This document shows, in pieces, positions 1-64,000 of a stretch of 64,000 bases of DNA (its first letter is position 1; each line of letters begins with the position of its first letter). The stretch covers positions 186,001 to 250,000 of the forward strand of contig NZ_ML974128.1 of the NCBI RefSeq assembly GCF_004765815.2, read 5' to 3'. A program made the position numbers and the translations under genes. The notes beneath the pieces were generated by a model. That model did not search any database. It was not told the origin of the DNA and was given only the letters and a program-made list of their open reading frames with translations. The DNA comes from Halorussus salinus. Its GTDB lineage: Archaea; Halobacteriota; Halobacteria; Halobacteriales; Haladaptataceae.

Positions 1-611
1 GGTAGTCGTCCGCGACTCGACGCTCCCTCGGGTCCGAAGTCGCCACCGGTCCGCACGAGGAGTAAGGGTCTTTTCGCCGGAGTGGATAGGACGAAGTGGC
101 CGATGACGAGGCGCACGCTCCGAACTGGTCTCGGCAACCAGTCGTGACGAGCCCTATGAGTGCCGAGGCCCTTCCCGACTCGTCGTAGCCGTCGCGCCGT
201 CGAACGTTCCTCCTCGACGCTCTATTCGGGTCTCTCCTCGCCGCCAGTCCGAGATTCACGAGTCGCCGCGTCGCGCCGACTGCGGAGACCGCACGCGAAA
301 TCCACCCGTCGGCGACCCACCGACGCCCGGATTCCGTCCGGCCGCCCGAACGCGCGCGAGCCGATATTTCCGCTAGCGAATACGTGACAAATTAACGCGA
401 AAGCGGTCTCGTCTCCGGGTTTGACTTAAGCGGTCGCTCTGTTTTGCATTATTTATCACTCTTTCCCGTAGTTAACGATTGGAATTAAAACGCGTGTCGG
501 ACGACGGGTTCCCGGCCTTTCTGGCCGCCGCCGGGTAAATTTCGGAGTTCGAAACGGTCGAAACAGTGTGCGGGGTTGAAATAGCAACTGCGAACCAGAG
601 GCGACTGCGCC
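1..611. other. No supported gene; upstream region of the first propeller gene
   Basis: I see no convincing gene here. Open frames in the stretch translate to Arg/Ser/Pro-rich peptides without acidic bias, unlike haloarchaeal proteins. A gene on the minus strand could start near 57 and run off the left edge, but too little is visible to call it. The A+T-rich block around 441-491 resembles the block upstream of the second propeller gene and is listed separately. Confidence 0.5.
446..491 (+). promoter_or_regulatory. Conserved A+T-rich upstream element of propeller gene A
   Basis: The block starts with CATTATTTAT at 447 and ends with AATTAAAACG. A matching block (CATTGTTTAT ... AATCAAAACG) lies at 2260-2306. 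Each sits about 165 nt before its gene's ATG. Conservation at the same distance points to a shared promoter with a long leader, or to an upstream activator site. The TATA-like core is only a suggestion. Confidence 0.4.
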
Positions 612-2057
612 ATGAGCGAACGCAACCCGACGCGACGACGGTTCTTGCAGTTGAGTGGCACAGTCGCTGCAACCTCCGCGCTCGGCGCGGGTGCGGTCTC
701 GGCCGAATCCGCCTCGTGGCAACTGGTCACGAGTCCGGTGGACGTGACGCTCTGGGACGTTGCCTCCTCGGCGCGCAACGACTTCGCGGTCGGCGGCGGC
801 GGCGTCGTCGTCGAGCGCACCGAGAAGGGCTGGAAGAAAGTCGTCGGCGACGGGCCGACCAGTAACGGCAACAGCCTCTACGGCGCTGACGTGACCGACG
901 ACGGCAAGCGCCTCTGGTTCGTCGGCTCCTCGGGTGCAATCGGCGAGTACGACGTGGAGACCGGGAATTTGGTGAACCACTCCGCGCCCAACGACGCCAC
1001 GAACAACTTCAAGGACGTGGCCGTGACGGGTCCGGCCGACGACGCGAACGTCTACGTCGCGGGCGGCTCGGGCAACGTCTTCTACTCCTTCCGGAACGGA
1101 GCCAGCGGGACGTGGAACTACGTCTCGCCCGGACAGGGCGCGGCCATCAAGGCCATCGACTTCTACGACGCCCGCAAGGGTCATCTCATCAACGGGAACG
1201 GGAAAGTCTTCCACACCACCGACGGCTCGTCGTGGAACAAGACGGGTATCGCCGACTCGAACGTCTCGTTCTACGGTATCGACTCCGACGCCGCGGACGA
1301 CGTGTGGGTCGTCGGCGGGAGCGGGACGGTCTACCACTACAAGCCCAACGCCGAGGGCAAACTGGAGTGGTTCAAGGAGAAGATCGGCGAACCCGGTCTG
1401 CGCGACATCGAGATGACCGACGGCGACGGCTACGCGGTCGGCAACTCCGGGGCCGTCTTCGACCGCGCGAACGGTTCGTGGTCGAAAGACACCACTCCGA
1501 ACTCCCAAGGCCTGAAGGCGGTCATCGACCAGTCGAACAACGACATCGCGGTCGGTGCCTCCGGGACCATCTTCGAGACGAACCCGGACGCCAGCGCCGA
1601 CCCCAGTTCCGGCGGCGGGAGTCAGGAGGGCGACGCTGGCCGGATGGCTCGCGCGTCCACCGAGACCTCCGGCTCGAAGAGCCTCACCTTCACGCTCGAA
1701 AACGTCGGCGAGGAGTCCGTCACTATCGAGGAGTTCGCTCTCGAAACCGACGCGCCGGTCAGCACCATCACGCGGTCGGGTGCCGAGGTCACGCTGAACG
1801 GCGATACGGTCGGAAGCGCCGACAGCAAGGACGGCTTCGCGGTGGACGGCAAACTGAAGGCCCTCGACACGAAGGCGGTCTACGACGCCGGGACGACCGG
1901 ACAGGCCGACTTCGGCCTCTACGACGGCGGCAACGTCGCGCTGACCGTCGACCCCGTGGAAGACAAGCCCGCCAGTAGCTTCGTCTCGGCCACACTGGCG
2001 TACGGCGACGGCACGCAGGAGACGTTCCACTTCAAGGTCACGAACGTCAACTCGTAA
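612..2057 (+). CDS. Tat-exported YCF48-like beta-propeller protein, tandem copy A
   Basis: This 481-residue protein begins with a twin-arginine signal (RRRFLQLSG, residues 8-16) and a probable cleavage site after VSA (residue 31), so it should be exported folded. Residues about 35-330 are short repeats of the type GYAVGNSGAVFDR and VVGGSGTVYHY, typical of YCF48/WD40-like propeller blades. A Gly/Asp/Ser linker near 335-345 leads to a C-terminal beta-rich domain containing TFTLENVGEESVT. No catalytic residues are recognisable. The next gene is a close paralog, so the pair arose by tandem duplication. The likely role is extracellular binding or surface structure; the ligand is unknown. Confidence 0.9.
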   Translation: MSERNPTRRRFLQLSGTVAATSALGAGAVSAESASWQLVTSPVDVTLWDVASSARNDFAVGGGGVVVERTEKGWKKVVGDGPTSNGNSLYGADVTDDGKRLWFVGSSGAIGEYDVETGNLVNHSAPNDATNNFKDVAVTGPADDANVYVAGGSGNVFYSFRNGASGTWNYVSPGQGAAIKAIDFYDARKGHLINGNGKVFHTTDGSSWNKTGIADSNVSFYGIDSDAADDVWVVGGSGTVYHYKPNAEGKLEWFKEKIGEPGLRDIEMTDGDGYAVGNSGAVFDRANGSWSKDTTPNSQGLKAVIDQSNNDIAVGASGTIFETNPDASADPSSGGGSQEGDAGRMARASTETSGSKSLTFTLENVGEESVTIEEFALETDAPVSTITRSGAEVTLNGDTVGSADSKDGFAVDGKLKALDTKAVYDAGTTGQADFGLYDGGNVALTVDPVEDKPASSFVSATLAYGDGTQETFHFKVTNVNS

Positions 2058-2425
2058 CGTCCGTCGCCGACTCTCGGAGTTCGAGCCTCGAATCCCGCCG
2101 TTTTCTTGTTGTGCTGAGTATGTATCTTGCGGTACAGGTAGTCCTATAGCTGAATTTTCGACGTGCGTGCGAGCAACGGATTTCCGGTGAAGGTACGTGA
2201 TGATGTGACGCGTCGGCACTCGTTTTCCGACCGCTCTTATAAGCGACAGCCTCGTATATCATTGTTTATTCATCGCTTCCGGGCGTTAATTTCCGTAATC
2301 AAAACGACCGCTCGAAGCGAACTCGCCACAGTTTTCTCGGCCTGACGAGCGGTTTTAAACGGTCTGAACGCCGAAAACATCTCCCGGCTTTGAAGTGTCG
2401 TCCGCCGACGAGCGCCGAATGCACC
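2058..2425 (+). other. Intergenic region between the tandem propeller genes
   Basis: This 368-bp gap contains a T-rich stretch just after the stop of copy A (around 2100-2110), a CTTATAAGC sequence at 2235-2243, and the block at 2260-2306 that resembles the one upstream of copy A. An upstream in-frame start at 2390 exists for copy B, but alignment with copy A puts the start at 2426. No separate gene is supported. Confidence 0.5.
2260..2306 (+). promoter_or_regulatory. Conserved A+T-rich upstream element of propeller gene B
   Basis: This is the counterpart of the 446-491 block. It begins CATTGTTTAT and ends with TAATCAAAACG, 166 nt before the ATG of copy B. The match to copy A is gapped but clear at both ends. 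Confidence 0.4.
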
Positions 2426-3871
2426 ATGAGCGAACGCAATCCGACGCGACGACGGTTCTTGCAGTTGAGTGGCACAGCAGTCGCGGCTTCCGCGCTCGGC
2501 GCGGGCACGGTCTCCGCCGAGTCGGCAACGTGGGAGTCCGTCGAGAGTCCGGTTGACGTTACGCTCTACGACGTGGAGAAGACCGCGCGCAACACCTTCG
2601 CGGTCGGCGGTTCCGGCATCGTCGTCGAGCGCACCGAGGAGGGCTGGACGAAGGTCGTCAGCGGCGGCCCGACCGGCAACGGGAGCGGTCTCTACGGTGC
2701 GGACGTGACCGACGACGGCAAGCGCCTCTGGTTCGTCGGCTCCTCGGGCGCTATCGGCGAGTACGACGTGGAGACGGGCAACCTCGAAAGCCACTCCGCA
2801 CCCAACGACGCCACGAACAACTTCATGGACGTGTCGGTCACGGGTCCGGCTGGCGACGCGAACGTCTACGTCGCGGGGGCCTCCGGCAACGTCTACTACA
2901 GCTTCGAGAACGGAGCCAGCGGGACGTGGAACTACGTCACCGTCGGGCAGGGTGCGGGAATCGAGGCCATCGACTTCCACGACACCCGGAAGGGTCACCT
3001 CGTCAACGGCAACGGCAAGGTGTACTACACTGGCGACGGCACGACGTGGAACCGCATCGGCATCGCCGACTCCGACGTGTCGCTGTACGGCATCGACTCC
3101 GACGCGAAGGAGAACGTCCGGGTCGTCGGCGGCGCGGGCGTCGTCTACCACTACAAGCCCGACGCCGAGGGCACTCCCAAGTGGTTCCGGACGAAGATCG
3201 GCCAACCCGGCCTCCGCGACGTGGAGACGGCCGACGGCGACGGCTACGCGGTCGGCAACTCCGGCGCCGTCTTCGACCGCGCGAACGGTTCGTGGTCGAA
3301 AGACGAGACGCCCGCCGGGCAGAACCTGAAAGCGGTCGTGGACCAGAAAGACAACGACGTTGCGGTCGGTAGCTCCGGCACCATCTACGAGACGAACCCC
3401 GACGCGAGCGCCGACCCCGGTTCGGGCGGCGGCGGTCAGGAGGGCGACGCTGGCCGGATGGCCCGCGCGTCCACGGAAACCTCCGGCTCGAAGAGCCTGA
3501 CCTTCACGCTCGAAAACGTCGGCGAGGAGTCCGTCACCGTCGAGGAGTTCGCCCTCGAAACGAACGTGCAGGTCGAGACCATCAAGCGGTCGGGTGCCGA
3601 GGTCACGCTCGCTGGCGACACCGCGGGCGCGGCCGACAGCAAAGATGGCTTCGCGGTGGACGGCAAACTCAAGGCCCTCGACACGAAGGCGGTCTACGAC
3701 CCCGGCACGACCGGGCAGGCCGACTTCGGCCTCTACGACAACGGTAACGTCGCGCTCACCGTGAACCCGGTCCAAGAGCGACCCAGCGGCAACTACATCG
3801 CCGCGACGCTGACCTACGGCGACGACACGCGCGAGACCTTCTACTTCGAGGTCACGAACGTCAACTCGTAA
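2426..3871 (+). CDS. Tat-exported YCF48-like beta-propeller protein, tandem copy B
   Basis: This 481-residue paralog of the preceding gene has the same length, the same Tat signal (RRRFLQLSG) and the same layout: propeller repeats, a Gly-rich linker near residue 340, and a C-terminal beta domain. The two proteins align end to end, with most differences in surface loops such as DTRKGHLVNGNGKV. The start was chosen by aligning MSERNPTRRRF with copy A; the in-frame codon at 2390 would add an implausible extension ahead of the signal. Secreted binding or structural protein; function unknown. Confidence 0.9.
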   Translation: MSERNPTRRRFLQLSGTAVAASALGAGTVSAESATWESVESPVDVTLYDVEKTARNTFAVGGSGIVVERTEEGWTKVVSGGPTGNGSGLYGADVTDDGKRLWFVGSSGAIGEYDVETGNLESHSAPNDATNNFMDVSVTGPAGDANVYVAGASGNVYYSFENGASGTWNYVTVGQGAGIEAIDFHDTRKGHLVNGNGKVYYTGDGTTWNRIGIADSDVSLYGIDSDAKENVRVVGGAGVVYHYKPDAEGTPKWFRTKIGQPGLRDVETADGDGYAVGNSGAVFDRANGSWSKDETPAGQNLKAVVDQKDNDVAVGSSGTIYETNPDASADPGSGGGGQEGDAGRMARASTETSGSKSLTFTLENVGEESVTVEEFALETNVQVETIKRSGAEVTLAGDTAGAADSKDGFAVDGKLKALDTKAVYDPGTTGQADFGLYDNGNVALTVNPVQERPSGNYIAATLTYGDDTRETFYFEVTNVNS

Positions 3872-3955
3872 GTCGCCTCGCGTCGCCGTCGTCTCCGACG
3901 GTCGTCGCAGTCCGCTCGTCACCGGCGTTTCTTTTCGCGCTGGCTCGCCGACGCC

Positions 3956-4216
3956 TCACCGGAGCGCGTCCGTGTCCAGCAGTCGCTTGCCGTGGTGGTC
4001 CCGGAAGTGGCGCACGCGGAGTTTCCACGCGTTGTTCTCGTCGTCGCCGGGCAGTTCCATTCCGCAGAGCGCGCAGGTGTCGGTCCCGTCGCGGTTCGCG
4101 GAGACGAGTCGCTCGTCGTGTATCGCCGCGAAGTGGTGCAACAGCGACTCGACGCGCACGTCCCGGTTGCACCGCGCGCAGGGGTACATCCGCTCGCGGA
4201 AGGGCGTCTTGCTCAT
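3956..4216 (-). CDS. Small double C2H2-type zinc-finger protein
   Basis: This is an 86-residue protein with two zinc-binding modules. The first has C13-x2-C16 followed by H28 and H33. The second has C48-x2-C51 followed by H70 and H74/H75. Small proteins of this kind are common in haloarchaea and are generally assumed to bind nucleic acid or protein partners. The start is MSKTPFRERMYPC; an upstream in-frame ATG at 4243 would add nine residues with no sign of conservation. It is followed on the same strand by intergenic sequence and preceded by the rhodanese gene. Confidence 0.8.
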   Translation of the reverse strand: MSKTPFRERMYPCARCNRDVRVESLLHHFAAIHDERLVSANRDGTDTCALCGMELPGDDENNAWKLRVRHFRDHHGKRLLDTDALR

Positions 4217-4294
4217 GGGTGAACCCGCGCGCCGCGATTCCAAAAGCCTACCCCGACTCCTCGTCGTTCCGAGAGACTGCGGGCCGCGACAAAT

Positions 4295-4663
4295 CTACGG
4301 AAGCAGACCCCGAACCACCGAGGCGACCCGGTAGACGAGCGTCTCGTCCTCGTAGTGTCGCCACCCCCGGAAGCCCCCCGAGAGGGTCGTCGCGTCGTAG
4401 CCCTGCTCTTGCAATCGACTCGTCGCTTTCTTCGCCACGACGCCAGCCTTGCAGACGGTCACGACCTCGGCGTCGTCGGGAATCGCGTCGAGGTGGTCGT
4501 CGAGCGCCGCCGCGTCGCCGCGCCGCAGGTCGCCGTACACCGGCGCGTTGTAGCTCTCCGCGACGTGACGGCGCTGGTAGTTCTCCCGCGGGCGAACGTC
4601 GAGGACGAACACGTCGTCGTCCGCGAGTCGCGCGTCGAGTTCGGCCGGTCCCATCTGGCTCAT
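4295..4663 (-). CDS. Rhodanese-like sulfurtransferase
   Basis: This 122-residue single-domain rhodanese has the N-terminal VFVLDVRPRENYQRRH segment (CH2A-like motif) and an active-site loop with the catalytic cysteine at C71 in CKAGVVA. Single-domain rhodaneses move sulfane sulfur, for example to cyanide or thioredoxin-like acceptors, in the cytoplasm. The natural acceptor is not evident from the neighbours (a zinc-finger protein downstream and a small membrane protein upstream). No signal peptide is present. Confidence 0.85.
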   Translation of the reverse strand: MSQMGPAELDARLADDDVFVLDVRPRENYQRRHVAESYNAPVYGDLRRGDAAALDDHLDAIPDDAEVVTVCKAGVVAKKATSRLQEQGYDATTLSGGFRGWRHYEDETLVYRVASVVRGLLP

Positions 4664-4717
4664 GGGTCCCCGTAGCGTATCGAGTCAGTTAGCAGTCTCG
4701 TTCGCGTTCTCGCCCGA

Positions 4718-5125
4718 CTACACGTCGAGTATCGCGCCGCCAACGAGCGCGGCCGCGCCGACGAGCGCGAACCCGACGAGCGCGAAGTACGGCAGGGTCG
4801 GCGGCGGGTCGAAGGGCGCGTACCCCGCCGCGAGGCCGACGACCGGAATCAGCGTGAAGACGACGATTGCGGCGAGGAAGCCGGTCCAGATAATCGTCCC
4901 CGCGGTGTCGAGTTTGTCGGCCAGCGACGACGAGTCGTCGGCTTCGTCGGTCGGCGCTCCGACCGTCGTCTCGTCGGCCGCCGTGGCGTCGGTCGTCGCG
5001 CCCTCGGCCTCCTCGCTGTCGTCGTCGGGACCGGAGAGGACCGTCGCGTCTCGCTTCCGCCCGGCGTCCGCGTCCGTCGAACTCGCGTCGGAAGCGGTCG
5101 AACTCGCGTCCGAGGTAGTCGTCAT
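4718..5125 (-). CDS. Small membrane protein with an acidic N-terminal tail
   Basis: The 135-residue product has an Asp/Ser/Thr/Ala-rich disordered N-terminus (residues 1-65) followed by two hydrophobic spans, roughly 75-97 and 110-131, separated by a short Pro-rich loop (FDPPPTLPYF). I do not recognise a family beyond haloarchaeal hypothetical membrane proteins. It lies upstream of the rhodanese gene on the same strand with a 54-nt gap, so co-transcription is possible. Confidence 0.7.
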   Translation of the reverse strand: MTTTSDASSTASDASSTDADAGRKRDATVLSGPDDDSEEAEGATTDATAADETTVGAPTDEADDSSSLADKLDTAGTIIWTGFLAAIVVFTLIPVVGLAAGYAPFDPPPTLPYFALVGFALVGAAALVGGAILDV

Positions 5126-5244
5126 GTGTCGTCCGTCGGCCGCCGGGAAAATCGTTCTGTCGGTCGATAGGCTTCGGGCTTGAGGGTGACGTTCCCGGCC
5201 CCGCGGCCGTACGAGCTAACCGCGTGGGCGTCGGGCGCTCTGGT

Positions 5245-5649
5245 ATGGCGTCCGACTCTTACGACCGACTCGGCGATGCGTCAGTCAGCGCGAACACCCG
5301 CGAGGTGCCGGTGCCACAGAAGGCCGTCAACCTCGAACTGGTGAAGCAGGGCGGCGAGGTCTACTGGGGCGTCCGCGAGAAGGACGGCGCGGTGGTCGCT
5401 TCTCAGCTCTACGACCCCATCCAAAACGACCCCGGCGTCCGGTTCCTGACCAGCACCGTCATCGACGACGACAGTAGACAGCTCCCGGTCCCCGACGCGG
5501 TGTCCGACCACTGGAACGAGGAGGCGGGCGGCGTCTCGGTCTCGGGGGGCGACCGCCTCGAATTCGTGACGAGCGACGAGTTGGCGGCTGACGAGCAACT
5601 GCTCGTCCTGCCTGACTGGCAGGTCGAAGCCGTGCTGGGCGACGAGTAG
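5245..5649 (+). CDS. Conserved haloarchaeal hypothetical protein
   Basis: This is a 134-residue soluble acidic protein with no signal peptide or membrane span. It contains the phrases VPVPQKAVNLELVKQGGEVY and LPVPDAVSDHW. The start at 5245 (MASDSYDRLG) is preferred over 5224 because the extra residues are Gly/Arg-rich. It converges on the next minus-strand gene with a gap of only a few bases. I do not recognise a function. Confidence 0.7.
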   Translation: MASDSYDRLGDASVSANTREVPVPQKAVNLELVKQGGEVYWGVREKDGAVVASQLYDPIQNDPGVRFLTSTVIDDDSRQLPVPDAVSDHWNEEAGGVSVSGGDRLEFVTSDELAADEQLLVLPDWQVEAVLGDE

Positions 5650-5655
5650 CCCGGC

Positions 5656-5952
5656 TTACTCTTCGCGGGCGGCGTCCCGCTCGTCGCGTTCGTCCCGTTC
5701 GTCGCGCTCGTCGCGCCGCCCGCGACCGTGGTCGGTGCAGAGAATCTCGCCGGTCTCGGTGTCGAAGAAGAACTCGCCGCCCGCTTCGATTCGCTCGCCG
5801 CCAACGTCACAGCCCTCCGCGTGGTTCAGGAAGTACTTGCCGTCCGGACGCCCGGTTTCGAGTCGGTCGGCCTGCCGCGCGAACTTGACCAACCCCTCGC
5901 CGATTTGGGTTCGCTCGGGGGTGTCGGCCTCCTCGAAGTGGATGATTGGCAT
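5656..5952 (-). CDS. Small conserved hypothetical protein with DER repeats
   Basis: The 98-residue product starts MPIIHFEEADTP, has a central region with two cysteines (AEGCDVGGER and GEILCTDHG), and ends in a charged low-complexity tail of repeated Asp-Glu-Arg triplets. The tail corresponds to a short tandem DNA repeat around 5675-5720. The Cys/His pattern could hold a metal, but the family is not recognised. It converges with the preceding plus-strand gene. Confidence 0.65.
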   Translation of the reverse strand: MPIIHFEEADTPERTQIGEGLVKFARQADRLETGRPDGKYFLNHAEGCDVGGERIEAGGEFFFDTETGEILCTDHGRGRRDERDERDERDERDAAREE

Positions 5953-6058
5953 CTGACGCGACGAGTACGACGGGTCGCGGGAAAAATGGTTTCCCCGTCT
6001 AGTGCGGTCAGATTCGCTCGCGGCTCCCGTCGGAGTTCGGGACGACCGCGACCGCTCG

Positions 6059-6448
6059 TCAGTACGTCTGATAGCTCGCCGACCCGACCGTCACCCGGAC
6101 CAGCACGTTCTCGGGGTACTCGTCGCCGCTCGCGCCGTACTTCGGGTTGATGCGCTCGGCGGCTCGCAGGCGCTCGTCGCGGTCTTCGACCACCTCGGCG
6201 GTCCCGCGAAGCGTCACCATCCACTGAGCGACGCCCTCCTCGTCCTTCTGGACGGAGACGGCGACGCGGGGGTTCTCGCGGACGTTCGCGAGCTTCTTGC
6301 CCGTGGTCAGCACCTCGACGGTGCCGTCGTCGTAGTGGTACCAGACCGGCGCGACGTGCGGGCGACCGTCGGTGCAGGTGGCGAAGTGCGCCATCAGCGG
6401 TTCGCTGGTGAGTAACTCCTCGGCCGCCGCCGGGACCGGATTGGCCAT
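6059..6448 (-). CDS. PPOX-fold flavin/F420-type protein (pyridoxamine 5'-phosphate oxidase family)
   Basis: This 129-residue protein has the split-barrel family signature: a substrate/cofactor strand ATCTDGRPHVAPVWYHYDD, then LANVRENPRVAVSVQKD and VTLRGTAEVVED. Family members bind FMN or coenzyme F420 and often reduce small quinone- or heme-like compounds. The actual substrate cannot be read here. The start is MANPVPAAAEELL at 6448; longer in-frame starts give Arg-rich sequence. Two further PPOX proteins are encoded at 10001-10426 and 17284-17697. Confidence 0.85.
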   Translation of the reverse strand: MANPVPAAAEELLTSEPLMAHFATCTDGRPHVAPVWYHYDDGTVEVLTTGKKLANVRENPRVAVSVQKDEEGVAQWMVTLRGTAEVVEDRDERLRAAERINPKYGASGDEYPENVLVRVTVGSASYQTY

Positions 6449-6516
6449 GGAACGCGTTCGGGCGGCGCGAGAAAAAGCCTTCCTACCGGAGTCGGTGCCC
6501 GCAGTGCGACGCCGAC

Positions 6517-7197
6517 TTACAGCAACAGCCACGCGACCAGCGCGACGATGATTATCTTCTTGACGAGGATGACCGCGATGACCGCCTGCTTGGTCGTCAT
6601 CGTCCGCGAGAGGCGGACGAGTCGCCGGACGAACTTCGGCGACCGGGCGAGTTCCCGCCCGAGGAGTCGAAGCTCGGTCAGGAACGTCGAACTCGCCGAC
6701 CCCTCGCCCTTGACGTACTCGATTTGGGCCTTCGGCACCCACTCGCCGCCGGTGTAGACGACCGCGAGGCTCTCGCCGTCGAGAAACGACACCTGCTCGA
6801 AGTCGAAGCCCTTCGACTCGGCCAGCGCCTCCAGTTTGAGTACGTCACGGTCGCTGTCGAGGTCGTAGACCAGTCGCTCGGTGTCGGTCGTCCACGGGAA
6901 CGCGACGGTCAGGACGACTTGGCTCTCGCCGACGAACACGTCCCGAACCGTGGCCTCCTCGGCGTTGCCCTTGCGCTCTTTCTTCTTGCGCCGGAGGTGT
7001 TCGTACTCGGCGGCCGCCTCGTCGTCGGCGGTCGGGTCGGCGCTCGCGGTCTCCTCGGCGGTCCGTCGGGTCGGTTCGGCCGCGTCGCCGGTCTGTTCGA
7101 CCGATTCGACGCTCTTCCCGGCCGATTCCTCGGTCGTCGTGGAGGGCGCGCTCGCGGTCGGGCCGCCCGCGGGCGCGTCGCTGGCGGGTTCGCTCAT
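6517..7197 (-). CDS. Haloarchaeal protein with C-terminal membrane anchor
   Basis: The 226-residue product has a disordered acidic N-terminus (about residues 1-65), a basic patch LRRKKKERKG, a central alpha/beta domain (about 80-170), and one C-terminal hydrophobic helix (KQAVIAVILVKKIIIVAL). This looks like a tail-anchored membrane protein facing the cytoplasm. The start at 7197 (MSEPASDAP) is preferred over 7281 because the upstream extension lacks acidic bias. Family not recognised. Confidence 0.75.
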   Translation of the reverse strand: MSEPASDAPAGGPTASAPSTTTEESAGKSVESVEQTGDAAEPTRRTAEETASADPTADDEAAAEYEHLRRKKKERKGNAEEATVRDVFVGESQVVLTVAFPWTTDTERLVYDLDSDRDVLKLEALAESKGFDFEQVSFLDGESLAVVYTGGEWVPKAQIEYVKGEGSASSTFLTELRLLGRELARSPKFVRRLVRLSRTMTTKQAVIAVILVKKIIIVALVAWLLL

Positions 7198-7306
7198 CGG
7201 CTTTCGGTCGAATGTAGTTGCTCTGTCGTCATAAGTGTGTCTCGGGACGGGATGTCGGTCGGATACCGCTGGCCGCAACAATCGCTAATCTTAGGTACAA
7301 CAAAAA

Positions 7307-7321
7307 TTATAAGTTTTAATA
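7307..7321 (+). promoter_or_regulatory. TATA box of the zinc-ribbon membrane protein gene
   Basis: TTATAA at 7307-7312 lies about 29 nt before the ATG at 7338, followed by a second A+T-rich stretch TTTTAATA. The spacing fits an archaeal core promoter with a very short leader. Confidence 0.5.
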
Positions 7322-7337
7322 GTAGAGTGTAATTCGC

Positions 7338-7817
7338 ATGCCGACTTGTCAGAGATGTGGCCGTTCAACCCCTGATTCCGCGACTACCTGTGAGTGCGGG
7401 TTCGACCGAGTGAGAACCGACGGTGGCGTAACCGCGGCGGACGAGACCACCGAGGAGAACCCGACTGACACCTACGTTCGAAAGATGCGTGAGCGTCCTT
7501 ACCGCGAGCGACTCGCCATCCGCACTGGATTCCGTGAACCCGACGACATTGAAACGACGGAACTAGGAGTCCCGATCCGCGTCGGGCTATTCGCTCTGGG
7601 CGTGGTGAGTCTCTGGCTCGGCTGGAATCCGAGTACGCTCGTCGGTTCCGGAGTAAATCGAGGTGGAGGACTCGCGGCCATCGTTCAGTCGGGAACCATC
7701 GGTCAACTCGCGGTCGGCGTGTTCATGTTCGCATTCGGTCTCCTCTTCGTGGCGATAAGCTACACCGGTCGAGTTCCGGCCGAGGGGAAGAACACAAACC
7801 GCGACCTGCTTCCGTAA
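7338..7817 (+). CDS. Zinc-ribbon membrane protein
   Basis: This 159-residue protein opens with a zinc ribbon (C4, C7, C18, C20 in CQRCG and CECGF), followed by a charged linker and two membrane spans at about 83-101 and 120-143. Similar zinc-ribbon plus membrane-helix proteins are frequent haloarchaeal hypotheticals, and no enzymatic motif is visible. The gene has noticeably more A/T-ending codons than its neighbours and A+T-rich flanks on both sides, a possible sign of transfer or weak expression. Confidence 0.75.
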   Translation: MPTCQRCGRSTPDSATTCECGFDRVRTDGGVTAADETTEENPTDTYVRKMRERPYRERLAIRTGFREPDDIETTELGVPIRVGLFALGVVSLWLGWNPSTLVGSGVNRGGGLAAIVQSGTIGQLAVGVFMFAFGLLFVAISYTGRVPAEGKNTNRDLLP

Positions 7818-7909
7818 GTCGGCCCTGCAATCATCGGGGTTAAGGATACGGCATATACTTCTAATCAAGAAGAATATTTCTCTGAGACTCTTCTCTATTT
7901 CCGAACGCC

Positions 7910-8554
7910 TCAGCGGTCCACGGTCCCCGCGAGCGGCACCCCGTCGGTGGAGTGCCCGGCCAGTCGGACCGTCTCGGCGTCGCCGAGTCCCGCGCGGTCG
8001 GGTCGCACCCACACCCGGAGGTCGTCGCCCTCGGTCTCGCTCCGGGCGGGAGTCGCGCCCGACCCCATCGCCACCGCGGTCGGCGCGCCGAAGCGGAGCG
8101 AGGTCACGGAGACCGATTCGGCGGGCGCGAACTCGTCGTCGCCGCGGAGGAGAACCGCCACGAGGTCGCCGTCGCGCTCGCCGAGTTCGGTCTCGACCTC
8201 GTGGTAGACGGTCACGGTCTCGGTCTCGGTTTCGGTCTCGCCGTCGCCGTCGGTGACCGTCAGCGTGACCTCCTTGCGACCGCCAGCGTCGTAGACGTTG
8301 CTGGCTTTCTCGCCGGTCGCGGTCGCGCCGTCGCCGAACGACCACTCCAGTCGGCAGTCGGGGTCGTCCGGCGAGGAGTCGGTCTCGAAGAGGATGGGGT
8401 TGCCCGCGACCGGCGCACCCGGCGCGTACGTGACTCCGGGACAGCGATACGCTATCGTCGGGTCGTCGGCGTCGTCGTCGGCCGTCGAGGCCTCGTCGGC
8501 CTCGGCGGCGAGCATGGTCTGGGACTCGGTTCGTACTTCGGAGTGGTCTACCAT
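7910..8554 (-). CDS. PKD-domain protein
   Basis: The 214-residue product carries a PKD-type immunoglobulin-like domain at about residues 35-105, with the hallmark LEWSFGDGATATGE and TLTVTDGDGETE. A second beta-rich region (about 110-210) is not assigned. PKD domains usually mediate adhesion or carbohydrate/protein contacts outside the cell, but no signal peptide is visible with the start at 8554 (MVDHSEVRTES). An upstream start would add Arg-rich sequence and still no signal. Confidence 0.7.
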   Translation of the reverse strand: MVDHSEVRTESQTMLAAEADEASTADDDADDPTIAYRCPGVTYAPGAPVAGNPILFETDSSPDDPDCRLEWSFGDGATATGEKASNVYDAGGRKEVTLTVTDGDGETETETETVTVYHEVETELGERDGDLVAVLLRGDDEFAPAESVSVTSLRFGAPTAVAMGSGATPARSETEGDDLRVWVRPDRAGLGDAETVRLAGHSTDGVPLAGTVDR

Positions 8555-8650
8555 ATCATGCACCAGAGCTATCAGAAAAATAAATGTTCGGGTACGAGTA
8601 CTTCGAGCCGGGCCGCCCGGACCGGCGGGTCGTCTCGTCGGACGGTCAGT

Positions 8651-8698
8651 CGCCCTCTCGGACGGTCGCCCTCTCGGACGGTCGCCCCCTCGGTCCGT
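8651..8698. repeat. Three copies of a 16-bp tandem repeat
   Basis: The unit CGCCCTCTCGGACGGT occurs perfectly at 8651-8666 and 8667-8682 and in a degenerate third copy at 8683-8698. The array abuts the stop codon of msrB, between it and the PKD gene. Confidence 0.8.
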
Positions 8699-9132
8699 CA
8701 CTCCTCGTCTTCGAAGTCGAGCGCGACCGAGTTGATGCAGTAGCGCTTGCCGGTCGGCTCCGGGCCGTCCTCGAAGACGTGGCCGAGGTGGCCGCCGCAC
8801 TCGGCGCACAGCACCTCGATGCGGTCCATCCCCTTGCTAGTGTCCCGGCGCGTCTCGATGCGGTCGTCGTCCGCGTCGTAGAAACTCGGCCAGCCACAAC
8901 CCGAGTCGTACTTCGTCTCGGAGTCGAACAACTCGGCACCGCACCCCGCACAGGCGTAGGTGCCGTCGTCTTTCCGGTCCACGTGGTCGCCCGTGAAGGC
9001 GCGCTCGGTCCCGGCTTCCCGGAGGACGCGGTACTCCTCGTCGCTCAGGCGCTCGCGCCACTCGGCGTCGTTTTCGGGTAGCTCCTCGCGGGTCTCCTCG
9101 CCGCGATTCGTTGGCTCGTCGCTCTCGCTCAT
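8698..9132 (-). CDS. msrB: Peptide-methionine (R)-S-oxide reductase
   Basis: MsrB reduces methionine-R-sulfoxide in proteins, repairing oxidative damage in the cytoplasm. The 144-residue sequence has the two zinc-binding pairs C61/C64 (CAGC) and C109/C112 (CAEC), the GCGWPSF motif at 79-84, and the catalytic cysteine C132 in [11 protein letters not shown]. The length is normal for a single-domain MsrB. No msrA is seen in the window. The stop codon overlaps the last copy of a 16-bp repeat. Confidence 0.95.
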
Positions 9133-9201
9133 ACGTTCGCTTGGGTCTCGGGAGGGTTAGAGGTTGCGCGGACTCGCGTCGGACGCGTCCGACTCGTCGG
9201 G

Positions 9202-9939
9202 CTACGGAGACTCGGGCGCGACGATTTCCATCGGGAGTCCGGCGGCGTCCTCCGGCGGGTCCTCGGGGAGCGTCACGCAGTCGCCGTCGGCCGCGCGCTC
9301 GGCCGTGGCGGCCAGCACCGCCGCGTCGAGTACGTCGTCGGCGCTGGCCCGCGGCGCGTAGCGCGGTTCGGTCAGGGTCTCGACGGTCGCGTCCAGTTCG
9401 TCGCGCTCGACGCCGACCGCCTCGCGGACGAGCGCCTTCCGGCGCTCGATGCCGTCGGCGTCGCCCTTCGCGCCGACCGGTTCGTCACCGGGGTTCAGGT
9501 TCCGAAAGCAGAGTTCGGGGTGGCTCTCGCGGACGAGACCGCGGGCCTCGTCGGTCGTCCGGAGGAAGGTATCGACCTCCCGGATTCGGGGGACGATGGC
9601 CCACGCCTGATTCGAGATGCTGAAGCCAGCGTCTCGCTCGTCGTGTCTCGCCTTCGCGGCCTCGATGTTCTCGTCGTAGACTGCCGCCCGAATCGGCGTC
9701 AGGAAGACGCTCCCGGCCCGCCCGCCGAGGAGCGCCTGCGCCTCGCGGTCGCACGCTCGCTTTCGGTCGGCCGCGAGACCGACCGGGATGTCCACGAGGA
9801 CCTGCTCGGGGTCGGTCTCCCGCTCGTGCCACCAGTTCCAGACGGTCGGCGCGAACCCCACCGAGAGGTCGCCCTCCTCGTCCAGTTCGGCGACGACCCA
9901 CCCGTTCGAGGCCCAGTCGAGACCCACGTAGCTCACCAT
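9202..9939 (-). CDS. DUF429 family protein (predicted RNase H-fold)
   Basis: This 245-residue protein starts with YVGLDWASNGWVVAEL, in which the Asp is the expected first acidic residue of an RNase H-like fold, and continues with VLVDIPVGLA and a conserved ESHPELCFRNLN segment. These are signatures of DUF429, a family predicted to contain nucleases or ATP-dependent RNase H-fold enzymes but poorly characterised. The C-terminal DVLDAAVLAATAERA contains the last conserved Asp. Single gene; its neighbours give no context. Confidence 0.85.
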   Translation of the reverse strand: MVSYVGLDWASNGWVVAELDEEGDLSVGFAPTVWNWWHERETDPEQVLVDIPVGLAADRKRACDREAQALLGGRAGSVFLTPIRAAVYDENIEAAKARHDERDAGFSISNQAWAIVPRIREVDTFLRTTDEARGLVRESHPELCFRNLNPGDEPVGAKGDADGIERRKALVREAVGVERDELDATVETLTEPRYAPRASADDVLDAAVLAATAERAADGDCVTLPEDPPEDAAGLPMEIVAPESP

Positions 9940-10000
9940 GTCCGACAGTTCGAGTCGAGGCTGATAACGGTTCGTCGTCCGCCGTCTCTTCGACTGATTC

Positions 10001-10426
10001 TCAGTCAGTCCGTCGCCCGGTCACCTCTTCCATCCGGAGTTCGAAGACCGCGGCATCCACGTCCGCAACGTTCTCGCCGAACAGTCGGAACGGCTCGAAC
10101 TGCTCGTTTATCTCCCGGTCGGTCTCGGTCGGGAGTTCCACGAGTTTCCCGCGGACGAGGAGGCTCCACGAGTCCGCCTCGCTCTCGTTCTCGTAGACGA
10201 CCAGCGTGGCGGTCCCCGTGTTTTCGAGGTAGTCCATCTTCGTGCTGTCGTCGCGTTCGCCCAGTCTGACCAACAGACGCTCGCCGTCGTAGTGGTAGCC
10301 GACCGGGACCGCGTAGGCGTCGCCGCCGTCCGCCAGCGAGAGGACGCCGACTTCGCCGTCCCGGAGGTACTCCTCGACTTCCGCGTCGGTCATCCCGAAC
10401 GTGTGAACGTACTCGACGTGTTCCAT
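10001..10426 (-). CDS. PPOX-fold flavin/F420-type protein
   Basis: This 141-residue member of the pyridoxamine 5'-phosphate oxidase family has the pattern GVLSLADGGDAYAVPVGYHY, LLVRLGERDDSTK and LLVRGKLVELP. The haloarchaeal subgroup is thought to bind flavin or F420; the substrate is unknown. MEHVEYVHTFG at 10426 is taken as the start, with an alternative four codons upstream. It is transcribed in the same direction as the ZIP transporter upstream of it. Confidence 0.85.
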   Translation of the reverse strand: MEHVEYVHTFGMTDAEVEEYLRDGEVGVLSLADGGDAYAVPVGYHYDGERLLVRLGERDDSTKMDYLENTGTATLVVYENESEADSWSLLVRGKLVELPTETDREINEQFEPFRLFGENVADVDAAVFELRMEEVTGRRTD

Positions 10427-10504
10427 ACGCGAAGCCACGACGCCGAGCGTGATAACCGCTTGCGAGGGCTCATCCCGACGCGATGTCGAACTGCTTGTGA
10501 CGGG

Positions 10505-11413
10505 TCATCCCAACACGATGTCCAAATAGAGCATCACCGCGACCCCGAGCATCGTGCCGAGGGTCGCGACGCGTTCGTGGCCCCGAGCGTGGGTCTCGGG
10601 CACGATTTCGTCGCTGATGACGAACAGCATCCCGCCAGCGGCGAACCCCATCGCGTAGGGGAGGACGGGCGCGGCGACGCCCACCGCTATCGCGCCGAAC
10701 ACCGCGAGCGGAATCTCCACGAGTCCGGCCCGAACGCCCGCGAGCGTGGCGTAGAACAGCGACCCGAACCCGGCGTTGGCGGCCGCGACCGACACCGCCA
10801 GCCCCTCGGGGATGTTCTGGATGCCGATGGCGAGCATCAGCGCGAGCGCGTCGCCGACGTTCCCCGACCCGAAGCCGACGCCGACCGCCAGTCCCTCGGG
10901 CATGTTGTGGAGCGTGATGGCGACGATGAACAGCAGGACCGAAGCGGTCCGGGCGTCGTCGGGGTCGATTCGCTCCCGGCCGGTCGGCGTGTCCTCCTCG
11001 ATGCGGGGGTCGCCGGTCTCGGTTTCGCCCGTGGGATTCGCGCTCGCGCCGCCCGCCTCGGCGTCGCTCGCCCCGCTCGCCGCGACGTTCCCGCGCCCGG
11101 TCACGACGACGTGGATGTGTGGTACCCACTGGTCGGCCCGGTCCAGCAGGACGACGCCGAGCGCGAACCCGGCGAGTACGGGACCGATGCCGCCGATTTC
11201 GATGCCCGGCAGGATGAGACTCGTGAAACTCGCCGAGAGCATCACGCCCGCCGCGAACCCGAGCGCGCCGTCGAGCGCGCGCTCGGAGGGGTCGGGCCAG
11301 ACGACGACGAGCGCGGCCCCGAGGGTGTTCAGCAACGCGATGAAGATACCGCCGACCAGTCCCTGCATCACGGGGTCGGTACCCGCGACGCGGACGAACC
11401 AGTCAGTCAGCAC
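10505..11413 (-). CDS. ZIP family divalent metal transporter
   Basis: This 302-residue polytopic membrane protein has the two diagnostic ZIP metal-site motifs: HNMPEG (H169, N170, E173) and QNIPEG (about 199-204). Between the third and fourth helices lies an acidic, His-poor cytoplasmic loop (about 105-155). ZIPs move Zn, Fe or Mn into the cytoplasm. The GTG at 11413 (VLTDWFVRVAG) is chosen because it precedes the first helix directly; the ATG at 11368 is an alternative. The GTG overlaps the stop of a possible 30-codon ORF. Confidence 0.85.
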   Translation of the reverse strand: MLTDWFVRVAGTDPVMQGLVGGIFIALLNTLGAALVVVWPDPSERALDGALGFAAGVMLSASFTSLILPGIEIGGIGPVLAGFALGVVLLDRADQWVPHIHVVVTGRGNVAASGASDAEAGGASANPTGETETGDPRIEEDTPTGRERIDPDDARTASVLLFIVAITLHNMPEGLAVGVGFGSGNVGDALALMLAIGIQNIPEGLAVSVAAANAGFGSLFYATLAGVRAGLVEIPLAVFGAIAVGVAAPVLPYAMGFAAGGMLFVISDEIVPETHARGHERVATLGTMLGVAVMLYLDIVLG

Positions 11414-11499
11414 GGGGCGGCCTCCTCGGTCGGTCCGGGCCGGTCGCCGCCGTCGGCGCGGGTTGGTTCCCTCGGACGGGTCTCCTCGGCGGTCGTCAT
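11407..11499 (-). CDS. Possible 30-residue leader ORF overlapping the ZIP start
   Basis: ATG at 11499 opens a 30-codon frame (begins MTTAEETRP, ends EEAAPC). Its TGA lies within the sequence GTGCTGA that also contains the proposed GTG start of the ZIP gene. Overlap of this type is common in translational coupling. The peptide is acidic but otherwise featureless, so it may be a leader or chance. Confidence 0.25.
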   Translation of the reverse strand: MTTAEETRPREPTRADGGDRPGPTEEAAPC

Positions 11500-11713
11500 C
11501 GCTGGTCGCCGGGACAGTCGGCGGGCGGGACCAAAAGTCCGCCGCCGAGCGGGAGTCCGTCCCCGAGCGGGAGTCCACCGCCAGTCGGGATTTTCCCACC
11601 GGACGGGACGAGTCCGGAGCGAGACCGACGAGCGACCGGGACGCGGCCGGATTTCGACTTCGACGCGGGCGAACGCCCGAGAGATTGAAACGTCGGGGAG
11701 ATGAACGTCTCCT

Positions 11714-11860
11714 ATGCGAGTGTGTGACATCTGCGAACAGCAGAAACAAGAGGGAACGCGACTGGTCTCGCGTACCGGCGGGGACGTGTGGGTCTGCCAC
11801 GGGTGCATGATGCGGGCGGTCACGAACAAGGCCGACGAACTCACGTACCGCGACCGGTGA
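11714..11860 (+). CDS. 48-residue double-CxxC zinc protein
   Basis: A short plus-strand frame encodes 48 residues starting MRVCDICEQQK, with a second cysteine pair in WVCHGCMMRAV. The spacing (CDIC ... CHGC, 24 residues between the pairs) is that of a treble-clef or zinc-ribbon micro-protein. Such very small CPxCG-like zinc proteins are abundant in haloarchaea and some affect motility, biofilm or stress responses, but this one cannot be assigned. It ends 136 nt before the HTH gene. Confidence 0.75.
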   Translation: MRVCDICEQQKQEGTRLVSRTGGDVWVCHGCMMRAVTNKADELTYRDR

Positions 11861-11945
11861 GTCGGCACGTTCGCGACCGCGGAGGGCGGAATGGGGCGAC
11901 CGAAAGTCCGTCTCGGTCGTTTCTTTCCTCTCAACCTGTTTCTAG

Positions 11946-11961
11946 AAATCTACGTAGATTT
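11946..11961. promoter_or_regulatory. Perfect 16-bp palindrome overlapping a TATA box
   Basis: AAATCTACGTAGATTT is a perfect inverted repeat. Its last bases overlap TTTATT (11959-11964), which is placed correctly as a TATA box for the gene starting at 11997. A dimeric repressor bound here would block TBP/TFB binding; autoregulation by the adjacent HTH protein is a reasonable guess. Confidence 0.55.
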
Positions 11962-11996
11962 ATTGTCCAAGTCTGTGTCACACTCTAACAGGACCC

Positions 11997-12410
11997 ATGA
12001 GTCAGTCACCGAACAGCTCGACCGAAGCACAGGCCACGAACGACTCCCCCGCGGCGCTCGGTTCGGTGGACGACTCCTTCGACGCCATCTTCGAGGTTCT
12101 CGCCGCCGAACGCCGCCGCTACGTCCTCTACGCCCTCCACCGACACAGCGGACGGGCCTCGCTTGCGGACCTCGCCGACGAGGTGGCGTCCCGCGAAGGG
12201 GCCGACACGGAGCGAGTCGCGGCGTCGCTCCATCACGTCCACCTCCCGAAACTCGTGAGCGCCAACGTCGCCGCGTACGACCCCGACGAGGAGACCGTCC
12301 GACTCCTCGACCGGTCCGACCGGTTGTACCGACACCTCAGTGCCGCCGCGGAAGACGAGTTCCGACCGCTCCGGCGGGCCGCCGGGAGCGCCACCCTCTC
12401 GGAGTTCTGA
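11997..12410 (+). CDS. DUF7344-type winged-helix regulator
   Basis: This 137-residue protein contains one winged-helix domain at about residues 30-115: FDAIFEVLAAERRRYVLYAL, then LADLADEVASRE and the wing ASLHHVHLPKLVSANVAAYD. This is the ArsR-like DUF7344 pattern common in haloarchaea. No sensor domain is attached, so the signal may be another protein or the DNA site itself. A perfect palindrome overlaps its promoter, suggesting autoregulation. It converges with the next gene. Confidence 0.85.
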   Translation: MSQSPNSSTEAQATNDSPAALGSVDDSFDAIFEVLAAERRRYVLYALHRHSGRASLADLADEVASREGADTERVAASLHHVHLPKLVSANVAAYDPDEETVRLLDRSDRLYRHLSAAAEDEFRPLRRAAGSATLSEF

Positions 12411-12420
12411 CCGGCGCTCA

Positions 12421-12975
12421 TCAGGCGAGTCGCCATCCGGCCTCGGTTCGTTCGACGCCCGACAACGCCGCCAGCGATGGCCGCACGCAGGCGGTCCACC
12501 ACTCGCTGGCGTCGTCGTAATCCGCGGGACAGTCGGGGTAGACCACGCTCCGGAGTTCGGCGTCGGTCGCGGGACCCTCCTCGGCGAGGTAGTAACAGGT
12601 CGCGTAGACCGCCGCGCGCTCGGGTTCGTCCGGGGCCGAGAGCGTCGAGATGGCGTTTTCGAGTCGGCGAGGGAGTCCGCCCTCGTACTCCCTGCTCTCG
12701 CCGGGCATCGGCCCGCCCCGACTCTCGGTCGCGGTGTAGCCCGGCAGCCACCAGACCGCTTCGCCATCGACCGACTTGCGTTCGAGGAGTCCCTCGGTCG
12801 CCAGTCGGTCGAGTCCCGCGGCGGTCGCCCGTCGCCGGTAGGGCACCGACCCGCCGACCTCCTCGGTGGTCAACACCGGGTCGTCGGACTCCCGGAACGG
12901 GGCGAGGAGTTCGTCGTCGGCGAGCGCCGAGACCTCCGGCGACTCGTCGCGGGGTGCGTCGGAATCCCGAGTCAC
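12421..12975 (-). CDS. HTH-containing haloarchaeal protein of unknown function
   Basis: This 184-residue protein starts with GTG. Residues about 15-75 look like a winged helix (VLTTEEVGGSVPYRRRATAAGLDRLATEGLLERK). The C-terminal half contains RLENAISTLSAPDEPERAAVYATCYYLAEE and a conserved-looking VYPDCPADYDDASEWW. The domain order suggests a transcriptional or accessory regulator that senses something through the C-terminus. Family not recognised with certainty. Confidence 0.65.
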   Translation of the reverse strand: MTRDSDAPRDESPEVSALADDELLAPFRESDDPVLTTEEVGGSVPYRRRATAAGLDRLATEGLLERKSVDGEAVWWLPGYTATESRGGPMPGESREYEGGLPRRLENAISTLSAPDEPERAAVYATCYYLAEEGPATDAELRSVVYPDCPADYDDASEWWTACVRPSLAALSGVERTEAGWRLA

Positions 12976-13069
12976 ACCGGTAGCAGGCCATCGACGCTGA
13001 AAAGGGTTGTCGCCCCGCCAGTCTCGGCCGAATGGCCCCTTGTGGCGGGACGATTCTGCCCGCCGTAAG

Positions 13070-13621
13070 CTACGGGAATCCGCCCGCGCTCGTCGCCGCG
13101 AACCCGAGGTACGCCGCCGCGGCGGTGGCGAACACCCCGAACGCGAACAGGCCGTAGTTCCACGCCGTGCTGTCGGCGGGCGTCACCGACAGCGAGTAGC
13201 GGTACTCGGAGACCGGCCACAACAGCGCGACGCCCATCGGCGTCAGCAGGTCGCCGACCAGATGGGCGAGAATCGCGAACCCGACGATTCCGCCCGCGAA
13301 GGCCGGGACGCCGACCGGGCCGAGCGAGAACGCTGGCGGACCGACCGAACCGACGGCGACGCCGCCGAGTCCGGTCGCGGACGCGCCCGCGCTCGCGGCG
13401 GCCCACACCGCGCCGCCGACCAGCGCGGCGAACGCCAGCGTGTGAGTCGGTCCGCGATGGGAGATGCCGGGTAACTGGTGGTCCACGTCGGGGAGCATCG
13501 CCAGCCAGCAGACGACCGCCCCGCCTGCCACGGCCGCAGTCGGGGAGCCACCAGCGACGAGGAGTCCGCCCACCGGCGCGTAGAGCGCGAGCGAGACGCC
13601 GTAGTGTCCGATTCGGAACAC
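13070..13621 (-). CDS. YdjM/DUF457-type membrane-bound metal-dependent hydrolase
   Basis: This 183-residue protein has about five membrane spans and the family's metal-binding signature: MLPDVDHQLPG, then SHRGPTHT and AHLVGDLLTP. Family members are predicted membrane metal hydrolases; the substrate is unknown. I place the start at GTG 13621 (VFRIGHYGVSL), because residues upstream of it lack hydrophobic or conserved character. ATG at 13789 is the alternative and would add 56 residues of low complexity. Confidence 0.75.
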   Translation of the reverse strand: MFRIGHYGVSLALYAPVGGLLVAGGSPTAAVAGGAVVCWLAMLPDVDHQLPGISHRGPTHTLAFAALVGGAVWAAASAGASATGLGGVAVGSVGPPAFSLGPVGVPAFAGGIVGFAILAHLVGDLLTPMGVALLWPVSEYRYSLSVTPADSTAWNYGLFAFGVFATAAAAYLGFAATSAGGFP

Positions 13622-14042
13622 GGCCGACTGTGGCGACTCGGGGGACGTAACTGTGCCGGATTTTCCGAGACCGTGGGTTGGGGGTTCTTCCGTCGATGCT
13701 CGGCTCGGCAGTCGAATTCGGGGAAACCGCAATATCGTAGTGAACGGCTCCTCGGAAGCCCCCGCCCGCTCGCGGTCGCTGACCGACATATCCGGACCGC
13801 TCCGCACCGCCCGGTCCGGATAGGGGTCGGTCAGACGACCACGTACACGCGAGCGGGCGGCCCCTTCACCCCACCCGGCGGTGGACCGTGGTCGGTCGCT
13901 CTCGGCGTGGTTCGCGGCGTCGAGCGTTCGCTGGCGGTTCGTCGCCCGAGCGTCGGCCGGGGTCGGTCGAGGAGCGTCCGCCGGTCGCCCGCGGTCGTCG
14001 AATGCAGAAACCGGTTTGGGGGCGGAGTCCGTCTGTGGCGGT
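13622..14042. other. Divergent intergenic region without a supported gene
   Basis: If the hydrolase starts at 13621 this leaves about 420 bp before the SDR gene on the other strand. Open frames here are Arg/Pro/Ser-rich and unconvincing. An ATG at 13789 could extend the hydrolase. No repeat, RNA or clear TATA box was recognised. Confidence 0.4.
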
Positions 14043-14744
14043 ATGGACGGACAGACTGCGGTCGTGACGGGCGCGAGTCGAGGCATCGGCGCGGCGGTCG
14101 CGCGGCGGTTCGCAGCCGAGGGCGCGCGGGTCGTGGGATGCGCGCGAGACAAGGACGACCTCGACGCGGTGGTCGCGGACGCGGAGGAGTCGGATAGCGA
14201 GGGAACCATCGAGGCGATGCGCGCCGACGTGCGCGACGAGTTCGACGTGGAGCGACTGATGGAGACCGCCGCGCGCGGGAGCGACGGCGGCATCGACGTG
14301 GTGGTCGCCTGCGCGGGCGTCTTCCACGGCAGTCCCGGCGAGTCGCCGCTGGCCGAAGACGCCTACTCGGCGTTCGACGACTCGTTCCGGACCAACGCCC
14401 GCGGCGTCTTCGCCGCGGTCAAGGAGGCCCTGCCCCACCTCGCCGACGACGCGCGCGTGCTGGTCCCCTCCGGCAACGTCGCCCGCGACGCGAAACCGGG
14501 CTACGGCTCCTACGCGGTCTCGAAGGCCGCGGCCGAGGCGGTCGTCCGCCAGTTCGCGGCCGAAATCGACCAACCGGTCGGCGTCGTGGAACCCGGCGCG
14601 GTCGCCACCGACCTGACCGGCGGGCAGGGCCGGGACCCCGAGGACGCCGCGGACCTCCTCTACTGGGTCGCCACCGAGGCGTCGCCCGACGAGTTCGACG
14701 GCGGCGTCGTCGGTCTCAAGGAGTTCAAGAAGGCGACGGCGTAG
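14043..14744 (+). CDS. Short-chain dehydrogenase/reductase
   Basis: This 233-residue classical SDR has the cofactor motif TGASRGIG (9-16), an NNAG-equivalent ACAG (89-92), the structural Asn N118, and the catalytic S143, Y157 and K161 (YAVSK). It acts as an NAD(P)-dependent oxidoreductase in the cytoplasm; the substrate cannot be inferred. Upstream in-frame codons to 13881 are rejected because the Rossmann strand starts right after MDGQTAVV. A small hairpin follows the stop. Confidence 0.9.
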   Translation: MDGQTAVVTGASRGIGAAVARRFAAEGARVVGCARDKDDLDAVVADAEESDSEGTIEAMRADVRDEFDVERLMETAARGSDGGIDVVVACAGVFHGSPGESPLAEDAYSAFDDSFRTNARGVFAAVKEALPHLADDARVLVPSGNVARDAKPGYGSYAVSKAAAEAVVRQFAAEIDQPVGVVEPGAVATDLTGGQGRDPEDAADLLYWVATEASPDEFDGGVVGLKEFKKATA

Positions 14745-14751
14745 GAATATC

Positions 14752-14768
14752 CCCGTTTTCGAGACGGG
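14752..14768 (+). terminator. Small hairpin after the SDR gene
   Basis: CCCGT at 14752-14756 pairs with ACGGG at 14764-14768 around a T-rich loop, just past the SDR stop codon. It may act as a weak terminator or be incidental. Confidence 0.3.
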
Positions 14769-14824
14769 AGGGCGAGTGAGACGATTAGCGGGACTTCTGC
14801 GGAGAAGCTTTCGAAAGCTCGCCG

Positions 14825-16588
14825 TCACAACTCGACCGACTCCTCGCTGGCGTTCTCGGCCACGTAGACGACGAGACTGCTCTTGTGACACCCGCTGTCC
14901 TGTAGGAACCGGTGGACCTCGTGGCGCTCGTAGTCGCGCAGGTGGCGGTCGATGTCGCTGGCGCGGTCGTGCGACTCGTCGCAGGTCTCGACGGCCCCGA
15001 GCGAGACGACGACCGGCGGCGGATTCTCGCCGACGATTTCGGGCCGGGTCGTGCTGTCGGTCGTCGCCCCGGCCGCCTCCAGATACCACGCGAGGGGCAG
15101 GCGGTCGAACCACCCGCCCTCGCCCGGCGGGGCGAGGAGGGCCTCCTCGTCGGCGACGTAGAACGCAGAGCCGTAGTACAGCACGTCTATTCCCTCGTTG
15201 GACTTCGCAACGCGCTGTATCTCGCCGAGAAGGGGCTTCATCTCGCTTCCCGACTGGGCGTACTGGACGAACTCGTTGTCGTCGCTCTGGGGGTGGAGAT
15301 ACGACGTGGCGACCGCGGTCCCGCCGACCTGCGCGACCACGACCAGCAGGACGACCGCGGCCGCCGTCGCCGAGAGTCCGTCGCCGTCCGCGACGCTGGC
15401 CGCGCCGAGGCGGGCGACCAGCGCGAGGCCGACCGCCGCCGGAATCGCCAGCGGGACGACGACGTGGACGACCTCCCACGGGAAGGGGTTGTCCACGATG
15501 ACGGGGTAGCCCGCCAGACTCGACGCGCCCCAGAAGAACGCGAACCCGACGACATCGCGGGGCGACCCCGAGTACCTGTCCGCGAGGAACCCGAGCGCGG
15601 CGAACGCCAGCACGACCGCGCCGCCGTCGGCCAGCGCGGGCCAGAGCGACTTGGCGGTCCAGAGGTAGGTGTGGTCGCTCCCGCCGACCCACTTGCCGGT
15701 GAACGCGCGCCACGACCCGAGGGTCGCCTCGCCGACCAGCGCCGGGAGGAGGGTCGGGTCCCGGAGGGTCCGCCCGAGCGTCGGCGACGCTCCCGCGCTC
15801 GCTCCTCGGGGGGCGTAGAAGAACACGACGATAGCGAAGAACTCCGCGACGGCGAGACCGAAGGGAGTGCGCCAGCGCCAGACGCCGCGGGCGATTGCGC
15901 GAACGCGGTCGGTCGCGGCGGAGAGGCCGCTCTCCTCGGCGCTCTCGGCGAGGAGTCGCCGGTCCCACAGCAGGGCCGCGGCCCCCGCCCAACAGACCGG
16001 GTAGACCAGCGCGTTCTCCTTGGTCGTGACCGCGAGCGCGAACGCGGCGGTTCCGGCGTAGAGGAGCGCCGGGCGGCGGTGGTCGTAGGCCCGGACGAAG
16101 AACCCGACCGCGACCAGCATGAACCCGGCCAGCAGGAGGTCGTTGCGGTAGAACCGCGAGAAGTAGAGGAGAAGCGGGTTCGCCCCGAGGAGGGCCGCGA
16201 GCGCGACGGTCTCGGAATCCCGGAGACGCCCGCGGAATAGGAGCGCCGACGCCGGGAGGAGACCGCCGACCAGCGCGGGCACCAGTCGCATCGTGAAATC
16301 CGAGGCCCCGAACAGCGAGAAAACCGAGCCGTTCACGATGGTCAGGAAGGGACCGTGGACGATGGGTCGGTACCAGTAGACGCCCGACTCGGCGTAGCGG
16401 TAGGCCCAGTAGGCGACCCGCGCCTCGTCCTGATGAGCGACCCGCGCCCCGAGCGCGAACAGGCGCGCGACCAGCGCCAGCAGGACGATTCCGGCGACTG
16501 CGACCCGGACCGAATCGAACTCCGAGGCGATTCCGCGTGCGGTGCCGACGAGTCGGCCGCGAGCGTCGGCGCGAGGAGAACCGGTCAT
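14825..16588 (-). CDS. Agl23-type flippase activity-associated membrane protein (TIGR03663)
   Basis: This 587-residue multi-pass membrane protein resembles the TIGR03663/Agl23 family, which has a GT-C glycosyltransferase-like layout. An early luminal loop carries HQDEARVAYW (a DE pair as in GT-C enzymes), followed by YRPIVHGPFLTIVNGSVF and FSRFYRNDLLL, with many hydrophobic spans to about residue 430 and a soluble extracytoplasmic domain after. In haloarchaea the family is linked to lipid-linked glycan handling in protein N-glycosylation. It lies 6 nt downstream of a lipoprotein gene, probably in one operon. Confidence 0.8.
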   Translation of the reverse strand: MTGSPRADARGRLVGTARGIASEFDSVRVAVAGIVLLALVARLFALGARVAHQDEARVAYWAYRYAESGVYWYRPIVHGPFLTIVNGSVFSLFGASDFTMRLVPALVGGLLPASALLFRGRLRDSETVALAALLGANPLLLYFSRFYRNDLLLAGFMLVAVGFFVRAYDHRRPALLYAGTAAFALAVTTKENALVYPVCWAGAAALLWDRRLLAESAEESGLSAATDRVRAIARGVWRWRTPFGLAVAEFFAIVVFFYAPRGASAGASPTLGRTLRDPTLLPALVGEATLGSWRAFTGKWVGGSDHTYLWTAKSLWPALADGGAVVLAFAALGFLADRYSGSPRDVVGFAFFWGASSLAGYPVIVDNPFPWEVVHVVVPLAIPAAVGLALVARLGAASVADGDGLSATAAAVVLLVVVAQVGGTAVATSYLHPQSDDNEFVQYAQSGSEMKPLLGEIQRVAKSNEGIDVLYYGSAFYVADEEALLAPPGEGGWFDRLPLAWYLEAAGATTDSTTRPEIVGENPPPVVVSLGAVETCDESHDRASDIDRHLRDYERHEVHRFLQDSGCHKSSLVVYVAENASEESVEL

Positions 16589-16594
16589 CGTCGG

Positions 16595-17185
16595 TCAGCA
16601 GATAGCGTAGATGATTTGGACCGACCCGTCTTCCTGCGGTTCGACGTAGGCGCTCCCGTAGCACTCGTTGGTGGCGAGGGTCACGCAGTCGCGGCGCGGC
16701 GAGGTCGTTCCGGTGGCGGTGGTCGCGCTCGTATCCGCCGGGAGGAGTTCCGCGCAGACTCGGAACTCCTCGACGCCCTCGGGGTCGGCCTTCCTCAGAT
16801 TGTAGAGGGTGTGTTCGCCCCGCGAGAACTCGTCGGTCGTCTCGAAGACGGTCTCGCCGGTCTCCTCGCGAACGACCGTCACCCGGAGCCGCCGGGACTC
16901 GGCGAGGTCGTGTTCGACGGTGATTTCGTGGTCCGGGTCGGGGCTGTTCGAGGCTCGGGCTATCCAGTCGCCGGTCGTCCTCTCCTCGGTCGCGGTCGCG
17001 TCGGCCGCGGGGTCGGTCGTCGCGTCGGCGGTCCCGCGGGTCGTCTTCTCGGTCGCGCTGTCGGTCGTCGGGCTGTCGGTCGTCGTCTCGTCGGTCGCGG
17101 GTCCGCCAGCGTCCGAGAGACACCCGGCCGACGCGAGACCGACGCCGACCGCTCCGACGAGCGAGCGTCGCGTGACTCTTTCCAT
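16595..17185 (-). CDS. Tat-exported lipoprotein, unknown function
   Basis: This 196-residue protein has a twin-arginine start (VTRRSLVGAVG) and a lipobox with the lipidated cysteine at C22 (ASAGCLSD). A Thr/Asp-rich linker (about 30-75) follows, then a beta-rich domain (about 80-196) with several cysteines (FRVCAELL, DCVTLATNECYG and the C-terminal IIYAIC) that could form disulfides outside the cell. It directly precedes the Agl23-like gene by 6 nt, so a role at the cell surface or in glycosylation is possible but unproven. Confidence 0.8.
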   Translation of the reverse strand: MERVTRRSLVGAVGVGLASAGCLSDAGGPATDETTTDSPTTDSATEKTTRGTADATTDPAADATATEERTTGDWIARASNSPDPDHEITVEHDLAESRRLRVTVVREETGETVFETTDEFSRGEHTLYNLRKADPEGVEEFRVCAELLPADTSATTATGTTSPRRDCVTLATNECYGSAYVEPQEDGSVQIIYAIC

Positions 17186-17283
17186 ACGCCGAGTCCGTGA
17201 CCGGCCGAGTTAAAGTTTCGAGAGACTGAAAGACGCCTTTCAGTCACCGTGTCCGGGCGGGCTACCGCGGCGACCGAACAGGA

Positions 17284-17697
17284 CTACCCCGAACTCTCCT
17301 GCGTCGTGACGCTGTTGGGCCGAATCCGGACGATTACGCGCGGGGCCTCCTCGTCGCCGAGTCGGGGGTACTCCGGTTCGCCGAGGTACCGCTCGGCGAG
17401 TCGGTTGACGTGTTCGACCGCGCCCTCCTCGGTTATCTCGACCACCTCGCCGCGGACCGCGAGAAAGCGGTACGGGTCGTCGGGGTCGGTCATCGAGACG
17501 GCGATGTGGGCGCTCTCCTCGACGTTCTGCTCCTTGCGCGACCCTCGGACGGTGTTGACCAGCAGGTGGTTCTCGTCGGCGTCGTAGTCTATCCACACCG
17601 GGACCGAGTGGGGCGTGTGGTCGGGCAGGAGCGTGGCGATATGGGCGAACGTGCGCTTCTCGAACAGGTCGCGGAACTCCTCGGGTATCGTCGTCAC
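17284..17697 (-). CDS. PPOX class F420-dependent-type protein
   Basis: This 137-residue split-barrel protein reads TFAHIATLLPDHTPHSVPVW, HLLVNTVRGSRKEQNVE and RFLAVRGEVVEIT. This is the pattern of the TIGR03618/PPOX class F420-dependent family in archaea and actinobacteria. The start is GTG 17697 (VTTIPEEFRDLF); longer frames give Arg-rich sequence. The C-terminus VRIRPNSVTTQESSG is typical in length. Third PPOX protein of the window; no context for its substrate. Confidence 0.85.
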   Translation of the reverse strand: MTTIPEEFRDLFEKRTFAHIATLLPDHTPHSVPVWIDYDADENHLLVNTVRGSRKEQNVEESAHIAVSMTDPDDPYRFLAVRGEVVEITEEGAVEHVNRLAERYLGEPEYPRLGDEEAPRVIVRIRPNSVTTQESSG

Positions 17698-17790
17698 GCC
17701 GGAGCAGACGGCGGCGAGTCGTAAATCGCTAACTGCGGTCGCGGAGCGAAGCGCCAACAGTTTTGTCTCGACCGTGAGGAGGTGTCGCCG

Positions 17791-18186
17791 ATGAGGAGAC
17801 TTCTGTTGGCGCTCGCGTTGGTCGGCGTTCTGACGGTGGCCGGATGTAGTGCCCTCCCGCTGGACTCCGGCCCGCGGTACGAGGTGTCCGTCGAGACGGT
17901 GACGGCGAACGACTCGCAGATTCGAGTGATCGCCGTCTCGCCCCGCGACGGCGAGACACTTCCGAAGGGCGCGGAGGTCACGGTAGACGGCGGCTACGTC
18001 TCGTTCACGGAGATGGCGACGATGCCCTACGGCGAGACGGCGTATCTCACCTACGTCCCCGCGCGGACGAAGTTCGACCTGACCGACCGCGTTCGGGCGA
18101 CCGACCGCGGACTCGACGCCGCGAACGTCAGCGTCGGCGAGGTCCGAATCTCGGCGGACGGCCGGACTGAGACCCACGAGGTGTGA
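17791..18186 (+). CDS. Small lipoprotein, unknown function
   Basis: This 131-residue protein has a short Sec-type signal and a lipobox with C19 (LTVAGCSALPL). The mature part is a beta-rich domain with EVSVETVTANDSQIRVIAV. A Shine-Dalgarno-like GGAGGT lies 7 nt before the ATG at 17791, which favours this start over the in-frame GTG at 17782. It is probably anchored on the outer face of the membrane. Family not recognised. Confidence 0.75.
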   Translation: MRRLLLALALVGVLTVAGCSALPLDSGPRYEVSVETVTANDSQIRVIAVSPRDGETLPKGAEVTVDGGYVSFTEMATMPYGETAYLTYVPARTKFDLTDRVRATDRGLDAANVSVGEVRISADGRTETHEV

Positions 18187-18224
18187 CTCGCCGCCGGAAG
18201 CGTGACTCCGACTCGAAACGAGGT

Positions 18225-18998
18225 TCACGCCCGGAACGGCGTCCGGACCGTGAACTCCGCGACCGACGCGTGCCAGACCACCGGGTCCTCGGCGGGGGCG
18301 GGCAGACCGACCGACTCCAGCAGGGAGTCGGCGTGGACCGACGCCTCCGCGGGGGCGAGTCGCCACGGGTCGTGTTCGACGCGGGCGCACCAGACCGACC
18401 CGGCGTGGGACTCCTCGGCGTCGGCCCTCTCGGCCTCGTCGTCCCCGTCCGCGCTGTCGGCGCTCTCGGCCCCGATACTCCCGTTCCGGACCAGATAGAG
18501 CCGGTACCGCTCGGCGAGGAACGACGACAGCGAGTCGGGGTCGGCGTGGGTCGGCTTGCCGGTCGACCGGTACTCGGCCGCGAATCTGGCCGGTGACTCG
18601 TCGGTGTGGAGTCGCTGGCTGTCGAACCGGCGTCGGTCGCCCGCCCGCTGGAAGTCGATTTCGGCGCGGTGGTACGGCAGGTCCCAGACCGCGCGAGCGA
18701 GTCGGACCCCGAGTTCGGTCGTCGCGTCGAGGCTCAGGAAGTAGACGCCGGGTTCCCCCTCGTAGCGGACGTACGTTCGGAGGTTGACCTGCGGGAAGGT
18801 GAGTCCGGCGCGCTCGGGCAGGAATCGCGGCCGCGCGGCCTCGACCAGCGAGGGGAGCGCCGACACCCACGCGGTCTCGTCGCGGGTGTCGATTTCGAGG
18901 GCGTCGGGGACGAGCGGTCGGACGCGCGAGGAGTCCACCGGCCAGTGGGCGAACAGCCCCTCGCGCCACGTCAGCGACAGGGCGGGAACGTCACGCAT
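18225..18998 (-). CDS. DUF2071 (YqjF-like) family protein
   Basis: This 257-residue protein matches the DUF2071/YqjF pattern: LTWREGLFAHWPVDSSRVRPLVPDALEID near the start, NLRTYVRYEGEPGVYFLSLD in the middle and the WDLPYHRAEI segment. The family is widespread but of unknown biochemical function; the fold resembles acetoacetate decarboxylase. The start at 18998 (MRDVPALSLTW) is set by that N-terminal pattern. An acidic insertion (about 178-198, SADSADGDDEAERADAEES) is a haloarchaeal addition. Confidence 0.85.
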   Translation of the reverse strand: MRDVPALSLTWREGLFAHWPVDSSRVRPLVPDALEIDTRDETAWVSALPSLVEAARPRFLPERAGLTFPQVNLRTYVRYEGEPGVYFLSLDATTELGVRLARAVWDLPYHRAEIDFQRAGDRRRFDSQRLHTDESPARFAAEYRSTGKPTHADPDSLSSFLAERYRLYLVRNGSIGAESADSADGDDEAERADAEESHAGSVWCARVEHDPWRLAPAEASVHADSLLESVGLPAPAEDPVVWHASVAEFTVRTPFRA

Positions 18999-19094
18999 AC
19001 TTCCGGAGACGCGCCCCAGCGGCAAATACGCCGCGGCAGTGTACGTCCGTCGGCTCGCGGGACTCCGGCGCTTGGAGTCCGGCAATCGGAGGGC

Positions 19095-19101
19095 TTATTA
19101 A
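19095..19101 (+). promoter_or_regulatory. TATA box of the ZIP-like gene
   Basis: TTATTAA at 19095-19101 is centred about 26 nt before the ATG at 19124, which fits a leaderless haloarchaeal transcript. Confidence 0.5.
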
Positions 19102-19123
19102 TTGCCGAGACAGCGTTAACAAC

Positions 19124-19954
19124 ATGCGTCTCTCTCGTCTCGGTCTGGTCGGTCCGGTTCTCCTCGTCGCACTCACGCCGTTCGCGCTCTGGGCGAACGC
19201 CCCGAAAGTCGCGGGTATCTCGTGGGTCGCGTTCGCCGCGATGGCGGGCGCGGCGCTCGTCGGCGGACGGACCGGCGCGACGACCGACGCCGGGCGGTTG
19301 GTGTGGGGGTACGGTCTCGCCAGCGGCGCGATGATAACCAGCGCGGCCGTCTTCATCGTCCCGAGCGCCATCGGACACCACCCGAAGTTCGGCGGGTTCG
19401 GCATCGCGCTGGGCGTCCTCGTCGGCTTCTCGGCGCACACGCTCGGCCACCGCGCGACCCACATGGACCTGCCGTTTGACCACACCGCCGCCGAACTGAC
19501 CGCTCACTCGCTGGCCGCGGGGGCCATCATCGGTCTCGTCTACGGCAACATGCCGAGCCTCGGGTTACTCCTCGGTCTCGCCATCGTCTCGCACAAGGGT
19601 CCCGCGGGCTACGCCGCGGCCGACCGACTCCGACGGGCGGACAAGCCGGTCTCGGTCATCCTACTTCCCGCGGCGGGCGTCGGCCTGACCGCGATTCCGT
19701 CCGCGCTCCTCCGACTTCCCTCCAGCGACCCCGTGAACGCGGTCGTCTTCGGGTTCGCGGCGGGCGTGTTCCTCCACGTCGCGATGGACTTCCTGCCGCG
19801 CTGTGAACTCGGCGGCGAGGTCTACGAGGTCGCCCAAATCACCGACGACGCCCACGACCTGCTGGACCGGCTTCGGGCGCGAGCCGTGGCGAGTACGGGT
19901 CTGGGCGGTGCGGCGGTGTTCGTCGCGTGGCTGATTCTGCGGCCCGGTCCGTAA
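19124..19954 (+). CDS. Divergent ZIP-like membrane transporter
   Basis: This 276-residue protein has about eight membrane spans and a layout like ZIP transporters, with helix segments TAHSLAAGAIIGLVYGNMP and AIVSHKGPAGYAA where canonical ZIPs have HNxPEG and HExPE(H/G). The histidines are kept but the Glu of each motif is missing or replaced, so metal selectivity or activity may differ. The long loop holds GHRATHMDLPFDHT, which could supply extra ligands. A canonical ZIP is encoded at 10505-11413. Confidence 0.65.
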   Translation: MRLSRLGLVGPVLLVALTPFALWANAPKVAGISWVAFAAMAGAALVGGRTGATTDAGRLVWGYGLASGAMITSAAVFIVPSAIGHHPKFGGFGIALGVLVGFSAHTLGHRATHMDLPFDHTAAELTAHSLAAGAIIGLVYGNMPSLGLLLGLAIVSHKGPAGYAAADRLRRADKPVSVILLPAAGVGLTAIPSALLRLPSSDPVNAVVFGFAAGVFLHVAMDFLPRCELGGEVYEVAQITDDAHDLLDRLRARAVASTGLGGAAVFVAWLILRPGP

Positions 19955-20016
19955 CGGAGACGGCGAGCGTCCCCGCGCCCGAGGAGTTAACCGACAGCGC
20001 GCCGTGACTCGGTGGC

Positions 20017-20445
20017 GTGACCGAACGCCTCCTCGTTCCGTTCGACGGGTCGCCGCTGGCCGAGCGCGCGCTGGAACGCGTCGCCGAGAAACACTCCGAC
20101 GCCCACGTGACACTCCTCTACGTCGTGGACCCCGTGGGCGTCGTGTACGAGGCCGAGGCCCGCGGCCTGCCCGACGCCGAGACGTGGCACGAGCGCGCGA
20201 CCGACGAGGCCGAGGAGACCCTCGCCGACGCCGCGGCGACGCTCGCCGACGCCGGATGCGAGGTGGAGACGGCCGTCGAGACCGGCCGCCCGTCGCGCGA
20301 GATTCTGGCCGCCGTCGAGGACCGCGACATCGACCACGTCGTGATGGGGAGCCACGGCCGGTCGGGCGTCTCGCGGTTGCTTCTGGGCAGTACCGCCGAG
20401 CGCGTCCTGCGGCGGTCGCCGGTCCCGGTGACAATCGTTCGATGA
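20017..20445 (+). CDS. Universal stress protein (UspA family)
   Basis: This 142-residue protein starts with GTG. It has the Usp N-terminal strand ERLLVPFDGSPLAERAL and the C-terminal nucleotide-binding motif GSHGRSGVSRLLLGSTAERV (G-x2-G-x9-G-S/T), so it is of the ATP-binding type. It is cytoplasmic and likely acts in stress signalling. Single-domain length is normal. It stands alone between the ZIP-like gene and dgcN. Confidence 0.9.
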   Translation: MTERLLVPFDGSPLAERALERVAEKHSDAHVTLLYVVDPVGVVYEAEARGLPDAETWHERATDEAEETLADAAATLADAGCEVETAVETGRPSREILAAVEDRDIDHVVMGSHGRSGVSRLLLGSTAERVLRRSPVPVTIVR

Positions 20446-20612
20446 CGAATACATGTCTATAGAATTCTGAAACAAATCTAAATATAGTTCACCGCGGCAA
20501 CTGCCGTTTCCCGACGCGCACCGGACGGGTTGGCTGACGAGCGTCCGGCAGCCTCAGCGAACGGACCAGAACCCGTTACCTCGCCTGACACCTCCTTACC
20601 GCCACACCGACC

Positions 20613-20618
20613 TTTATA
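20613..20618 (+). promoter_or_regulatory. TATA box of dgcN
   Basis: TTTATA sits 25-30 nt upstream of the dgcN ATG at 20643. This predicts a leaderless dgcN-dgcA transcript. Confidence 0.55.
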
Positions 20619-20642
20619 CCCCACTGCCACAACCTCCCACGC

Positions 20643-21656
20643 ATGCAAGTCGCCGTACTCGCTCACGAGAAGTTCCCCGACCGCGCCAAGACCGCGGTCG
20701 GCCTGTTGCGCTACGCCGATTACGAGGTCGAAGCGGTCCTCGACCGCGAGAACGCCGGAAAACGAGTTTCCGATTTCCTCCCCGACGTGCAGGACGCGCC
20801 CATCGTCGCCGAGATGGCCGACGCGCCCGACGTGGACGCGCTCATCGTCGGCATCGCGCCCATCGGCGGCGGGTTCGACGAGTCGTGGCGCTCGGACGTG
20901 CGGACCGCCCTCGAAGGCGGCGCGGACCTTATCTCGGGTCTCCACTACTTCCTCGCCGAGGACGAGGAGTTCGCGGACCTCGCCGCGGAAAACGACTGCG
21001 ACATCTGGGACGTGCGCAAGCCGCCCGAGGACCTGACCGTCGCGCAGGGCGTCGCCGACGAGGTCGAGGCCGAGGTCGTCCTCACGGTCGGCACCGACTG
21101 CTCGGTCGGGAAGATGACCGCCACGATGGAGTTGCTGGAAGCGGCCCGCGACCGCGGTGCCGACGTGGGGTTCATCCCGACGGGCCAGACCGGCATCATG
21201 ATAGAGAATTGGGGGACGCCCATCGACCGCGTGGTCTCGGACTTCACCGCCGGAGCGGTCGAGGAGATGATTCTCGAACGCGGCGACGACCACGACTACC
21301 TCCTCGTGGAGGGCCAAGGGAGCATCGTCCACCCGGCCTACTCGGCCGTGACCTGCGGCATCCTCCACGGGTCGATGGCCGACAAATTGGTCCTCTGTCA
21401 CGAGGCGGGCCGCGAGGCCATCCACGGCTACGAGGACACCGCCGTCCCGCCGATTTCGGAGTACGTGGACCTCTACGAGGACCTCGCTCGGCCGGTCCAC
21501 GAGACCGAAGTCGTCGCTGGCGCGCTCAACACCAGCGACATCGGCGACGACGCCGCGGCCCGCGACGCGGTGGCAACGTTCGCCGACGAACTCGACGCGC
21601 CCGCGACCGACCCGGTGAGATTCGACGCCGACGACGTTCTGGAGGCGATTCTATGA
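20643..21656 (+). CDS. dgcN: DUF1611 protein, DgcN-like N-acyltransferase
   Basis: This 337-residue protein has a Rossmann-like N-terminal half and a P-loop-like segment TVGTDCSVGKMTATMELLEAA near residue 146, followed by IPTGQTGIMIENWGTPIDRVVSDF. This is the DUF1611 pattern. DUF1611 proteins next to an enolase-superfamily epimerase are known as DgcN of a D-glutamate catabolic route (D-Glu to N-acetyl-D-Glu), described for marine bacteria and halophilic archaea. Coupling to dgcA supports the assignment. It could instead serve another amino acid. Confidence 0.75.
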   Translation: MQVAVLAHEKFPDRAKTAVGLLRYADYEVEAVLDRENAGKRVSDFLPDVQDAPIVAEMADAPDVDALIVGIAPIGGGFDESWRSDVRTALEGGADLISGLHYFLAEDEEFADLAAENDCDIWDVRKPPEDLTVAQGVADEVEAEVVLTVGTDCSVGKMTATMELLEAARDRGADVGFIPTGQTGIMIENWGTPIDRVVSDFTAGAVEEMILERGDDHDYLLVEGQGSIVHPAYSAVTCGILHGSMADKLVLCHEAGREAIHGYEDTAVPPISEYVDLYEDLARPVHETEVVAGALNTSDIGDDAAARDAVATFADELDAPATDPVRFDADDVLEAIL

Positions 21657-21688
21657 ATTTCGACGCCGAACCGGAGGTGAGTCGATGA
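21653..21688 (+). CDS. Possible 11-residue mini-ORF bridging dgcN and dgcA
   Basis: The frame MNFDAEPEVSR starts inside the dgcN stop (ATGA) and stops inside the dgcA start (ATGA). It also contains the GGAGGTG that would serve dgcA as a ribosome-binding site. Its beginning resembles the start of dgcA (shared TCGACGCCGA). It may relay ribosomes between the genes. Confidence 0.35.
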   Translation: MNFDAEPEVSR

Positions 21689-22725
21689 GCCTCGACGCCG
21701 AGTTCGAGCGCCTGTCGCTCCCGCTGGAGAACGCCTTCACCATCTCGCGGACCACGCAGGAGACCGCCGAGAACGTCGTCGTCCGAATCGCCGACGATGC
21801 GGGCAACGTGGGCGTCGGCGCGGCCGCACCCTCCGAACACTACGGCGAGACCGCCGCGACTGTGGAGGCGGTTCTCCCGGCCCTCCTCGAAGTCGTCGAG
21901 GAGGTCGGCGACCCCCACCAACTCGACCGCATCGAGCGCCGGATGGAGGAGACCGTCGCGCGCAACCCGGCCGCCAGATGCGCGGTCAGCATCGCGCTCC
22001 ACGACCTCGCGGCCAAGCGCGCCGACCTGCCGCTGTACCGCTACTGGGGACTCGACCCCGACGAGTCGGTCCCGACCTCCTACACCATCGGCATCGACAC
22101 CACCGAGCGCATGGCCGAGAAGACCGAGACCGCGGTCGAACGGGGCTACTCGGTCCTCAAAGTCAAGGTCGGGACCGACCGCGACGAGGAGATCATCTCG
22201 ACGGTCCGGGCGGCCGCCCCCGACGCGACCATCCGCGTGGACGCCAACGAGGCGTGGTCTCCTCGCGAAGCGGTCCGGAAGATAGACCGCCTCGCGGAGT
22301 ACGACCTCGAATTCGTGGAACAACCCGTCTCGGCCGACGACCCCGAGGGGATGGGCTTCGTCCGCGACCGGTCGGCGCTCCCCATCGCGGCCGACGAGTC
22401 CTGTGTCACGCTCGCGGACATCCCGCAAATCGCCGGAAACGTGGACATCGCCAACCTGAAACTGATGAAGTGCGGTGGCCTGCGGGAGGCCGAGCGAATG
22501 ATTCACGCCGCCCGCGCCCACGGCCTCGAAGTCATGCTGGGGTGCATGATAGAGACCAACGCGGCCATCTCCGCGGCGGCCCACCTCGCGCCCCTGCTGG
22601 ACTACGCCGACCTCGACGGGTCGCTCCTGTTGGACGAGGACCCCTACGAGGGCGTCCCGATGCCCGACGGAGCCATCGACCTCGCCGGTCTCGACCGACC
22701 GGGGACGGGTGCGCGAACGGAGTGA
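21685..22725 (+). CDS. dgcA: Enolase-superfamily epimerase (dipeptide epimerase / DgcA-like)
   Basis: This 346-residue protein has all the muconate-lactonizing-type features: K159-V-K161 (LKVKVG), metal ligands D186 (RVDAN), E212 (VEQP) and D237 (AADES), and the second-base lysine in NLKLMKCGG. A DED motif (317-319) matches the DxD that binds the substrate ammonium group in L-Ala-D/L-Glu epimerases. Beside dgcN it would racemise N-acetyl-D-glutamate. The alternative is a true dipeptide epimerase. A Shine-Dalgarno GGAGGTG precedes the start. Confidence 0.8.
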   Translation: MSLDAEFERLSLPLENAFTISRTTQETAENVVVRIADDAGNVGVGAAAPSEHYGETAATVEAVLPALLEVVEEVGDPHQLDRIERRMEETVARNPAARCAVSIALHDLAAKRADLPLYRYWGLDPDESVPTSYTIGIDTTERMAEKTETAVERGYSVLKVKVGTDRDEEIISTVRAAAPDATIRVDANEAWSPREAVRKIDRLAEYDLEFVEQPVSADDPEGMGFVRDRSALPIAADESCVTLADIPQIAGNVDIANLKLMKCGGLREAERMIHAARAHGLEVMLGCMIETNAAISAAAHLAPLLDYADLDGSLLLDEDPYEGVPMPDGAIDLAGLDRPGTGARTE

Positions 22726-22769
22726 CCGCCTCGGATACACAGTGGAACGAATGGGCGACGCGGCCGAAC

Positions 22770-24221
22770 TCAGTCGTCGGCCGACGCGGCCGCCGACGAG
22801 TCGGCGGTGTCCTTCGGCGTCGTCGCCCGCCCGAGCAGCGTCATCACGAACAGCACCAGCGGCGAGAGGAACGCGAAGAAGTAGTAGGGCGCGTATTCGA
22901 GGGTCGCCACGCCGAACACGCTCGACATGTAGACAGCCCCGGCGTGCCACGGGATGAGCGCGCCCGTCGGGGTGCCCGCGGCCTCGACCGCCCGCGAGAG
23001 GTCACTGCTCTCCAAGTCGTAGTCGTCGTAGAGGTTCCGGAGCGTCATGCCCGGAATCACAATCGCCATATACTGTTGGGCACTGAACACGTTGACCAGA
23101 ATCGCCGCGAGGCCCGACGACGCGACGAGACTGGTGGAACTCCGGACGCCCTGCGCGAGGTGGTGAGCCAGCACCGCGAGGACGCCGAGTCGTTCGAGGA
23201 GACCCCCGAGCGAGAGCGCGGCGACGACCACGGTGATGGTCCACGCCGACCCGGAGAGACCGCCCTGCGCGAGGAGGTCGTTGACGAGTTTCGTGCCGGT
23301 CTCGGGTTCGATTCCGTTCAGGAACACGTCCCACGCGGCGGTGAAGCCGACCCCCTGCACCGCCATCGTGGTGAACACGCCAGCGAAGACGCCAGCGACC
23401 AGCGAGGGGAGTGCCGGGAAGCCGTAGAGCGCCAGCCCGAACGTGACGACCAGCGGCAGGAAGACCAGCACCGAGAGGTCGTAGGTCGAGACCAGTGCGG
23501 TCTGAATCTCGCCGACGCGGCCCGCCGGTATCGCCCCGCCAGCGCGGAGTCCGAGGACCGCGTACAGAATCAGCGAGAGACCCAACGCGACGGCGGTGCC
23601 GGTCCGCATCGCCCGGATGTGGTCGTAGAGGTCGGTGTTCGTGACCGCGGCCGCGAGGTTGGTCGTGTCCGACAGGGGCGACTGCTTGTCCCCGGCGTAC
23701 GCGCCGCTCAAGATTGCGCCAGCGGTCATCGGCGCGGGGATGCCGAGTCCCGACCCGATGCCGACGAACGCGACGCCGAGCGTGCCCGCGGTGGTCCACG
23801 ACGATCCGATGGAGAACGCGACGATGGCCGCCAGAATCACGGTGGCGGGCAGGAACACCTCGGGCGTGAGAATCGACAGCCCGTAGTACATCAGGCCGGG
23901 AATCGTGCCCGAACTGACCCACGTCGCGATGAGCGCGTAGATGGTGAACAGGATGAGGAGAGCCTGTAGTCCCATCAGGAGACCGTCGGCGATGCCCCCG
24001 TAGATGTCGTCCCACGAGAGACCCATCCAGTAGTAGCCGACCAGTCCGGTCAGCACGACGCTCCAGACCAGCGGCGCGTGGGGGTTCATCCCGAGGTACC
24101 CCGACCCGATTCCGAGGAAGACGACCACGCCGAGGACCGGGACCAACGCTTGGGCCAGCGTCGGCCGACGCTCCGGCGACAGTTCTCCGTAGGTGAGCGG
24201 TTCGAAGTCGAGTGAAGCCAT
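22770..24221 (-). CDS. nhaC: NhaC-type Na+/H+ antiporter
   Basis: This 483-residue protein has about twelve membrane spans and the NhaC-family segments GSSWTTAGTLGVAFVGIG, GAILSGAYAGDKQSPLSDTTN and a late SGLAAILVNVFSAQQYMAIV. It exchanges sodium for protons (some relatives exchange malate or lactate). The SGAYAGDKQSPLSDT stretch is the most diagnostic. The product suits a high-salt cell. A TATA box lies 27 nt upstream. The cytoplasmic ends are short and acidic, with a C-terminal Ala/Asp/Ser tail. Confidence 0.9.
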   Translation of the reverse strand: MASLDFEPLTYGELSPERRPTLAQALVPVLGVVVFLGIGSGYLGMNPHAPLVWSVVLTGLVGYYWMGLSWDDIYGGIADGLLMGLQALLILFTIYALIATWVSSGTIPGLMYYGLSILTPEVFLPATVILAAIVAFSIGSSWTTAGTLGVAFVGIGSGLGIPAPMTAGAILSGAYAGDKQSPLSDTTNLAAAVTNTDLYDHIRAMRTGTAVALGLSLILYAVLGLRAGGAIPAGRVGEIQTALVSTYDLSVLVFLPLVVTFGLALYGFPALPSLVAGVFAGVFTTMAVQGVGFTAAWDVFLNGIEPETGTKLVNDLLAQGGLSGSAWTITVVVAALSLGGLLERLGVLAVLAHHLAQGVRSSTSLVASSGLAAILVNVFSAQQYMAIVIPGMTLRNLYDDYDLESSDLSRAVEAAGTPTGALIPWHAGAVYMSSVFGVATLEYAPYYFFAFLSPLVLFVMTLLGRATTPKDTADSSAAASADD

Positions 24222-24247
24222 GGTGTAGCCCCGTATTACCTCAGGAC

Positions 24248-24253
24248 ATTAAA
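24248..24253 (-). promoter_or_regulatory. TATA box of nhaC
   Basis: On the minus strand CTTTAATG (core TTTAAT) lies about 27 nt before the nhaC ATG at 24221. An A+T-rich stretch with the palindrome GAATATTC lies further upstream. Confidence 0.5.
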
Positions 24254-24394
24254 GTAGAACGATTTTATTCGTATAAGGAATATTCAAATTGCGGTCTGGT
24301 ATCGCTAACCACGCCTGTAGTCGGTCGAGGGAGCCTGTACGCTCGAAATAAGAAATTCCGGCCAGCACCTAAGTCGCCACTGACGAAGTCGGCG

Positions 24395-26332
24395 CTACCG
24401 ACCCGTGAACAGCGGGTGCCTACCGACGTGTTTCGGGAGGTAGCGCCGCTTTTGGGGCGAGTCACCGATATCGGCAAGCACTGCCGACTTCAGTTCCTCG
24501 AAACGCAACTTGCGTTCTTCCTCCTCGGCGCGGACGGTCACTTTCAGCGCGCGCTCCTCGTCGTCGTTCCCTCTATCGTCGCCTCCCCCGTCGTCGTACC
24601 TCCCGTCGTCTCCCCGCTCGCCACCCCTCGTCTCGCGGTCGCCGACCACGACGTAGTAGGGCACCCAGTCGCTCTCGGCCTTCGCGATACGCGCCCCGAC
24701 CGTCTCGTCGCGCTCGTCCACGTCGGCCCGGATTCCCGCAGTTGCGAGGTCGTCGGCGAGCGCGTCGCAGTACTCGACGTGTTCGTCGCCCACGGGGACG
24801 AACCGGACCTGCGTCGGCGCGAGCCACGTCGGGAGGAGCGGCGTCTCTCGCTCGGCGGCGGTCTCCAACAGGGCGGCCAGCACGCGCTCGATGCTCCCCG
24901 TCGGCGAGGAGTGCAGGAGGACGGGACGGCGGGCCTCCTCGCCGGTGTCGTACTCGATGTCGAATCGCTCGGCGCTCTCCGCGTCGATTTCGACGGTGGC
25001 GGTCTCGATGGGCCGCCCCGACCCGTCGATGGCCGCGAAGTCCACCTTCGCCGACCAGTCGTGGCGGCGCTCGGGCAGGATTTCGAGCAGGGCGGGCTTG
25101 CCGAACTCCTCGGCGAGCGACCGGACCCACGCCTCGTTGTCGTCGTAGAACTCGCGGGTCACGCGAATCACCGGTTCGTAGTTCAGGTCGAGGTCGTCGC
25201 CGGTCTCCAGCGCGAGTTTCGCCTGCGCGCGGAGTTCTGCTTTGGCCCCTTCCATATCCCGCGTCGCGGTGTGCATGTCGGGCATCGTGACCGCGCGCTG
25301 GCGGTGCAGGCCCGTCGCCTCGCCCTCCTGTTCGCGCCGGAACGACGTGGCCGTCTCGTAGAGTCGCAGGGGCAGGTCCGACTCGGCGAGGTGCATGTCC
25401 CGCATGAGAGAGACGTGACCGGCGCAGGCCGCGGACCGGAGCATCGTCGGCCGGTCGCCCGACTCGAAGCGGTACGGGCGCTCGCCGGACTCGTCGGCGT
25501 GGTCCCGCATCGCGCGCACCCCGAGGTCGTCCGTCGCGGGCGTCTCGACCGGCATACCGCCGTACTCGACCGCGAGGTCGTTCGCGTACTCCATCAGCGA
25601 GTCCCGAATCAGTTTCCCGCGAGGGTACCACCGCAGGGTGCCCGCGTCACTCGACTCGTCGTCGCCGACCAGTTCTTTGTCTCGCATCAACTCGACGTGT
25701 GGCGGCTCCTCGTCCGCGCTCGTGGTCTTGCCTTCAGCCTCGCTGGCGATACCATCCACCGCGTCGGCGACGAGCGCGCGCATGTCGTCGCTCACGCGGT
25801 CGGCGTCTTTCGCCTCGCGTGCGTCTACCGTTTCGCCGTCGGGGAAGACGAGTTTCCAGTCGCTCGGCGCGCGTTCCGAGGAGCCTTCACCCTCGCCCTC
25901 GTCGGCGCGCTCGGGGGTGACGTGTCGAGAGAGTTCCGAGATTGGGTGGCCCTTGCACGCGACCTCGACGGACGTGTACCAGCCGACGGGTGCCCGCAGG
26001 ACCTCGTAGTCGGCGTCGAGGAGGGCGTCGAGCTTTCGGAGGACGGTCTTCGCACTCTCCGGACCGGCGAGGTCGTCGCTCAGGTGGGCGGAGGGGTAGA
26101 GGACGATGTTCCGGGTGTTCAGTCGATCGGTCACGTCGCGCAACTCGTCGGCGGCGTTCGCGGCCACGGCGTCGAGGTCGGTCTCGTCTCCGGTCTCGAC
26201 GCTGACGAACGCGGTCACGCAGTCTTCCATCCGACCCGCCATCGGCACGCCCTCGGTCTCGGCGACGCCCTCCTCGGCCTCGGTCGTGGTCTCGAATTCG
26301 AGGTGGTCGGAGTGGACGAACAGCAGTCGCAT
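24395..26332 (-). CDS. thrS: Threonyl-tRNA synthetase, archaeal type
   Basis: The enzyme charges tRNA-Thr. The 645-residue protein has the archaeal D-aminoacyl-deacylase-like editing domain at the N-terminus (about 1-140, MRLLFVHSDHLEF), which removes mischarged serine. The class II core contains the zinc ligands of RSAACAGHVSLMRD, motif 2 FRREQEGEATGLHRQR and the DMHT of the active site. The anticodon-binding domain (about 530-645) carries a Gly/Asp/Arg insertion near residues 565-585 (from TRGGERGDDG onward) that looks flexible. Essential housekeeping gene. Confidence 0.97.
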   Translation of the reverse strand: MRLLFVHSDHLEFETTTEAEEGVAETEGVPMAGRMEDCVTAFVSVETGDETDLDAVAANAADELRDVTDRLNTRNIVLYPSAHLSDDLAGPESAKTVLRKLDALLDADYEVLRAPVGWYTSVEVACKGHPISELSRHVTPERADEGEGEGSSERAPSDWKLVFPDGETVDAREAKDADRVSDDMRALVADAVDGIASEAEGKTTSADEEPPHVELMRDKELVGDDESSDAGTLRWYPRGKLIRDSLMEYANDLAVEYGGMPVETPATDDLGVRAMRDHADESGERPYRFESGDRPTMLRSAACAGHVSLMRDMHLAESDLPLRLYETATSFRREQEGEATGLHRQRAVTMPDMHTATRDMEGAKAELRAQAKLALETGDDLDLNYEPVIRVTREFYDDNEAWVRSLAEEFGKPALLEILPERRHDWSAKVDFAAIDGSGRPIETATVEIDAESAERFDIEYDTGEEARRPVLLHSSPTGSIERVLAALLETAAERETPLLPTWLAPTQVRFVPVGDEHVEYCDALADDLATAGIRADVDERDETVGARIAKAESDWVPYYVVVGDRETRGGERGDDGRYDDGGGDDRGNDDEERALKVTVRAEEEERKLRFEELKSAVLADIGDSPQKRRYLPKHVGRHPLFTGR

Positions 26333-26401
26333 GGAGAGGAGTGTCCGGCGTGCGGGGAAAAGTGTGCCGGGGCGGCGGGACGGTTGGAGAATCCAGTGCG
26401 C

Positions 26402-27784
26402 TCAGTCGTCGGCGGACGCGGGCGGCTCGTCGGTCTCGGCGACCGACTCGTCGGGCGGCGCGTCGAACAGCGGACTCTGGTCGCCGGGCGTGAAGGTGTT
26501 GAGGACGAGCGCGGTCAGCGCGGTGACGACGACCGGTTCGCCGAAGAAGGTCCGGGCCGCGCTCGGGAGGCCGGAAATCGCGTCCGGACGCGTGGCGATG
26601 CCGAGTCCGAGACCGAGCGAGACCGCGAGGATGACCATGTTCCGGCGGTCGAGGTCGGTGTGCAAGAAGACGAGGCGCGCGCCGCTGGCGGCGACCATCC
26701 CCGCCATCAGCAGGACCGCACCGCCGAACACCGGACTCGGGATAGTGGCGACCGCCGCGCCGACCTTCGGACTCAGGCCGAGGAGCGCCAGCAGGACCCC
26801 GGCGACGCCGACGACGTGGCGGCTCATGACGCCCGTGAAGTTGACGATGCCCGCGTTCTGCGAGAAGGAGGTGACCGGGAACGCGCCGAACGCCGCGCCG
26901 AGTGAACTCAACATTCCGTCGGTGAACAGGCCGCCGCGTAACTCCTCGCTGTCGGGGGTCCGGCCCTCGGCGGCCGTGACGCTCGACAGGTCGCCGACCG
27001 TCTCCATCGCCGAGACGAGAAAGAGGAACGCGAAGGTAATCATCGGCACTGGCTCGAACGAGAAGCCGAACGCGCCGGGCTTCGGAATCGCGACCCACGA
27101 GGCCTGTGCGACCGGGCCGAAGTCCACGAGGCCGAGGAGAATCGCGGCGACGTAGCCGATGGCGAGACCGACGAGCGTGCTGAGGAGTCGCGTCACGCCG
27201 TCGGTAAAGAGGTTGAGCGCGACCGCGACGAACAGGACCAGTGCGGCGAGACCGACGTTGTGGGCCGCGCCGTAGTCGCTCGCGCCGACGCCGCCTGCCG
27301 AGTAGTCCATCGCGACCGGCACGAGGTAGAGACCGATGATTATCACGACGAGTCCGGTCACGAGCGGCGGAAAGAACGGTTCGATGCGGTCGAACTGCCA
27401 GCCGATGACGCCCTCCACGAGGAAGCCGGTGACGAGTATCGCGCCGAAGACCGCCCCGAGTCCGTAGCTCGCGCCGATGGAGGAGGCCGCGCCGACGAAG
27501 GTGAAACTCGTCCCCATCACGATGGGGAGTTTGGCACCGACCGGGCCGACGGTGTAAGCCTGCACGACGGTCGCCAGTCCGGAGAACAGCAGGACCATCT
27601 GGACGATGTAGGCCGTGTCGCCCGCGCTCAGGCCGACCGCGCCCGCGACGATGTACGCCACCGCGGTCGCCGGGACCAGCATCACCGCGACGTGTTGGAG
27701 TCCTAGCAGGATGGACTTGGGCCACGGCGGCCGGTCGTCGAGTTCGTAGTCGAGGTCTATCTCTCCCTCCGTGTCTGTCGCCAT
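26402..27784 (-). CDS. NCS2 family uracil/xanthine permease
   Basis: This 460-residue nucleobase:cation symporter-2 protein has about fourteen membrane spans. Typical features are GLQHVAVMLVPATAVAYIV near the start, MGTSFTFVGAASSIGASYG, and SFSQNAGIVNFTGVMSRHV near residue 300. It imports a purine or pyrimidine base with protons or sodium. Substrate choice between uracil and xanthine is not clear from the sequence. The start at 27784 (MATDTEGEIDLD) is preferred over 27877. An inverted repeat lies between its TATA box and start. Confidence 0.9.
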   Translation of the reverse strand: MATDTEGEIDLDYELDDRPPWPKSILLGLQHVAVMLVPATAVAYIVAGAVGLSAGDTAYIVQMVLLFSGLATVVQAYTVGPVGAKLPIVMGTSFTFVGAASSIGASYGLGAVFGAILVTGFLVEGVIGWQFDRIEPFFPPLVTGLVVIIIGLYLVPVAMDYSAGGVGASDYGAAHNVGLAALVLFVAVALNLFTDGVTRLLSTLVGLAIGYVAAILLGLVDFGPVAQASWVAIPKPGAFGFSFEPVPMITFAFLFLVSAMETVGDLSSVTAAEGRTPDSEELRGGLFTDGMLSSLGAAFGAFPVTSFSQNAGIVNFTGVMSRHVVGVAGVLLALLGLSPKVGAAVATIPSPVFGGAVLLMAGMVAASGARLVFLHTDLDRRNMVILAVSLGLGLGIATRPDAISGLPSAARTFFGEPVVVTALTALVLNTFTPGDQSPLFDAPPDESVAETDEPPASADD

Positions 27785-27790
27785 TGTACT

Positions 27791-27818
27791 CCCGACGAAT
27801 CGGTCGGGTTCAATAATA
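27791..27818 (-). promoter_or_regulatory. Promoter with inverted repeat upstream of the NCS2 permease gene
   Basis: The inverted repeat CCCGAC-6 nt-GTCGGG spans 27791-27808, and a TATA-like TATTAT (minus strand) lies at 27813-27818. The repeat sits at the expected transcription start, where a bound repressor or an RNA hairpin could act. Confidence 0.4.
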
Positions 27819-28001
27819 GTTTCGCGTTCGAGCGCATATTCAGTCTCAAAAAGTCCGAAATACCCATATTCGTGCATAAAATTCCGGGGTCGGTACCGTC
27901 CTCGAAAGTGCCGACCGCCAGCGTTCGACGTACTCGTCGCCGAGCGGGCGGCTTTCGCCGTCGCCGAAAGCTACAACCGGACTCTCTACCACGTACTCCG
28001 T

Positions 28002-29150
28002 GTGAAAGGGTATCGGCTCCTCTCGGTGTGGGGCATCCCCATCCGAATCAACGTCTCGCTCGTCGTCGTGTTGCCCGTGCTGGCGTGGCTCATCGGGAGC
28101 GGCGAGCAGATCGACCTGTACACGCAGATAATCAACGGCTTCCCCATCGTCGCGCTCGACCCCGCGGTCCTCCGGACCGGAAACACGCCGTGGCTCATCG
28201 GCATCGCCGCCGCGGTTGGCCTCTTTGCCAGCGTGACGGTCCACGAACTCGGCCACGCGTGGGCCGCGCGCCGATACGACATCGAGGTGGAGTCGATAAC
28301 CCTCTGGCTCCTCGGCGGACTCGCGAACCTGAAAGCGATGCCCCGACAGTGGCAACAGGAACTCTGGATCGCGCTCGCTGGACCCGCGGCGAGCGTTCTC
28401 GTCGCGGTCGTCTGCTACGGCGTCGTCCTCGCGCTCCCCGCGTCGGTTCCCGCGGTCACGTTCGTCGTCGGCTGGCTGGTCGTCACGAACCTCGTTCTCA
28501 CGGTCTTCAATCTCCTGCCCGCGTTCCCGATGGACGGGGGACGCGTCCTCCGGGCGCTCCTCGCCCGGTCCCGGCCGTACGCCGAGGCGACCCGGACCGC
28601 GGCGCGAATCGGCTCGCTGTTCGCCATCGGGTTCGCACTCCTCGGCGTCCTCTCGTTCAGCCCGATGCTGCTCATCTTGGCGCTGTTCGTCTACGGGGCG
28701 GCCAACGGCGAGTCGAGGATGGTCGCGCTGGAGACCCTCCTCGACGGCGTGACCGCGGGAGACGTGATGAACTCGGACGTAGAGGTCGTCTCCGCGGAGA
28801 CGCCGCTCTCGGAACTCGGCGAGCGGATGCTCGCGGACCGCCAGACCGCCTACTCCGTCGCCGACGAGTCCGGTTCCGTCGTCGGCGTCGTCTCGCTCGA
28901 CCGACTCCGCCGGGGCCGTCGCCGGGATGCGACGACCGTCGGCGACGTGATGGTCGAGACGTTTCCGAGAGTCGCGCCGGACGCCCCGATGTTCGAGGTC
29001 GTCGGGCTGATGAACGAGGAGCGCGCGAGCGCGGCGCTCGTGGAAGCCGACGGCGAGGTCGTCGGGATACTCACGTCGGCGGACCTCGCGACGACGCTGG
29101 CGGTCCGACGCGAGGCCGAGAGCCTGACTGGCCCCCGAGTGGCGATGTGA
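28002..29150 (+). CDS. Site-2-protease-type membrane metalloprotease with CBS domains
   Basis: This 382-residue intramembrane zinc protease starts with GTG (VKGYRLLSVWGIPI). The zinc motif HELGH is at 81-85 in a membrane helix, and the third ligand is D178 in NLLPAFPMDGGRVLRAL. About six spans are followed by two CBS domains (about 245-365, GDVMNSDVEVVSA and VGDVMVETFPRVA) that probably bind adenosine nucleotides and gate activity. Members cleave membrane-bound regulators; the target is unknown. In-frame sequence upstream of 28002 is not protein-like. Confidence 0.9.
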   Translation: MKGYRLLSVWGIPIRINVSLVVVLPVLAWLIGSGEQIDLYTQIINGFPIVALDPAVLRTGNTPWLIGIAAAVGLFASVTVHELGHAWAARRYDIEVESITLWLLGGLANLKAMPRQWQQELWIALAGPAASVLVAVVCYGVVLALPASVPAVTFVVGWLVVTNLVLTVFNLLPAFPMDGGRVLRALLARSRPYAEATRTAARIGSLFAIGFALLGVLSFSPMLLILALFVYGAANGESRMVALETLLDGVTAGDVMNSDVEVVSAETPLSELGERMLADRQTAYSVADESGSVVGVVSLDRLRRGRRRDATTVGDVMVETFPRVAPDAPMFEVVGLMNEERASAALVEADGEVVGILTSADLATTLAVRREAESLTGPRVAM

Positions 29151-29173
29151 GCCTGCCGTCGGCGTGTCTCAAT

Positions 29174-29265
29174 CCGTCGTCGCGTCACATCTCCACCCGT
29201 CGTCGCGTCGTATCTCCGCCGGTCGTCGCGTCGTATCTCCGCCGGTCGTCGCGTCGCATCTCCGC
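29174..29265. repeat. Four tandem copies of a 23-bp repeat
   Basis: The unit is close to CGTCGTCGCGTCGTATCTCC plus three bases. Copies start at 29174, 29197, 29220 and 29243 and differ by a few substitutions, and a truncated fifth follows. The array fills the space between the convergent protease and phosphoribosyltransferase genes. Confidence 0.85.
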
Positions 29266-29283
29266 CCGTCCCCGCGGCGGGCG

Positions 29284-29829
29284 TCAGTGAATCGTGACTT
29301 CGTAATCCTCGACCGTGATGTCTATCAGACTCGTCGCCTCGTAGTCGGTCTCGTCCAGCGCCGTCTCACCTAACTTCCGGATGACGACCACGATGTCCGC
29401 GATTTCTGCGCCGATTTCGTCCATCGCGTCGCAGATGGACGCCAGCGTCCCGCCGGTCGAGAGGAGGTCATCCACGATGAGAACCCGGTCGCCCTCCTCT
29501 ACGTCGTTGATGTACATCTCCGACTCGGAGTAGCCGGTGGTCTGGTGGAGCGCGACCTCGCCGTCGAGTCCGTACTCGCGCTTGCGGATAACCACGAGGG
29601 GCACGTCGGTCTGGAGCGACAGCGCGGTAGCGATGTGGATGCCCATCGCCTCGGGGGCGACGATTTTGTCCACGTCCAAGTCGGCCTCGCGGGTGACCCC
29701 GACCACGACCTCCCGGAGGAGTTCGGGTTCGAGCATCGGCACGCCGTTGCTGATGGGGTGGACGAGGTACTGGTAGCCGTCCTTGTCGATAATCGGTGCC
29801 TCGTGGAGTGACTCGCGGAGCCGGTCCAT
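29284..29829 (-). CDS. hpt: Purine phosphoribosyltransferase (archaeal HGPRT-like)
   Basis: This 181-residue type I phosphoribosyltransferase has the PRPP-binding loop [12 protein letters not shown] (117-127) and an upstream [15 protein letters not shown] segment (58-70). The length and start ([15 protein letters not shown]) match the archaeal HGPRTase-like family, which salvages hypoxanthine, guanine or adenine to nucleotides. The exact base is uncertain for haloarchaeal members. An NCS2 base permease nearby is consistent with salvage, though not in the same operon. Confidence 0.9.
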
Positions 29830-29981
29830 GTGCCCCGTTGGAAGAAACGTCGAAAAAACGGTTCGGTCTGGCGGCGAAGCGCGTCACCCGACGGGACCTG
29901 CCCGTCCGAGCGACACCCGACGCTCGCGGCACCTAAAGGGTTTTAGGGCGTGAACGACTACCATCGGCCAAGACAGCACTG

Positions 29982-30554
29982 ATGAAACGCGCACTATTCG
30001 GACTGCTGCTCATCCCGCTGCTCGACGCGCTGTTCCTCGTCTACGTGGCGAGCCAACTCGGCCCGGTGCTGACGGTGGCGCTGGTCGTCCTGACCGCGCT
30101 GGTCGGCACGCTGTTCGTCCGTGCGGAGGGCCGTCACACCATCAGACGGCTCCAGAAGGCGGTCGGCGAGGGCGACGTTCCGACCGACGAGTTGACCGAC
30201 GGCGCGCTCCTCATCGCGGCGGGCGCGTTCCTGCTGACGCCCGGTCTCGTCACCGACACGCTGGGTTTCCTGCTGGCGTTCCCGCCCTCGCGCATCCTCG
30301 CCCGCGAGGCGGTCCAGAAGTGGGTCGTCAAGCCCTACGTCGAGAAGAAGACCGGCGGCTTCGCCTCCGGCAACGTCTACACCTTCGGCTTCCCGAACGC
30401 CGAGGACGTGAACGCGAGCGGAACGGGCGCTGGCGCGGGGTCGGGTAGCGCGAGCGGTTCCGGGTCGCGGAGTCGGGACTCCTCGGAGGACACCTACCGC
30501 GTGGACGACGACGCCTACGACATCGAGTTCGAGGACGACGAGAACGAGAAGTAG
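29982..30554 (+). CDS. FxsA family membrane protein
   Basis: This 190-residue protein matches FxsA: an N-terminal span LLLIPLLDALFLVYVASQLG, a second span ALVVLTALVGTLFVR, and the conserved LLIAAGAFLLTPGLVTDTLGFLLAFPP. The cytoplasmic C-terminus is Gly/Ser-rich, then acidic (about 143-190). In E. coli, FxsA affects phage exclusion by F plasmid; the cellular role in archaea is unknown. It stands upstream of tRNA-Ile. Confidence 0.85.
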   Translation: MKRALFGLLLIPLLDALFLVYVASQLGPVLTVALVVLTALVGTLFVRAEGRHTIRRLQKAVGEGDVPTDELTDGALLIAAGAFLLTPGLVTDTLGFLLAFPPSRILAREAVQKWVVKPYVEKKTGGFASGNVYTFGFPNAEDVNASGTGAGAGSGSASGSGSRSRDSSEDTYRVDDDAYDIEFEDDENEK

Positions 30555-30647
30555 CGAGAGCGGAGCGGCAGTGACGCCGCGAGACTCACGAACGATTTTG
30601 CCGGAAAACAGCGTGAGGGCGTCCCGAAGCGGCGTCGAAAGGAAACG

Positions 30648-30654
30648 CTTAAAC
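30648..30654 (+). promoter_or_regulatory. TATA box of the tRNA-Ile gene
   Basis: CTTAAAC at 30648-30654 lies about 35 nt before the mature tRNA 5' end, which allows for a short 5' leader removed by RNase P. Confidence 0.4.
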
Positions 30655-30687
30655 ATTCAAGGGCGCAAGCAGAGAATGCGTTCGCAC

Positions 30688-30761
30688 GGGCCAATAGCTC
30701 AATCAGGTTGAGCGCTCGGCTGATAACCGGGAGGTTCGCGGTTCAAATCCGCGTTGGCCCA
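30688..30761 (+). tRNA. tRNA-Ile (anticodon GAT)
   Basis: The acceptor stem GGGCCAA pairs with TTGGCCC. The D-arm GCTC/GAGC, anticodon arm CTCGG-CTGATAA-CCGGG and T-arm CGCGG-TTCAAAT-CCGCG all fold. The discriminator base is A and CCA is not encoded. The anticodon GAT reads isoleucine codons ATC and ATT. There is no intron. In many haloarchaea tRNA genes are single like this one. Confidence 0.97.
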
Positions 30762-30796
30762 CTCGCTTTCCTCACGATGTCTGTCCGTTCGAGAAC

Positions 30797-30880
30797 TGTC
30801 GTGGTGGCCGAATAGGCAAGGCGACGTTCTATCCTGAGACGAAGAGGAGACGTACGACACTATCCCCGCCGGTCTCCTCT
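30797..30880 (+). ncRNA. Candidate structured non-coding RNA with alternative stems
   Basis: TGTCGT (30797-30802) can pair with ACGACA (30854-30859) around a tRNA-like D-arm, GCC-10 nt-GGC preceded by TG as in class II tRNAs. The alternative stem AGAGGAGA (30843-30850) with TCTCCTCT (30873-30880) crosses the first, so the two are exclusive or form a pseudoknot. No open frame or complete tRNA is present. A T/A-rich tract follows. Expression is not shown. Confidence 0.3.
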
Positions 30881-30900
30881 CCCCGTCTAAAAACCCCTAT

Positions 30901-30932
30901 ATACTGCTCATAGCACCGATTTAATACTGCTC
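30901..30932 (+). promoter_or_regulatory. TATA box flanked by direct repeats, phosphatase-ppk1 operon
   Basis: TTTAAT at 30920-30925 lies about 27 nt before the phosphatase ATG. The 9-bp direct repeat ATACTGCTC occurs at 30901-30909 and 30924-30932, 23 bp apart, on either side of the TATA box. That placement suits a regulator binding site. Confidence 0.45.
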
Positions 30933-30950
30933 GGCCCTCTACGACACCGA

Positions 30951-31682
30951 ATGGCTATTACTACGGGCGAGCAACTGGCGAGCGAGTCCGAATCGCGCTT
31001 CGCCGAAGGCGTCCCTCACGAGCGAATCGACGCCGAGGAGTGGACCAACATCTACGTCGTCGGCGACGTACACGGTTGCCGGGCCGAACTCGAAACGTTG
31101 CTGGAACGTCTCGACGTGTCCGACGACGACCTCGTGGTGTTCGTCGGCGACCTCGCGCGGAAGGGTCCCGACACCGAGGGCGTGCTGGACATCGTGCGCG
31201 AGCGGCCGAATCTCGTGAGCATCCGCGGGAACAACGAGGCCAAGATTCTGCGCGGCGAGACCGACCTCGACCTCTCGGAAGCGAACGCCGAGTTCGTCCG
31301 GTCGCTCCCGGTCGCGCTCTCGTGGGAGGGCGCGCTGGTCGTCCACGGCGGCGTGGACCCACGCAGGGACCTGCGCGACCACAGCGTCGACGACCTGCTG
31401 AACATGCGCGCTCCTCACGCCGACGAGGAGTACGTCGGCCCGCTCTGGTACGACGAGTACGACGGGGCGACCACTATTTTCTCGGGGCACACGGTCCACG
31501 AGCGACCGCACGACGCGGACGGCGGCGTCGCGCTCGACACCGGCTGTGTCCACGGCGGCGCGCTGACCGCCTACGACTGGCACGCCGAGGAGTTCGTCGA
31601 GGTGTCGGCCGAGGAGACCTACGTCGAGCGCAGTGCAGACAAGATAGTTCGACTCGACGGCGACGGCTCGGTGTTCCGGTAG
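30951..31682 (+). CDS. PPP-type metallophosphoesterase (serine/threonine phosphatase-like)
   Basis: This 243-residue protein has the PPP phosphatase motifs in order: GDVHGC (38-43), GDLARKGPD (66-74), RGNNE (92-96), then VVHGGVDP and FSGHTVHE. These bind two metals and hydrolyse phosphoesters. The family covers protein phosphatases and diadenosine tetraphosphate hydrolases, so the substrate is open. The stop codon is one base before the ppk1 start, so the two are almost certainly co-translated. The phosphatase may act on a phosphorylated partner of PPK1 or on a nucleotide signal. Confidence 0.88.
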   Translation: MAITTGEQLASESESRFAEGVPHERIDAEEWTNIYVVGDVHGCRAELETLLERLDVSDDDLVVFVGDLARKGPDTEGVLDIVRERPNLVSIRGNNEAKILRGETDLDLSEANAEFVRSLPVALSWEGALVVHGGVDPRRDLRDHSVDDLLNMRAPHADEEYVGPLWYDEYDGATTIFSGHTVHERPHDADGGVALDTGCVHGGALTAYDWHAEEFVEVSAEETYVERSADKIVRLDGDGSVFR

Positions 31683-31683
31683 G

Positions 31684-34014
31684 ATGTCGAGCGAGCGCCC
31701 GCGTTCGGACGACGACGAGACCGAAGTCACCGACGCGGAGACGGTCGATTCCGTCGAGGCGACCGATGCCGTCGATTCGTCCACCGCTACCGACTCGTCT
31801 ACCACCACCGACTCGTCTACCACCACCGACTCGCCCACCGCCACCGACTCGCCCGCCGCTACCGAACCGGCCGACGCCGCGGAGTTCGACCCGTCGAACT
31901 CCGAGTACTATCTGAACCGCGAACTTAGCGAGTTGGAGTTCCAGAAGCGCGTCCTCCACGAGGCGACCGACGAGCGCAATCCCCTGCTGGAGCGGGTGAA
32001 GTTCCTCGCCATCTTCACGACGAACATGGACGAGTTCTTCCGCAAGCGCGTGGGCGGTCTGAAACAGCAGATCGCCGCCGGAGTCACCGAGCGCACGCCC
32101 GACGGTCGCACGCCCCGCGAGCAGTGGGAGGAGATACACGAGGTCGCCCGGCCGATGTTCGAGCGCCAGACCGACTGCTACCACGACGAACTTCGGCCCG
32201 CGCTCGCCGACGCGGGAATCCGGATTCTCGACTACGACGACCTCTCGGCCGACGAGCGCGGCGACCTCCGGGTGTACTTCGAGAGTTCGGTCCTGCCGAC
32301 GCTGACGCCCCTGACTTTCGACCCGGCACACCCCTTCCCGCACATCTCGAATCTCAGCCTCTCGCTGGGCGTGTTGACCCGCGAGGACCCCGACGACGAC
32401 CTCACGTTCTCGCGGGTGAAAGTCCCGCAGAACCGGCCGCGACTCCTCCGCGTCGGCGACGGCGGCGAGGAGAGCGTCGGCGAAAGCGCGGCGAGCGCGT
32501 CCGCGAGCGACCGAGACGCCCTGTTCGTCCTGTTGGAGGACGTTATCGCCGACAACCTCGACCTCCTGTTTCCGAACGTCGAAATCGTGGACTACTCGAC
32601 GTTCCGCGTCACCCGGAACGCCGAGGTCGGTCGCGACGAGGAGGTCGCCGAGGACCTCATCGAGATGATAGAGGAGGTCTTGGAGGAGCGCCGGTTCGCC
32701 ACGGTCGTCCGCCTCGAAATCGAGGACGACGCCCATCCGCTCGTCCGCGAGATTTTGGCCGACAAACTCGACGTGGACGACCACGAGATATTCGAGCGCC
32801 GCGGTCCGCTGGCGTTTCGGGACTTCGACGGACTGCTCGACGTGGACCGCCCGGACCTGAAACTCGACAACTGGTCGCCCAAGCACCACCCGCGACTCGC
32901 CGACGCGCGGGCCGACGACCGCGACATCTTCGCCGAGATTCGCGACGACGACGTGCTGGTCCACCACCCCTACCACTCGTTTACCGGGACGGTCCAGCAG
33001 TTCCTCGAAACCGCGGCCCGCGACCCGGACGTGCTGGCCATCAAGGCCGCCATCTACCGGACCGCCAGCGACTCGAAGGTGGTCGAGACGCTCATCGAGG
33101 CCGCCCGGAACGGCAAGCAGGTCGCCGTGATGGTCGAACTGAAGGCCCGCTTCGACGAGCAGAACAACTTGGAGTGGGCCAAGAAACTGGAAGCCGAGGG
33201 CATCCACGTCGCCTACGGCACCATCGGCTACAAGACCCACACCAAGACCTCGCTGGTCGTCCGCGACGAGGGCGACGAGGTCAGCCTCTACTCGCACGTC
33301 GGCACGGGGAACTACCACTCCGAGACCGCCAAGCGGTACGACGACCTCGGCCTGTTGACCGCGGACCGCGATATCGGGCAGGACCTCGTGAAACTGTTCA
33401 ACTACTTCACGGGCCACTCGCTCCACGAGGAGTACCGCGAGCTACTGGTCGCGCCGGGCAACATGCGCGACCGGTTCGTGGACCTGATTCGCAACGAGGC
33501 AGAGTGCGCCCGCCGGGGCGAGGAGGCCCGCATCGTCGCCAAGATGAACCGACTAGAGGACCCCGAAATCGTCGCGGAACTCTACGAGGCGTCGATGGCG
33601 GGCGTGGACATCGACCTGTTGGTCCGGGACATCTGTCGGCTCCGCCCCGGATTGGAGGGTGTCAGCGACAACGTGAACGTCTACAGCATCGTCGGTCGGT
33701 TCCTCGAACACTCCCGCATCTACCACTTCGAGAACGACGACCTCGGGTACTACGTCGGGTCGGCCGACTGGATGACTCGGAATCTGGACAACCGCGTCGA
33801 GGCCATCGCGCCCATCGAGGACCCGCGCCTCCAGCGGGAACTCGACTGGATACTGGAGACGTACTTCTCGGACAACCGCAAGCGGTGGGTCATGCACCCG
33901 GACGGGAGCTACGAACAGCTTCGACCGGCGGACGGCGACGAGACCCGCAACGCCCAAGAGGTCTTCATGCGCGAGGTCGAGGCCGCGTCGGGACAGCGCG
34001 ACGGGTCGCGGTAG
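31684..34014 (+). CDS. ppk1: Polyphosphate kinase 1
   Basis: PPK1 polymerises the gamma-phosphate of ATP into polyphosphate and can run in reverse. The 776-residue protein has a haloarchaeal acidic Thr/Ser/Asp repeat extension (about 1-65), then the N and head domains (FLAIFTTNMDEFFRKRVG) and the two catalytic C domains. The autophosphorylated histidine is H519 in YKTHTKTSLV, and the second conserved histidine is H676 in RFLEHSRIYHF. It follows a PPP phosphatase by one base and precedes an APH-type kinase. Confidence 0.95.
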   Translation: MSSERPRSDDDETEVTDAETVDSVEATDAVDSSTATDSSTTTDSSTTTDSPTATDSPAATEPADAAEFDPSNSEYYLNRELSELEFQKRVLHEATDERNPLLERVKFLAIFTTNMDEFFRKRVGGLKQQIAAGVTERTPDGRTPREQWEEIHEVARPMFERQTDCYHDELRPALADAGIRILDYDDLSADERGDLRVYFESSVLPTLTPLTFDPAHPFPHISNLSLSLGVLTREDPDDDLTFSRVKVPQNRPRLLRVGDGGEESVGESAASASASDRDALFVLLEDVIADNLDLLFPNVEIVDYSTFRVTRNAEVGRDEEVAEDLIEMIEEVLEERRFATVVRLEIEDDAHPLVREILADKLDVDDHEIFERRGPLAFRDFDGLLDVDRPDLKLDNWSPKHHPRLADARADDRDIFAEIRDDDVLVHHPYHSFTGTVQQFLETAARDPDVLAIKAAIYRTASDSKVVETLIEAARNGKQVAVMVELKARFDEQNNLEWAKKLEAEGIHVAYGTIGYKTHTKTSLVVRDEGDEVSLYSHVGTGNYHSETAKRYDDLGLLTADRDIGQDLVKLFNYFTGHSLHEEYRELLVAPGNMRDRFVDLIRNEAECARRGEEARIVAKMNRLEDPEIVAELYEASMAGVDIDLLVRDICRLRPGLEGVSDNVNVYSIVGRFLEHSRIYHFENDDLGYYVGSADWMTRNLDNRVEAIAPIEDPRLQRELDWILETYFSDNRKRWVMHPDGSYEQLRPADGDETRNAQEVFMREVEAASGQRDGSR

Positions 34015-34092
34015 CCCCGGACGCCGAACCGACGCGACCCTCTCCCGCTCACGGCCGGAAGGCTGACACGCCTCGCGGTGCTAACCGCGGCG

Positions 34093-35187
34093 ATGACCGA
34101 GACGCCAGAACGGGCCGACGTGGTCCGGATGGTCGCCGCCGTCGCGCCCTCGTGGTCGGTCGAACGCATCCGACCGCAGGACGGCGGGACCGACGACGTG
34201 GCCCTCCTCGCGGTCGCCACGCCCGAGGGCCGCCGAGAGGTCGTCCTGAAGTCGTTCTCCGGCGCGGGCGTCCCCGCTCGGGTCGCGCGCTCGGAGCCGC
34301 GACTCCTCGGCCTGCTGGCCCGCGAGACCGACGTTCCGGTCCCCGAGGTCGTCGGCTTCGTGGACGACCACCCCGACCTCCCGGCACCGTTCTTCCTCGC
34401 GGAGCGACTCCCCGGCGAGGAGGTCGGCGGTCGGTTCTTCGACCTGTCGGCCGACGCCCTCGAAACCCTGCTGGCCGACGCCGGGCGCTACCTCGCGCAA
34501 CTCCACGACCTCCGGTCGTTCGACCGCTTCGGTCGCGTCGGCGTCGAACCGGCCAGCACGAACGGGACCGATAGCGAGCGCGAGGTCGGCGGGGCAGACA
34601 GCGAGCGCGAGGTCGGCGCGGAGGACGGCAACCTCGCGGTCGTCGGCGACCGGCACGGCCCGCGAACGCGGTGGGCCGACTGGTTGCTCGCGGACGCCGA
34701 GGAGACCCTCGACGGTCTGTCCGGCGGCCGGTTCGACGACCTCGTACCTGCGCTCCGCGAGTACGTCGAAGAGGCGGTTCCCGCGCTCTCCGGTCCCGAG
34801 ACCGCATCGCTCGTCCACTGGGACTACCGACTGGGGAACCTGCTGGCCGACCCCGAGACCGGCGAGACGACCGGCGTCCTCGACTGGGCGGACCTCCTCG
34901 CGGGCGACCCCGCCTACAACCTCGCCACCGTCGAGGACCACGCCATCGACTGGCGGACCCGCGACCCGGTTCTCCGGCGGCGACTCCGCGAGGCGTTCCG
35001 GGGGGCGTACCGCGCCGGGCGCTCGGCCGAGGGCGAGGAGTTCCGCGAGCGAAAGCGCGTCGCCCACCTCTGCAATCGCCTGCACGCGATGGCCTGCCAC
35101 CCCGACTGGTACGCCGACGCCGACCCGGCGGTCCGCGACGAGCGCGCCGCCGAACACCGAATGTTCGTCCGGAGCTACCTCGACTGA
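34093..35187 (+). CDS. Aminoglycoside-phosphotransferase-fold kinase
   Basis: This 364-residue APH-fold small-molecule kinase has the catalytic loop LVHWDYRLGNLL (HxDxxxxN) and the metal-binding VLDWADLLAGDPAYNLA. The N-lobe carries EVVLKSF with the ATP-binding lysine. An acidic repeat insertion (about 152-175, including SEREVG twice) separates the lobes. The substrate is unknown; relatives phosphorylate sugars, choline or antibiotics. The start is ATG 34093, preferred over GTG 34078. It lies 78 nt after ppk1 and may be co-transcribed. Confidence 0.85.
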   Translation: MTETPERADVVRMVAAVAPSWSVERIRPQDGGTDDVALLAVATPEGRREVVLKSFSGAGVPARVARSEPRLLGLLARETDVPVPEVVGFVDDHPDLPAPFFLAERLPGEEVGGRFFDLSADALETLLADAGRYLAQLHDLRSFDRFGRVGVEPASTNGTDSEREVGGADSEREVGAEDGNLAVVGDRHGPRTRWADWLLADAEETLDGLSGGRFDDLVPALREYVEEAVPALSGPETASLVHWDYRLGNLLADPETGETTGVLDWADLLAGDPAYNLATVEDHAIDWRTRDPVLRRRLREAFRGAYRAGRSAEGEEFRERKRVAHLCNRLHAMACHPDWYADADPAVRDERAAEHRMFVRSYLD

Positions 35188-35246
35188 GCGCCGCCGGAAC
35201 GACCCCGACCGCGCCGACCCGAGCGACCCGCATCGAACGAACAGAC

Positions 35247-35252
35247 CTATAA
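35247..35252 (+). promoter_or_regulatory. TATA box of the YfcE-like phosphoesterase gene
   Basis: CTATAA at 35247-35252 lies about 25 nt before the GTG start at 35275, indicating its own promoter separate from the ppk1 operon. Confidence 0.5.
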
Positions 35253-35274
35253 CGACACTCACCAACTCCCGCCC

Positions 35275-36087
35275 GTGCCCCGGACACTCGTCGTTTCGGA
35301 CGTACACGCCAACGCCGTCGCCCTCGACGCGGTTCTGGCCGCGGAACCCGACCGCGACGCGGTACTGTTCCTCGGCGACGCCGTGGACAACGGTCCCCAC
35401 CCGAACGCGGTCTGCGACCGCCTCCGCGAGGAGGCCCTCCTCGCGGGCGTCCGCGGCAACCACGACCGGACCGTCCTCGACGCGACGCCCGACGGGACCG
35501 CCGTGAACAGGTCCGACACCACGGACGGCGACCCCTTCGCCGACTGGCAGGCGTGGACGCGCGCCCGCCTCTCGGCCGAGAATCGCGACTTTCTGCGGTC
35601 GTTCGACCGCACGACGACCCTCTCGCTCGGCGGGCGAACCGCGCGCCTGCATCACGGCGACTTCCCCGCGCCGGACGAGACGGAGAGGGACGCGGCGACC
35701 GGGACAGGGACGGCGACCGGGACAGGGACGGCGACCGAGACGAAGAAGCAAATGGAGACGTGGCGGACTCGCGTGACGCCCGAGGAGGCCCCGGAAACCT
35801 TCGAGGCGGTCGCGGCCCGCTACGACGAGACGCTACTCCTGCACGGTCACTCGCACTTCCCGTTCGTCGCCACAGTCGCCGGGACAACGTTCGTCAATCC
35901 GGGAAGCGTCGGCCTCCAGCGCCCCGGTTGGCCAGCCGACGAGGCGCGCTACGCCGTCTTCGAGGACGGCGCGTTCAAGTTGCGGAGCGTCACCTACGAC
36001 CCCGGTCCGGTCGCGGCCGACTCGCGGGAACTGGACAGTCCGTTCGCGGACCTGTGGGAGACGCCGAGCGCGACCGCGAGCGACTGA
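35275..36087 (+). CDS. YfcE/MJ0936-type metallophosphoesterase
   Basis: This 270-residue calcineurin-like phosphoesterase starts with GTG. Motifs are VVSDVHAN, FLGDAVDNGPHP, GVRGNHDR, the LHHGD loop, and LLHGHSHFPF with NPGSVGLQRPG. It hydrolyses phosphodiesters or phosphomonoesters; the substrate is unknown. A Thr/Gly/Ala repeat insertion (about 143-155) corresponds to 18-bp DNA repeats at 35701-35736. This is the second metallophosphoesterase in the polyphosphate block. Confidence 0.88.
   Translation: MPRTLVVSDVHANAVALDAVLAAEPDRDAVLFLGDAVDNGPHPNAVCDRLREEALLAGVRGNHDRTVLDATPDGTAVNRSDTTDGDPFADWQAWTRARLSAENRDFLRSFDRTTTLSLGGRTARLHHGDFPAPDETERDAATGTGTATGTGTATETKKQMETWRTRVTPEEAPETFEAVAARYDETLLLHGHSHFPFVATVAGTTFVNPGSVGLQRPGWPADEARYAVFEDGAFKLRSVTYDPGPVAADSRELDSPFADLWETPSATASD
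35701..35736. repeat. Two and a half copies of an 18-bp coding repeat
   Basis: GGGACAGGGACGGCGACC occurs at 35701-35718 and 35719-35736 and partially on both sides. It stays in frame and encodes a Gly-Thr-Ala stretch in the phosphoesterase. Confidence 0.8.
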
Positions 36088-36089
36088 GG

Positions 36090-36434
36090 CTACTCCCCGC
36101 TCAGTTCCCGCACCGTCAGCGAGATGCCGATGCCCGAGACCAACAGCACGACCAGATTGAACGCCGCGCGGAACAGCGGCCGGTACTCCTCGGCGACGAA
36201 GGTGGCGATGCTCGCGTTCACGCTGGCGTACAGTTGCACCACCGCGACGACCGCCAGTAGGACGAACAGGCCCAGCGCGGCCCGGTAGAGGTTCGTCCGA
36301 ATCCGGAAGTCGTCGGTCGATGCCTCGCTCGTCTCGGTGTCGATGTTGGTCTCCGTCATGGTGTCGTCTATCTCGGTCGCGTCGGTCGCAGTTCCATCGG
36401 TCGCGGTCGCGTCGGTCGCGGTCGCGTCAGTCAC
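36090..36434 (-). CDS. Small membrane protein coupled to the PGF-CTERM protein
   Basis: This 114-residue protein has a Thr/Ala/Asp-repeat N-terminus (about 1-45) and two hydrophobic spans (about 52-72 and 88-106) with the loop YASVNASIATFVAEEYRPLF. The GTG at 36434 overlaps the stop of the upstream gene as GTGA, which supports this start over ATG 36359 by translational coupling. Function unknown; it may assist or anchor its surface-protein partner. Confidence 0.7.
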   Translation of the reverse strand: MTDATATDATATDGTATDATEIDDTMTETNIDTETSEASTDDFRIRTNLYRAALGLFVLLAVVAVVQLYASVNASIATFVAEEYRPLFRAAFNLVVLLVSGIGISLTVRELSGE

Positions 36435-37456
36435 GATTGCCTCCGCGCGAGCAGGAGCGCGCCGACCAGCGCGACGACGGCGACGCCGACGCCGAAGCCG
36501 GGGATGCCGCCCGCGCCGCCGTCTGCACCCCGCTCGATGGTCGTCTCGTAATCTCCGCCGCTCGCAGGCCCGCTCCCGTCGCCCTCGAAGTCGCCGACCT
36601 CGATGCCGACCTCGCGGACCGTCTCGTTCGCGCGGACGGTCTCGGTCGGGTTCAGGTTCGCCACGCTCCGGGTCGTGCCGACGATGACGCCGTCCTTCCA
36701 CAGCACCGCGTCGAGGTAGTAGTTGTAGCCGTCGGGCACGGTCAATTCGACGTTCGGGGTCGCGGTCCGGCCGGGCCGGATGGTGCCGACCTCGACGGCC
36801 GTCCGGTCGGCGACGATGTTCGAGTCGGCCTGCCGCGCGGTGAAGACGACGCGTAACTCCTCGGACGAGTCGTCGCCCTCGTTGGTCAGGAACGTCGAAA
36901 CGTCGAGCGTGGCGCTGTCGTTGGCCGCGTTCTGGACGGTGTACTCTATCGGCGGGAGTCCGTCGCCGCCCTGCCAGTGGAACCGGACGCTGGTCCGGGC
37001 GTATTCGGGCGTCAGCGTGCCAACGCCACGGACTTCCTTGCTCCCCTCGGCGATGCGCGCGCCGTCGCGGTAGACCACGGTCTCGACGCGGTAGCCGCCG
37101 GACCGCTCGACCGAGAGGTTCCGGACGACCGAGACCTCCCGGTCGCCAGTGATGGGTTCGACGGCGGTCTCGCTCGTCGTCTCGACCAGCCCCGAGTCGA
37201 GGTGGACCGCCCTGACCCGGACGGTGACGTTCTCGGACTTCCCGCCCCGGTGTTCGAGGCGCGTATCGACTTGCAACGTCGCGGTGCCGCCCGACACCGT
37301 GCCCGGAGCGATGGCGACCTCCTGAATCGAGAGGTGACCGGGCCGGACCGGGTCGGGGTCGGAGTCGGCTATCGCGCCGGGGACCACGGCGGCGGCGACG
37401 AGCGACGCCGCGACGACGGCGACGATACCGCCCGCCAGTAGTTTCTCGCGGTTCAT
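36431..37456 (-). CDS. PGF-CTERM-anchored surface protein (DUF7490-like)
   Basis: This 341-residue exported protein has a Sec-type signal (LLAGGIVAVVAASLVAAAV). Two similar beta-sandwich units follow (about 35-165 and 170-285), each containing paired phrases such as TVRVRAVHLDSGLV and LRVVFTARQADSNIV. The C-terminus GGIPGFGVGVAVVALVGALL plus basic end is the PGF-CTERM signal for archaeosortase processing and lipid attachment. It is therefore a cell-surface protein. The repeated units look like the haloarchaeal DUF7490 domain. Confidence 0.85.
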   Translation of the reverse strand: MNREKLLAGGIVAVVAASLVAAAVVPGAIADSDPDPVRPGHLSIQEVAIAPGTVSGGTATLQVDTRLEHRGGKSENVTVRVRAVHLDSGLVETTSETAVEPITGDREVSVVRNLSVERSGGYRVETVVYRDGARIAEGSKEVRGVGTLTPEYARTSVRFHWQGGDGLPPIEYTVQNAANDSATLDVSTFLTNEGDDSSEELRVVFTARQADSNIVADRTAVEVGTIRPGRTATPNVELTVPDGYNYYLDAVLWKDGVIVGTTRSVANLNPTETVRANETVREVGIEVGDFEGDGSGPASGGDYETTIERGADGGAGGIPGFGVGVAVVALVGALLLARRQS

Positions 37457-37549
37457 ATCGTGTCGCTCACAGGACGGTGTGAAGTGCCTTGTGGTCGGTA
37501 AGTCGCGCGGGAGAGACGAAACCGCCGCGAGAACGGTCGGAACAGTCGT

Positions 37550-37559
37550 TATCTTTTTT
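37550..37559 (+). promoter_or_regulatory. Promoter of the peroxiredoxin gene
   Basis: TATCTTTTTT at 37550-37559 lies about 30 nt before the ATG at 37586 in an otherwise G+C-rich gap, in the position of an archaeal TATA box. Confidence 0.4.
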
Positions 37560-37585
37560 GTTATGTTCTCCTACTAGTTCAAGCA

Positions 37586-38077
37586 ATGCTTTCGACAGGA
37601 ACCCGCGCCCCGGACTTCGAGTTGCCGGGCGTCGTCGGCGGCGAACGGAACCGGTATCGGCTCTCCGACTGCGTGGACGACGGGAAGGTCTTGCTCGCGT
37701 TCTACCCCTGCGACTTCAGTCCCGTCTGTACGAAGGAACTGTGCGCGATTTGTGATATGGAGTGGTTCGACTTCGAGGAGAACCTGCAAGTGTTCGGCGT
37801 CTCGCAGGACAGTCTCTACGCTCATAGCGAGTTCGTCGAACAACACGACATCACGTTTCCCCTGTTGGCGGACACCGGCGGCGACGTAACCGAATCGTAC
37901 GACATCCGCTACGACTCGTGGGAGGGGCAGGCGGGCATCGGCAAGCGAGCCTTCTTTCTCGTGGACGAGACCCGGACCGTCCGCTACGCGTGGGCGACCG
38001 ACGACGCGTATCAGGACCCCGACCTCGAAGCCCTCCTCGACGCGCTCGCGGAGGTCCGTCAACTGTCCGTGGCGTGA
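37586..38077 (+). CDS. Peroxiredoxin (AhpC/TSA family)
   Basis: This 163-residue thioredoxin-fold peroxidase reduces hydrogen peroxide or organic peroxides. The peroxidatic cysteine is C48 in FYPCDFSPVCTKEL, and further cysteines at C42, C53 and C56 could act as resolving residues. GVSQDSLYAHSEFVEQHDITFPLLAD is the typical next segment. The length fits the atypical/BCP-like group. The MsrB and photolyases in the window also serve damage repair, but not in the same operon. Confidence 0.92.
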   Translation: MLSTGTRAPDFELPGVVGGERNRYRLSDCVDDGKVLLAFYPCDFSPVCTKELCAICDMEWFDFEENLQVFGVSQDSLYAHSEFVEQHDITFPLLADTGGDVTESYDIRYDSWEGQAGIGKRAFFLVDETRTVRYAWATDDAYQDPDLEALLDALAEVRQLSVA

Positions 38078-38146
38078 GGTCGGCCGACGCGTCCGGCGTT
38101 CTCCTCGCAGATAGACCCAAGGACGCCGAGTCCTAAGCGTCCGACA

Positions 38147-38620
38147 ATGTACACCGGGAAGACCGAGAAGCCCTGCTGTCTCTGCGACGACCCCGAGACG
38201 GCGATGCGCATCGACCTGCCGCCGCGTGCCATTCCCGCGATGAAACACAGCGGCCCCATCGCGTGGCAGGACGTGGTGGGCGAGGTCTCCATCCACTTCT
38301 GCGCGAGCGACTGGGAGTTGGTCCGGGACCTCGTGTTGGACCTCGGGCAGAACCCGCTCGGCAAGTGCAACGTCGCGCGGGCCTCCTTCGACTTGCGGGA
38401 GGACTTCGAGGCGCTACTCAACGACGTGCGCGACGAACCCGACCAGTCGGGCGTCGAACGGCGGATGCTCGACCGGAGCGAGGAGGTCTTCGCCGGAGCG
38501 GGACAGTTCACCGACCGCGACAGGGTGGAGGCCACGCTGGTTCGGTGGGTGCTGGAGGACGGGCGCGGCGTGACGAGTGACCCGGACCGGACCCACCCCG
38601 CGGAGGCGAGCGACCGATGA
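38147..38620 (+). CDS. Conserved haloarchaeal protein with CCLC motif
   Basis: This 157-residue protein starts MYTGKTEKPCCLCDDPETAM and contains further cysteines in VSIHFCASDW and GKCNVAR. The cysteine pattern suggests metal binding or redox function. No family is recognised. The stop overlaps the start of the HAD gene as ATGA, and that gene overlaps the Cry-DASH gene in turn, so it is the first gene of a three-gene operon. A role linked to the photolyase is possible but not shown. Confidence 0.75.
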   Translation: MYTGKTEKPCCLCDDPETAMRIDLPPRAIPAMKHSGPIAWQDVVGEVSIHFCASDWELVRDLVLDLGQNPLGKCNVARASFDLREDFEALLNDVRDEPDQSGVERRMLDRSEEVFAGAGQFTDRDRVEATLVRWVLEDGRGVTSDPDRTHPAEASDR

Positions 38621-39408
38621 CGGTCCGCGGCGTCGTCCTCGACGTGGACGGCACGCTCGTCCGGGGTGACGAACCGATTCCGGGGGCCATCGAGACGGTG
38701 GACCGACTGCGCGAGCGGGGTCTGGACCTCCTCATGCTGTCGAACAACCCGACGCAGACCCCCGCCGCCTACGCCGCCCGCCTCGCGGACCTCGGGTTCA
38801 CGGTGGGTCCCGACGACGTGGTGACCTCGGGGTCGCTGACCGCCGACTACGTGGCCGAGGAGTACCCCGACGCGGCGACGTATCTCCTCGGCGAGGCGGG
38901 CCTGCGCGAGATGCTGGCGGCCCGCGGCGTCTCGCTGGTGACCGACCCCGACAGCGCCGAGGTCGTCGTCGCCTCCATCGACCGCGAGTTCACCTACGAC
39001 CGCCTCCGGAACGCGCTCTGGGCGCTGGAGGGCGCGGCCTTCGTCGCCTCGGACCCCGACCGGACCATCCCCGCGGCCGACCGGCCGGTGCCGGGGTCGG
39101 GTCCCATCGTCGCCGCGCTCGCGGAGGCCGCCGACCGCGACCCCGACGCGATGCTCGGCAAGCCCGGCAAAACTGCGGCCGAGGCGGTCGAGGCCCGCGT
39201 CGCGGGGCGGAACGAGGAGGTCCTCGTCGTCGGGGACCGACTCGACACGGACATCGCGCTCGGCGAGAACGCGGGTCTGCGAACCGCGCTGGTGCTGTCG
39301 GGTATCACGACCCGCGCGGACGCGGACTCGTCGTCGGCCGCCCCCGACACGGTTCTGGACTCGGTGGCCGACCTGCCCGCCCTGCTGGACTCGTGGGAGG
39401 ACCGGTGA
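38617..39408 (+). CDS. HAD-IIA (NagD-like) phosphatase
   Basis: This 263-residue HAD phosphatase of the NagD group has motif I DVDGTLVRGDE (8-18), motif II LMLSNNPTQTPAAYA, the family's KPGKTAAEAV and motif IV VVGDRLDTDIALGENAGLRT. It probably dephosphorylates a small metabolite such as a nucleotide or sugar phosphate. Its start overlaps the preceding stop (ATGA) and its stop overlaps the Cry-DASH start (TGATG), which marks tight translational coupling. Confidence 0.9.
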   Translation: MTVRGVVLDVDGTLVRGDEPIPGAIETVDRLRERGLDLLMLSNNPTQTPAAYAARLADLGFTVGPDDVVTSGSLTADYVAEEYPDAATYLLGEAGLREMLAARGVSLVTDPDSAEVVVASIDREFTYDRLRNALWALEGAAFVASDPDRTIPAADRPVPGSGPIVAALAEAADRDPDAMLGKPGKTAAEAVEARVAGRNEEVLVVGDRLDTDIALGENAGLRTALVLSGITTRADADSSSAAPDTVLDSVADLPALLDSWEDR

Positions 39409-40913
39409 TGAGTGGTGAGCAGTCCACTGCGCTCGTCTGGTTCCGGCGCGACCTCAGACTGCACGACAACCCGACGCTGGCCGCGGCCGCTACTGCTGAC
39501 CACCTCCTGCCGGTCTACTGCTTCGACCCGCGCGAGTTCGGCCCGCGGCCCTACGGCGGTCCCGACTCCTTCGAGTACGAGAAGACCGGCCCCCACCGCG
39601 CTCGGTTCCTGCGCGAGAGCGTCGCCGACCTCCGCGAGAGCCTGCGCGAGCGAGATTCGGCGTTGGTGGTGCGCCACGGCCGTCCCGAAGAACTCCTCCC
39701 CGACATCGCGGACGCCGCGGGCGCGTCGGCGGTCTACTGCCAGACGCTTCCGGTCCCCGAGGAGCGAGCGGTTGAGGCGAGCGTCGAGTCCGCGCTGGCC
39801 GACCGGGGCGTCGAACTCCGGACGCGCTGGACCCACACGCTCCACCACCGCGACGACCTGCCGACGCCGGTCGCCGAGATTGCCGACACCTTCACGCCGT
39901 TCAAGGACCGCCTCGAAGCGACGAGTCGCGTGCGCGAGCCGATTTCGACGCCCGAGTTACCGCCCGCACCGACGCCCGATTCGTCCGTCTCGTCGGGGTC
40001 GTCGGACTCGTCCGATTGGGGGGCGAAAGAAGTTCCCGATGCAGACACGCTCGGCGTCTCGGCCGTCGAAGCTCCGACCGCCGAGGACGACCGCGCGGCG
40101 CTCGACTTCCGGGGCGGGGAGTCGGCCGGACTCGCCCGACTGGACGCGTACGTCTGGGAGCGCGACCGCCTTCGGGAGTACCGCGAGACCAGAAACGGCC
40201 TCCTCGGGCCGGACTACTCTTCGAAGTTCTCCGCGTGGCTGAATCTGGGCTGTCTGTCTCCTCGGCGCGTCCACGCCGAGGTGGAACGCTACGAGGCCGA
40301 GCGCGTCGAAAACGACTCGACGTACTGGCTCGTCTTCGAGTTGCGCTGGCGGGACTTCTTCCAGTTTCAGGTCACCAAGCACGGCGCGCAGTTGTTTCGC
40401 CCGGAGGGGATTCGGGAGCGCGAGGTTGAGTGGTCCGTGGACTCCGGCGCGTTCGAGCGGTGGGCCGCGGGACAGACCGGAATCCCGTTCGTGGACGCCG
40501 CGATGCGCGAACTGGCCGCGACGGGCTACCAGTCCAACCGGGCGCGCCAGAACGCCGCGTCGTTTCTGGCCAACGACCTGCGAATCGACTGGCGGCGCGG
40601 GGCCGCCCGGTTCGAGACCCTGCTGGTGGACTACGACCCCGCGAGCAACTACGGCAACTGGGCCTACGTCGCGGGCGTCGGCAACGACGCCAGAGACCGG
40701 TCGTTCGACGTGCTGTGGCAGGCCCACCGCTACGACCCCGACGCCGAGTACGTCCGGACGTGGTGCCCCGAGTTGGCGGACGTGCCGGTCGAGAAAGTTC
40801 ATCAGCCGTGGACCATGACCGCCGCCGAGGAGGCCGAGTACGGCGTCGAACTCGGTGCGGACTACCCCGAACCGATGGTGGACCCGGAAATCTACGAGGG
40901 TCCCGAGGACTGA
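39408..40913 (+). CDS. Cry-DASH-type cryptochrome/photolyase
   Basis: This 501-residue blue-light flavoprotein of the photolyase superfamily has WFRRDLRLHDNPTLAAA at the start and LNLGCLSPRRVHAEV before the FAD domain. Later come the FAD-binding ELRWRDFFQF, RQNAASFLANDLRIDWRRGA, DPASNYGNWAYVAGVGND and a C-terminal DAEYVRTWCPELADVP. The last two are hallmarks of the DASH group, which repairs cyclobutane dimers mainly in single-stranded DNA. An acidic Ser/Asp linker (about 185-240) separates the antenna and FAD domains. Last gene of the coupled operon. Confidence 0.9.
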   Translation: MSGEQSTALVWFRRDLRLHDNPTLAAAATADHLLPVYCFDPREFGPRPYGGPDSFEYEKTGPHRARFLRESVADLRESLRERDSALVVRHGRPEELLPDIADAAGASAVYCQTLPVPEERAVEASVESALADRGVELRTRWTHTLHHRDDLPTPVAEIADTFTPFKDRLEATSRVREPISTPELPPAPTPDSSVSSGSSDSSDWGAKEVPDADTLGVSAVEAPTAEDDRAALDFRGGESAGLARLDAYVWERDRLREYRETRNGLLGPDYSSKFSAWLNLGCLSPRRVHAEVERYEAERVENDSTYWLVFELRWRDFFQFQVTKHGAQLFRPEGIREREVEWSVDSGAFERWAAGQTGIPFVDAAMRELAATGYQSNRARQNAASFLANDLRIDWRRGAARFETLLVDYDPASNYGNWAYVAGVGNDARDRSFDVLWQAHRYDPDAEYVRTWCPELADVPVEKVHQPWTMTAAEEAEYGVELGADYPEPMVDPEIYEGPED

Positions 40914-40946
40914 GACGGAGCGCGACTGGGCGAAGGAGGACGAGCC

Positions 40947-42617
40947 TCAGAGGTCGCCGTCGGCCGCCAGTTCCCGGACCTCGGCGGCGCGCTCGCGGAC
41001 GGCGTCGAGTTCGTCGTCGTCCTTCCGGTCGAGGTTGTGGTAGGTGAGTCCCATCCGGTGGTTGTCCCGAAGTGTCTCGTCGTTCTCCGCGAGGAAGTCC
41101 CAGTAGAGGGCGTTGAACGGGCAGGCATCTTTTCCGGTGGTCTCGTCGGGGTCGTACCGGCAGGTCTCGCAGAAGTCGCTCATCTTCTCGACGTAGTTCG
41201 CGCTTGCGGCGTACGGTTTCGTGGAGAGCGCGTCGGTGGCAAAGGTGCCCATGCCGACGACGTTTGGCGTCGTGACCCAGTGGTAGGCGTCCACGTAGCC
41301 GAAGTGGAACCAGCGGTTGAGTTCGTGGGGGTCCGCGCCGTAGGTGAGCGCGAAGTTCGACAGAATCATCAGGCGCTCGATGTGGTGGCTGTACCCTCGG
41401 TCCCAAACGCGCCCGACGACGGTTTCGAGGCAGTGCATGTCGGTCTCGCCGTCGTAGTACAGCGGCGGCAGGTCGCGGGTCGCGTCGAGGTGGTTCGCCT
41501 CTCCCATCGCGGGCATCCGGCGGCGGTAGGCGTGGCGGACGAACTCGCGCCACCCCAGTACCTGCCGGACGAACCCCTCGACGCTCTCGATTGGTGCCTC
41601 GTCGGCCTCGTAGGCCGCAATAGCGCGCTCGATGACCTCCTCGGGCCGGAGCAAGCCGAGGTTGAGCGCGGGCGACAGCAGGGCGTGGTTGCCCGACCAC
41701 GACCGCGCGAGCATGGCGTCCTGATACGGGCCGAACTCGGGCAACCGCTCGGCGACGAAGCGGTCAAGCGCGGTCAGGGCCTGCTCGCGGGTGACGGGCC
41801 AGCGAAATCGGGTCTCGCGTTCTGCGTCCTCCTCTCTCTCCCCGTCGGCGAAGTCGGTGAGGTCGGTCCTCGCGGCGTCGGTCGGGTCCGCGTCCCCAAC
41901 GTCGAGAATCGCGTCGTCGCCCCACGTCTCGAACTCGTCGCGCACCCAGTCGGCGACGGCTTCGGTCGTCTCGGTCGCGTCGAACGCTGGCGGGTCGGGA
42001 AACTCGTACTCGGGGTCGGGGAACTGGCGGTTGTCCTCGTCGTAGTTCCACTCGCCGCCCGCGGGTCGAGGCTCCTCGGCCGAGTCGGCGTCTCCTTCGG
42101 TCGAGTCGCCGTCTTTCCCGGTCGACTCGCCGCCCTCCATCAGGTATCCCGTCCGCTCGCGCATCCAGCGATAGAACGTCTCTTGGCGGGGAATCGCGTC
42201 GGGAAATCGCTGGTCGAACTCGTCGGGCGAACAGAGGAACAGGTCGTTTTCGAGGAGGGTCAGGCGGCCCTCCTCGCCCGCGGCGTCGGCGACGAGTTCA
42301 CGGAGGCGGTCGGCCGCACCGTAGCTCGCCGGTTCCATCGCCCGGAGGAGGTCGTCGGGATGGTCGGCGAAGTGGGCGTCGAGGGCGTCGGCGAAGGTCT
42401 CGGCCCGCCTGTACTCGACTTCGTAGCCAGCGTCGCGCAACTCGTCGCGGAAGTGGCCCATTGCGGCGAAGACGAGCGTGAGCTTCTGGGGGTGGTAGGG
42501 CATCCGGCGGGCGAACCTGCGCGACTCCACGAGGAGAACGCGTTCGTCGTCGGGCGAGCAGTCGGCGAGCGGTCCCGCGTCGGGGTGCAACTGGTCGCCG
42601 AGAACCCAGACGGTCAT
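40947..42617 (-). CDS. Iron-sulfur photolyase-related protein (PhrB / FeS-BCP type)
   Basis: This 556-residue protein of the deoxyribodipyrimidine photolyase-related family repairs (6-4) photoproducts in characterised bacterial members. Four [4Fe-4S] cysteines are present: C396 (DMHCLETV), C483, C486 (CETC) and C499 (KDACPF). The spacing of the last three equals that of Agrobacterium PhrB. The N-terminal antenna domain begins MTVWVLGDQLHPD. An acidic insertion of about 100 residues (near 170-290) is a haloarchaeal feature. It converges on the Cry-DASH gene with a 33-bp gap. Confidence 0.92.
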   Translation of the reverse strand: MTVWVLGDQLHPDAGPLADCSPDDERVLLVESRRFARRMPYHPQKLTLVFAAMGHFRDELRDAGYEVEYRRAETFADALDAHFADHPDDLLRAMEPASYGAADRLRELVADAAGEEGRLTLLENDLFLCSPDEFDQRFPDAIPRQETFYRWMRERTGYLMEGGESTGKDGDSTEGDADSAEEPRPAGGEWNYDEDNRQFPDPEYEFPDPPAFDATETTEAVADWVRDEFETWGDDAILDVGDADPTDAARTDLTDFADGEREEDAERETRFRWPVTREQALTALDRFVAERLPEFGPYQDAMLARSWSGNHALLSPALNLGLLRPEEVIERAIAAYEADEAPIESVEGFVRQVLGWREFVRHAYRRRMPAMGEANHLDATRDLPPLYYDGETDMHCLETVVGRVWDRGYSHHIERLMILSNFALTYGADPHELNRWFHFGYVDAYHWVTTPNVVGMGTFATDALSTKPYAASANYVEKMSDFCETCRYDPDETTGKDACPFNALYWDFLAENDETLRDNHRMGLTYHNLDRKDDDELDAVRERAAEVRELAADGDL

Positions 42618-42736
42618 GGTCGGCGCTTCGGACGGGAGCGGCTTAAGTTCGGGCGTCGGTCGGCGTCGGGCGGGCCGGGGAGAGTTCGGGGAGTGAGCAG
42701 GAGGAGAACGCGGCGTCAGCGACGAGACAGAACCGT

Positions 42737-42742
42737 CTTAAC
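42737..42742 (+). promoter_or_regulatory. TATA box of the Lrp gene
   Basis: CTTAAC at 42737-42742 lies about 27 nt before the ATG at 42766, fitting a leaderless transcript. Confidence 0.45.
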
Positions 42743-42765
42743 GGGGAAGTGTAGTAGCCTCTCGT

Positions 42766-43239
42766 ATGGACACCTACGAACTGGACGAGGTGGACCACGG
42801 TATTCTCTACTATCTCCAGCAGGACGCTCGCAACAGCACCAGCACAGAGATGGCCGAGGAGCTAGACATCACGGCCAGTACGGTCCGGAATCGCCTCGCT
42901 CGGTTGGAAGACGAGGGCGTCATCGAGAAGTACGTCCCCCAGATAGACTACGAGCGGGCCGGGTTTCAGCTTCGCGTGCTGTTCACCTGTACGGCCCCCG
43001 ATCAGCCCGAGAACTTCGGACAGGACGTACTCGAACAGGAGGGCGTCGTCGCGGTCCGGGAACTGCTAGCCGGGACCGAGAACCTCCACGTCGAGGCGGT
43101 TGGCACCGATACGGACCACCTGACCGAGATCGCCGACTCCCTGCGCGAGATGGGACTGGAGATAGTTCGGTCGGACGTGCTGAAGTCCCAACTCCACCAA
43201 CCGTTCAACCACTTCGGGACCTCCGTCGGCGACGAGTAG
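42766..43239 (+). CDS. Lrp/AsnC family transcriptional regulator
   Basis: This 157-residue regulator has an N-terminal HTH (about 5-60, DEVDHGILYYLQQDARNSTS, then ELDITASTVRNRLARLEDEG) and a C-terminal RAM-like alpha/beta domain (about 70-140, AVRELLAGTENLHVEAVG). Lrp proteins form dimers or octamers and sense amino acids. The target genes are not clear; it stands alone with its own promoter and diverges from PhrB. Confidence 0.9.
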   Translation: MDTYELDEVDHGILYYLQQDARNSTSTEMAEELDITASTVRNRLARLEDEGVIEKYVPQIDYERAGFQLRVLFTCTAPDQPENFGQDVLEQEGVVAVRELLAGTENLHVEAVGTDTDHLTEIADSLREMGLEIVRSDVLKSQLHQPFNHFGTSVGDE

Positions 43240-43407
43240 ACGCGTCTCGTCAGTTGGCTCCTCTCGATAATTCTGCCGACGCGGGCGTCTCTCGGTGTGA
43301 ATCGAAGGGTAGAACCGTAACGAAATAGCAATAAAATTCCGCTTTCGAGGACACGAAAACGCCGATTCCGCCAAATTTTTGCGTCTGTGTCCAGATGAAT
43401 CGGCCAG

Positions 43408-43656
43408 ATGTGCGACGAGTCACGGCCGACGAGCGAAAAAATAATTGCAGAAATCGCCGACCGAAACGGCGCGGACGCCACGGAACTGCACCCGCCGCTC
43501 TACGAGGTAATCGACGTGGAGGCGTTAGACGCCCTCTTCGCGCCCGACCGCGGACTCCAGCCCTGCGACGGTCGAGTCGAGTTCACGTACGGGTCGTGGC
43601 GGGTCCGCGTCGAGAGCGATGGATCGGTCGCCGTCGAACCGGGTGACGAGTCGTGA
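43408..43656 (+). CDS. HalOD1 output-domain protein
   Basis: This 82-residue protein consists of a single HalOD1 domain: LHPPLYEVIDVEALDALFAP and VEFTYGSWRVRVESDG. HalOD1 was defined as a predicted output domain of haloarchaeal signalling proteins, and here, as often, it occurs alone. Mechanism unknown. Its stop overlaps the GTG start of the next gene (GTGA), so the two are translationally coupled. Confidence 0.85.
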   Translation: MCDESRPTSEKIIAEIADRNGADATELHPPLYEVIDVEALDALFAPDRGLQPCDGRVEFTYGSWRVRVESDGSVAVEPGDES

Positions 43657-43997
43657 CCGGGTACCGGTTCGACTGCGCGTACTGCGACGAGTGCGTCGTG
43701 ACCGACGACGTGGACGACCTGAAAGCCGACGCCGAGGCGCACCTCGAAACCCACCGCGACGAGATGCGGGAGGTGTTCGCCGTCGCGTTCGGCGACAGGA
43801 ACTGCCAGAACGACTGCGGGTACGTCTTCCCGGCCGACGTGGACGAGGCGGTCGGCTTCGAGTGCCGGGCTTGCGGCCACGACAACTTCCCGGCGTTCGT
43901 CACCCAGTACGTCTACTGGCGCATCGAGAAGACCGACGCGCGCGGCGAGTCGGTCGGCAAGCGCGAGGTCGGCGACGAGTCGGACGACGACCGCTGA
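43653..43997 (+). CDS. Multi-cysteine zinc protein coupled to HalOD1
   Basis: This 114-residue protein starts with GTG and has cysteine clusters in FDCAYCDECVV, then RNCQNDCGYVF and FECRACGHDNF, plus His residues in AHLETHRDE. This could form two zinc sites. The start overlaps the HalOD1 stop. No known family is recognised; regulatory or nucleic-acid binding is a guess based on its partner. Confidence 0.75.
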   Translation: MTGYRFDCAYCDECVVTDDVDDLKADAEAHLETHRDEMREVFAVAFGDRNCQNDCGYVFPADVDEAVGFECRACGHDNFPAFVTQYVYWRIEKTDARGESVGKREVGDESDDDR

Positions 43998-44023
43998 CCG
44001 ACTCCGACGACTGCTCGACCGCG

Positions 44024-44386
44024 CTACTCGTCGGCGTCGGGCGCGACCTCCTCGCGGCGTTCCTCGCCGTCTTCGACCTTCTGGCCCCAAAAACCGGGGT
44101 GTTTCACCACCTCCACGTCGCCCTCGACGCGGGTCTGACACGACAGCCGAAGTCCGGAGTCGAGGTCGTGTGGCCGCATCGAGAGTCGCCTGCGCTCGTC
44201 GTCGGCCATCTCGCTCGCGTCGCCCCGGACCTCGACCGCGCAGGTTCCGCAGGTGGCGTGCCCCCGGCAGTTGAGGTACTGCGCCGCGCCGTTGTGCGGC
44301 GACAGCCCCGCGTCGAGGAGGGCGTCGCGCAGAATCGCGCCCTCTTGACACTCGACCTCCTCTCCCCGAAATCGAATCGTCGGCAT
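44024..44386 (-). CDS. Plant-type 2Fe-2S ferredoxin
   Basis: This 120-residue ferredoxin binds one [2Fe-2S] cluster through C40, C46, C49 and C83 (CRGHATCGTC and LSCQT), the CX5CX2C...C pattern of plant/cyanobacterial-type ferredoxins. It is shorter than the main halobacterial ferredoxin, which has an acidic insertion. The start at 44386 (MPTIRFRGEEV) is fixed by the fold. It probably donates electrons to a specific oxygenase or reductase; the partner is not in the window. Confidence 0.92.
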   Translation of the reverse strand: MPTIRFRGEEVECQEGAILRDALLDAGLSPHNGAAQYLNCRGHATCGTCAVEVRGDASEMADDERRRLSMRPHDLDSGLRLSCQTRVEGDVEVVKHPGFWGQKVEDGEERREEVAPDADE

Positions 44387-44632
44387 GGACGGTCGTAAGG
44401 GCGCGACAATGTTAATTGTTAGCACGTTTCGTCGGTCGGCAGAGCTTTCGACCGAATGCGCTCGATGGGAGGATGCGCCCAGTGGGACTCTCCACTCTGG
44501 CGCGTGCGGGGCGGGGCGGTGCGGGGCTGTGCAGTTGCTGTACGATTGTTGTCGATAACCGCTCGCTCCGAGTTCACTCCTCTGATTACTGCGGAGGAGT
44601 GGTCTACATTCGTGACTCACTACCTCAAACCA

Positions 44633-44638
44633 TTTTAT
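44633..44638 (+). promoter_or_regulatory. TATA box of the VOC gene
   Basis: TTTTAT at 44633-44638 is centred about 27 nt before the GTG start at 44662. The rest of the 44387-44661 gap holds no supported gene. Confidence 0.45.
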
Positions 44639-44661
44639 CGGCCGACTCCGAGACGATACGT

Positions 44662-45012
44662 GTGAGCGCGATAACGTTCTTCGCCACGACCGACTTGGAG
44701 CGCATCGTCGAGTTCTACACCGAGACCGTCGGCGCGGACGTGTGGCTCGAACAGCCCGACTGCACGATTCTGAAGTACGACAACCAACTGCTGGGCTTCT
44801 GCGAGCGCGAGGAGGCCGACACCGAGGGCATCCTCACCTTCGTCGCCGACGACCGCGAGGGCGTAGACGGGATGCACGAGCGACTGGCCGACCGCGCCCG
44901 CGAGGAGCCCCACGAGAACGAGCGGTACGACATCTACCAGTTCTTCGCCGAGGACCCCGACGGCCGGACCGTCGAGTTCCAGACCTTCTGCCACCCGACC
45001 GACGCGGTGTAG
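44662..45012 (+). CDS. VOC (glyoxalase/bleomycin-resistance fold) protein
   Basis: This 116-residue single vicinal-oxygen-chelate domain reads ITFFATTDLERIVEFYTETV at the start and YDIYQFFAEDPDGRTVEFQTF at the end. The latter holds the second-half metal ligand Glu typical of the family. The substrate is unknown; members include glyoxalases, dioxygenases and resistance proteins. GTG at 44662 is placed correctly for the TATA box upstream. Confidence 0.88.
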   Translation: MSAITFFATTDLERIVEFYTETVGADVWLEQPDCTILKYDNQLLGFCEREEADTEGILTFVADDREGVDGMHERLADRAREEPHENERYDIYQFFAEDPDGRTVEFQTFCHPTDAV

Positions 45013-45179
45013 TCCTCGCCGGGGTTGCTCTTCGGTCGGCGGTCGTTCTCCCACCGGTCCAACTCGCGATTTCGCCCGAGTAACGCCCGTGTCGGACTGC
45101 CCAACGGGGCCGTTCGACTCCCGCGCTGGGTGAACAGTCGGGTCGTCTTATCCCGATTGGCACCCACTCGCTACCGACC

Positions 45180-46448
45180 ATGACCGCAGACGACTCCGCG
45201 AGCGACGGCGACCGTTCCGAGGAGGTGCCGAAGCGAGGCCGAGAGACAGTGCCGAAGCGAGGCCGAGAGGAGACGACGGGCCGACGCCCCGACGAGGTGA
45301 CGCGGCGGGCGCTCCTCGCGGGCGTCGGAGCGAGCGCGCTGGGCGCGGTCGGCGTCGCGGGCGCACGCGCCGACGCGACCGACCCAATCGACGCGACCGC
45401 ACCGACCGGCCGCCAGCAGGACGGGCCGACGATTCCGCCGCGACTCCCGAGCGCCATCGACGTGGACGTGCAAGCGGGCACCGTCACGCTCCCGCTCTAC
45501 CGCGGGCAGGCACCCGGCGGCGCGGTGTACTACGTTCTCCTCGAAACCAGCGACTTTCGACAGGCCCGGCGGCGGGGCCTGAACTGGTCGCCGAAGTTGA
45601 CCAACGCCCTCGACACGAACGCCGTGCAGGACGGCGCTGGCCGCCAACCGCGGGCGGGCAACCGCACCGACGCGGCGGCGGGCGTGGCGTTCACCGCGAC
45701 GCCGAACTTCGCGCTCGAACGGAGCGTAGTGCCCGGCCCGCGGGGGTTCCCGCTCGGCGGCGGCACCAACCCCGGCGCGAGGAGCGACCGGTACACGCCG
45801 CTGTTCGTGACCCGGCGGGGCGTCGTCTACAACGCGCCCCACGTCGCCAACGAGTCTGGCGACCACGACGCCGTGGTGGACATCGACCGCGACGCGCTGG
45901 AGGTCACGCTCGGCTTGACCGCGGGGTTCTACGAGGGCCAGCGCGTGCTGTACGTGAGTACCGAGGCCTCCTCGCCGGAACTGGCCGCGCTCGAAGGCGC
46001 GACGTACGCGCCGTCGCTCAACGCCGCGCCGTCCGCGGGCGACCGGACCGCCGCCACCTCCGCGCGCGAACCCATCGTGCCCGTGGTCAACGGACCGATG
46101 GGTGCCGACAATCCCGAGCGACAGGGCCTGCGCTCGGCGGTCGCTGGCGAGGGGAGTCCGCTCAACGTCGTCGCCGAGGAGCAGACCTGCGGCGACCCGA
46201 GTTTCCGCGACGACTGCGGCGCGCTGTTCTACAGTCCGCTCTGGGACGTGCATCCGGTCGCGTGGACGCAGGAAGCCATCGACGCCGGAGAGCGGCGCAG
46301 ACTGGTCAGCCACCAGCAGGTCATCGCCGCGTTCCGTGCGGGGGAACTGGCCACCGCCGCGCCCGACGGTGCCGTCAACGAACAGTTCGGAACTCTCCGG
46401 GCGGCGGGCGCGCTCGTCAACTGCTCGCTGATTCTGACCGGCACGTAG
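45180..46448 (+). CDS. Tat-exported protein of unknown function
   Basis: This 422-residue protein has a long charged n-region with a duplicated VPKRGRE (24-bp DNA repeat, 45225-45268), then a Tat motif TRRALLAGVG and an AxA-type site (GARADA). The mature part contains LPLYRGQAPGGAVYYVLLETSDF, a central GYEGQRVLYVSTEA-like region (actual FYEGQRVLYVST) and two cysteines (EQTCGDPSFRDDCGAL). It is probably secreted or surface-bound. Family not recognised. The stop codon lies within the first, degenerate copy of a tandem array. Confidence 0.8.
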   Translation: MTADDSASDGDRSEEVPKRGRETVPKRGREETTGRRPDEVTRRALLAGVGASALGAVGVAGARADATDPIDATAPTGRQQDGPTIPPRLPSAIDVDVQAGTVTLPLYRGQAPGGAVYYVLLETSDFRQARRRGLNWSPKLTNALDTNAVQDGAGRQPRAGNRTDAAAGVAFTATPNFALERSVVPGPRGFPLGGGTNPGARSDRYTPLFVTRRGVVYNAPHVANESGDHDAVVDIDRDALEVTLGLTAGFYEGQRVLYVSTEASSPELAALEGATYAPSLNAAPSAGDRTAATSAREPIVPVVNGPMGADNPERQGLRSAVAGEGSPLNVVAEEQTCGDPSFRDDCGALFYSPLWDVHPVAWTQEAIDAGERRRLVSHQQVIAAFRAGELATAAPDGAVNEQFGTLRAAGALVNCSLILTGT

Positions 46449-46578
46449 CGGGTGGGAGTGCGTAACGGGCGGTGATGCGTAACGGGCGGTGGTTCGTAAC
46501 GGGCGGTGATGCGTAACGGGCGGTGGTTCGTAACGGGCGGTGGTGCGTAGCGGGCGGTGGTGCGTAGCGGGCAGTAGT
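46443..46578. repeat. 17-bp tandem array
   Basis: Seven copies of a unit close to GCGTAACGGGCGGTGGT run from 46460 to 46578, preceded by a degenerate copy at 46443-46459 that includes the upstream stop codon TAG. Positions 1 (G/T) and 16 (A/G) vary between neighbours, giving part of the array a 34-bp higher-order period. There are no spacers, so it is not a CRISPR. Confidence 0.9.
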
Positions 46579-46676
46579 GTGGCGCGAGCAGAGATTTACC
46601 AGATGCGAGTCAAACACCTTGATTATATCACACGTCGTCCGGGAGAGGGAGTAGCCGATACTCGGGACGGGGACCA

Positions 46677-47324
46677 ATGCACGACGATACCACCGACGAG
46701 GCGGAGAACGGACTCACCCGGCGAAACTACGTGAAAGCGGTCGGAACGGCGGTCGGAGCGGTCTCCGGGTTGACGCTCGGGGCGACCCCGAGCGCGGCCC
46801 AGCAGACCGAACTCGTCTACGGCGGGACCGCGAACACGGTAATCCTCGCGGGCGACGGCATCTCGGTCACGCAGAACACGTACCAGCGGAACGTCATCTT
46901 GGTGTTCGGCCCGCCGAAGCAGGGCGGGTTGGCGGAGACGAACCCCTTCAGTCTGTTCGTCGGCCCGGCGGACAGAAACGAGACCGGGCAACCCGGCCAC
47001 TACGAGGTCCACTCGGCGGCGTTGGTCGGGTCGAACCTCTTCCAGTACTGGGACCTCCAGTTGCAGGGCAACGGGGGGTTCGCCGGAACGCTCACCGACC
47101 CGCACAACGCGGAGGGGTTGGTCTGGAACATCATCAACGTCGAGCGAGCCTTGATTCCGGGGCGACCGAACCTCGGCGTCCTCACCACGATGTTGGGGAT
47201 GGGCGTCGGCACCCAAATCTCTGGCGCGGTGACCGACGCGTCCGCCGAGGTCCGACTCCAAGGAGCGACCATCGACCAGTTCACCCAGTTCAGTTCCCAA
47301 ATCTCCGCGGCGCGCATCGCGTGA
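46677..47324 (+). CDS. Tat-exported protein of unknown function
   Basis: This 215-residue protein has a Tat signal (LTRRNYVKAVGTAVG) and a probable cleavage after SAA (PSAAQQ). The mature part is rich in Gly, Asn and Gln with beta-type phrases VYGGTANTVILAGDG and WDLQLQGNGGFAGTLTDP and no cysteines. Probably a secreted or surface protein. Family not recognised. It follows the tandem array; the first protein's stop and this start are about 230 bp apart. Confidence 0.75.
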   Translation: MHDDTTDEAENGLTRRNYVKAVGTAVGAVSGLTLGATPSAAQQTELVYGGTANTVILAGDGISVTQNTYQRNVILVFGPPKQGGLAETNPFSLFVGPADRNETGQPGHYEVHSAALVGSNLFQYWDLQLQGNGGFAGTLTDPHNAEGLVWNIINVERALIPGRPNLGVLTTMLGMGVGTQISGAVTDASAEVRLQGATIDQFTQFSSQISAARIA

Positions 47325-47695
47325 CTCGGTGCGACCCGACGACTCGGAATCCGGCGACCGACCAACGCGGCCGCGCCCGTCGAAAGACGTACCACTATTG
47401 AGTAATATATCGAGCAATTAGCGAGGCTTTTGATGTTTCCGTGTTCCGATAGAAACGTGGCGTGCTGTCCCGTCCGTCGCATCGCGCTAACGCCGCTGTG
47501 AACGGCACCTGTCATCAACTCGCCACGCACGCCACGAACCAGTCAGCCAACAGTCGTTGCCACTACGTCCCCCGATTTCCCGCATTTCTCCTTTCCCCTT
47601 TCGGCTTTTCTACGACCGCGGAGCGCGCGGTGGCTCTCGAAACCCGCTCCGACGGTCGTCTCGTCCGAGTCGAAAAGAACGGTCGAGTCCGAGTC
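47325..47695. other. Convergent intergenic region without a gene
   Basis: The gap between two converging genes holds A+T-rich sequence at 47395-47440 (TAATATATCG) and a pyrimidine-rich run near 47585-47610. Open frames here are Arg/Ser-rich and not convincing. The pyrimidine run, read on either strand, could help terminate the neighbouring transcripts. Confidence 0.4.
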
Positions 47696-50431
47696 TCAGT
47701 AGCTGTACTCGGTGTGTAGGCTCCCGCCGTCGTCGTAGAGGAGAACCGTGTCGCCGCCGTTGTTCCAGATGTAGTAGCCACCCCAGTAGAGGTCCGTGGC
47801 GGAGTCGGTCCCGTCGCCCGAGTGGAGACGCACCGTCTCGCCCGCGCCGAGCGAGAAGCCGTCGGGGAACTGATAGCTGTTGCCCGCGGCGTCCTCGACG
47901 GTCCAGCCGGTCAGGTCCTGCGCGCCCGAACCGGTGTTCTCGAAGTCCACGTACTCGTCGTTGAGCGTCGAACCGTCTGCGCTGACCGTCGCGACTCGAA
48001 TCGTCCCCTGCGAACCGGAACCGTCGTCGTTCGTCGGGTAGGACTTCTTCACGACGAGCGCGCCGTCGTCGTCGTAGACGTAGGCCGTGTCGCTGTCGTT
48101 GTTCCAGACGTACGACCCGCCCCAGTAGAGGTCCGTGGCGGAGTCGGTGCCGCTCCCGGAGTGGACCCGGACCGTCTCGCCCGCGTCGAGCGAGAAGCCG
48201 TCGGGGAACGCGTAGTCGTTGCCCGCCTCGTCTTCGAGGGTCCACCCGGTCAGGTCGAGGCTCCTCGACCCGTCGTTTCTCACGTCCACGTACTCGTCGT
48301 TCAGCGTCGAACCGTCCGGGCTGATAGTCGGGATGGAGACCGGGGGTCCGGACGACCCGCCGTCGTCGGGCGTGTAGGCGTCGAACAGCGGGAAGGAGGT
48401 ATCGAAGACGGTCGTCTCGGGGACCGCCGCGCTGGCGGCGACGCTGTTGGTGCTGTCTACCACTTGGTCGGCGTTGACCCGGAGGTCGGTGCCGAGACCG
48501 CTGGCGAGGTCGTTGACGTTCGCGCGGGCCGCCGAACTGGTCTGGCCGCTCCCCATCAGCACGACCGCGCCGCCGTCCGCGACGAAGTTGTTCAGCGCGT
48601 CGATTTCGCTCGCGGTGAACGACTCGGGCGGCGTCGTGACGACGACCGCTCGCGCGCCGTCGAGGGTCGCGCTCGTGAACTCGTTGACGCCCTCGAAGCC
48701 GATGTCTTGGCCTTCGAGGTAGCGCATGTAGTAGGCGGCGTCTTCGGCGGAGAGACCGTAGCCAGCGTCGAACTGGCCGTGGCCGCCGTCGATGAGAATG
48801 TCGCCCGACGAGTCCCCGAGGAGGTCCACGAGGTTCGTCAGGAAGGGGTAGTTGCCGTAGGTCGAAGTGTCGGTGCTGTAGCCCTCGCCTTTCTCGTAGC
48901 TCTCGTCCACGAAGGGGCCGCCGACCACGGCGACGCTGGCCGCCTCGTCCACGGCCACGAGCGGGATGTCGCCGCTGTAGCTGTAGCCGCCGTCGAGGCG
49001 CTGGGTCGCGCTGGTCTCGGCGTAGACCGGGACCCGCGAGTCGGGGACCGCGCCGCCGGTCGTCCGGACGCTCGCGGTCTTCGGGAAGAACAGTTGCGTG
49101 ACGGGACTGTCACGAATCTCCGGGGACGCGTCGGGGTCGCTCCGCGCCCAGACCTGCGTGCCGTTGGCTCGGGCGGTCTCCTCGGAGGCGCGGAACTCGC
49201 GGTGCTTGGCGAACGACGAGTCGTAGACGCGGGCGTGGCCCTGCTTGACGAGTTGGTGGTTGTAGTTGGCGTCGCGGGTGCCGTCGCCGGACTTGTCGTA
49301 GTAGAGGTAGCCCAGCACGCGGCCGAAGGCGTCCCGAACCGGTTCGTTCTCGTCGAACACGAGGTCCACCGTCTTCCCGCCGAGTTCGTTCTGTCCGAAG
49401 GTGGTCGCCTCGGCGGCCCGCTCTTCGAGGTAGGTGTTCGACTCGATGCCTTCCCACTCTTGGATGCGCTCGTACTGGTCGTTGGCCGCCTTCTCGGGCG
49501 TGTCGGTTCCGAGGATGCGGACGTTCTCGGTCGTACCGTCGGGGAGCGTGACCTTCACCGTGTCGCCGTCGATGACCTCTTGCACCGGCACCGAGTAGGT
49601 CTTGGTGGGGTCGAGGCCGAGTCCTTCGCGGTCCGAGAAGTAGGGGAACGAGGCGTTGAATCGGGTGGTGGTCGGCTGGTACGGTTCGCCGCCGTTGCGG
49701 ATTTGGTCGGTCACTTGGTCGTCGTTGAACCGGAACGCGAGTTCGAGGAACCCGGCGATGTCGTTGAGGTTCGCGGTCTCGTCGTAGCCGCCGTAGTCCG
49801 ACTGGTCGTGGAGGAACAGCCACCCGCCGTTCGACACGAAGTCGCCGAGAGCCTGTAGCTCCGACTGGGTGAACGCGGTACTCGGCGACGTGATGACCGC
49901 GGCGTCGGCCCCCGAGAGGTCGGCGGTGAGCGACGAGGTCGCGGTCACGGTGTAGCCCTCGCTCTCGGCGTAGGACGCGAACTGCGAGAACGTCGAGCGA
50001 GTGTAGTACTGGCCGTGGCCCTCGTCCCAGAGGACGGTGCCCGACCCGCCGAGCGCGTCGTCCCAGACGTTGAGCAGGAACTCCTCGTTGCCCCGTTGCC
50101 AGTTGGTGTCGCTGTCGGTCGCCAGCATCGACCCGAAGCCGACGACGTTCCAGTCGGCCGCGACCAGCGGAATCTTCGCGTCGTCGCCGTAGACCACGGC
50201 GTCGTTGCTCGAATCGGCGTCGCCGTTCGTCGCGGTCTCCTCGGCCCACACCGGCACGATGGAGTCGTCGGTCAGCGGCGTGTAGTCGTAACTCACCAGA
50301 CTCGACGTGGAGTAGCATTCGAGTTCGGGAATCTCGCCGGACGCTCCGCGGACGCGCCCGGTCAGTTCGATACCTGCGGCCGAACCGCCCGTCGCGGCCG
50401 CGAGCGAGGTCAGGAAAGTGCGTCTCCGCAT
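47696..50431 (-). CDS. Exported thermonuclease with duplicated scaffold and lamin-tail domains
   Basis: This 911-residue Tat protein (MRRRTFLTSLAAA) contains a thermonuclease domain at about 281-430. The catalytic residues R305, E313 and R371 and the calcium ligands D290 and D310 are kept, so it should cut nucleic acid outside the cell. It lies between two related DUF4350/amidotransferase-like modules (about 59-270 and 467-690) sharing DEGHGQ/DGGHGQ and SELQALGDFVSNGG/SEIDALNNFVADGG. Two lamin-tail domains (about 700-800 and 812-911) end the protein. Possible roles are DNA scavenging for phosphate or biofilm DNA turnover. Confidence 0.88.
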   Translation of the reverse strand: MRRRTFLTSLAAATGGSAAGIELTGRVRGASGEIPELECYSTSSLVSYDYTPLTDDSIVPVWAEETATNGDADSSNDAVVYGDDAKIPLVAADWNVVGFGSMLATDSDTNWQRGNEEFLLNVWDDALGGSGTVLWDEGHGQYYTRSTFSQFASYAESEGYTVTATSSLTADLSGADAAVITSPSTAFTQSELQALGDFVSNGGWLFLHDQSDYGGYDETANLNDIAGFLELAFRFNDDQVTDQIRNGGEPYQPTTTRFNASFPYFSDREGLGLDPTKTYSVPVQEVIDGDTVKVTLPDGTTENVRILGTDTPEKAANDQYERIQEWEGIESNTYLEERAAEATTFGQNELGGKTVDLVFDENEPVRDAFGRVLGYLYYDKSGDGTRDANYNHQLVKQGHARVYDSSFAKHREFRASEETARANGTQVWARSDPDASPEIRDSPVTQLFFPKTASVRTTGGAVPDSRVPVYAETSATQRLDGGYSYSGDIPLVAVDEAASVAVVGGPFVDESYEKGEGYSTDTSTYGNYPFLTNLVDLLGDSSGDILIDGGHGQFDAGYGLSAEDAAYYMRYLEGQDIGFEGVNEFTSATLDGARAVVVTTPPESFTASEIDALNNFVADGGAVVLMGSGQTSSAARANVNDLASGLGTDLRVNADQVVDSTNSVAASAAVPETTVFDTSFPLFDAYTPDDGGSSGPPVSIPTISPDGSTLNDEYVDVRNDGSRSLDLTGWTLEDEAGNDYAFPDGFSLDAGETVRVHSGSGTDSATDLYWGGSYVWNNDSDTAYVYDDDGALVVKKSYPTNDDGSGSQGTIRVATVSADGSTLNDEYVDFENTGSGAQDLTGWTVEDAAGNSYQFPDGFSLGAGETVRLHSGDGTDSATDLYWGGYYIWNNGGDTVLLYDDGGSLHTEYSY

Positions 50432-50460
50432 ACCGAAATACCGATTTTCGCGCTACATAA

Positions 50461-50500
50461 ATCAATACCATTCGAGAATATTGTTACTAGATATCAATAC
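50461..50500. promoter_or_regulatory. A+T-rich promoter region with direct repeats, nuclease gene
   Basis: Upstream of the nuclease ATG (50431) the sequence ATCAATAC occurs at 50461-50468 and 50493-50500 within an A+T-rich block. TTGATTTATG on the minus strand provides a TATA-like core. Confidence 0.35.
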
Positions 50501-50608
50501 GTTAAAAAGGTCGGCAGGCTCGGGCGGGAAGCGGACCCGAACCGAGGAGTTGACTTTCGTGGAGTTCCTACCACCGGCCATGACCCGACGGAACGGCGGT
50601 GGTCGGTG

Positions 50609-50806
50609 ATGGGCGGCGGTGAGAAGCTCCGGTTCGGCGCGGCGCTCGCGGCTGGCGTCATCCTGCCGGGGTTCCTGAAGTACGCGTTCACCACTATCGG
50701 CTACGCGAGGCTCGGGACCGCGGTGTGGGTCAGCGGCTACCTGACCGCCATCCTCGTCGTCTGGTACGTCTGGATTCGGCCCCTCGACCTGCAAGGTGCG
50801 ACGTAG
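50609..50806 (+). CDS. Small two-span membrane protein
   Basis: This 65-residue protein has two hydrophobic spans (about 9-27 and 39-55) and the ending WYVWIRPLDLQG. The start is MGGGEKLRFGAALA. The short size and lack of polar motifs fit a haloarchaeal hypothetical membrane peptide. It lies between the nuclease (other strand) and another small membrane protein. Confidence 0.65.
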   Translation: MGGGEKLRFGAALAAGVILPGFLKYAFTTIGYARLGTAVWVSGYLTAILVVWYVWIRPLDLQGAT

Positions 50807-50861
50807 CTACCCCCCGACGCCGCGGGGCGACTGCTCGCGGCCGACCGGCGGATAGCGGAAC

Positions 50862-50867
50862 TTTAAA
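50862..50867 (+). promoter_or_regulatory. TATA box of the 86-residue membrane protein gene
   Basis: TTTAAA at 50862-50867 lies about 32 nt before the ATG at 50897. Confidence 0.45.
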
Positions 50868-50896
50868 GGGTATTTCGGGGCGAGTTTTCGGTAAGG

Positions 50897-51157
50897 ATGA
50901 TAGAGTTCGTGCCACTGCCCCTCATCGACGACTTCCTGCTCCAGTACAACATCGGGCAGGTGCTGCTGTTCCTGTTCGTCCTGTCGGTGTTGGCGGCGAT
51001 ACCGCTCGGTTCGCGGAAGGTGCTGTCGCTGAACGCCATCACGTTCGGACTCCTGTTCGTCGTGACCCCGGCGAGCATGGCACCGCTGCCGTTCAAGTTC
51101 CTCGGCATCGCGCTCCTCGTCGTCGCGCCCGTGCTGTTCGTCACGGCGCGAGTGTGA
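50897..51157 (+). CDS. Small hydrophobic membrane protein
   Basis: The 86-residue product is almost entirely hydrophobic, with two or three spans (about 20-38, 44-60, 66-84) and the start MIEFVPLPLIDDFLLQYNIG. It has its own TATA box. No known family is recognised. The preceding gene also encodes a small membrane protein, but the 90-bp gap with a promoter suggests separate transcription. Confidence 0.7.
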   Translation: MIEFVPLPLIDDFLLQYNIGQVLLFLFVLSVLAAIPLGSRKVLSLNAITFGLLFVVTPASMAPLPFKFLGIALLVVAPVLFVTARV

Positions 51158-51195
51158 GGACCGAACCACAGTCGAGCGGCCCTTCTACGCGTTCG

Positions 51196-52164
51196 TCACT
51201 CGTCTCGGGGGAGCGCCACGCTCAGCAACGTCTCTCCGCCCGAAACCGTCGCCTCTCGGGTCAGCGAGTACAGAATCCCGGCGCGGTCGGTCTCGGCTTC
51301 CTGTAGCACCTCGTAGGTCGTCGGGTCATAGAGCGTCCCGATGCGTTCGCCCGGTTCGACGCGCTGGCCGACCGCGCGGTCGGGGTCGAGTCGGAACAGG
51401 CCCGCGTCGTCGGCCGTGACGCGGCCGAGGTGGTTGCGCGCGAGTCGGCGCTCGCCGGGGGCGTCCGGGTCGCCGGGCAGGAGGTCGAGGTGGCGCAGGA
51501 CCGCCAGCGTCCCCTCGACCCCGGCCTCCACCGCGTCCTCCACGAGTTGCTTGTTGTGCGCGAGTTCGGGCGTGATAGTCGGGATGCCCTCGCGGGTCGC
51601 CGCGACGCGGAGTTTCCCGTCGAAGTCCCGGTCGGCCCACTCGGCGTCGGCGTCCTCGCCCGCCTCCTCGGAGAGGAGCAAGTCGGTGCCGAACGCCTCG
51701 GCCAGCGCGCGCGACTCGTCGTGGCCCTCCATGAACACGACGTGGGTGAGCATGTCGGCGCTCCCGGTGTGGAGGTCCACCACGGCGTCGGCCTCGGAGA
51801 CGTACTCCCAGAGCGTCGCGGCCATGCGCTCGTGGACGGTGCCGCCGGGGTCGCCCGGCCAGACCCGGTTCATGTTCGGGTTCACGCTGTCCAACTGCTC
51901 GGGCGTGGTGTAGGACACCCGGTCGAACGTGAGCGGGTCGGCCACCGGGACCGCGACGAGTCGCCCCGCGAACCCCTCCTCGGAGCGGAGGCGGTCGTGG
52001 ACCCGCCGCAGGGTCTCGGTCCCGTTTATCTCTCGGCCGTGCTGGGCGGCCTGCACGTAGACGGTCGGTCCCTCGTCGTCGCCGTCGTAGGTGTGAACCG
52101 TGGTCTCGATTTCGACGCCGGACGGGAGTCGCGCGAGCGTGACGCGCTCTGCACTGTGGTCCAT
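51196..52164 (-). CDS. Succinylglutamate desuccinylase/aspartoacylase-family hydrolase
   Basis: This 322-residue zinc carboxypeptidase-like protein has zinc ligands H42 and E45 (AQHGREINGTE) and H132 (VVDLHTGSAD). NPNMNRVWPGD supplies the substrate-binding arginine. The C-terminal half (about 210-322) is a beta-rich domain including VEPGERIGTLYDPTTYEV. Family members deacylate N-acylated amino acids. This could touch N-acetyl amino acids made by DgcN-type pathways, but the genes are 29 kb apart. Confidence 0.88.
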   Translation of the reverse strand: MDHSAERVTLARLPSGVEIETTVHTYDGDDEGPTVYVQAAQHGREINGTETLRRVHDRLRSEEGFAGRLVAVPVADPLTFDRVSYTTPEQLDSVNPNMNRVWPGDPGGTVHERMAATLWEYVSEADAVVDLHTGSADMLTHVVFMEGHDESRALAEAFGTDLLLSEEAGEDADAEWADRDFDGKLRVAATREGIPTITPELAHNKQLVEDAVEAGVEGTLAVLRHLDLLPGDPDAPGERRLARNHLGRVTADDAGLFRLDPDRAVGQRVEPGERIGTLYDPTTYEVLQEAETDRAGILYSLTREATVSGGETLLSVALPRDE

Positions 52165-52347
52165 GATAGGTTCTCTGTCGCGTGGTAATTGAAGCTACTG
52201 CCTCCCGCGGGTCGGTCCGCCGACGATTCGGCGGGTCGCGGTTCGGACGCTCGCGGTCCCCGACCCGCGACGAGGAGGTCCGGTAACTACGACGCTCGTT
52301 TCACTCACCGCCGATTATTAATGGCTCGGCTGACACGACTCGAAGCG

Positions 52348-53847
52348 ATGACCAGTCCCTCCGACGCCCCCGATTCGACGCGGCGAAGGCTCCTCGCGAG
52401 TGGCGGTCTCCTCGTCGGGACCGCCGGACTCGCGGGCTGTATCTCCGGTACGGGGTCGAAACCCACTACGAGTGAGACGCCGACGACCGACGACGGGCAA
52501 CCGGCCGACGGAGCGACGGCCGACGAGGAGACTGCCGACGAGGTCGCCGCGGAACCGCCCGGTTCGACGGCGTGGCCCCAGTTCGGCCACGACGCGAGCA
52601 ACGCCGGGCACGCGCGGTCGGCCAGCGGTCCCGGCGCGGACGCCGCGCTGGCGTGGCGCTTCGACGCCGAGACGCCGACGATGAACTCCTCGCCCGTGGT
52701 CGCGGACGGCACCGTCTACGCGCCGGGGAGCGGCGACCCCGGCTACGTCCACGCCATCGACGCCGAGACCGGCGAATCGGTCTGGCGCTTCGAACCGGCG
52801 GGCTACGCGAGTTGCGCGCCCGCGGTCAGCGACGGCCGCGTCTACGTCGGGACGTGGGGGAAGAAATTCTACGCACTCGACGCCGAGACCGGCGAACAGC
52901 TTTGGACGAACGACGCGGGCCACCGGTTCGGGTCCTCCTCGCCCGCCGTCGCGGACGGCACCGTCTACGTCGGGACCGTCGGCGACGGGCCGATGGTCGT
53001 CAGCGGCGAGGAGGACGAGGAGCAGTTCGAGTCCTGTGCGGTCCTCGCGCTCGACGCCGAAACCGGCGACGAGCGGTGGCGCTACGACGACTTCGGCGAG
53101 AAGGAGAACGTCGAGTCGTCCATCGCGGTCGCGGACGGTCGGGTCTACTTCGGCGGCGAGTCGGCGGTGTACGCGCTCGACACTGACTCGGGGTCGGTCG
53201 CGTGGTCCCGCGAGGTCGCGGCCCACCCACAGTCGTCGCCCGCGGTCGCGGACGGAACGGTGTACTACGGCGGGCCGTCGGCCGCCGACGAGGGTCCGCC
53301 CGCGAAGTTGTCCGCCCTCGACGCGGCGTCGGGCGAGACGGTCTGGACCGCCGGTATCGAGGACACCAGCCTCCGGACCTCCCCCGCAATCGCGGACGGG
53401 ACGGTGTACGTCGCGGCCTCCTCGACGCGGGCGTGTCTCCTCGGCGGCGGGGAGCCGAGTACCGAGACCGACGACGGCGGGAACGGTACCGACGACGGCG
53501 AGAACGGCACCAACGGCGGAGACGGCACCGAAGACGGCGACTCGAACTGCTCGGGGACCAACCGCGGGCGACTCTACGCCCTCGACGCGGCCAGCGGCGA
53601 ACGCCGGTGGACCGCCGAACTCCGGACCGACACGCGCTCGTCGCCAGCGGTCGCCGACGGCGCGGTCTACGTCGGCAACGGCGACGGACTCTCGGCGGTC
53701 TCGACCGGCGGCGAGAGCTTGTGGCGCATCGCCTTCGACGGGGAGCGCGACGGCGGCCCGTACCTCGATTCGTCGCCCGCAATCGGCGGCGGTCGCGTCT
53801 TCGTCGGCGCGTCGGACGGCCGCCTGCGCGCAATCGGACAGAAATAA
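52348..53847 (+). CDS. PQQ-type beta-propeller lipoprotein
   Basis: This 499-residue Tat lipoprotein (STRRRLLASGG, lipobox C31 in AGLAGCISG) has an Asp/Thr linker and then a propeller of repeated units such as AIDAETGESVWRFEPAG, ALDAETGEQLWTNDAG and ALDAASGERRWTAELR. These resemble BamB/PQQ-dehydrogenase blades; no catalytic Asp or cysteine-ring pair is seen. A Gly/Asn/Asp low-complexity loop occupies about 372-396. It probably acts in binding or assembly at the cell surface. ATG 52321 is an alternative start. Confidence 0.85.
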   Translation: MTSPSDAPDSTRRRLLASGGLLVGTAGLAGCISGTGSKPTTSETPTTDDGQPADGATADEETADEVAAEPPGSTAWPQFGHDASNAGHARSASGPGADAALAWRFDAETPTMNSSPVVADGTVYAPGSGDPGYVHAIDAETGESVWRFEPAGYASCAPAVSDGRVYVGTWGKKFYALDAETGEQLWTNDAGHRFGSSSPAVADGTVYVGTVGDGPMVVSGEEDEEQFESCAVLALDAETGDERWRYDDFGEKENVESSIAVADGRVYFGGESAVYALDTDSGSVAWSREVAAHPQSSPAVADGTVYYGGPSAADEGPPAKLSALDAASGETVWTAGIEDTSLRTSPAIADGTVYVAASSTRACLLGGGEPSTETDDGGNGTDDGENGTNGGDGTEDGDSNCSGTNRGRLYALDAASGERRWTAELRTDTRSSPAVADGAVYVGNGDGLSAVSTGGESLWRIAFDGERDGGPYLDSSPAIGGGRVFVGASDGRLRAIGQK

Positions 53848-54051
53848 CTGTCGAAATCAATTGTATAGGCGTTTATTAGAAACACAGAGAATTCCCAGCG
53901 GTCGATTCAGCGGCGGGCGGGTCGTCTACGCTCGCTCGCGTTCTATCGCCCCGAACGCCACCGTCTGCCGAGTTCGGGCGAATCCGGCGACGGCTTCTTT
54001 CAAGAGATAGACTATATGAAGGTTTTTCCGGGGCAGTATCGTATCCGGCCC

Positions 54052-57012
54052 ATGAACGAACCGGCGGAGGCTTCGGGGTCGGCGTTCTGGGGCGACGCCG
54101 ACGACGAGGAGGCCCTCCGGCGCTATCGGACGCTCCTCGACGACATCGGCGAAGGCGTCTACCGACTCGACGCCGAGGGTCGCTTCGTCGGCGTCAACGA
54201 CGCGCTCCTGACGACGACCGGCTACGCCCGCGACGAGTTGCTCGGCGAACACCTCGGCGCGCTCCTCGACGCCAGCGACCTCGCGGCCGTCGAGCGCGAG
54301 ACCGAGCGCCGACTCGCTGGTGAGGCAGGCGAGTCGGTCGCGGTGGCGCTCCGGGCGGCCGACGGCGACGCGATTCCGGCCGAGGTGTCGGTCTCGGTCT
54401 GCGTCGCCGACGGCGAGTTCCGGGGCGCGACCGGCGTCGTCCGCGAGGCCGACCGGGACGCCCACCGGCGACGGGCCGCGGCGGTCTTGGACGCGAGTCC
54501 CGTCGGCGTCGTCGTCCGCGACGCCGACGGAGCGGTCGTGCGGGCCAACGACCGGGCCGGGGACCTCCTCGGCGCGTCCGCGGGCGAGTGCCGAACCGGG
54601 ACGAGCGACGAGCGCCCGCTGGCCGAATCCGGGCCGGACTCGGCCGCCCCACCGCGGTTCTACGACGAGGAGGGTCGCCGCGTCCCTCCGGACGAGCGCC
54701 CGTCTGCTCGCGTGGCGGCGACCGGCGAGTCGGTCGCCGGGAGCGTCCTGCGCGTCGAACCGCCGGACGGCGAGCGGCGATGGCTGTCGGTCGAGGCCGC
54801 GCCGGTCTCGCCCGACGGCGACACGGAGCGCGTCGTCGCGACCTACGAGGACGTGACCGACCTCAAGGAGCGCGAGCGCGAACTCGAAAACGAACTCAGC
54901 GAGATATTCGGCCGCGTGACCGACGCGTTCTACGCGCTGGACGACGAGTGGCAGTTCACCCACGCCAACGACCGCGCCGAGGAACTCGTCGATTACCGGG
55001 GCGAGGGACTGGTCGGCCGGAAGCTCTGGGACGTGTTCGAGTGGGCCGCCGACTCGAAACTCGCCGACGAGTACCGCGAGGCGATGGCGACCCAAGAGCC
55101 GACCGCCTTCGAACTCTACTACCCCGAGCCGCTGGAAGCGTGGTACGAAATCCGGGCGTACCCATCCGAGAGTGGCCTCTCCGTCTACTTCCGGGACGTG
55201 ACCGAGCGCAAACGCCGCGAGCGCGAGTTAGAGGAGTCCGAGCGACGCTATCGCTCGCTCGCGGAGTACTTCCCGAACGGCATCGTGACGCTGTTCGACC
55301 CCGACTGCGAGTACACGCTGGCAGCGGGCCAAGCGTTCGACTACATCCCAGTCGAACCCGGCGACCTCGAAGGCAGACACTTCCGGGACGTGTGGGACGC
55401 CGAGACCGCCGACGGACTCGAACCGGCGTTCTCGGCCGCGCTCGACGGCGAGAAGCGGTCGGTCGAGGTGAGCTACGCCGGACGCGAGTGGGTCGTCCAC
55501 GCGGTGCCCATCACCGACGAGGGCGGCGACGTGTTCGCCGGGATGACGATGGCCCAAGACGTGACCGAGCAGAAAGAACGGGAGCGATACCTGCGGGAGG
55601 CCAAGTCCCAACTGGAGGCCGCGACCGAGGCGGGCGCGGTCGGCACGTGGGAGTGGCGGATTCAGGAAGACGAGATGGTGACGGGCACGTCGTTCGCCGA
55701 GACGTTCGGCGTGGACCCCGAGGCGGCCCGCGATGGCGTCTCGCTCGACCGATACATCGAGGCCATCCACGACGAGGACCGCGAGCGCGTCGAGCGCGAG
55801 ATAGCCGCGGCCGTCGAGAGCGGCGAGGACTACGAAGCGGAGTACCGGGTCTGGAACGACGACGACGAACTCCGCTGGGTGGTCGCGCGGGGCCACGTCG
55901 AGTGCGACGACGAGGGCGAACCCGTCACGTTCCCCGGTGCGCTCACCGACATCACCGAGCGCAAGCGGGCCGAACGCGAACTCGAAGACCACCGCAAACA
56001 GCTCGAAACGCTCTTCGAGGTCCTGCCCGTCGGCGTCGTCGTCGCGGACGAAGACGGCGGCGGCGTCGAGATGAACGACGCCGCGACCGAAATCGTCGGC
56101 GAGAACCCGTTCACTCCCGACAGCGTCGCGGAGTACGACGGCTATCCGGGCCGGTGGGCCGACACCGGCGAACCGGTCGCCCCCGACGAGTGGACGCTGG
56201 CCCGCGTCCTCCGCGGCGAGGAGGTAACCGACCCCGACGTGTACGAACTCGACGCGGGAGACGGCGAGCGCCGGACGGTCATGGTCCACGGGATGCCGAT
56301 TCGGGACGCGAGCGGCGAAGTCACTCGCGGGGTCGCCACCGTGACCGACGTGACCGAGCGCGAGGAGCGCGAACAGCGCCTGCAACGCCAGAACGAGCGC
56401 CTCGAAAGCTTCGCCAGCATGCTCGCTCACGAACTGCGCAACCCCGTCACCATCGGCCAAATCTACAGCAGTCAACTGCCCGAGGGCCGAGCGTCCGAAG
56501 CGGTCGGCTACGTCACGGAGGCGTTCGACCGCATCGAGGAGATGATAGACGTGATGTTGGTCCTGACGCGGGGCCGAGAGGCCGTCGGCGAGTGCAACGA
56601 CGTGGCGCTGGCGGCGGTGGCCCGCGAGGCGTGGGACGGAATCGACGCCCCGGAGACGAGCCTCGACGTGGAAGTCACGGAGACGGTTCGGGCCGACGAG
56701 ACGTACCTCCGGCACCTGTTGCGGAACCTGTTCGAGAACGCAATTCGACACGGCGACGCGACGACCGTTCTCCTCGGCGAGACCGAGACGGGGTTCTACG
56801 TCGCCGACGACGGGAGCGGGATTCCGGCCGAGGAGCGCGAGCGCGTCTTCGAGGCCGGATTCACCACGGCGGCGGGCGAGGGCGGCACGGGACTCGGCCT
56901 CGCGTTCGTCGAGGAACTCGCGGCGGTCTACGGGTGGCGATGTCGCGTGATCGACAGCGAGTCGGGGGGCGCGCGCTTCGAGTTCGAGAACGTGGACGGC
57001 GGCCGAGCGTAG
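54052..57012 (+). CDS. Multi-PAS sensor histidine kinase
   Basis: This 986-residue cytoplasmic kinase has about six PAS domains in tandem (about 20-135, 140-270, 285-400, 405-515, 525-645, 655-780); two or three carry the PAC ending DVTERK. The HisKA-like helix follows, with phosphoacceptor H793 (MLAHELRNPVTIG). The ATPase domain has an N box (NLFENAIRHG), G1 box (DDGSGIP) and G2 box (GGTGLGLAFVEEL). No membrane span and no receiver domain are present, so the partner regulator is elsewhere. ATG 54016 is an alternative start. Confidence 0.92.
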   Translation: MNEPAEASGSAFWGDADDEEALRRYRTLLDDIGEGVYRLDAEGRFVGVNDALLTTTGYARDELLGEHLGALLDASDLAAVERETERRLAGEAGESVAVALRAADGDAIPAEVSVSVCVADGEFRGATGVVREADRDAHRRRAAAVLDASPVGVVVRDADGAVVRANDRAGDLLGASAGECRTGTSDERPLAESGPDSAAPPRFYDEEGRRVPPDERPSARVAATGESVAGSVLRVEPPDGERRWLSVEAAPVSPDGDTERVVATYEDVTDLKERERELENELSEIFGRVTDAFYALDDEWQFTHANDRAEELVDYRGEGLVGRKLWDVFEWAADSKLADEYREAMATQEPTAFELYYPEPLEAWYEIRAYPSESGLSVYFRDVTERKRRERELEESERRYRSLAEYFPNGIVTLFDPDCEYTLAAGQAFDYIPVEPGDLEGRHFRDVWDAETADGLEPAFSAALDGEKRSVEVSYAGREWVVHAVPITDEGGDVFAGMTMAQDVTEQKERERYLREAKSQLEAATEAGAVGTWEWRIQEDEMVTGTSFAETFGVDPEAARDGVSLDRYIEAIHDEDRERVEREIAAAVESGEDYEAEYRVWNDDDELRWVVARGHVECDDEGEPVTFPGALTDITERKRAERELEDHRKQLETLFEVLPVGVVVADEDGGGVEMNDAATEIVGENPFTPDSVAEYDGYPGRWADTGEPVAPDEWTLARVLRGEEVTDPDVYELDAGDGERRTVMVHGMPIRDASGEVTRGVATVTDVTEREEREQRLQRQNERLESFASMLAHELRNPVTIGQIYSSQLPEGRASEAVGYVTEAFDRIEEMIDVMLVLTRGREAVGECNDVALAAVAREAWDGIDAPETSLDVEVTETVRADETYLRHLLRNLFENAIRHGDATTVLLGETETGFYVADDGSGIPAEERERVFEAGFTTAAGEGGTGLGLAFVEELAAVYGWRCRVIDSESGGARFEFENVDGGRA

Positions 57013-57016
57013 CCGC

Positions 57017-57358
57017 TCAACTCGGCATCCGGAGGGCGTAGAGGATACAGCCGAGTCCGACGAGCGTGCTTCCGTTCGAAAGCAGAACCATCGCCGTCAC
57101 CGCCGCGGCGTTGCTCTGCAACAGGAGCATCGGTCCCAGCATCACGAACGGTAATCCGACGGTCAGCGCGAACCCGACCGCGATGAACAGCATCGGCCGA
57201 CTGTCGTTGCGCCGGTAGCCCCGGAAGGCCTGATACGCGATGAGGAGGCCGACGACCGCGGCGACGAGGTTCATCGCCTGCGAGACCGCTCGGACCCAAC
57301 CGGGTACGTCGGGCGGCGTGAGTTGCAGGGGGACGAAGGGGTCGAACGGTATCGCCAT
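57017..57358 (-). CDS. DUF7521-like small membrane protein
   Basis: This 113-residue protein has three hydrophobic spans (about 15-38, 48-70, 76-110) and the pattern LVAAVVGLLIAYQAFRGYRRN. This is the layout of the haloarchaeal DUF7521 family. Its ATG directly follows the stop of the HTH gene (TGA-ATG with no gap), which is a recurring pair in haloarchaea. It may transmit a membrane signal to the regulator, but this is inference. Confidence 0.78.
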   Translation of the reverse strand: MAIPFDPFVPLQLTPPDVPGWVRAVSQAMNLVAAVVGLLIAYQAFRGYRRNDSRPMLFIAVGFALTVGLPFVMLGPMLLLQSNAAAVTAMVLLSNGSTLVGLGCILYALRMPS

Positions 57359-57703
57359 TCACATCCCCTCCACGAGGTCGGTGAACCGGTCGGCCACGTC
57401 CTCGCGGCGCGTCACCGAGAGCGACAGCGACCCCTCGTCCAACTCGACGGTCACGCGCTCCAACCGCGGCGAGTACACCTTGTGGTGGTGGCCCGCGGTC
57501 GGGTCGAGTTTGGTCCGTTCCTCCACGAGGTCGCAGGCGCGTAGCTCCTCCAGTCGCCGGTAGACGGTCGGCTCCGATACGCCACAGCGTTCGCTCAGTG
57601 CGTTGGCTGACATGGGTTCGATACTCGTAGCTGTGAGGATTTCGCGGACGGTCTCGTCTTCGAGGAGCGCGGCGACCTCCTCGACATCGCAGTCCTCACT
57701 CAC
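57359..57703 (-). CDS. ArsR-type winged-helix regulator
   Basis: This 114-residue HTH protein starts with GTG (VSEDCDVEEVAALLED). The helix-turn-helix is EPMSANALSERCGVSEPTVYRRLEEL (about 30-55), with a wing in ERTKLDPTAGHHHKVYSP. It is an ArsR-like single-domain regulator, with the His cluster as a possible metal or redox site. A TATA box lies 27 nt upstream on its strand. It is coupled without a gap to the downstream membrane protein. Confidence 0.85.
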   Translation of the reverse strand: MSEDCDVEEVAALLEDETVREILTATSIEPMSANALSERCGVSEPTVYRRLEELRACDLVEERTKLDPTAGHHHKVYSPRLERVTVELDEGSLSLSVTRREDVADRFTDLVEGM

Positions 57704-57730
57704 TGGTATCGAGGTACTGACGCAATCGAC

Positions 57731-57737
57731 ATAAAAA
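57731..57737 (-). promoter_or_regulatory. TATA box of the ArsR/DUF7521 operon
   Basis: On the minus strand TTTTTAT occupies 57731-57737, about 28-34 nt before the GTG start at 57703. Position and sequence fit an archaeal TATA box. Confidence 0.55.
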
Positions 57738-57784
57738 CCCACCGAGAGCTTCAGGTCGTGAAAGTCCGCCGAGTCGGTTCTCGC

Positions 57785-57850
57785 CGACCGACTCACTCGT
57801 TCTGCTGGGCGTCAACGACCGCCACGCCCGCCAGATTCACCATGTCGCTT
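57785..57850 (-). pseudogene. Remnant 3' end of a second malic-enzyme gene
   Basis: 57795-57840 matches 57989-58034 (the end of the functional malic-enzyme gene) at 45 of 46 positions. Read on the minus strand it gives [18 protein letters not shown] and a stop. Differences from the intact gene are a silent Val codon change (GTT for GTA), a silent Asp change (GAC for GAT), Met for Ile, and TGA for TAA. This fits the leftover end of a diverged homolog rather than a fresh copy. Confidence 0.7.
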
Positions 57851-57986
57851 GGACCTTTTTTCCGCTCGGGTCTCCTCGCTCGCTCCGCTCACGCCACCGG
57901 CGTTCGCGTCGCTTACTGCGGGCACCGCTCGCGCAAAAAATCTCCACCAAAAAAGGCCGCTCGCTCACTCCGTTCGCTCGCGGAGC

Positions 57987-57988
<2 letters not shown>
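57847..57988. repeat. Spacer with haloarchaeal-type intergenic repeat
   Basis: Between the gene end and the remnant lies a sequence with two poly-A/T runs (57935-57940, 57950-57955; TTTTTT on the minus strand) and GAGCGAACGGAGTGAGCGAG-like stretches at both ends. Similar runs are frequent in haloarchaeal intergenic DNA and can fold back on themselves. The T-runs could terminate the malic-enzyme transcript. Confidence 0.5.
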
Positions 57989-60245
<2,257 letters not shown>

Positions 60246-60328
60246 AGTCGGGGCAACCGGTTCCGAGCGTAAAAAGCTACCCGAAGGCGTCGAATCGGGG
60301 TTCGACAGACGACGAAAGACCGCGAGTC

Positions 60329-61444
60329 TCAGCTCTCGTCGTCTTCCTGCACCAACACGTCGGGGCGTGCTATCACGCCGTCGTAGTCGTAGGCGTCCAC
60401 GGGCGTCGTCGGCCAGTCGCCGGTGTCGGTCAGGACCTCGAAGCCGTCGTCGGTCACTAGCACGGTGTCCTCGCTCTTGGCCCCCTGAATCGTCGGGTTG
60501 TAGGCGTAGGCCATCGGGGTGGTAATCTCGGCGTCGTCGCCGACCTCGGGCGCGGCGAACCACTCGCGGCCCGCGAACCCGGCCGCGCCGCCCTGATGGT
60601 GCTTTTGCCACTCGTCGTCGTAGCCCAGATGCTCGTAAGCGGCCTGTATCGCCTGAAAGACGCTCGTTGGGTCGCCCGAGAGACCGGCGATGGCTCGGGT
60701 CGCGCCGAGTGCAGTCACTTCCACGATGCGCGCGGCGTGGTGCTTCTCGCCGAGTTCGTTCAGGTCGGCGTCGTCCATCTCCGACTCGAAGGCGACGCAC
60801 CGAGTCGCGCTAGCGTGGAGACCGTCGCGCTGGGTCGTGACCGAGACCAGCGCGTACTCGCCCAACTGGGCGTTCGTCGGCGTGTAGTGGCGGTACTTAC
60901 GGGCGCGCTCGCTTCCGCCGACCAGCGCGACGGGGACCTCGATGTCCCGCGCCGAGAGCGCCACGCGGAGCGCCGAAGCGACCTCCGACTCCACGTCGCC
61001 GGGTCGGAGTTCCCGACAGACCGACTCGACGGCTTGGGCGGTCTCCTGCCCGAGTTGCCGGTAGTTTTCTACGTCCTCGTCGGTGAGCGGCTGGCGGAGG
61101 GGCGACGCGTCTACCGTTTCCATCCCCGGTACGTCGAAGTCGGCCGCGGCGGGCGCGGCGCTGTGGTCGGCGACGGCCTCGGCGAGCGACGACTCGTACC
61201 ACTGGAACTCGGTGACGGGCACGTCGGTCGGTCCCTCCTCGCGGAAGCGGTTGGTCTCGATGTTGCTCGTCACGACTTCGAGTCCGTCGCCGTCGTACCC
61301 CACCGCGGCCACGCCGATGTCGCCCTCGCGGTCCACGACGTTGCTCGCGCCGGTCAGCCACGCGAAGGAGTTCGGTCGCGCGAACCAGACCGCTTCGAGG
61401 TCGTTCTCGGCGAGGTAGGTGTCGAGACGCTCCTGTTTGGTCAT
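60329..61444 (-). CDS. M24 (Xaa-Pro peptidase/creatinase-fold) protein lacking metal ligands
   Basis: This 371-residue protein has a creatinase-type N-domain ([21 protein letters not shown]) and a pita-bread C-domain. Of the five metal ligands of active M24 peptidases, both Asp are missing (LVSVTTQ and HASATRC) and the fourth (Glu) is Asn (YAYNPTIQG). The His (KHHQGG) and the last Glu (SEDTVLV) remain. It may act without metal like creatinase, or be a binding protein. The start MTKQERLD is chosen by alignment with the N-domain; ATG 61492 is an alternative. Confidence 0.8.
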
Positions 61445-61634
61445 GTGTGGTCGGTCGTCACCAACCGCCTTGAAGGGGTCGAATTCGGTCATTCTTCCGC
61501 CCCGGATTGCTCTCGTCTTGGACCCGTCCGGAGCGCCAGTCGAACAGACCTAAGTACGACCGGTCGAAAGGTCCGATAAGGGGAGTTCCAACCGTGCAAG
61601 TCCACACACTCCGACACGCGGGAGGTATCCACTG

Positions 61635-62111
61635 ATGGTCCGGTTCCGCCACCTCGCGGGCGTCACGACCGGTCTCACGTTCGCGCTCATCCTCCTCGGC
61701 GTCTACACCGCCGCGATGGGCGCGGGCCTGTCGTGTTCGGCCCAGTGGCCGTTCTGTGACGGCGGTCTGATTCCGCAGACGTGGCCGAGCTTCATCGAGT
61801 GGTTCCACCGCCTCGTCGCCATGATCACCGGGTTCTTCATCCTCGGGACCGCCGCCGGGTCGTGGAAGTATACCAGCCAGAAGCGCATCCGAGGAGCCGC
61901 CACCCTCGCGCTCGCCGTCACGCCGATTCAGGTCGTCCTCGGCGGCGCGACGGTGTTCGTCTACACGCCGCTCGTGCAGGTGGCCCACCACACCGCCGCG
62001 CTGATAATCTTCGGCGCGCTGTTGGCGACGACGCTGTGGTCCTACGAGGAGTCGGGCGCGCCCGACTCCCGGACCGCCGACGCCGCGGCCGGGTATCCGA
62101 GCGACGACTGA
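61635..62111 (+). CDS. ctaA: Half-size CtaA/Cox15 heme A synthase
   Basis: This 158-residue protein has four membrane spans. It contains H58 (IEWFHRLVA) and H118/H119 (VAHHTAA), positions that bind heme, and the extracellular cysteine pair C34-x6-C41 known from Bacillus CtaA. Full-length CtaA has eight spans as an internal duplication; archaeal forms with four exist and probably dimerise. It would convert heme O to heme A for terminal oxidase. The upstream gene is divergent. Confidence 0.85.
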   Translation: MVRFRHLAGVTTGLTFALILLGVYTAAMGAGLSCSAQWPFCDGGLIPQTWPSFIEWFHRLVAMITGFFILGTAAGSWKYTSQKRIRGAATLALAVTPIQVVLGGATVFVYTPLVQVAHHTAALIIFGALLATTLWSYEESGAPDSRTADAAAGYPSDD

Positions 62112-62158
62112 ACAATTTAGCGGCGCTCTCCTCCGAATCTGGACGGTTCGCGCCACGA

Positions 62159-62166
62159 TTATATAG
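62159..62166 (+). promoter_or_regulatory. TATA box of the amino-acid ABC operon
   Basis: TTATATAG at 62159-62166 lies about 33-40 nt before the ATG at 62199. It is the strongest A+T block in the gap. Confidence 0.5.
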
Positions 62167-62198
62167 TATCGCGTAGACGTGATGTCGGGGGAAAAACA

Positions 62199-63119
62199 AT
62201 GGACATCGACAGGCGGTCGTTTGTCAAGGGGAGTGCAGGAATCGTCGGCGGACTCGCGTTGGGCGGAGTCTCCGGAGCGCAGGACCAAGGCGTGATTCGA
62301 ATCGGGTCGGACATCCCGTACAAGCCGTTCGAGTACAGAACGCAGGACGGGACGCTGGTCGGGTTCGACGTGGACATCGCGGAGGCCATCTTCGGCGAGT
62401 TAGACCGGGAGTACGAGTTCGTCCAGACCGGGTTCGACACCATCATTCCGAGTCTGAACAACGGGAACTTCCGCATCATCATGTCGGCGATGACCATCAA
62501 CGACCAGCGGGCCGAGCAGGTGGACTTCTCGGAACCGTACTTCATCGCGTTCCAGACGGTCGCGATTCTGGAGAGCGGCAACATCCAAAGTCTGGAGGAC
62601 CTCGAAGGGAAGACCGTCGCGGTCCAGAAGGGGACCACGGGCGAGGCCGCCGCTCAAGAACTGCAACAGCAGTTCGGCGGCAACCTCAACATCGACAGCT
62701 ACGACCAGATTACGGGCGCGTTCAACGCCTTACTGAACAATCAGGCGGTCGCGGTCATCAACGACAACGCGGTCAATCTCCAGTACACCGAGGACCAAGA
62801 GGCGGTCACCCTGCTTCAGGGCGAAGGACAGGCCGCCGAGGAGTTCGAGAGCGCGCCGCCCTACCTCACGCTGACGGTCGAACGCTACGGTATCGCGTTC
62901 CGGCAGGACGACGACGAGTTCCGCCAGCAGGTCAACGAGGCGCTGAACGCCGTCATCGCGAGCGGTCGGTACGAGGAGATTTACAGCGAGTACTTCACCG
63001 GCGCGCCGCCACAGAGCATCTTGGACCGGGCGCGCCCGTCGCCGGGGACGACCGCGGCGAACGGGACCGAGAACGGCACGGCCGGGAACGCGACCGACAC
63101 CACGACGAACGGCGGGTAA
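62199..63119 (+). CDS. Amino-acid ABC transporter substrate-binding protein
   Basis: This 306-residue Tat-exported protein (DIDRRSFVKGSAGIVGG) has the SBP family 3 fold: GSDIPYKPFEYRTQDGTLVG and FDVDIAEAIFGELDREY, then IIMSAMTINDQRAEQVDFSE, GKTVAVQKGTTGEAAA and the end EALNAVIASGRYEEIYSEYF. It captures polar or basic amino acids outside. It ends in a Gly/Asn/Thr tail (about 283-306) and no lipobox is seen, so it may be anchored through the N-terminus or remain free. It is followed by the permease 6 nt later. Confidence 0.93.
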   Translation: MDIDRRSFVKGSAGIVGGLALGGVSGAQDQGVIRIGSDIPYKPFEYRTQDGTLVGFDVDIAEAIFGELDREYEFVQTGFDTIIPSLNNGNFRIIMSAMTINDQRAEQVDFSEPYFIAFQTVAILESGNIQSLEDLEGKTVAVQKGTTGEAAAQELQQQFGGNLNIDSYDQITGAFNALLNNQAVAVINDNAVNLQYTEDQEAVTLLQGEGQAAEEFESAPPYLTLTVERYGIAFRQDDDEFRQQVNEALNAVIASGRYEEIYSEYFTGAPPQSILDRARPSPGTTAANGTENGTAGNATDTTTNGG

Positions 63120-63125
63120 TCCGAG

Positions 63126-64000
63126 ATGGGGGAGACGTACACCGACGAGCAGGCGGTGGAGGCACCCGGAGACGAGAGTCTGCTGACCGACGAGCGCGTC
63201 AAGTGGGCGGGGATGGCGGTGGCGCTGGTGTTCACGGCGCTCGTCGTCGGGTTCATCGGTCTCGTCCTCCTCGAGTACGTGAACTACGAACTGCTGACGG
63301 CGGTCGTGCCGCGATTCGTCGTAGCGTTCTTCCGGGTCGTGGTGGTGGTCGTCATCTCCAGCGTCCTCGCGGTCACTGCCGGGGTGTTCGTCGGGTTGGG
63401 TCGAGTCTCGCGTACCTCCATCACGCACGCCATCGCGACCGCGTACGTCCAGTTCTTCCGGGGGACGCCACTGCTGTTTCAGTTGTTCATCATCTATCTG
63501 GGCGTCCCGTCGCTGTGGGCGACGGGCCAGTTCCCGATATCGCAGGGGTGGCAGGTCTACCCGCCGATTCTGGTCATCGACTGGACGTTCATCACGGCCG
63601 TCGTCGCGCTGACGCTGAACCACGCGGCGTACGTCGGCGAGGCCGTGAAGGGCGGCATCAACGCGGTGCCCGACGGCCAGATGGAGGCCGCGCGGTCGCT
63701 CGGGATGTCGTACGTCGATTCGATGCAGGAGATAATTCTGCCCCAAGCGTGGCGCAACGCGCTGGCGGCCATCGGCAACGACCAAGTCATCTTGGTCAAG
63801 GACACGTCGCTGTTGACCGTCATCGCGTTCCCGGAGATAATCACCGTCTTCCGGGAGATAAACTCGAACACGTTCGACGCGTGGACGCCCATCGTCCTCG
63901 TGGCGGTGACGTATCTCGCCATCACGCTCCCGCTGATGCGGACCGTCCAGTATCTCGAAGACCGCGCCGAGTGGGGCACCGGCGACGACGAGGAGTCCGG
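63126..64000 (+). CDS. Amino-acid ABC transporter permease (partial, runs off the end)
   Basis: The first 291 codons of a HisM/GlnP-type permease are visible. A short charged N-terminus is followed by hydrophobic spans (about 30-52, 65-90 and further). The EAA loop DGQMEAARSLGMSYVDSMQEI (about 183-203), followed by LPQAWRNALA, contacts the ATPase. The 3' end lies outside the window. The ATP-binding subunit is expected downstream. It is co-transcribed with the binding-protein gene. Confidence 0.93.
   Translation, partial: MGETYTDEQAVEAPGDESLLTDERVKWAGMAVALVFTALVVGFIGLVLLEYVNYELLTAVVPRFVVAFFRVVVVVVISSVLAVTAGVFVGLGRVSRTSITHAIATAYVQFFRGTPLLFQLFIIYLGVPSLWATGQFPISQGWQVYPPILVIDWTFITAVVALTLNHAAYVGEAVKGGINAVPDGQMEAARSLGMSYVDSMQEIILPQAWRNALAAIGNDQVILVKDTSLLTVIAFPEIITVFREINSNTFDAWTPIVLVAVTYLAITLPLMRTVQYLEDRAEWGTGDDEES

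Follow-up and report, generated by a model that had tools for sequence, protein, structure and literature searches.

The window analysed here, a stretch of 64,000 nucleotides from Halorussus salinus, encodes on its minus strand a protein of 911 residues, translated from an ATG start codon, in which a Tat signal is followed in order by a GIFT domain, a staphylococcal-type nuclease (SNase) domain, a second GIFT domain and two lamin tails. The features of this gene, in positions of the window, are as follows:

47696..50431, minus strand: the whole frame, 911 residues and stop codon (open reading frame; full-length homologues exist)
50339..50431, minus strand: Tat-type signal region, residues 1-31, beginning MRRRTFLTSLAAATGGSAAG... 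(arginine pair, hydropathy, charge)
49616..50329, minus strand: first GIFT/DUF4350 module, residues 35-272, GHGQ at 138 (profiles, alignment)
49124..49615, minus strand: staphylococcal-type nuclease, residues 273-436 (Pfam, NCBIfam, PDB sequence match, Foldseek)
49319..49564, minus strand: span from D290 to R371, with D290, R305, D310, E313 and R371 (alignment)
49433..49471, minus strand: family-specific loop, residues 321-333, with E321, E325, W326, E327 and G328 (alignment)
48368..49093, minus strand: second GIFT/DUF4350 module, residues 447-688, GHGQ at 550 (profiles, alignment)
48032..48346, minus strand: first lamin-tail domain, residues 696-800 (Pfam, alignment, Foldseek)
47699..48019, minus strand: second lamin-tail domain, residues 805-911 (Pfam, alignment, Foldseek)
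50502..50508, minus strand: TTTTTAA, about 70 bases 5' of the start codon, possibly a TATA-like element of the nuclease gene (by eye)

The flanking genes encode a DUF7482 protein (45180-46448, plus strand), a protein with an RR signal that belongs to no Pfam family (46677-47324, plus strand), an AstE/AspA-type hydrolase (51196-52164, minus strand), a PQQ beta-propeller protein (52321-53847, plus strand) and a multi-PAS histidine kinase (54016-57012, plus strand). No link between the nuclease and these genes, from 45180 to 57012 of the window, was seen.

Domains and conserved residues of the predicted exported nuclease

A Pfam search of the 911 residues recovered an SNase domain, two DUF4350/GIFT stretches and two LTD domains, all with matches exceeding the curated cut-offs. 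The SNase profile (PF00565) covered residues 303-429 with 48.8 bits against a cut-off of 21 (E 1e-12). DUF4350 (50.9 against 30.4 bits), IFT52_GIFT (46.4 against 27.2 bits) and ABC_transp_aux (also above its cut-off) each matched two stretches, with E values of 3e-13 to 4e-12, and LTD (PF00932) likewise matched twice (139.1 against 34.3 bits, E 9e-41). The NCBIfam equivalogs EcnA (103.3 bits) and NucI (51.4 bits) stayed under their cut-offs of 180 and 250, respectively, while sequence searches of the PDB recovered staphylococcal nuclease and the GIFT domain of IFT52. The AlphaFold model of the protein (28 homologues) has a mean pLDDT of 84 and a pTM of 0.53, so that each domain can be trusted by itself but not its placement relative to the others. 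In a Foldseek comparison of this model with the PDB, staphylococcal nuclease ranked first, most of the top matches having a TM to target of 0.80-0.87; lamin Ig-like domains were matched with TM to target up to 0.78, and the IMPa metallopeptidase was also among the matches.

The alignment places R305, E313 and R371 on the catalytic R35, E43 and R87 of SNase, and D290 and D310 on its calcium ligands D21 and D40, so that the set of residues described as intact in the initial annotation is indeed found at the positions claimed. All 98 domains compared retain D290, R305, D310 and E313, and the 97 that cover the position of R371 all have that residue; such retention across 97-98 diverged sequences argues for selection on catalysis. 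The loop comprising E321, E325, W326, E327 and G328, directly past the catalytic E313, is a signature of the family, and its E321, E325 and W326 are invariant even in relatives without an inserted module (see below).

Aligned with each other over about 230 residues, the two GIFT modules are 35% identical (pairwise E 1e-23) and hence true duplicates, as had been proposed for the duplicated DUF4350-like modules with their shared GHGQ, and disposes of the possibility that the two are unrelated. The nuclease had been described as inserted inside this duplicated scaffold; instead it sits between two complete GIFT modules and not within either. The label amidotransferase-like holds for the resemblance in fold and fails for the chemistry, there being no catalytic cysteine and no match to a glutaminase family. 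Amidotransferase catalysis by these modules was accordingly rejected, with C39 both single and unconserved and no amidotransferase family matched in Pfam. Both modules are very acidic (net charges of -33 and -28), which speaks against direct DNA binding by them. GIFT domains have been proposed as sugar binders, as cited in PMC7226087. The two lamin tails, 66% identical to each other, were correctly recognised at the outset, as indicated by the two LTD matches and the lamin Ig fold in the model.

The protein as a whole is strongly acidic (net charge -102). The arginine pair of its signal (MRRRTFLTSL) is invariant in 28 aligned homologues, and this supports the earlier assignment of a Tat signal and the predicted export of the nuclease. 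The accompanying claim of a location at the cell surface is not supported for this protein, which has no lipobox motif, its sole cysteine being C39, and no transmembrane anchor, none of its segments being hydrophobic enough to span a membrane (maximum mean Kyte-Doolittle value of 1.45 over 19 residues).

A haloarchaeal family with exchangeable ends and nested modules

The architecture is not unique to this species: strong matches, many of them full-length, were found in about 100 of 391 sampled haloarchaeal genomes, counting listed genomes with E of about 1e-80 or better. A scan of named genomes recovered 69 loci across many genera, including Haladaptatus, Halomarina, Halorubellus, Halegenticoccus, Haloferax, Halobaculum, Halosimplex, Natrinema and Natronococcus. 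In the tree the Halorussus protein is nearest to a congener, with 85% across the columns compared; H. ruber and H. salinisoli come next. Outside Halobacteriales the Tat-GIFT-SNase-GIFT core was not found in the phylum sample, which held only separate SNase, lamin-tail, and SNase plus lamin-tail proteins. Clustering of the neighbor genes in the named loci yielded no conserved neighborhood or operon for the type seen in the window, with neighbor genes common only to close species. Plasmid records name related proteins after one part or another: 'lamin tail', 'PKD' or 'thermonuclease family'. A viral origin was also considered and rejected, no relatives being confirmed among viral contigs. The open-access literature yielded no paper joining DUF4350 with thermonuclease, though subscription journals may hold one; this agrees with the initial annotation, which knew of no characterisation of this exact architecture. 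The Tat-GIFT-SNase-GIFT family is uncharacterised yet widespread in haloarchaea, while the combination of SNase and lamin tail in these organisms was previously known.

Profiles built from the alignment showed that the recurrent core carries one, two or no lamin tails, in a survey in which some genes appear twice under two locus identifiers. Other relatives end in fn3, PKD or PPC domains, or in basic tails rich in Gly, Arg and Lys. Several GIFT stretches lie N-terminal to the SNase in relatives from Natrinema, Haloterrigena, Natronococcus and Halorubrum alkaliphilum (L093, L099, L101, L102 and L103). In Halococcus morrhuae (L077) a stretch of PPDHAGPP repeats occupies residues ~530-596 of the main frame, inside the second GIFT module. 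Three further homologues (L066, L089 and L098) extend across two frames or have a shortened first GIFT module, reflecting either a broken gene or an assembly error.

The more surprising part of the family, compared with the window protein itself, is a set of nested nucleases. In 13 relatives usable for the tree (L064, L065, L068, L070, L072, L074, L075, L078, L079, L081, L085, L088 and L090), one or two extra GIFT modules lie within the SNase domain just past the catalytic glutamate, in a single frame and with all catalytic residues retained. The insertion point is the family-specific loop, corresponding to residues 321-333 of the window protein, with the junction reading AERPEEWEG / GIFT / YL.EW. 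In each of seven nested relatives tested, the unsplit SNase profile matched in two complementary pieces (roughly positions 1-60 and 59-164), with hundreds of residues between them in a single open frame. By similarity the inserted modules are of the N-terminal GIFT type and not of the C-terminal one. The nested label requires two changes on the tree, so that a single origin followed by one loss is possible. An AlphaFold model of nested L070 (11 sequences) had low confidence in both parts of the split nuclease, and Foldseek recovered no SNase from it; the nesting was therefore read from the profile matches. The idea that the nested forms are pseudogenes or artefacts was rejected in view of their single open frames, their presence in several species and their retained catalytic residues; one of them, L074 of Halosimplex aquaticum, sits on a complete chromosome. 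Nested GIFT modules also occur in L096 and L100, in broken frames. True nesting was seen only in relatives and takes the form of GIFT inside SNase, the reverse of the nuclease inside a scaffold that had been suggested for the window protein.

Five of the relatives (L064, L065, L081, L088 and L090) carry at their C-terminus a cohesin-like domain together with a paired calcium loop resembling dockerin. The start of the adjacent gene lies no more than a few bases away, and its product has a similar cohesin-like domain, mostly accompanied by a hydrophobic segment at the C-terminus:

L064:4336-5085, cohesin-like neighbor gene
L065:11450-12166, cohesin-like neighbor gene
L081:12272-13048, cohesin-like neighbor gene
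L088:11449-12216, cohesin-like neighbor gene
L090:11467-12225, cohesin-like neighbor gene

Dockerin_1 matched all three tails tested, under its curated cut-off (best E 4e-4), and the Cohesin profile matched once (E 0.009). Against the PDB these tails recovered dockerins with E of 0.02-0.08 and a carbohydrate-binding chain with E of 0.0025. The dockerin-like and cohesin-like identity of the tails and neighbors is predicted from these matches with moderate confidence, and the branch could possibly form a surface-tethered assembly.

Comparisons and potential functions

Hvo_1477 of Haloferax volcanii is a protein of 327 residues with a lipobox, an SNase domain and a lamin tail (for the tail see also PMC5118699), and deletion of its gene showed that growth on extracellular DNA depends on it (PMC3929857). 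The window protein is similarly a haloarchaeal, exported SNase-type nuclease with C-terminal lamin tails, but it has two tails, separated from the SNase by a GIFT module, two GIFT modules in all and no lipobox, whereas Hvo_1477 is a predicted lipoprotein that lacks GIFT modules and has one lamin tail after the SNase. The genome from which the window derives also holds a separate Hvo_1477-like SNase plus lamin-tail gene (306 residues; G000:C1:3274-4068; L002, L004), whose product has neither a lipobox nor the E..EWEG loop, and whose SNase domain is 41% identical to that of the 911-residue protein. Staphylococcal nuclease itself (thermonuclease, PF00565) shares the fold and the catalytic set, and differs from this multidomain protein of 911 residues with its family-specific loop past the catalytic glutamate. 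The GIFT/DUF4350/ABC_transp_aux domains of the GldG, IFT52 and Wbp1 types are matched by two copies above the Pfam cut-offs, but here they are predicted to be exported and are fused to a nuclease, rather than being part of an ABC transporter, an IFT or a glycosylation complex. Halophile DNaseI-type enzymes with lamin-tail or HhH domains are comparable as exported nucleases with an added C-terminal domain, although the catalytic families are unrelated; lamin tails occur on such enzymes only in halophilic or halotolerant species, and DNA binding has been proposed for them (PMC4486849). Hlac_1867 and the Halobacterium ComA-type proteins are likewise haloarchaeal hydrolases with a lamin tail, for which a link to extracellular DNA has been inferred (PMC5118699), but combine it with a metallo-beta-lactamase domain and no GIFT, in place of SNase and GIFT.

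On a slight balance of probability, we favor an exported, calcium-dependent nuclease acting on extracellular DNA in a nutritional role, with non-catalytic GIFT and lamin-tail binding modules. In what we infer of its activity, substrate, ligands and nutritional role, the Tat-exported SNase-type enzyme would cut extracellular DNA, and perhaps RNA, in high salt, and cleavage would supply the cell with phosphate and nucleosides. As for the two GIFT modules, they would most likely tie the nuclease to glycans of the matrix or envelope, or else place the substrate by the active site. The two lamin tails would be exchangeable C-terminal binding modules that help the enzyme to keep its grip on DNA or matrix when ionic strength is high, given that the C-terminal modules are swapped in the family while the core stays. 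In favor of this explanation also count the conserved catalytic set, the SNase fold of the model, the invariant arginine pair of the signal and the strong acidity of the protein. A role in the use of extracellular DNA, as the initial annotation had ventured, is plausible because of the analogy with Hvo_1477. Against this explanation count the acidity of the GIFT modules, the lack of phosphate-uptake neighbors and of a conserved neighborhood for this type, the origin of the sugar-binding proposal for GIFT in other proteins, and the separate Hvo_1477-like gene, by which the role in extracellular DNA use may be covered already.

A rather less probable alternative is that nutrition is secondary, and that the main role lies in remodelling the DNA of the biofilm matrix, or in destroying DNA from viruses or lysed rivals close to the envelope. 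Extracellular DNA is present in haloarchaeal biofilms (PMC5118699), and both the C-terminal adhesion-type modules found throughout the family and the dockerin-like tethering of one branch would suit such a role, whereas the neighbor-gene clustering of the named loci turned up no genes for biofilm formation, defence or competition linked to the nuclease. The nested relatives bring up the unlikely option that the GIFT modules regulate the nuclease, with sugar or metal binding shifting the catalytic loop and thereby switching cutting on or off. The 13 single-frame proteins with GIFT in the loop past E313, their retained catalytic residues, and the invariance of E321, E325 and W326 also in the absence of an insertion are consistent with this; on the other hand, loops tolerate insertions without any regulation, and confidence in the two nuclease parts of the nested model is too low for it to lend support. 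Similarly speculative is a bolder form, in which copies of an N-type GIFT module would be built around the catalytic SNase loop, and in one branch into it, for control of cutting by glycan or metal recognition, and in a sub-branch dockerin-like and cohesin-like parts would tether the enzyme to a neighboring membrane protein in a cellulosome-type, DNA-degrading surface assembly. That the protein is a structural or adhesive surface protein whose nuclease domain is no longer active might be suggested by its bulk of non-catalytic, binding-type modules, but the retention of catalytic residues and calcium ligands in 97-98 diverged sequences renders this very improbable.

Extracellular DNA is a source of phosphate in brines, and in the open-access literature found Hvo_1477 is the only archaeal gene tied by deletion to its use. 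The second, larger and widespread family described here has its catalytic residues intact, which makes it a prime candidate for further activity of this kind. Staphylococcal nuclease is a classic folding model, and the nested forms represent natural domain insertions beside its catalytic glutamate that are directly testable.
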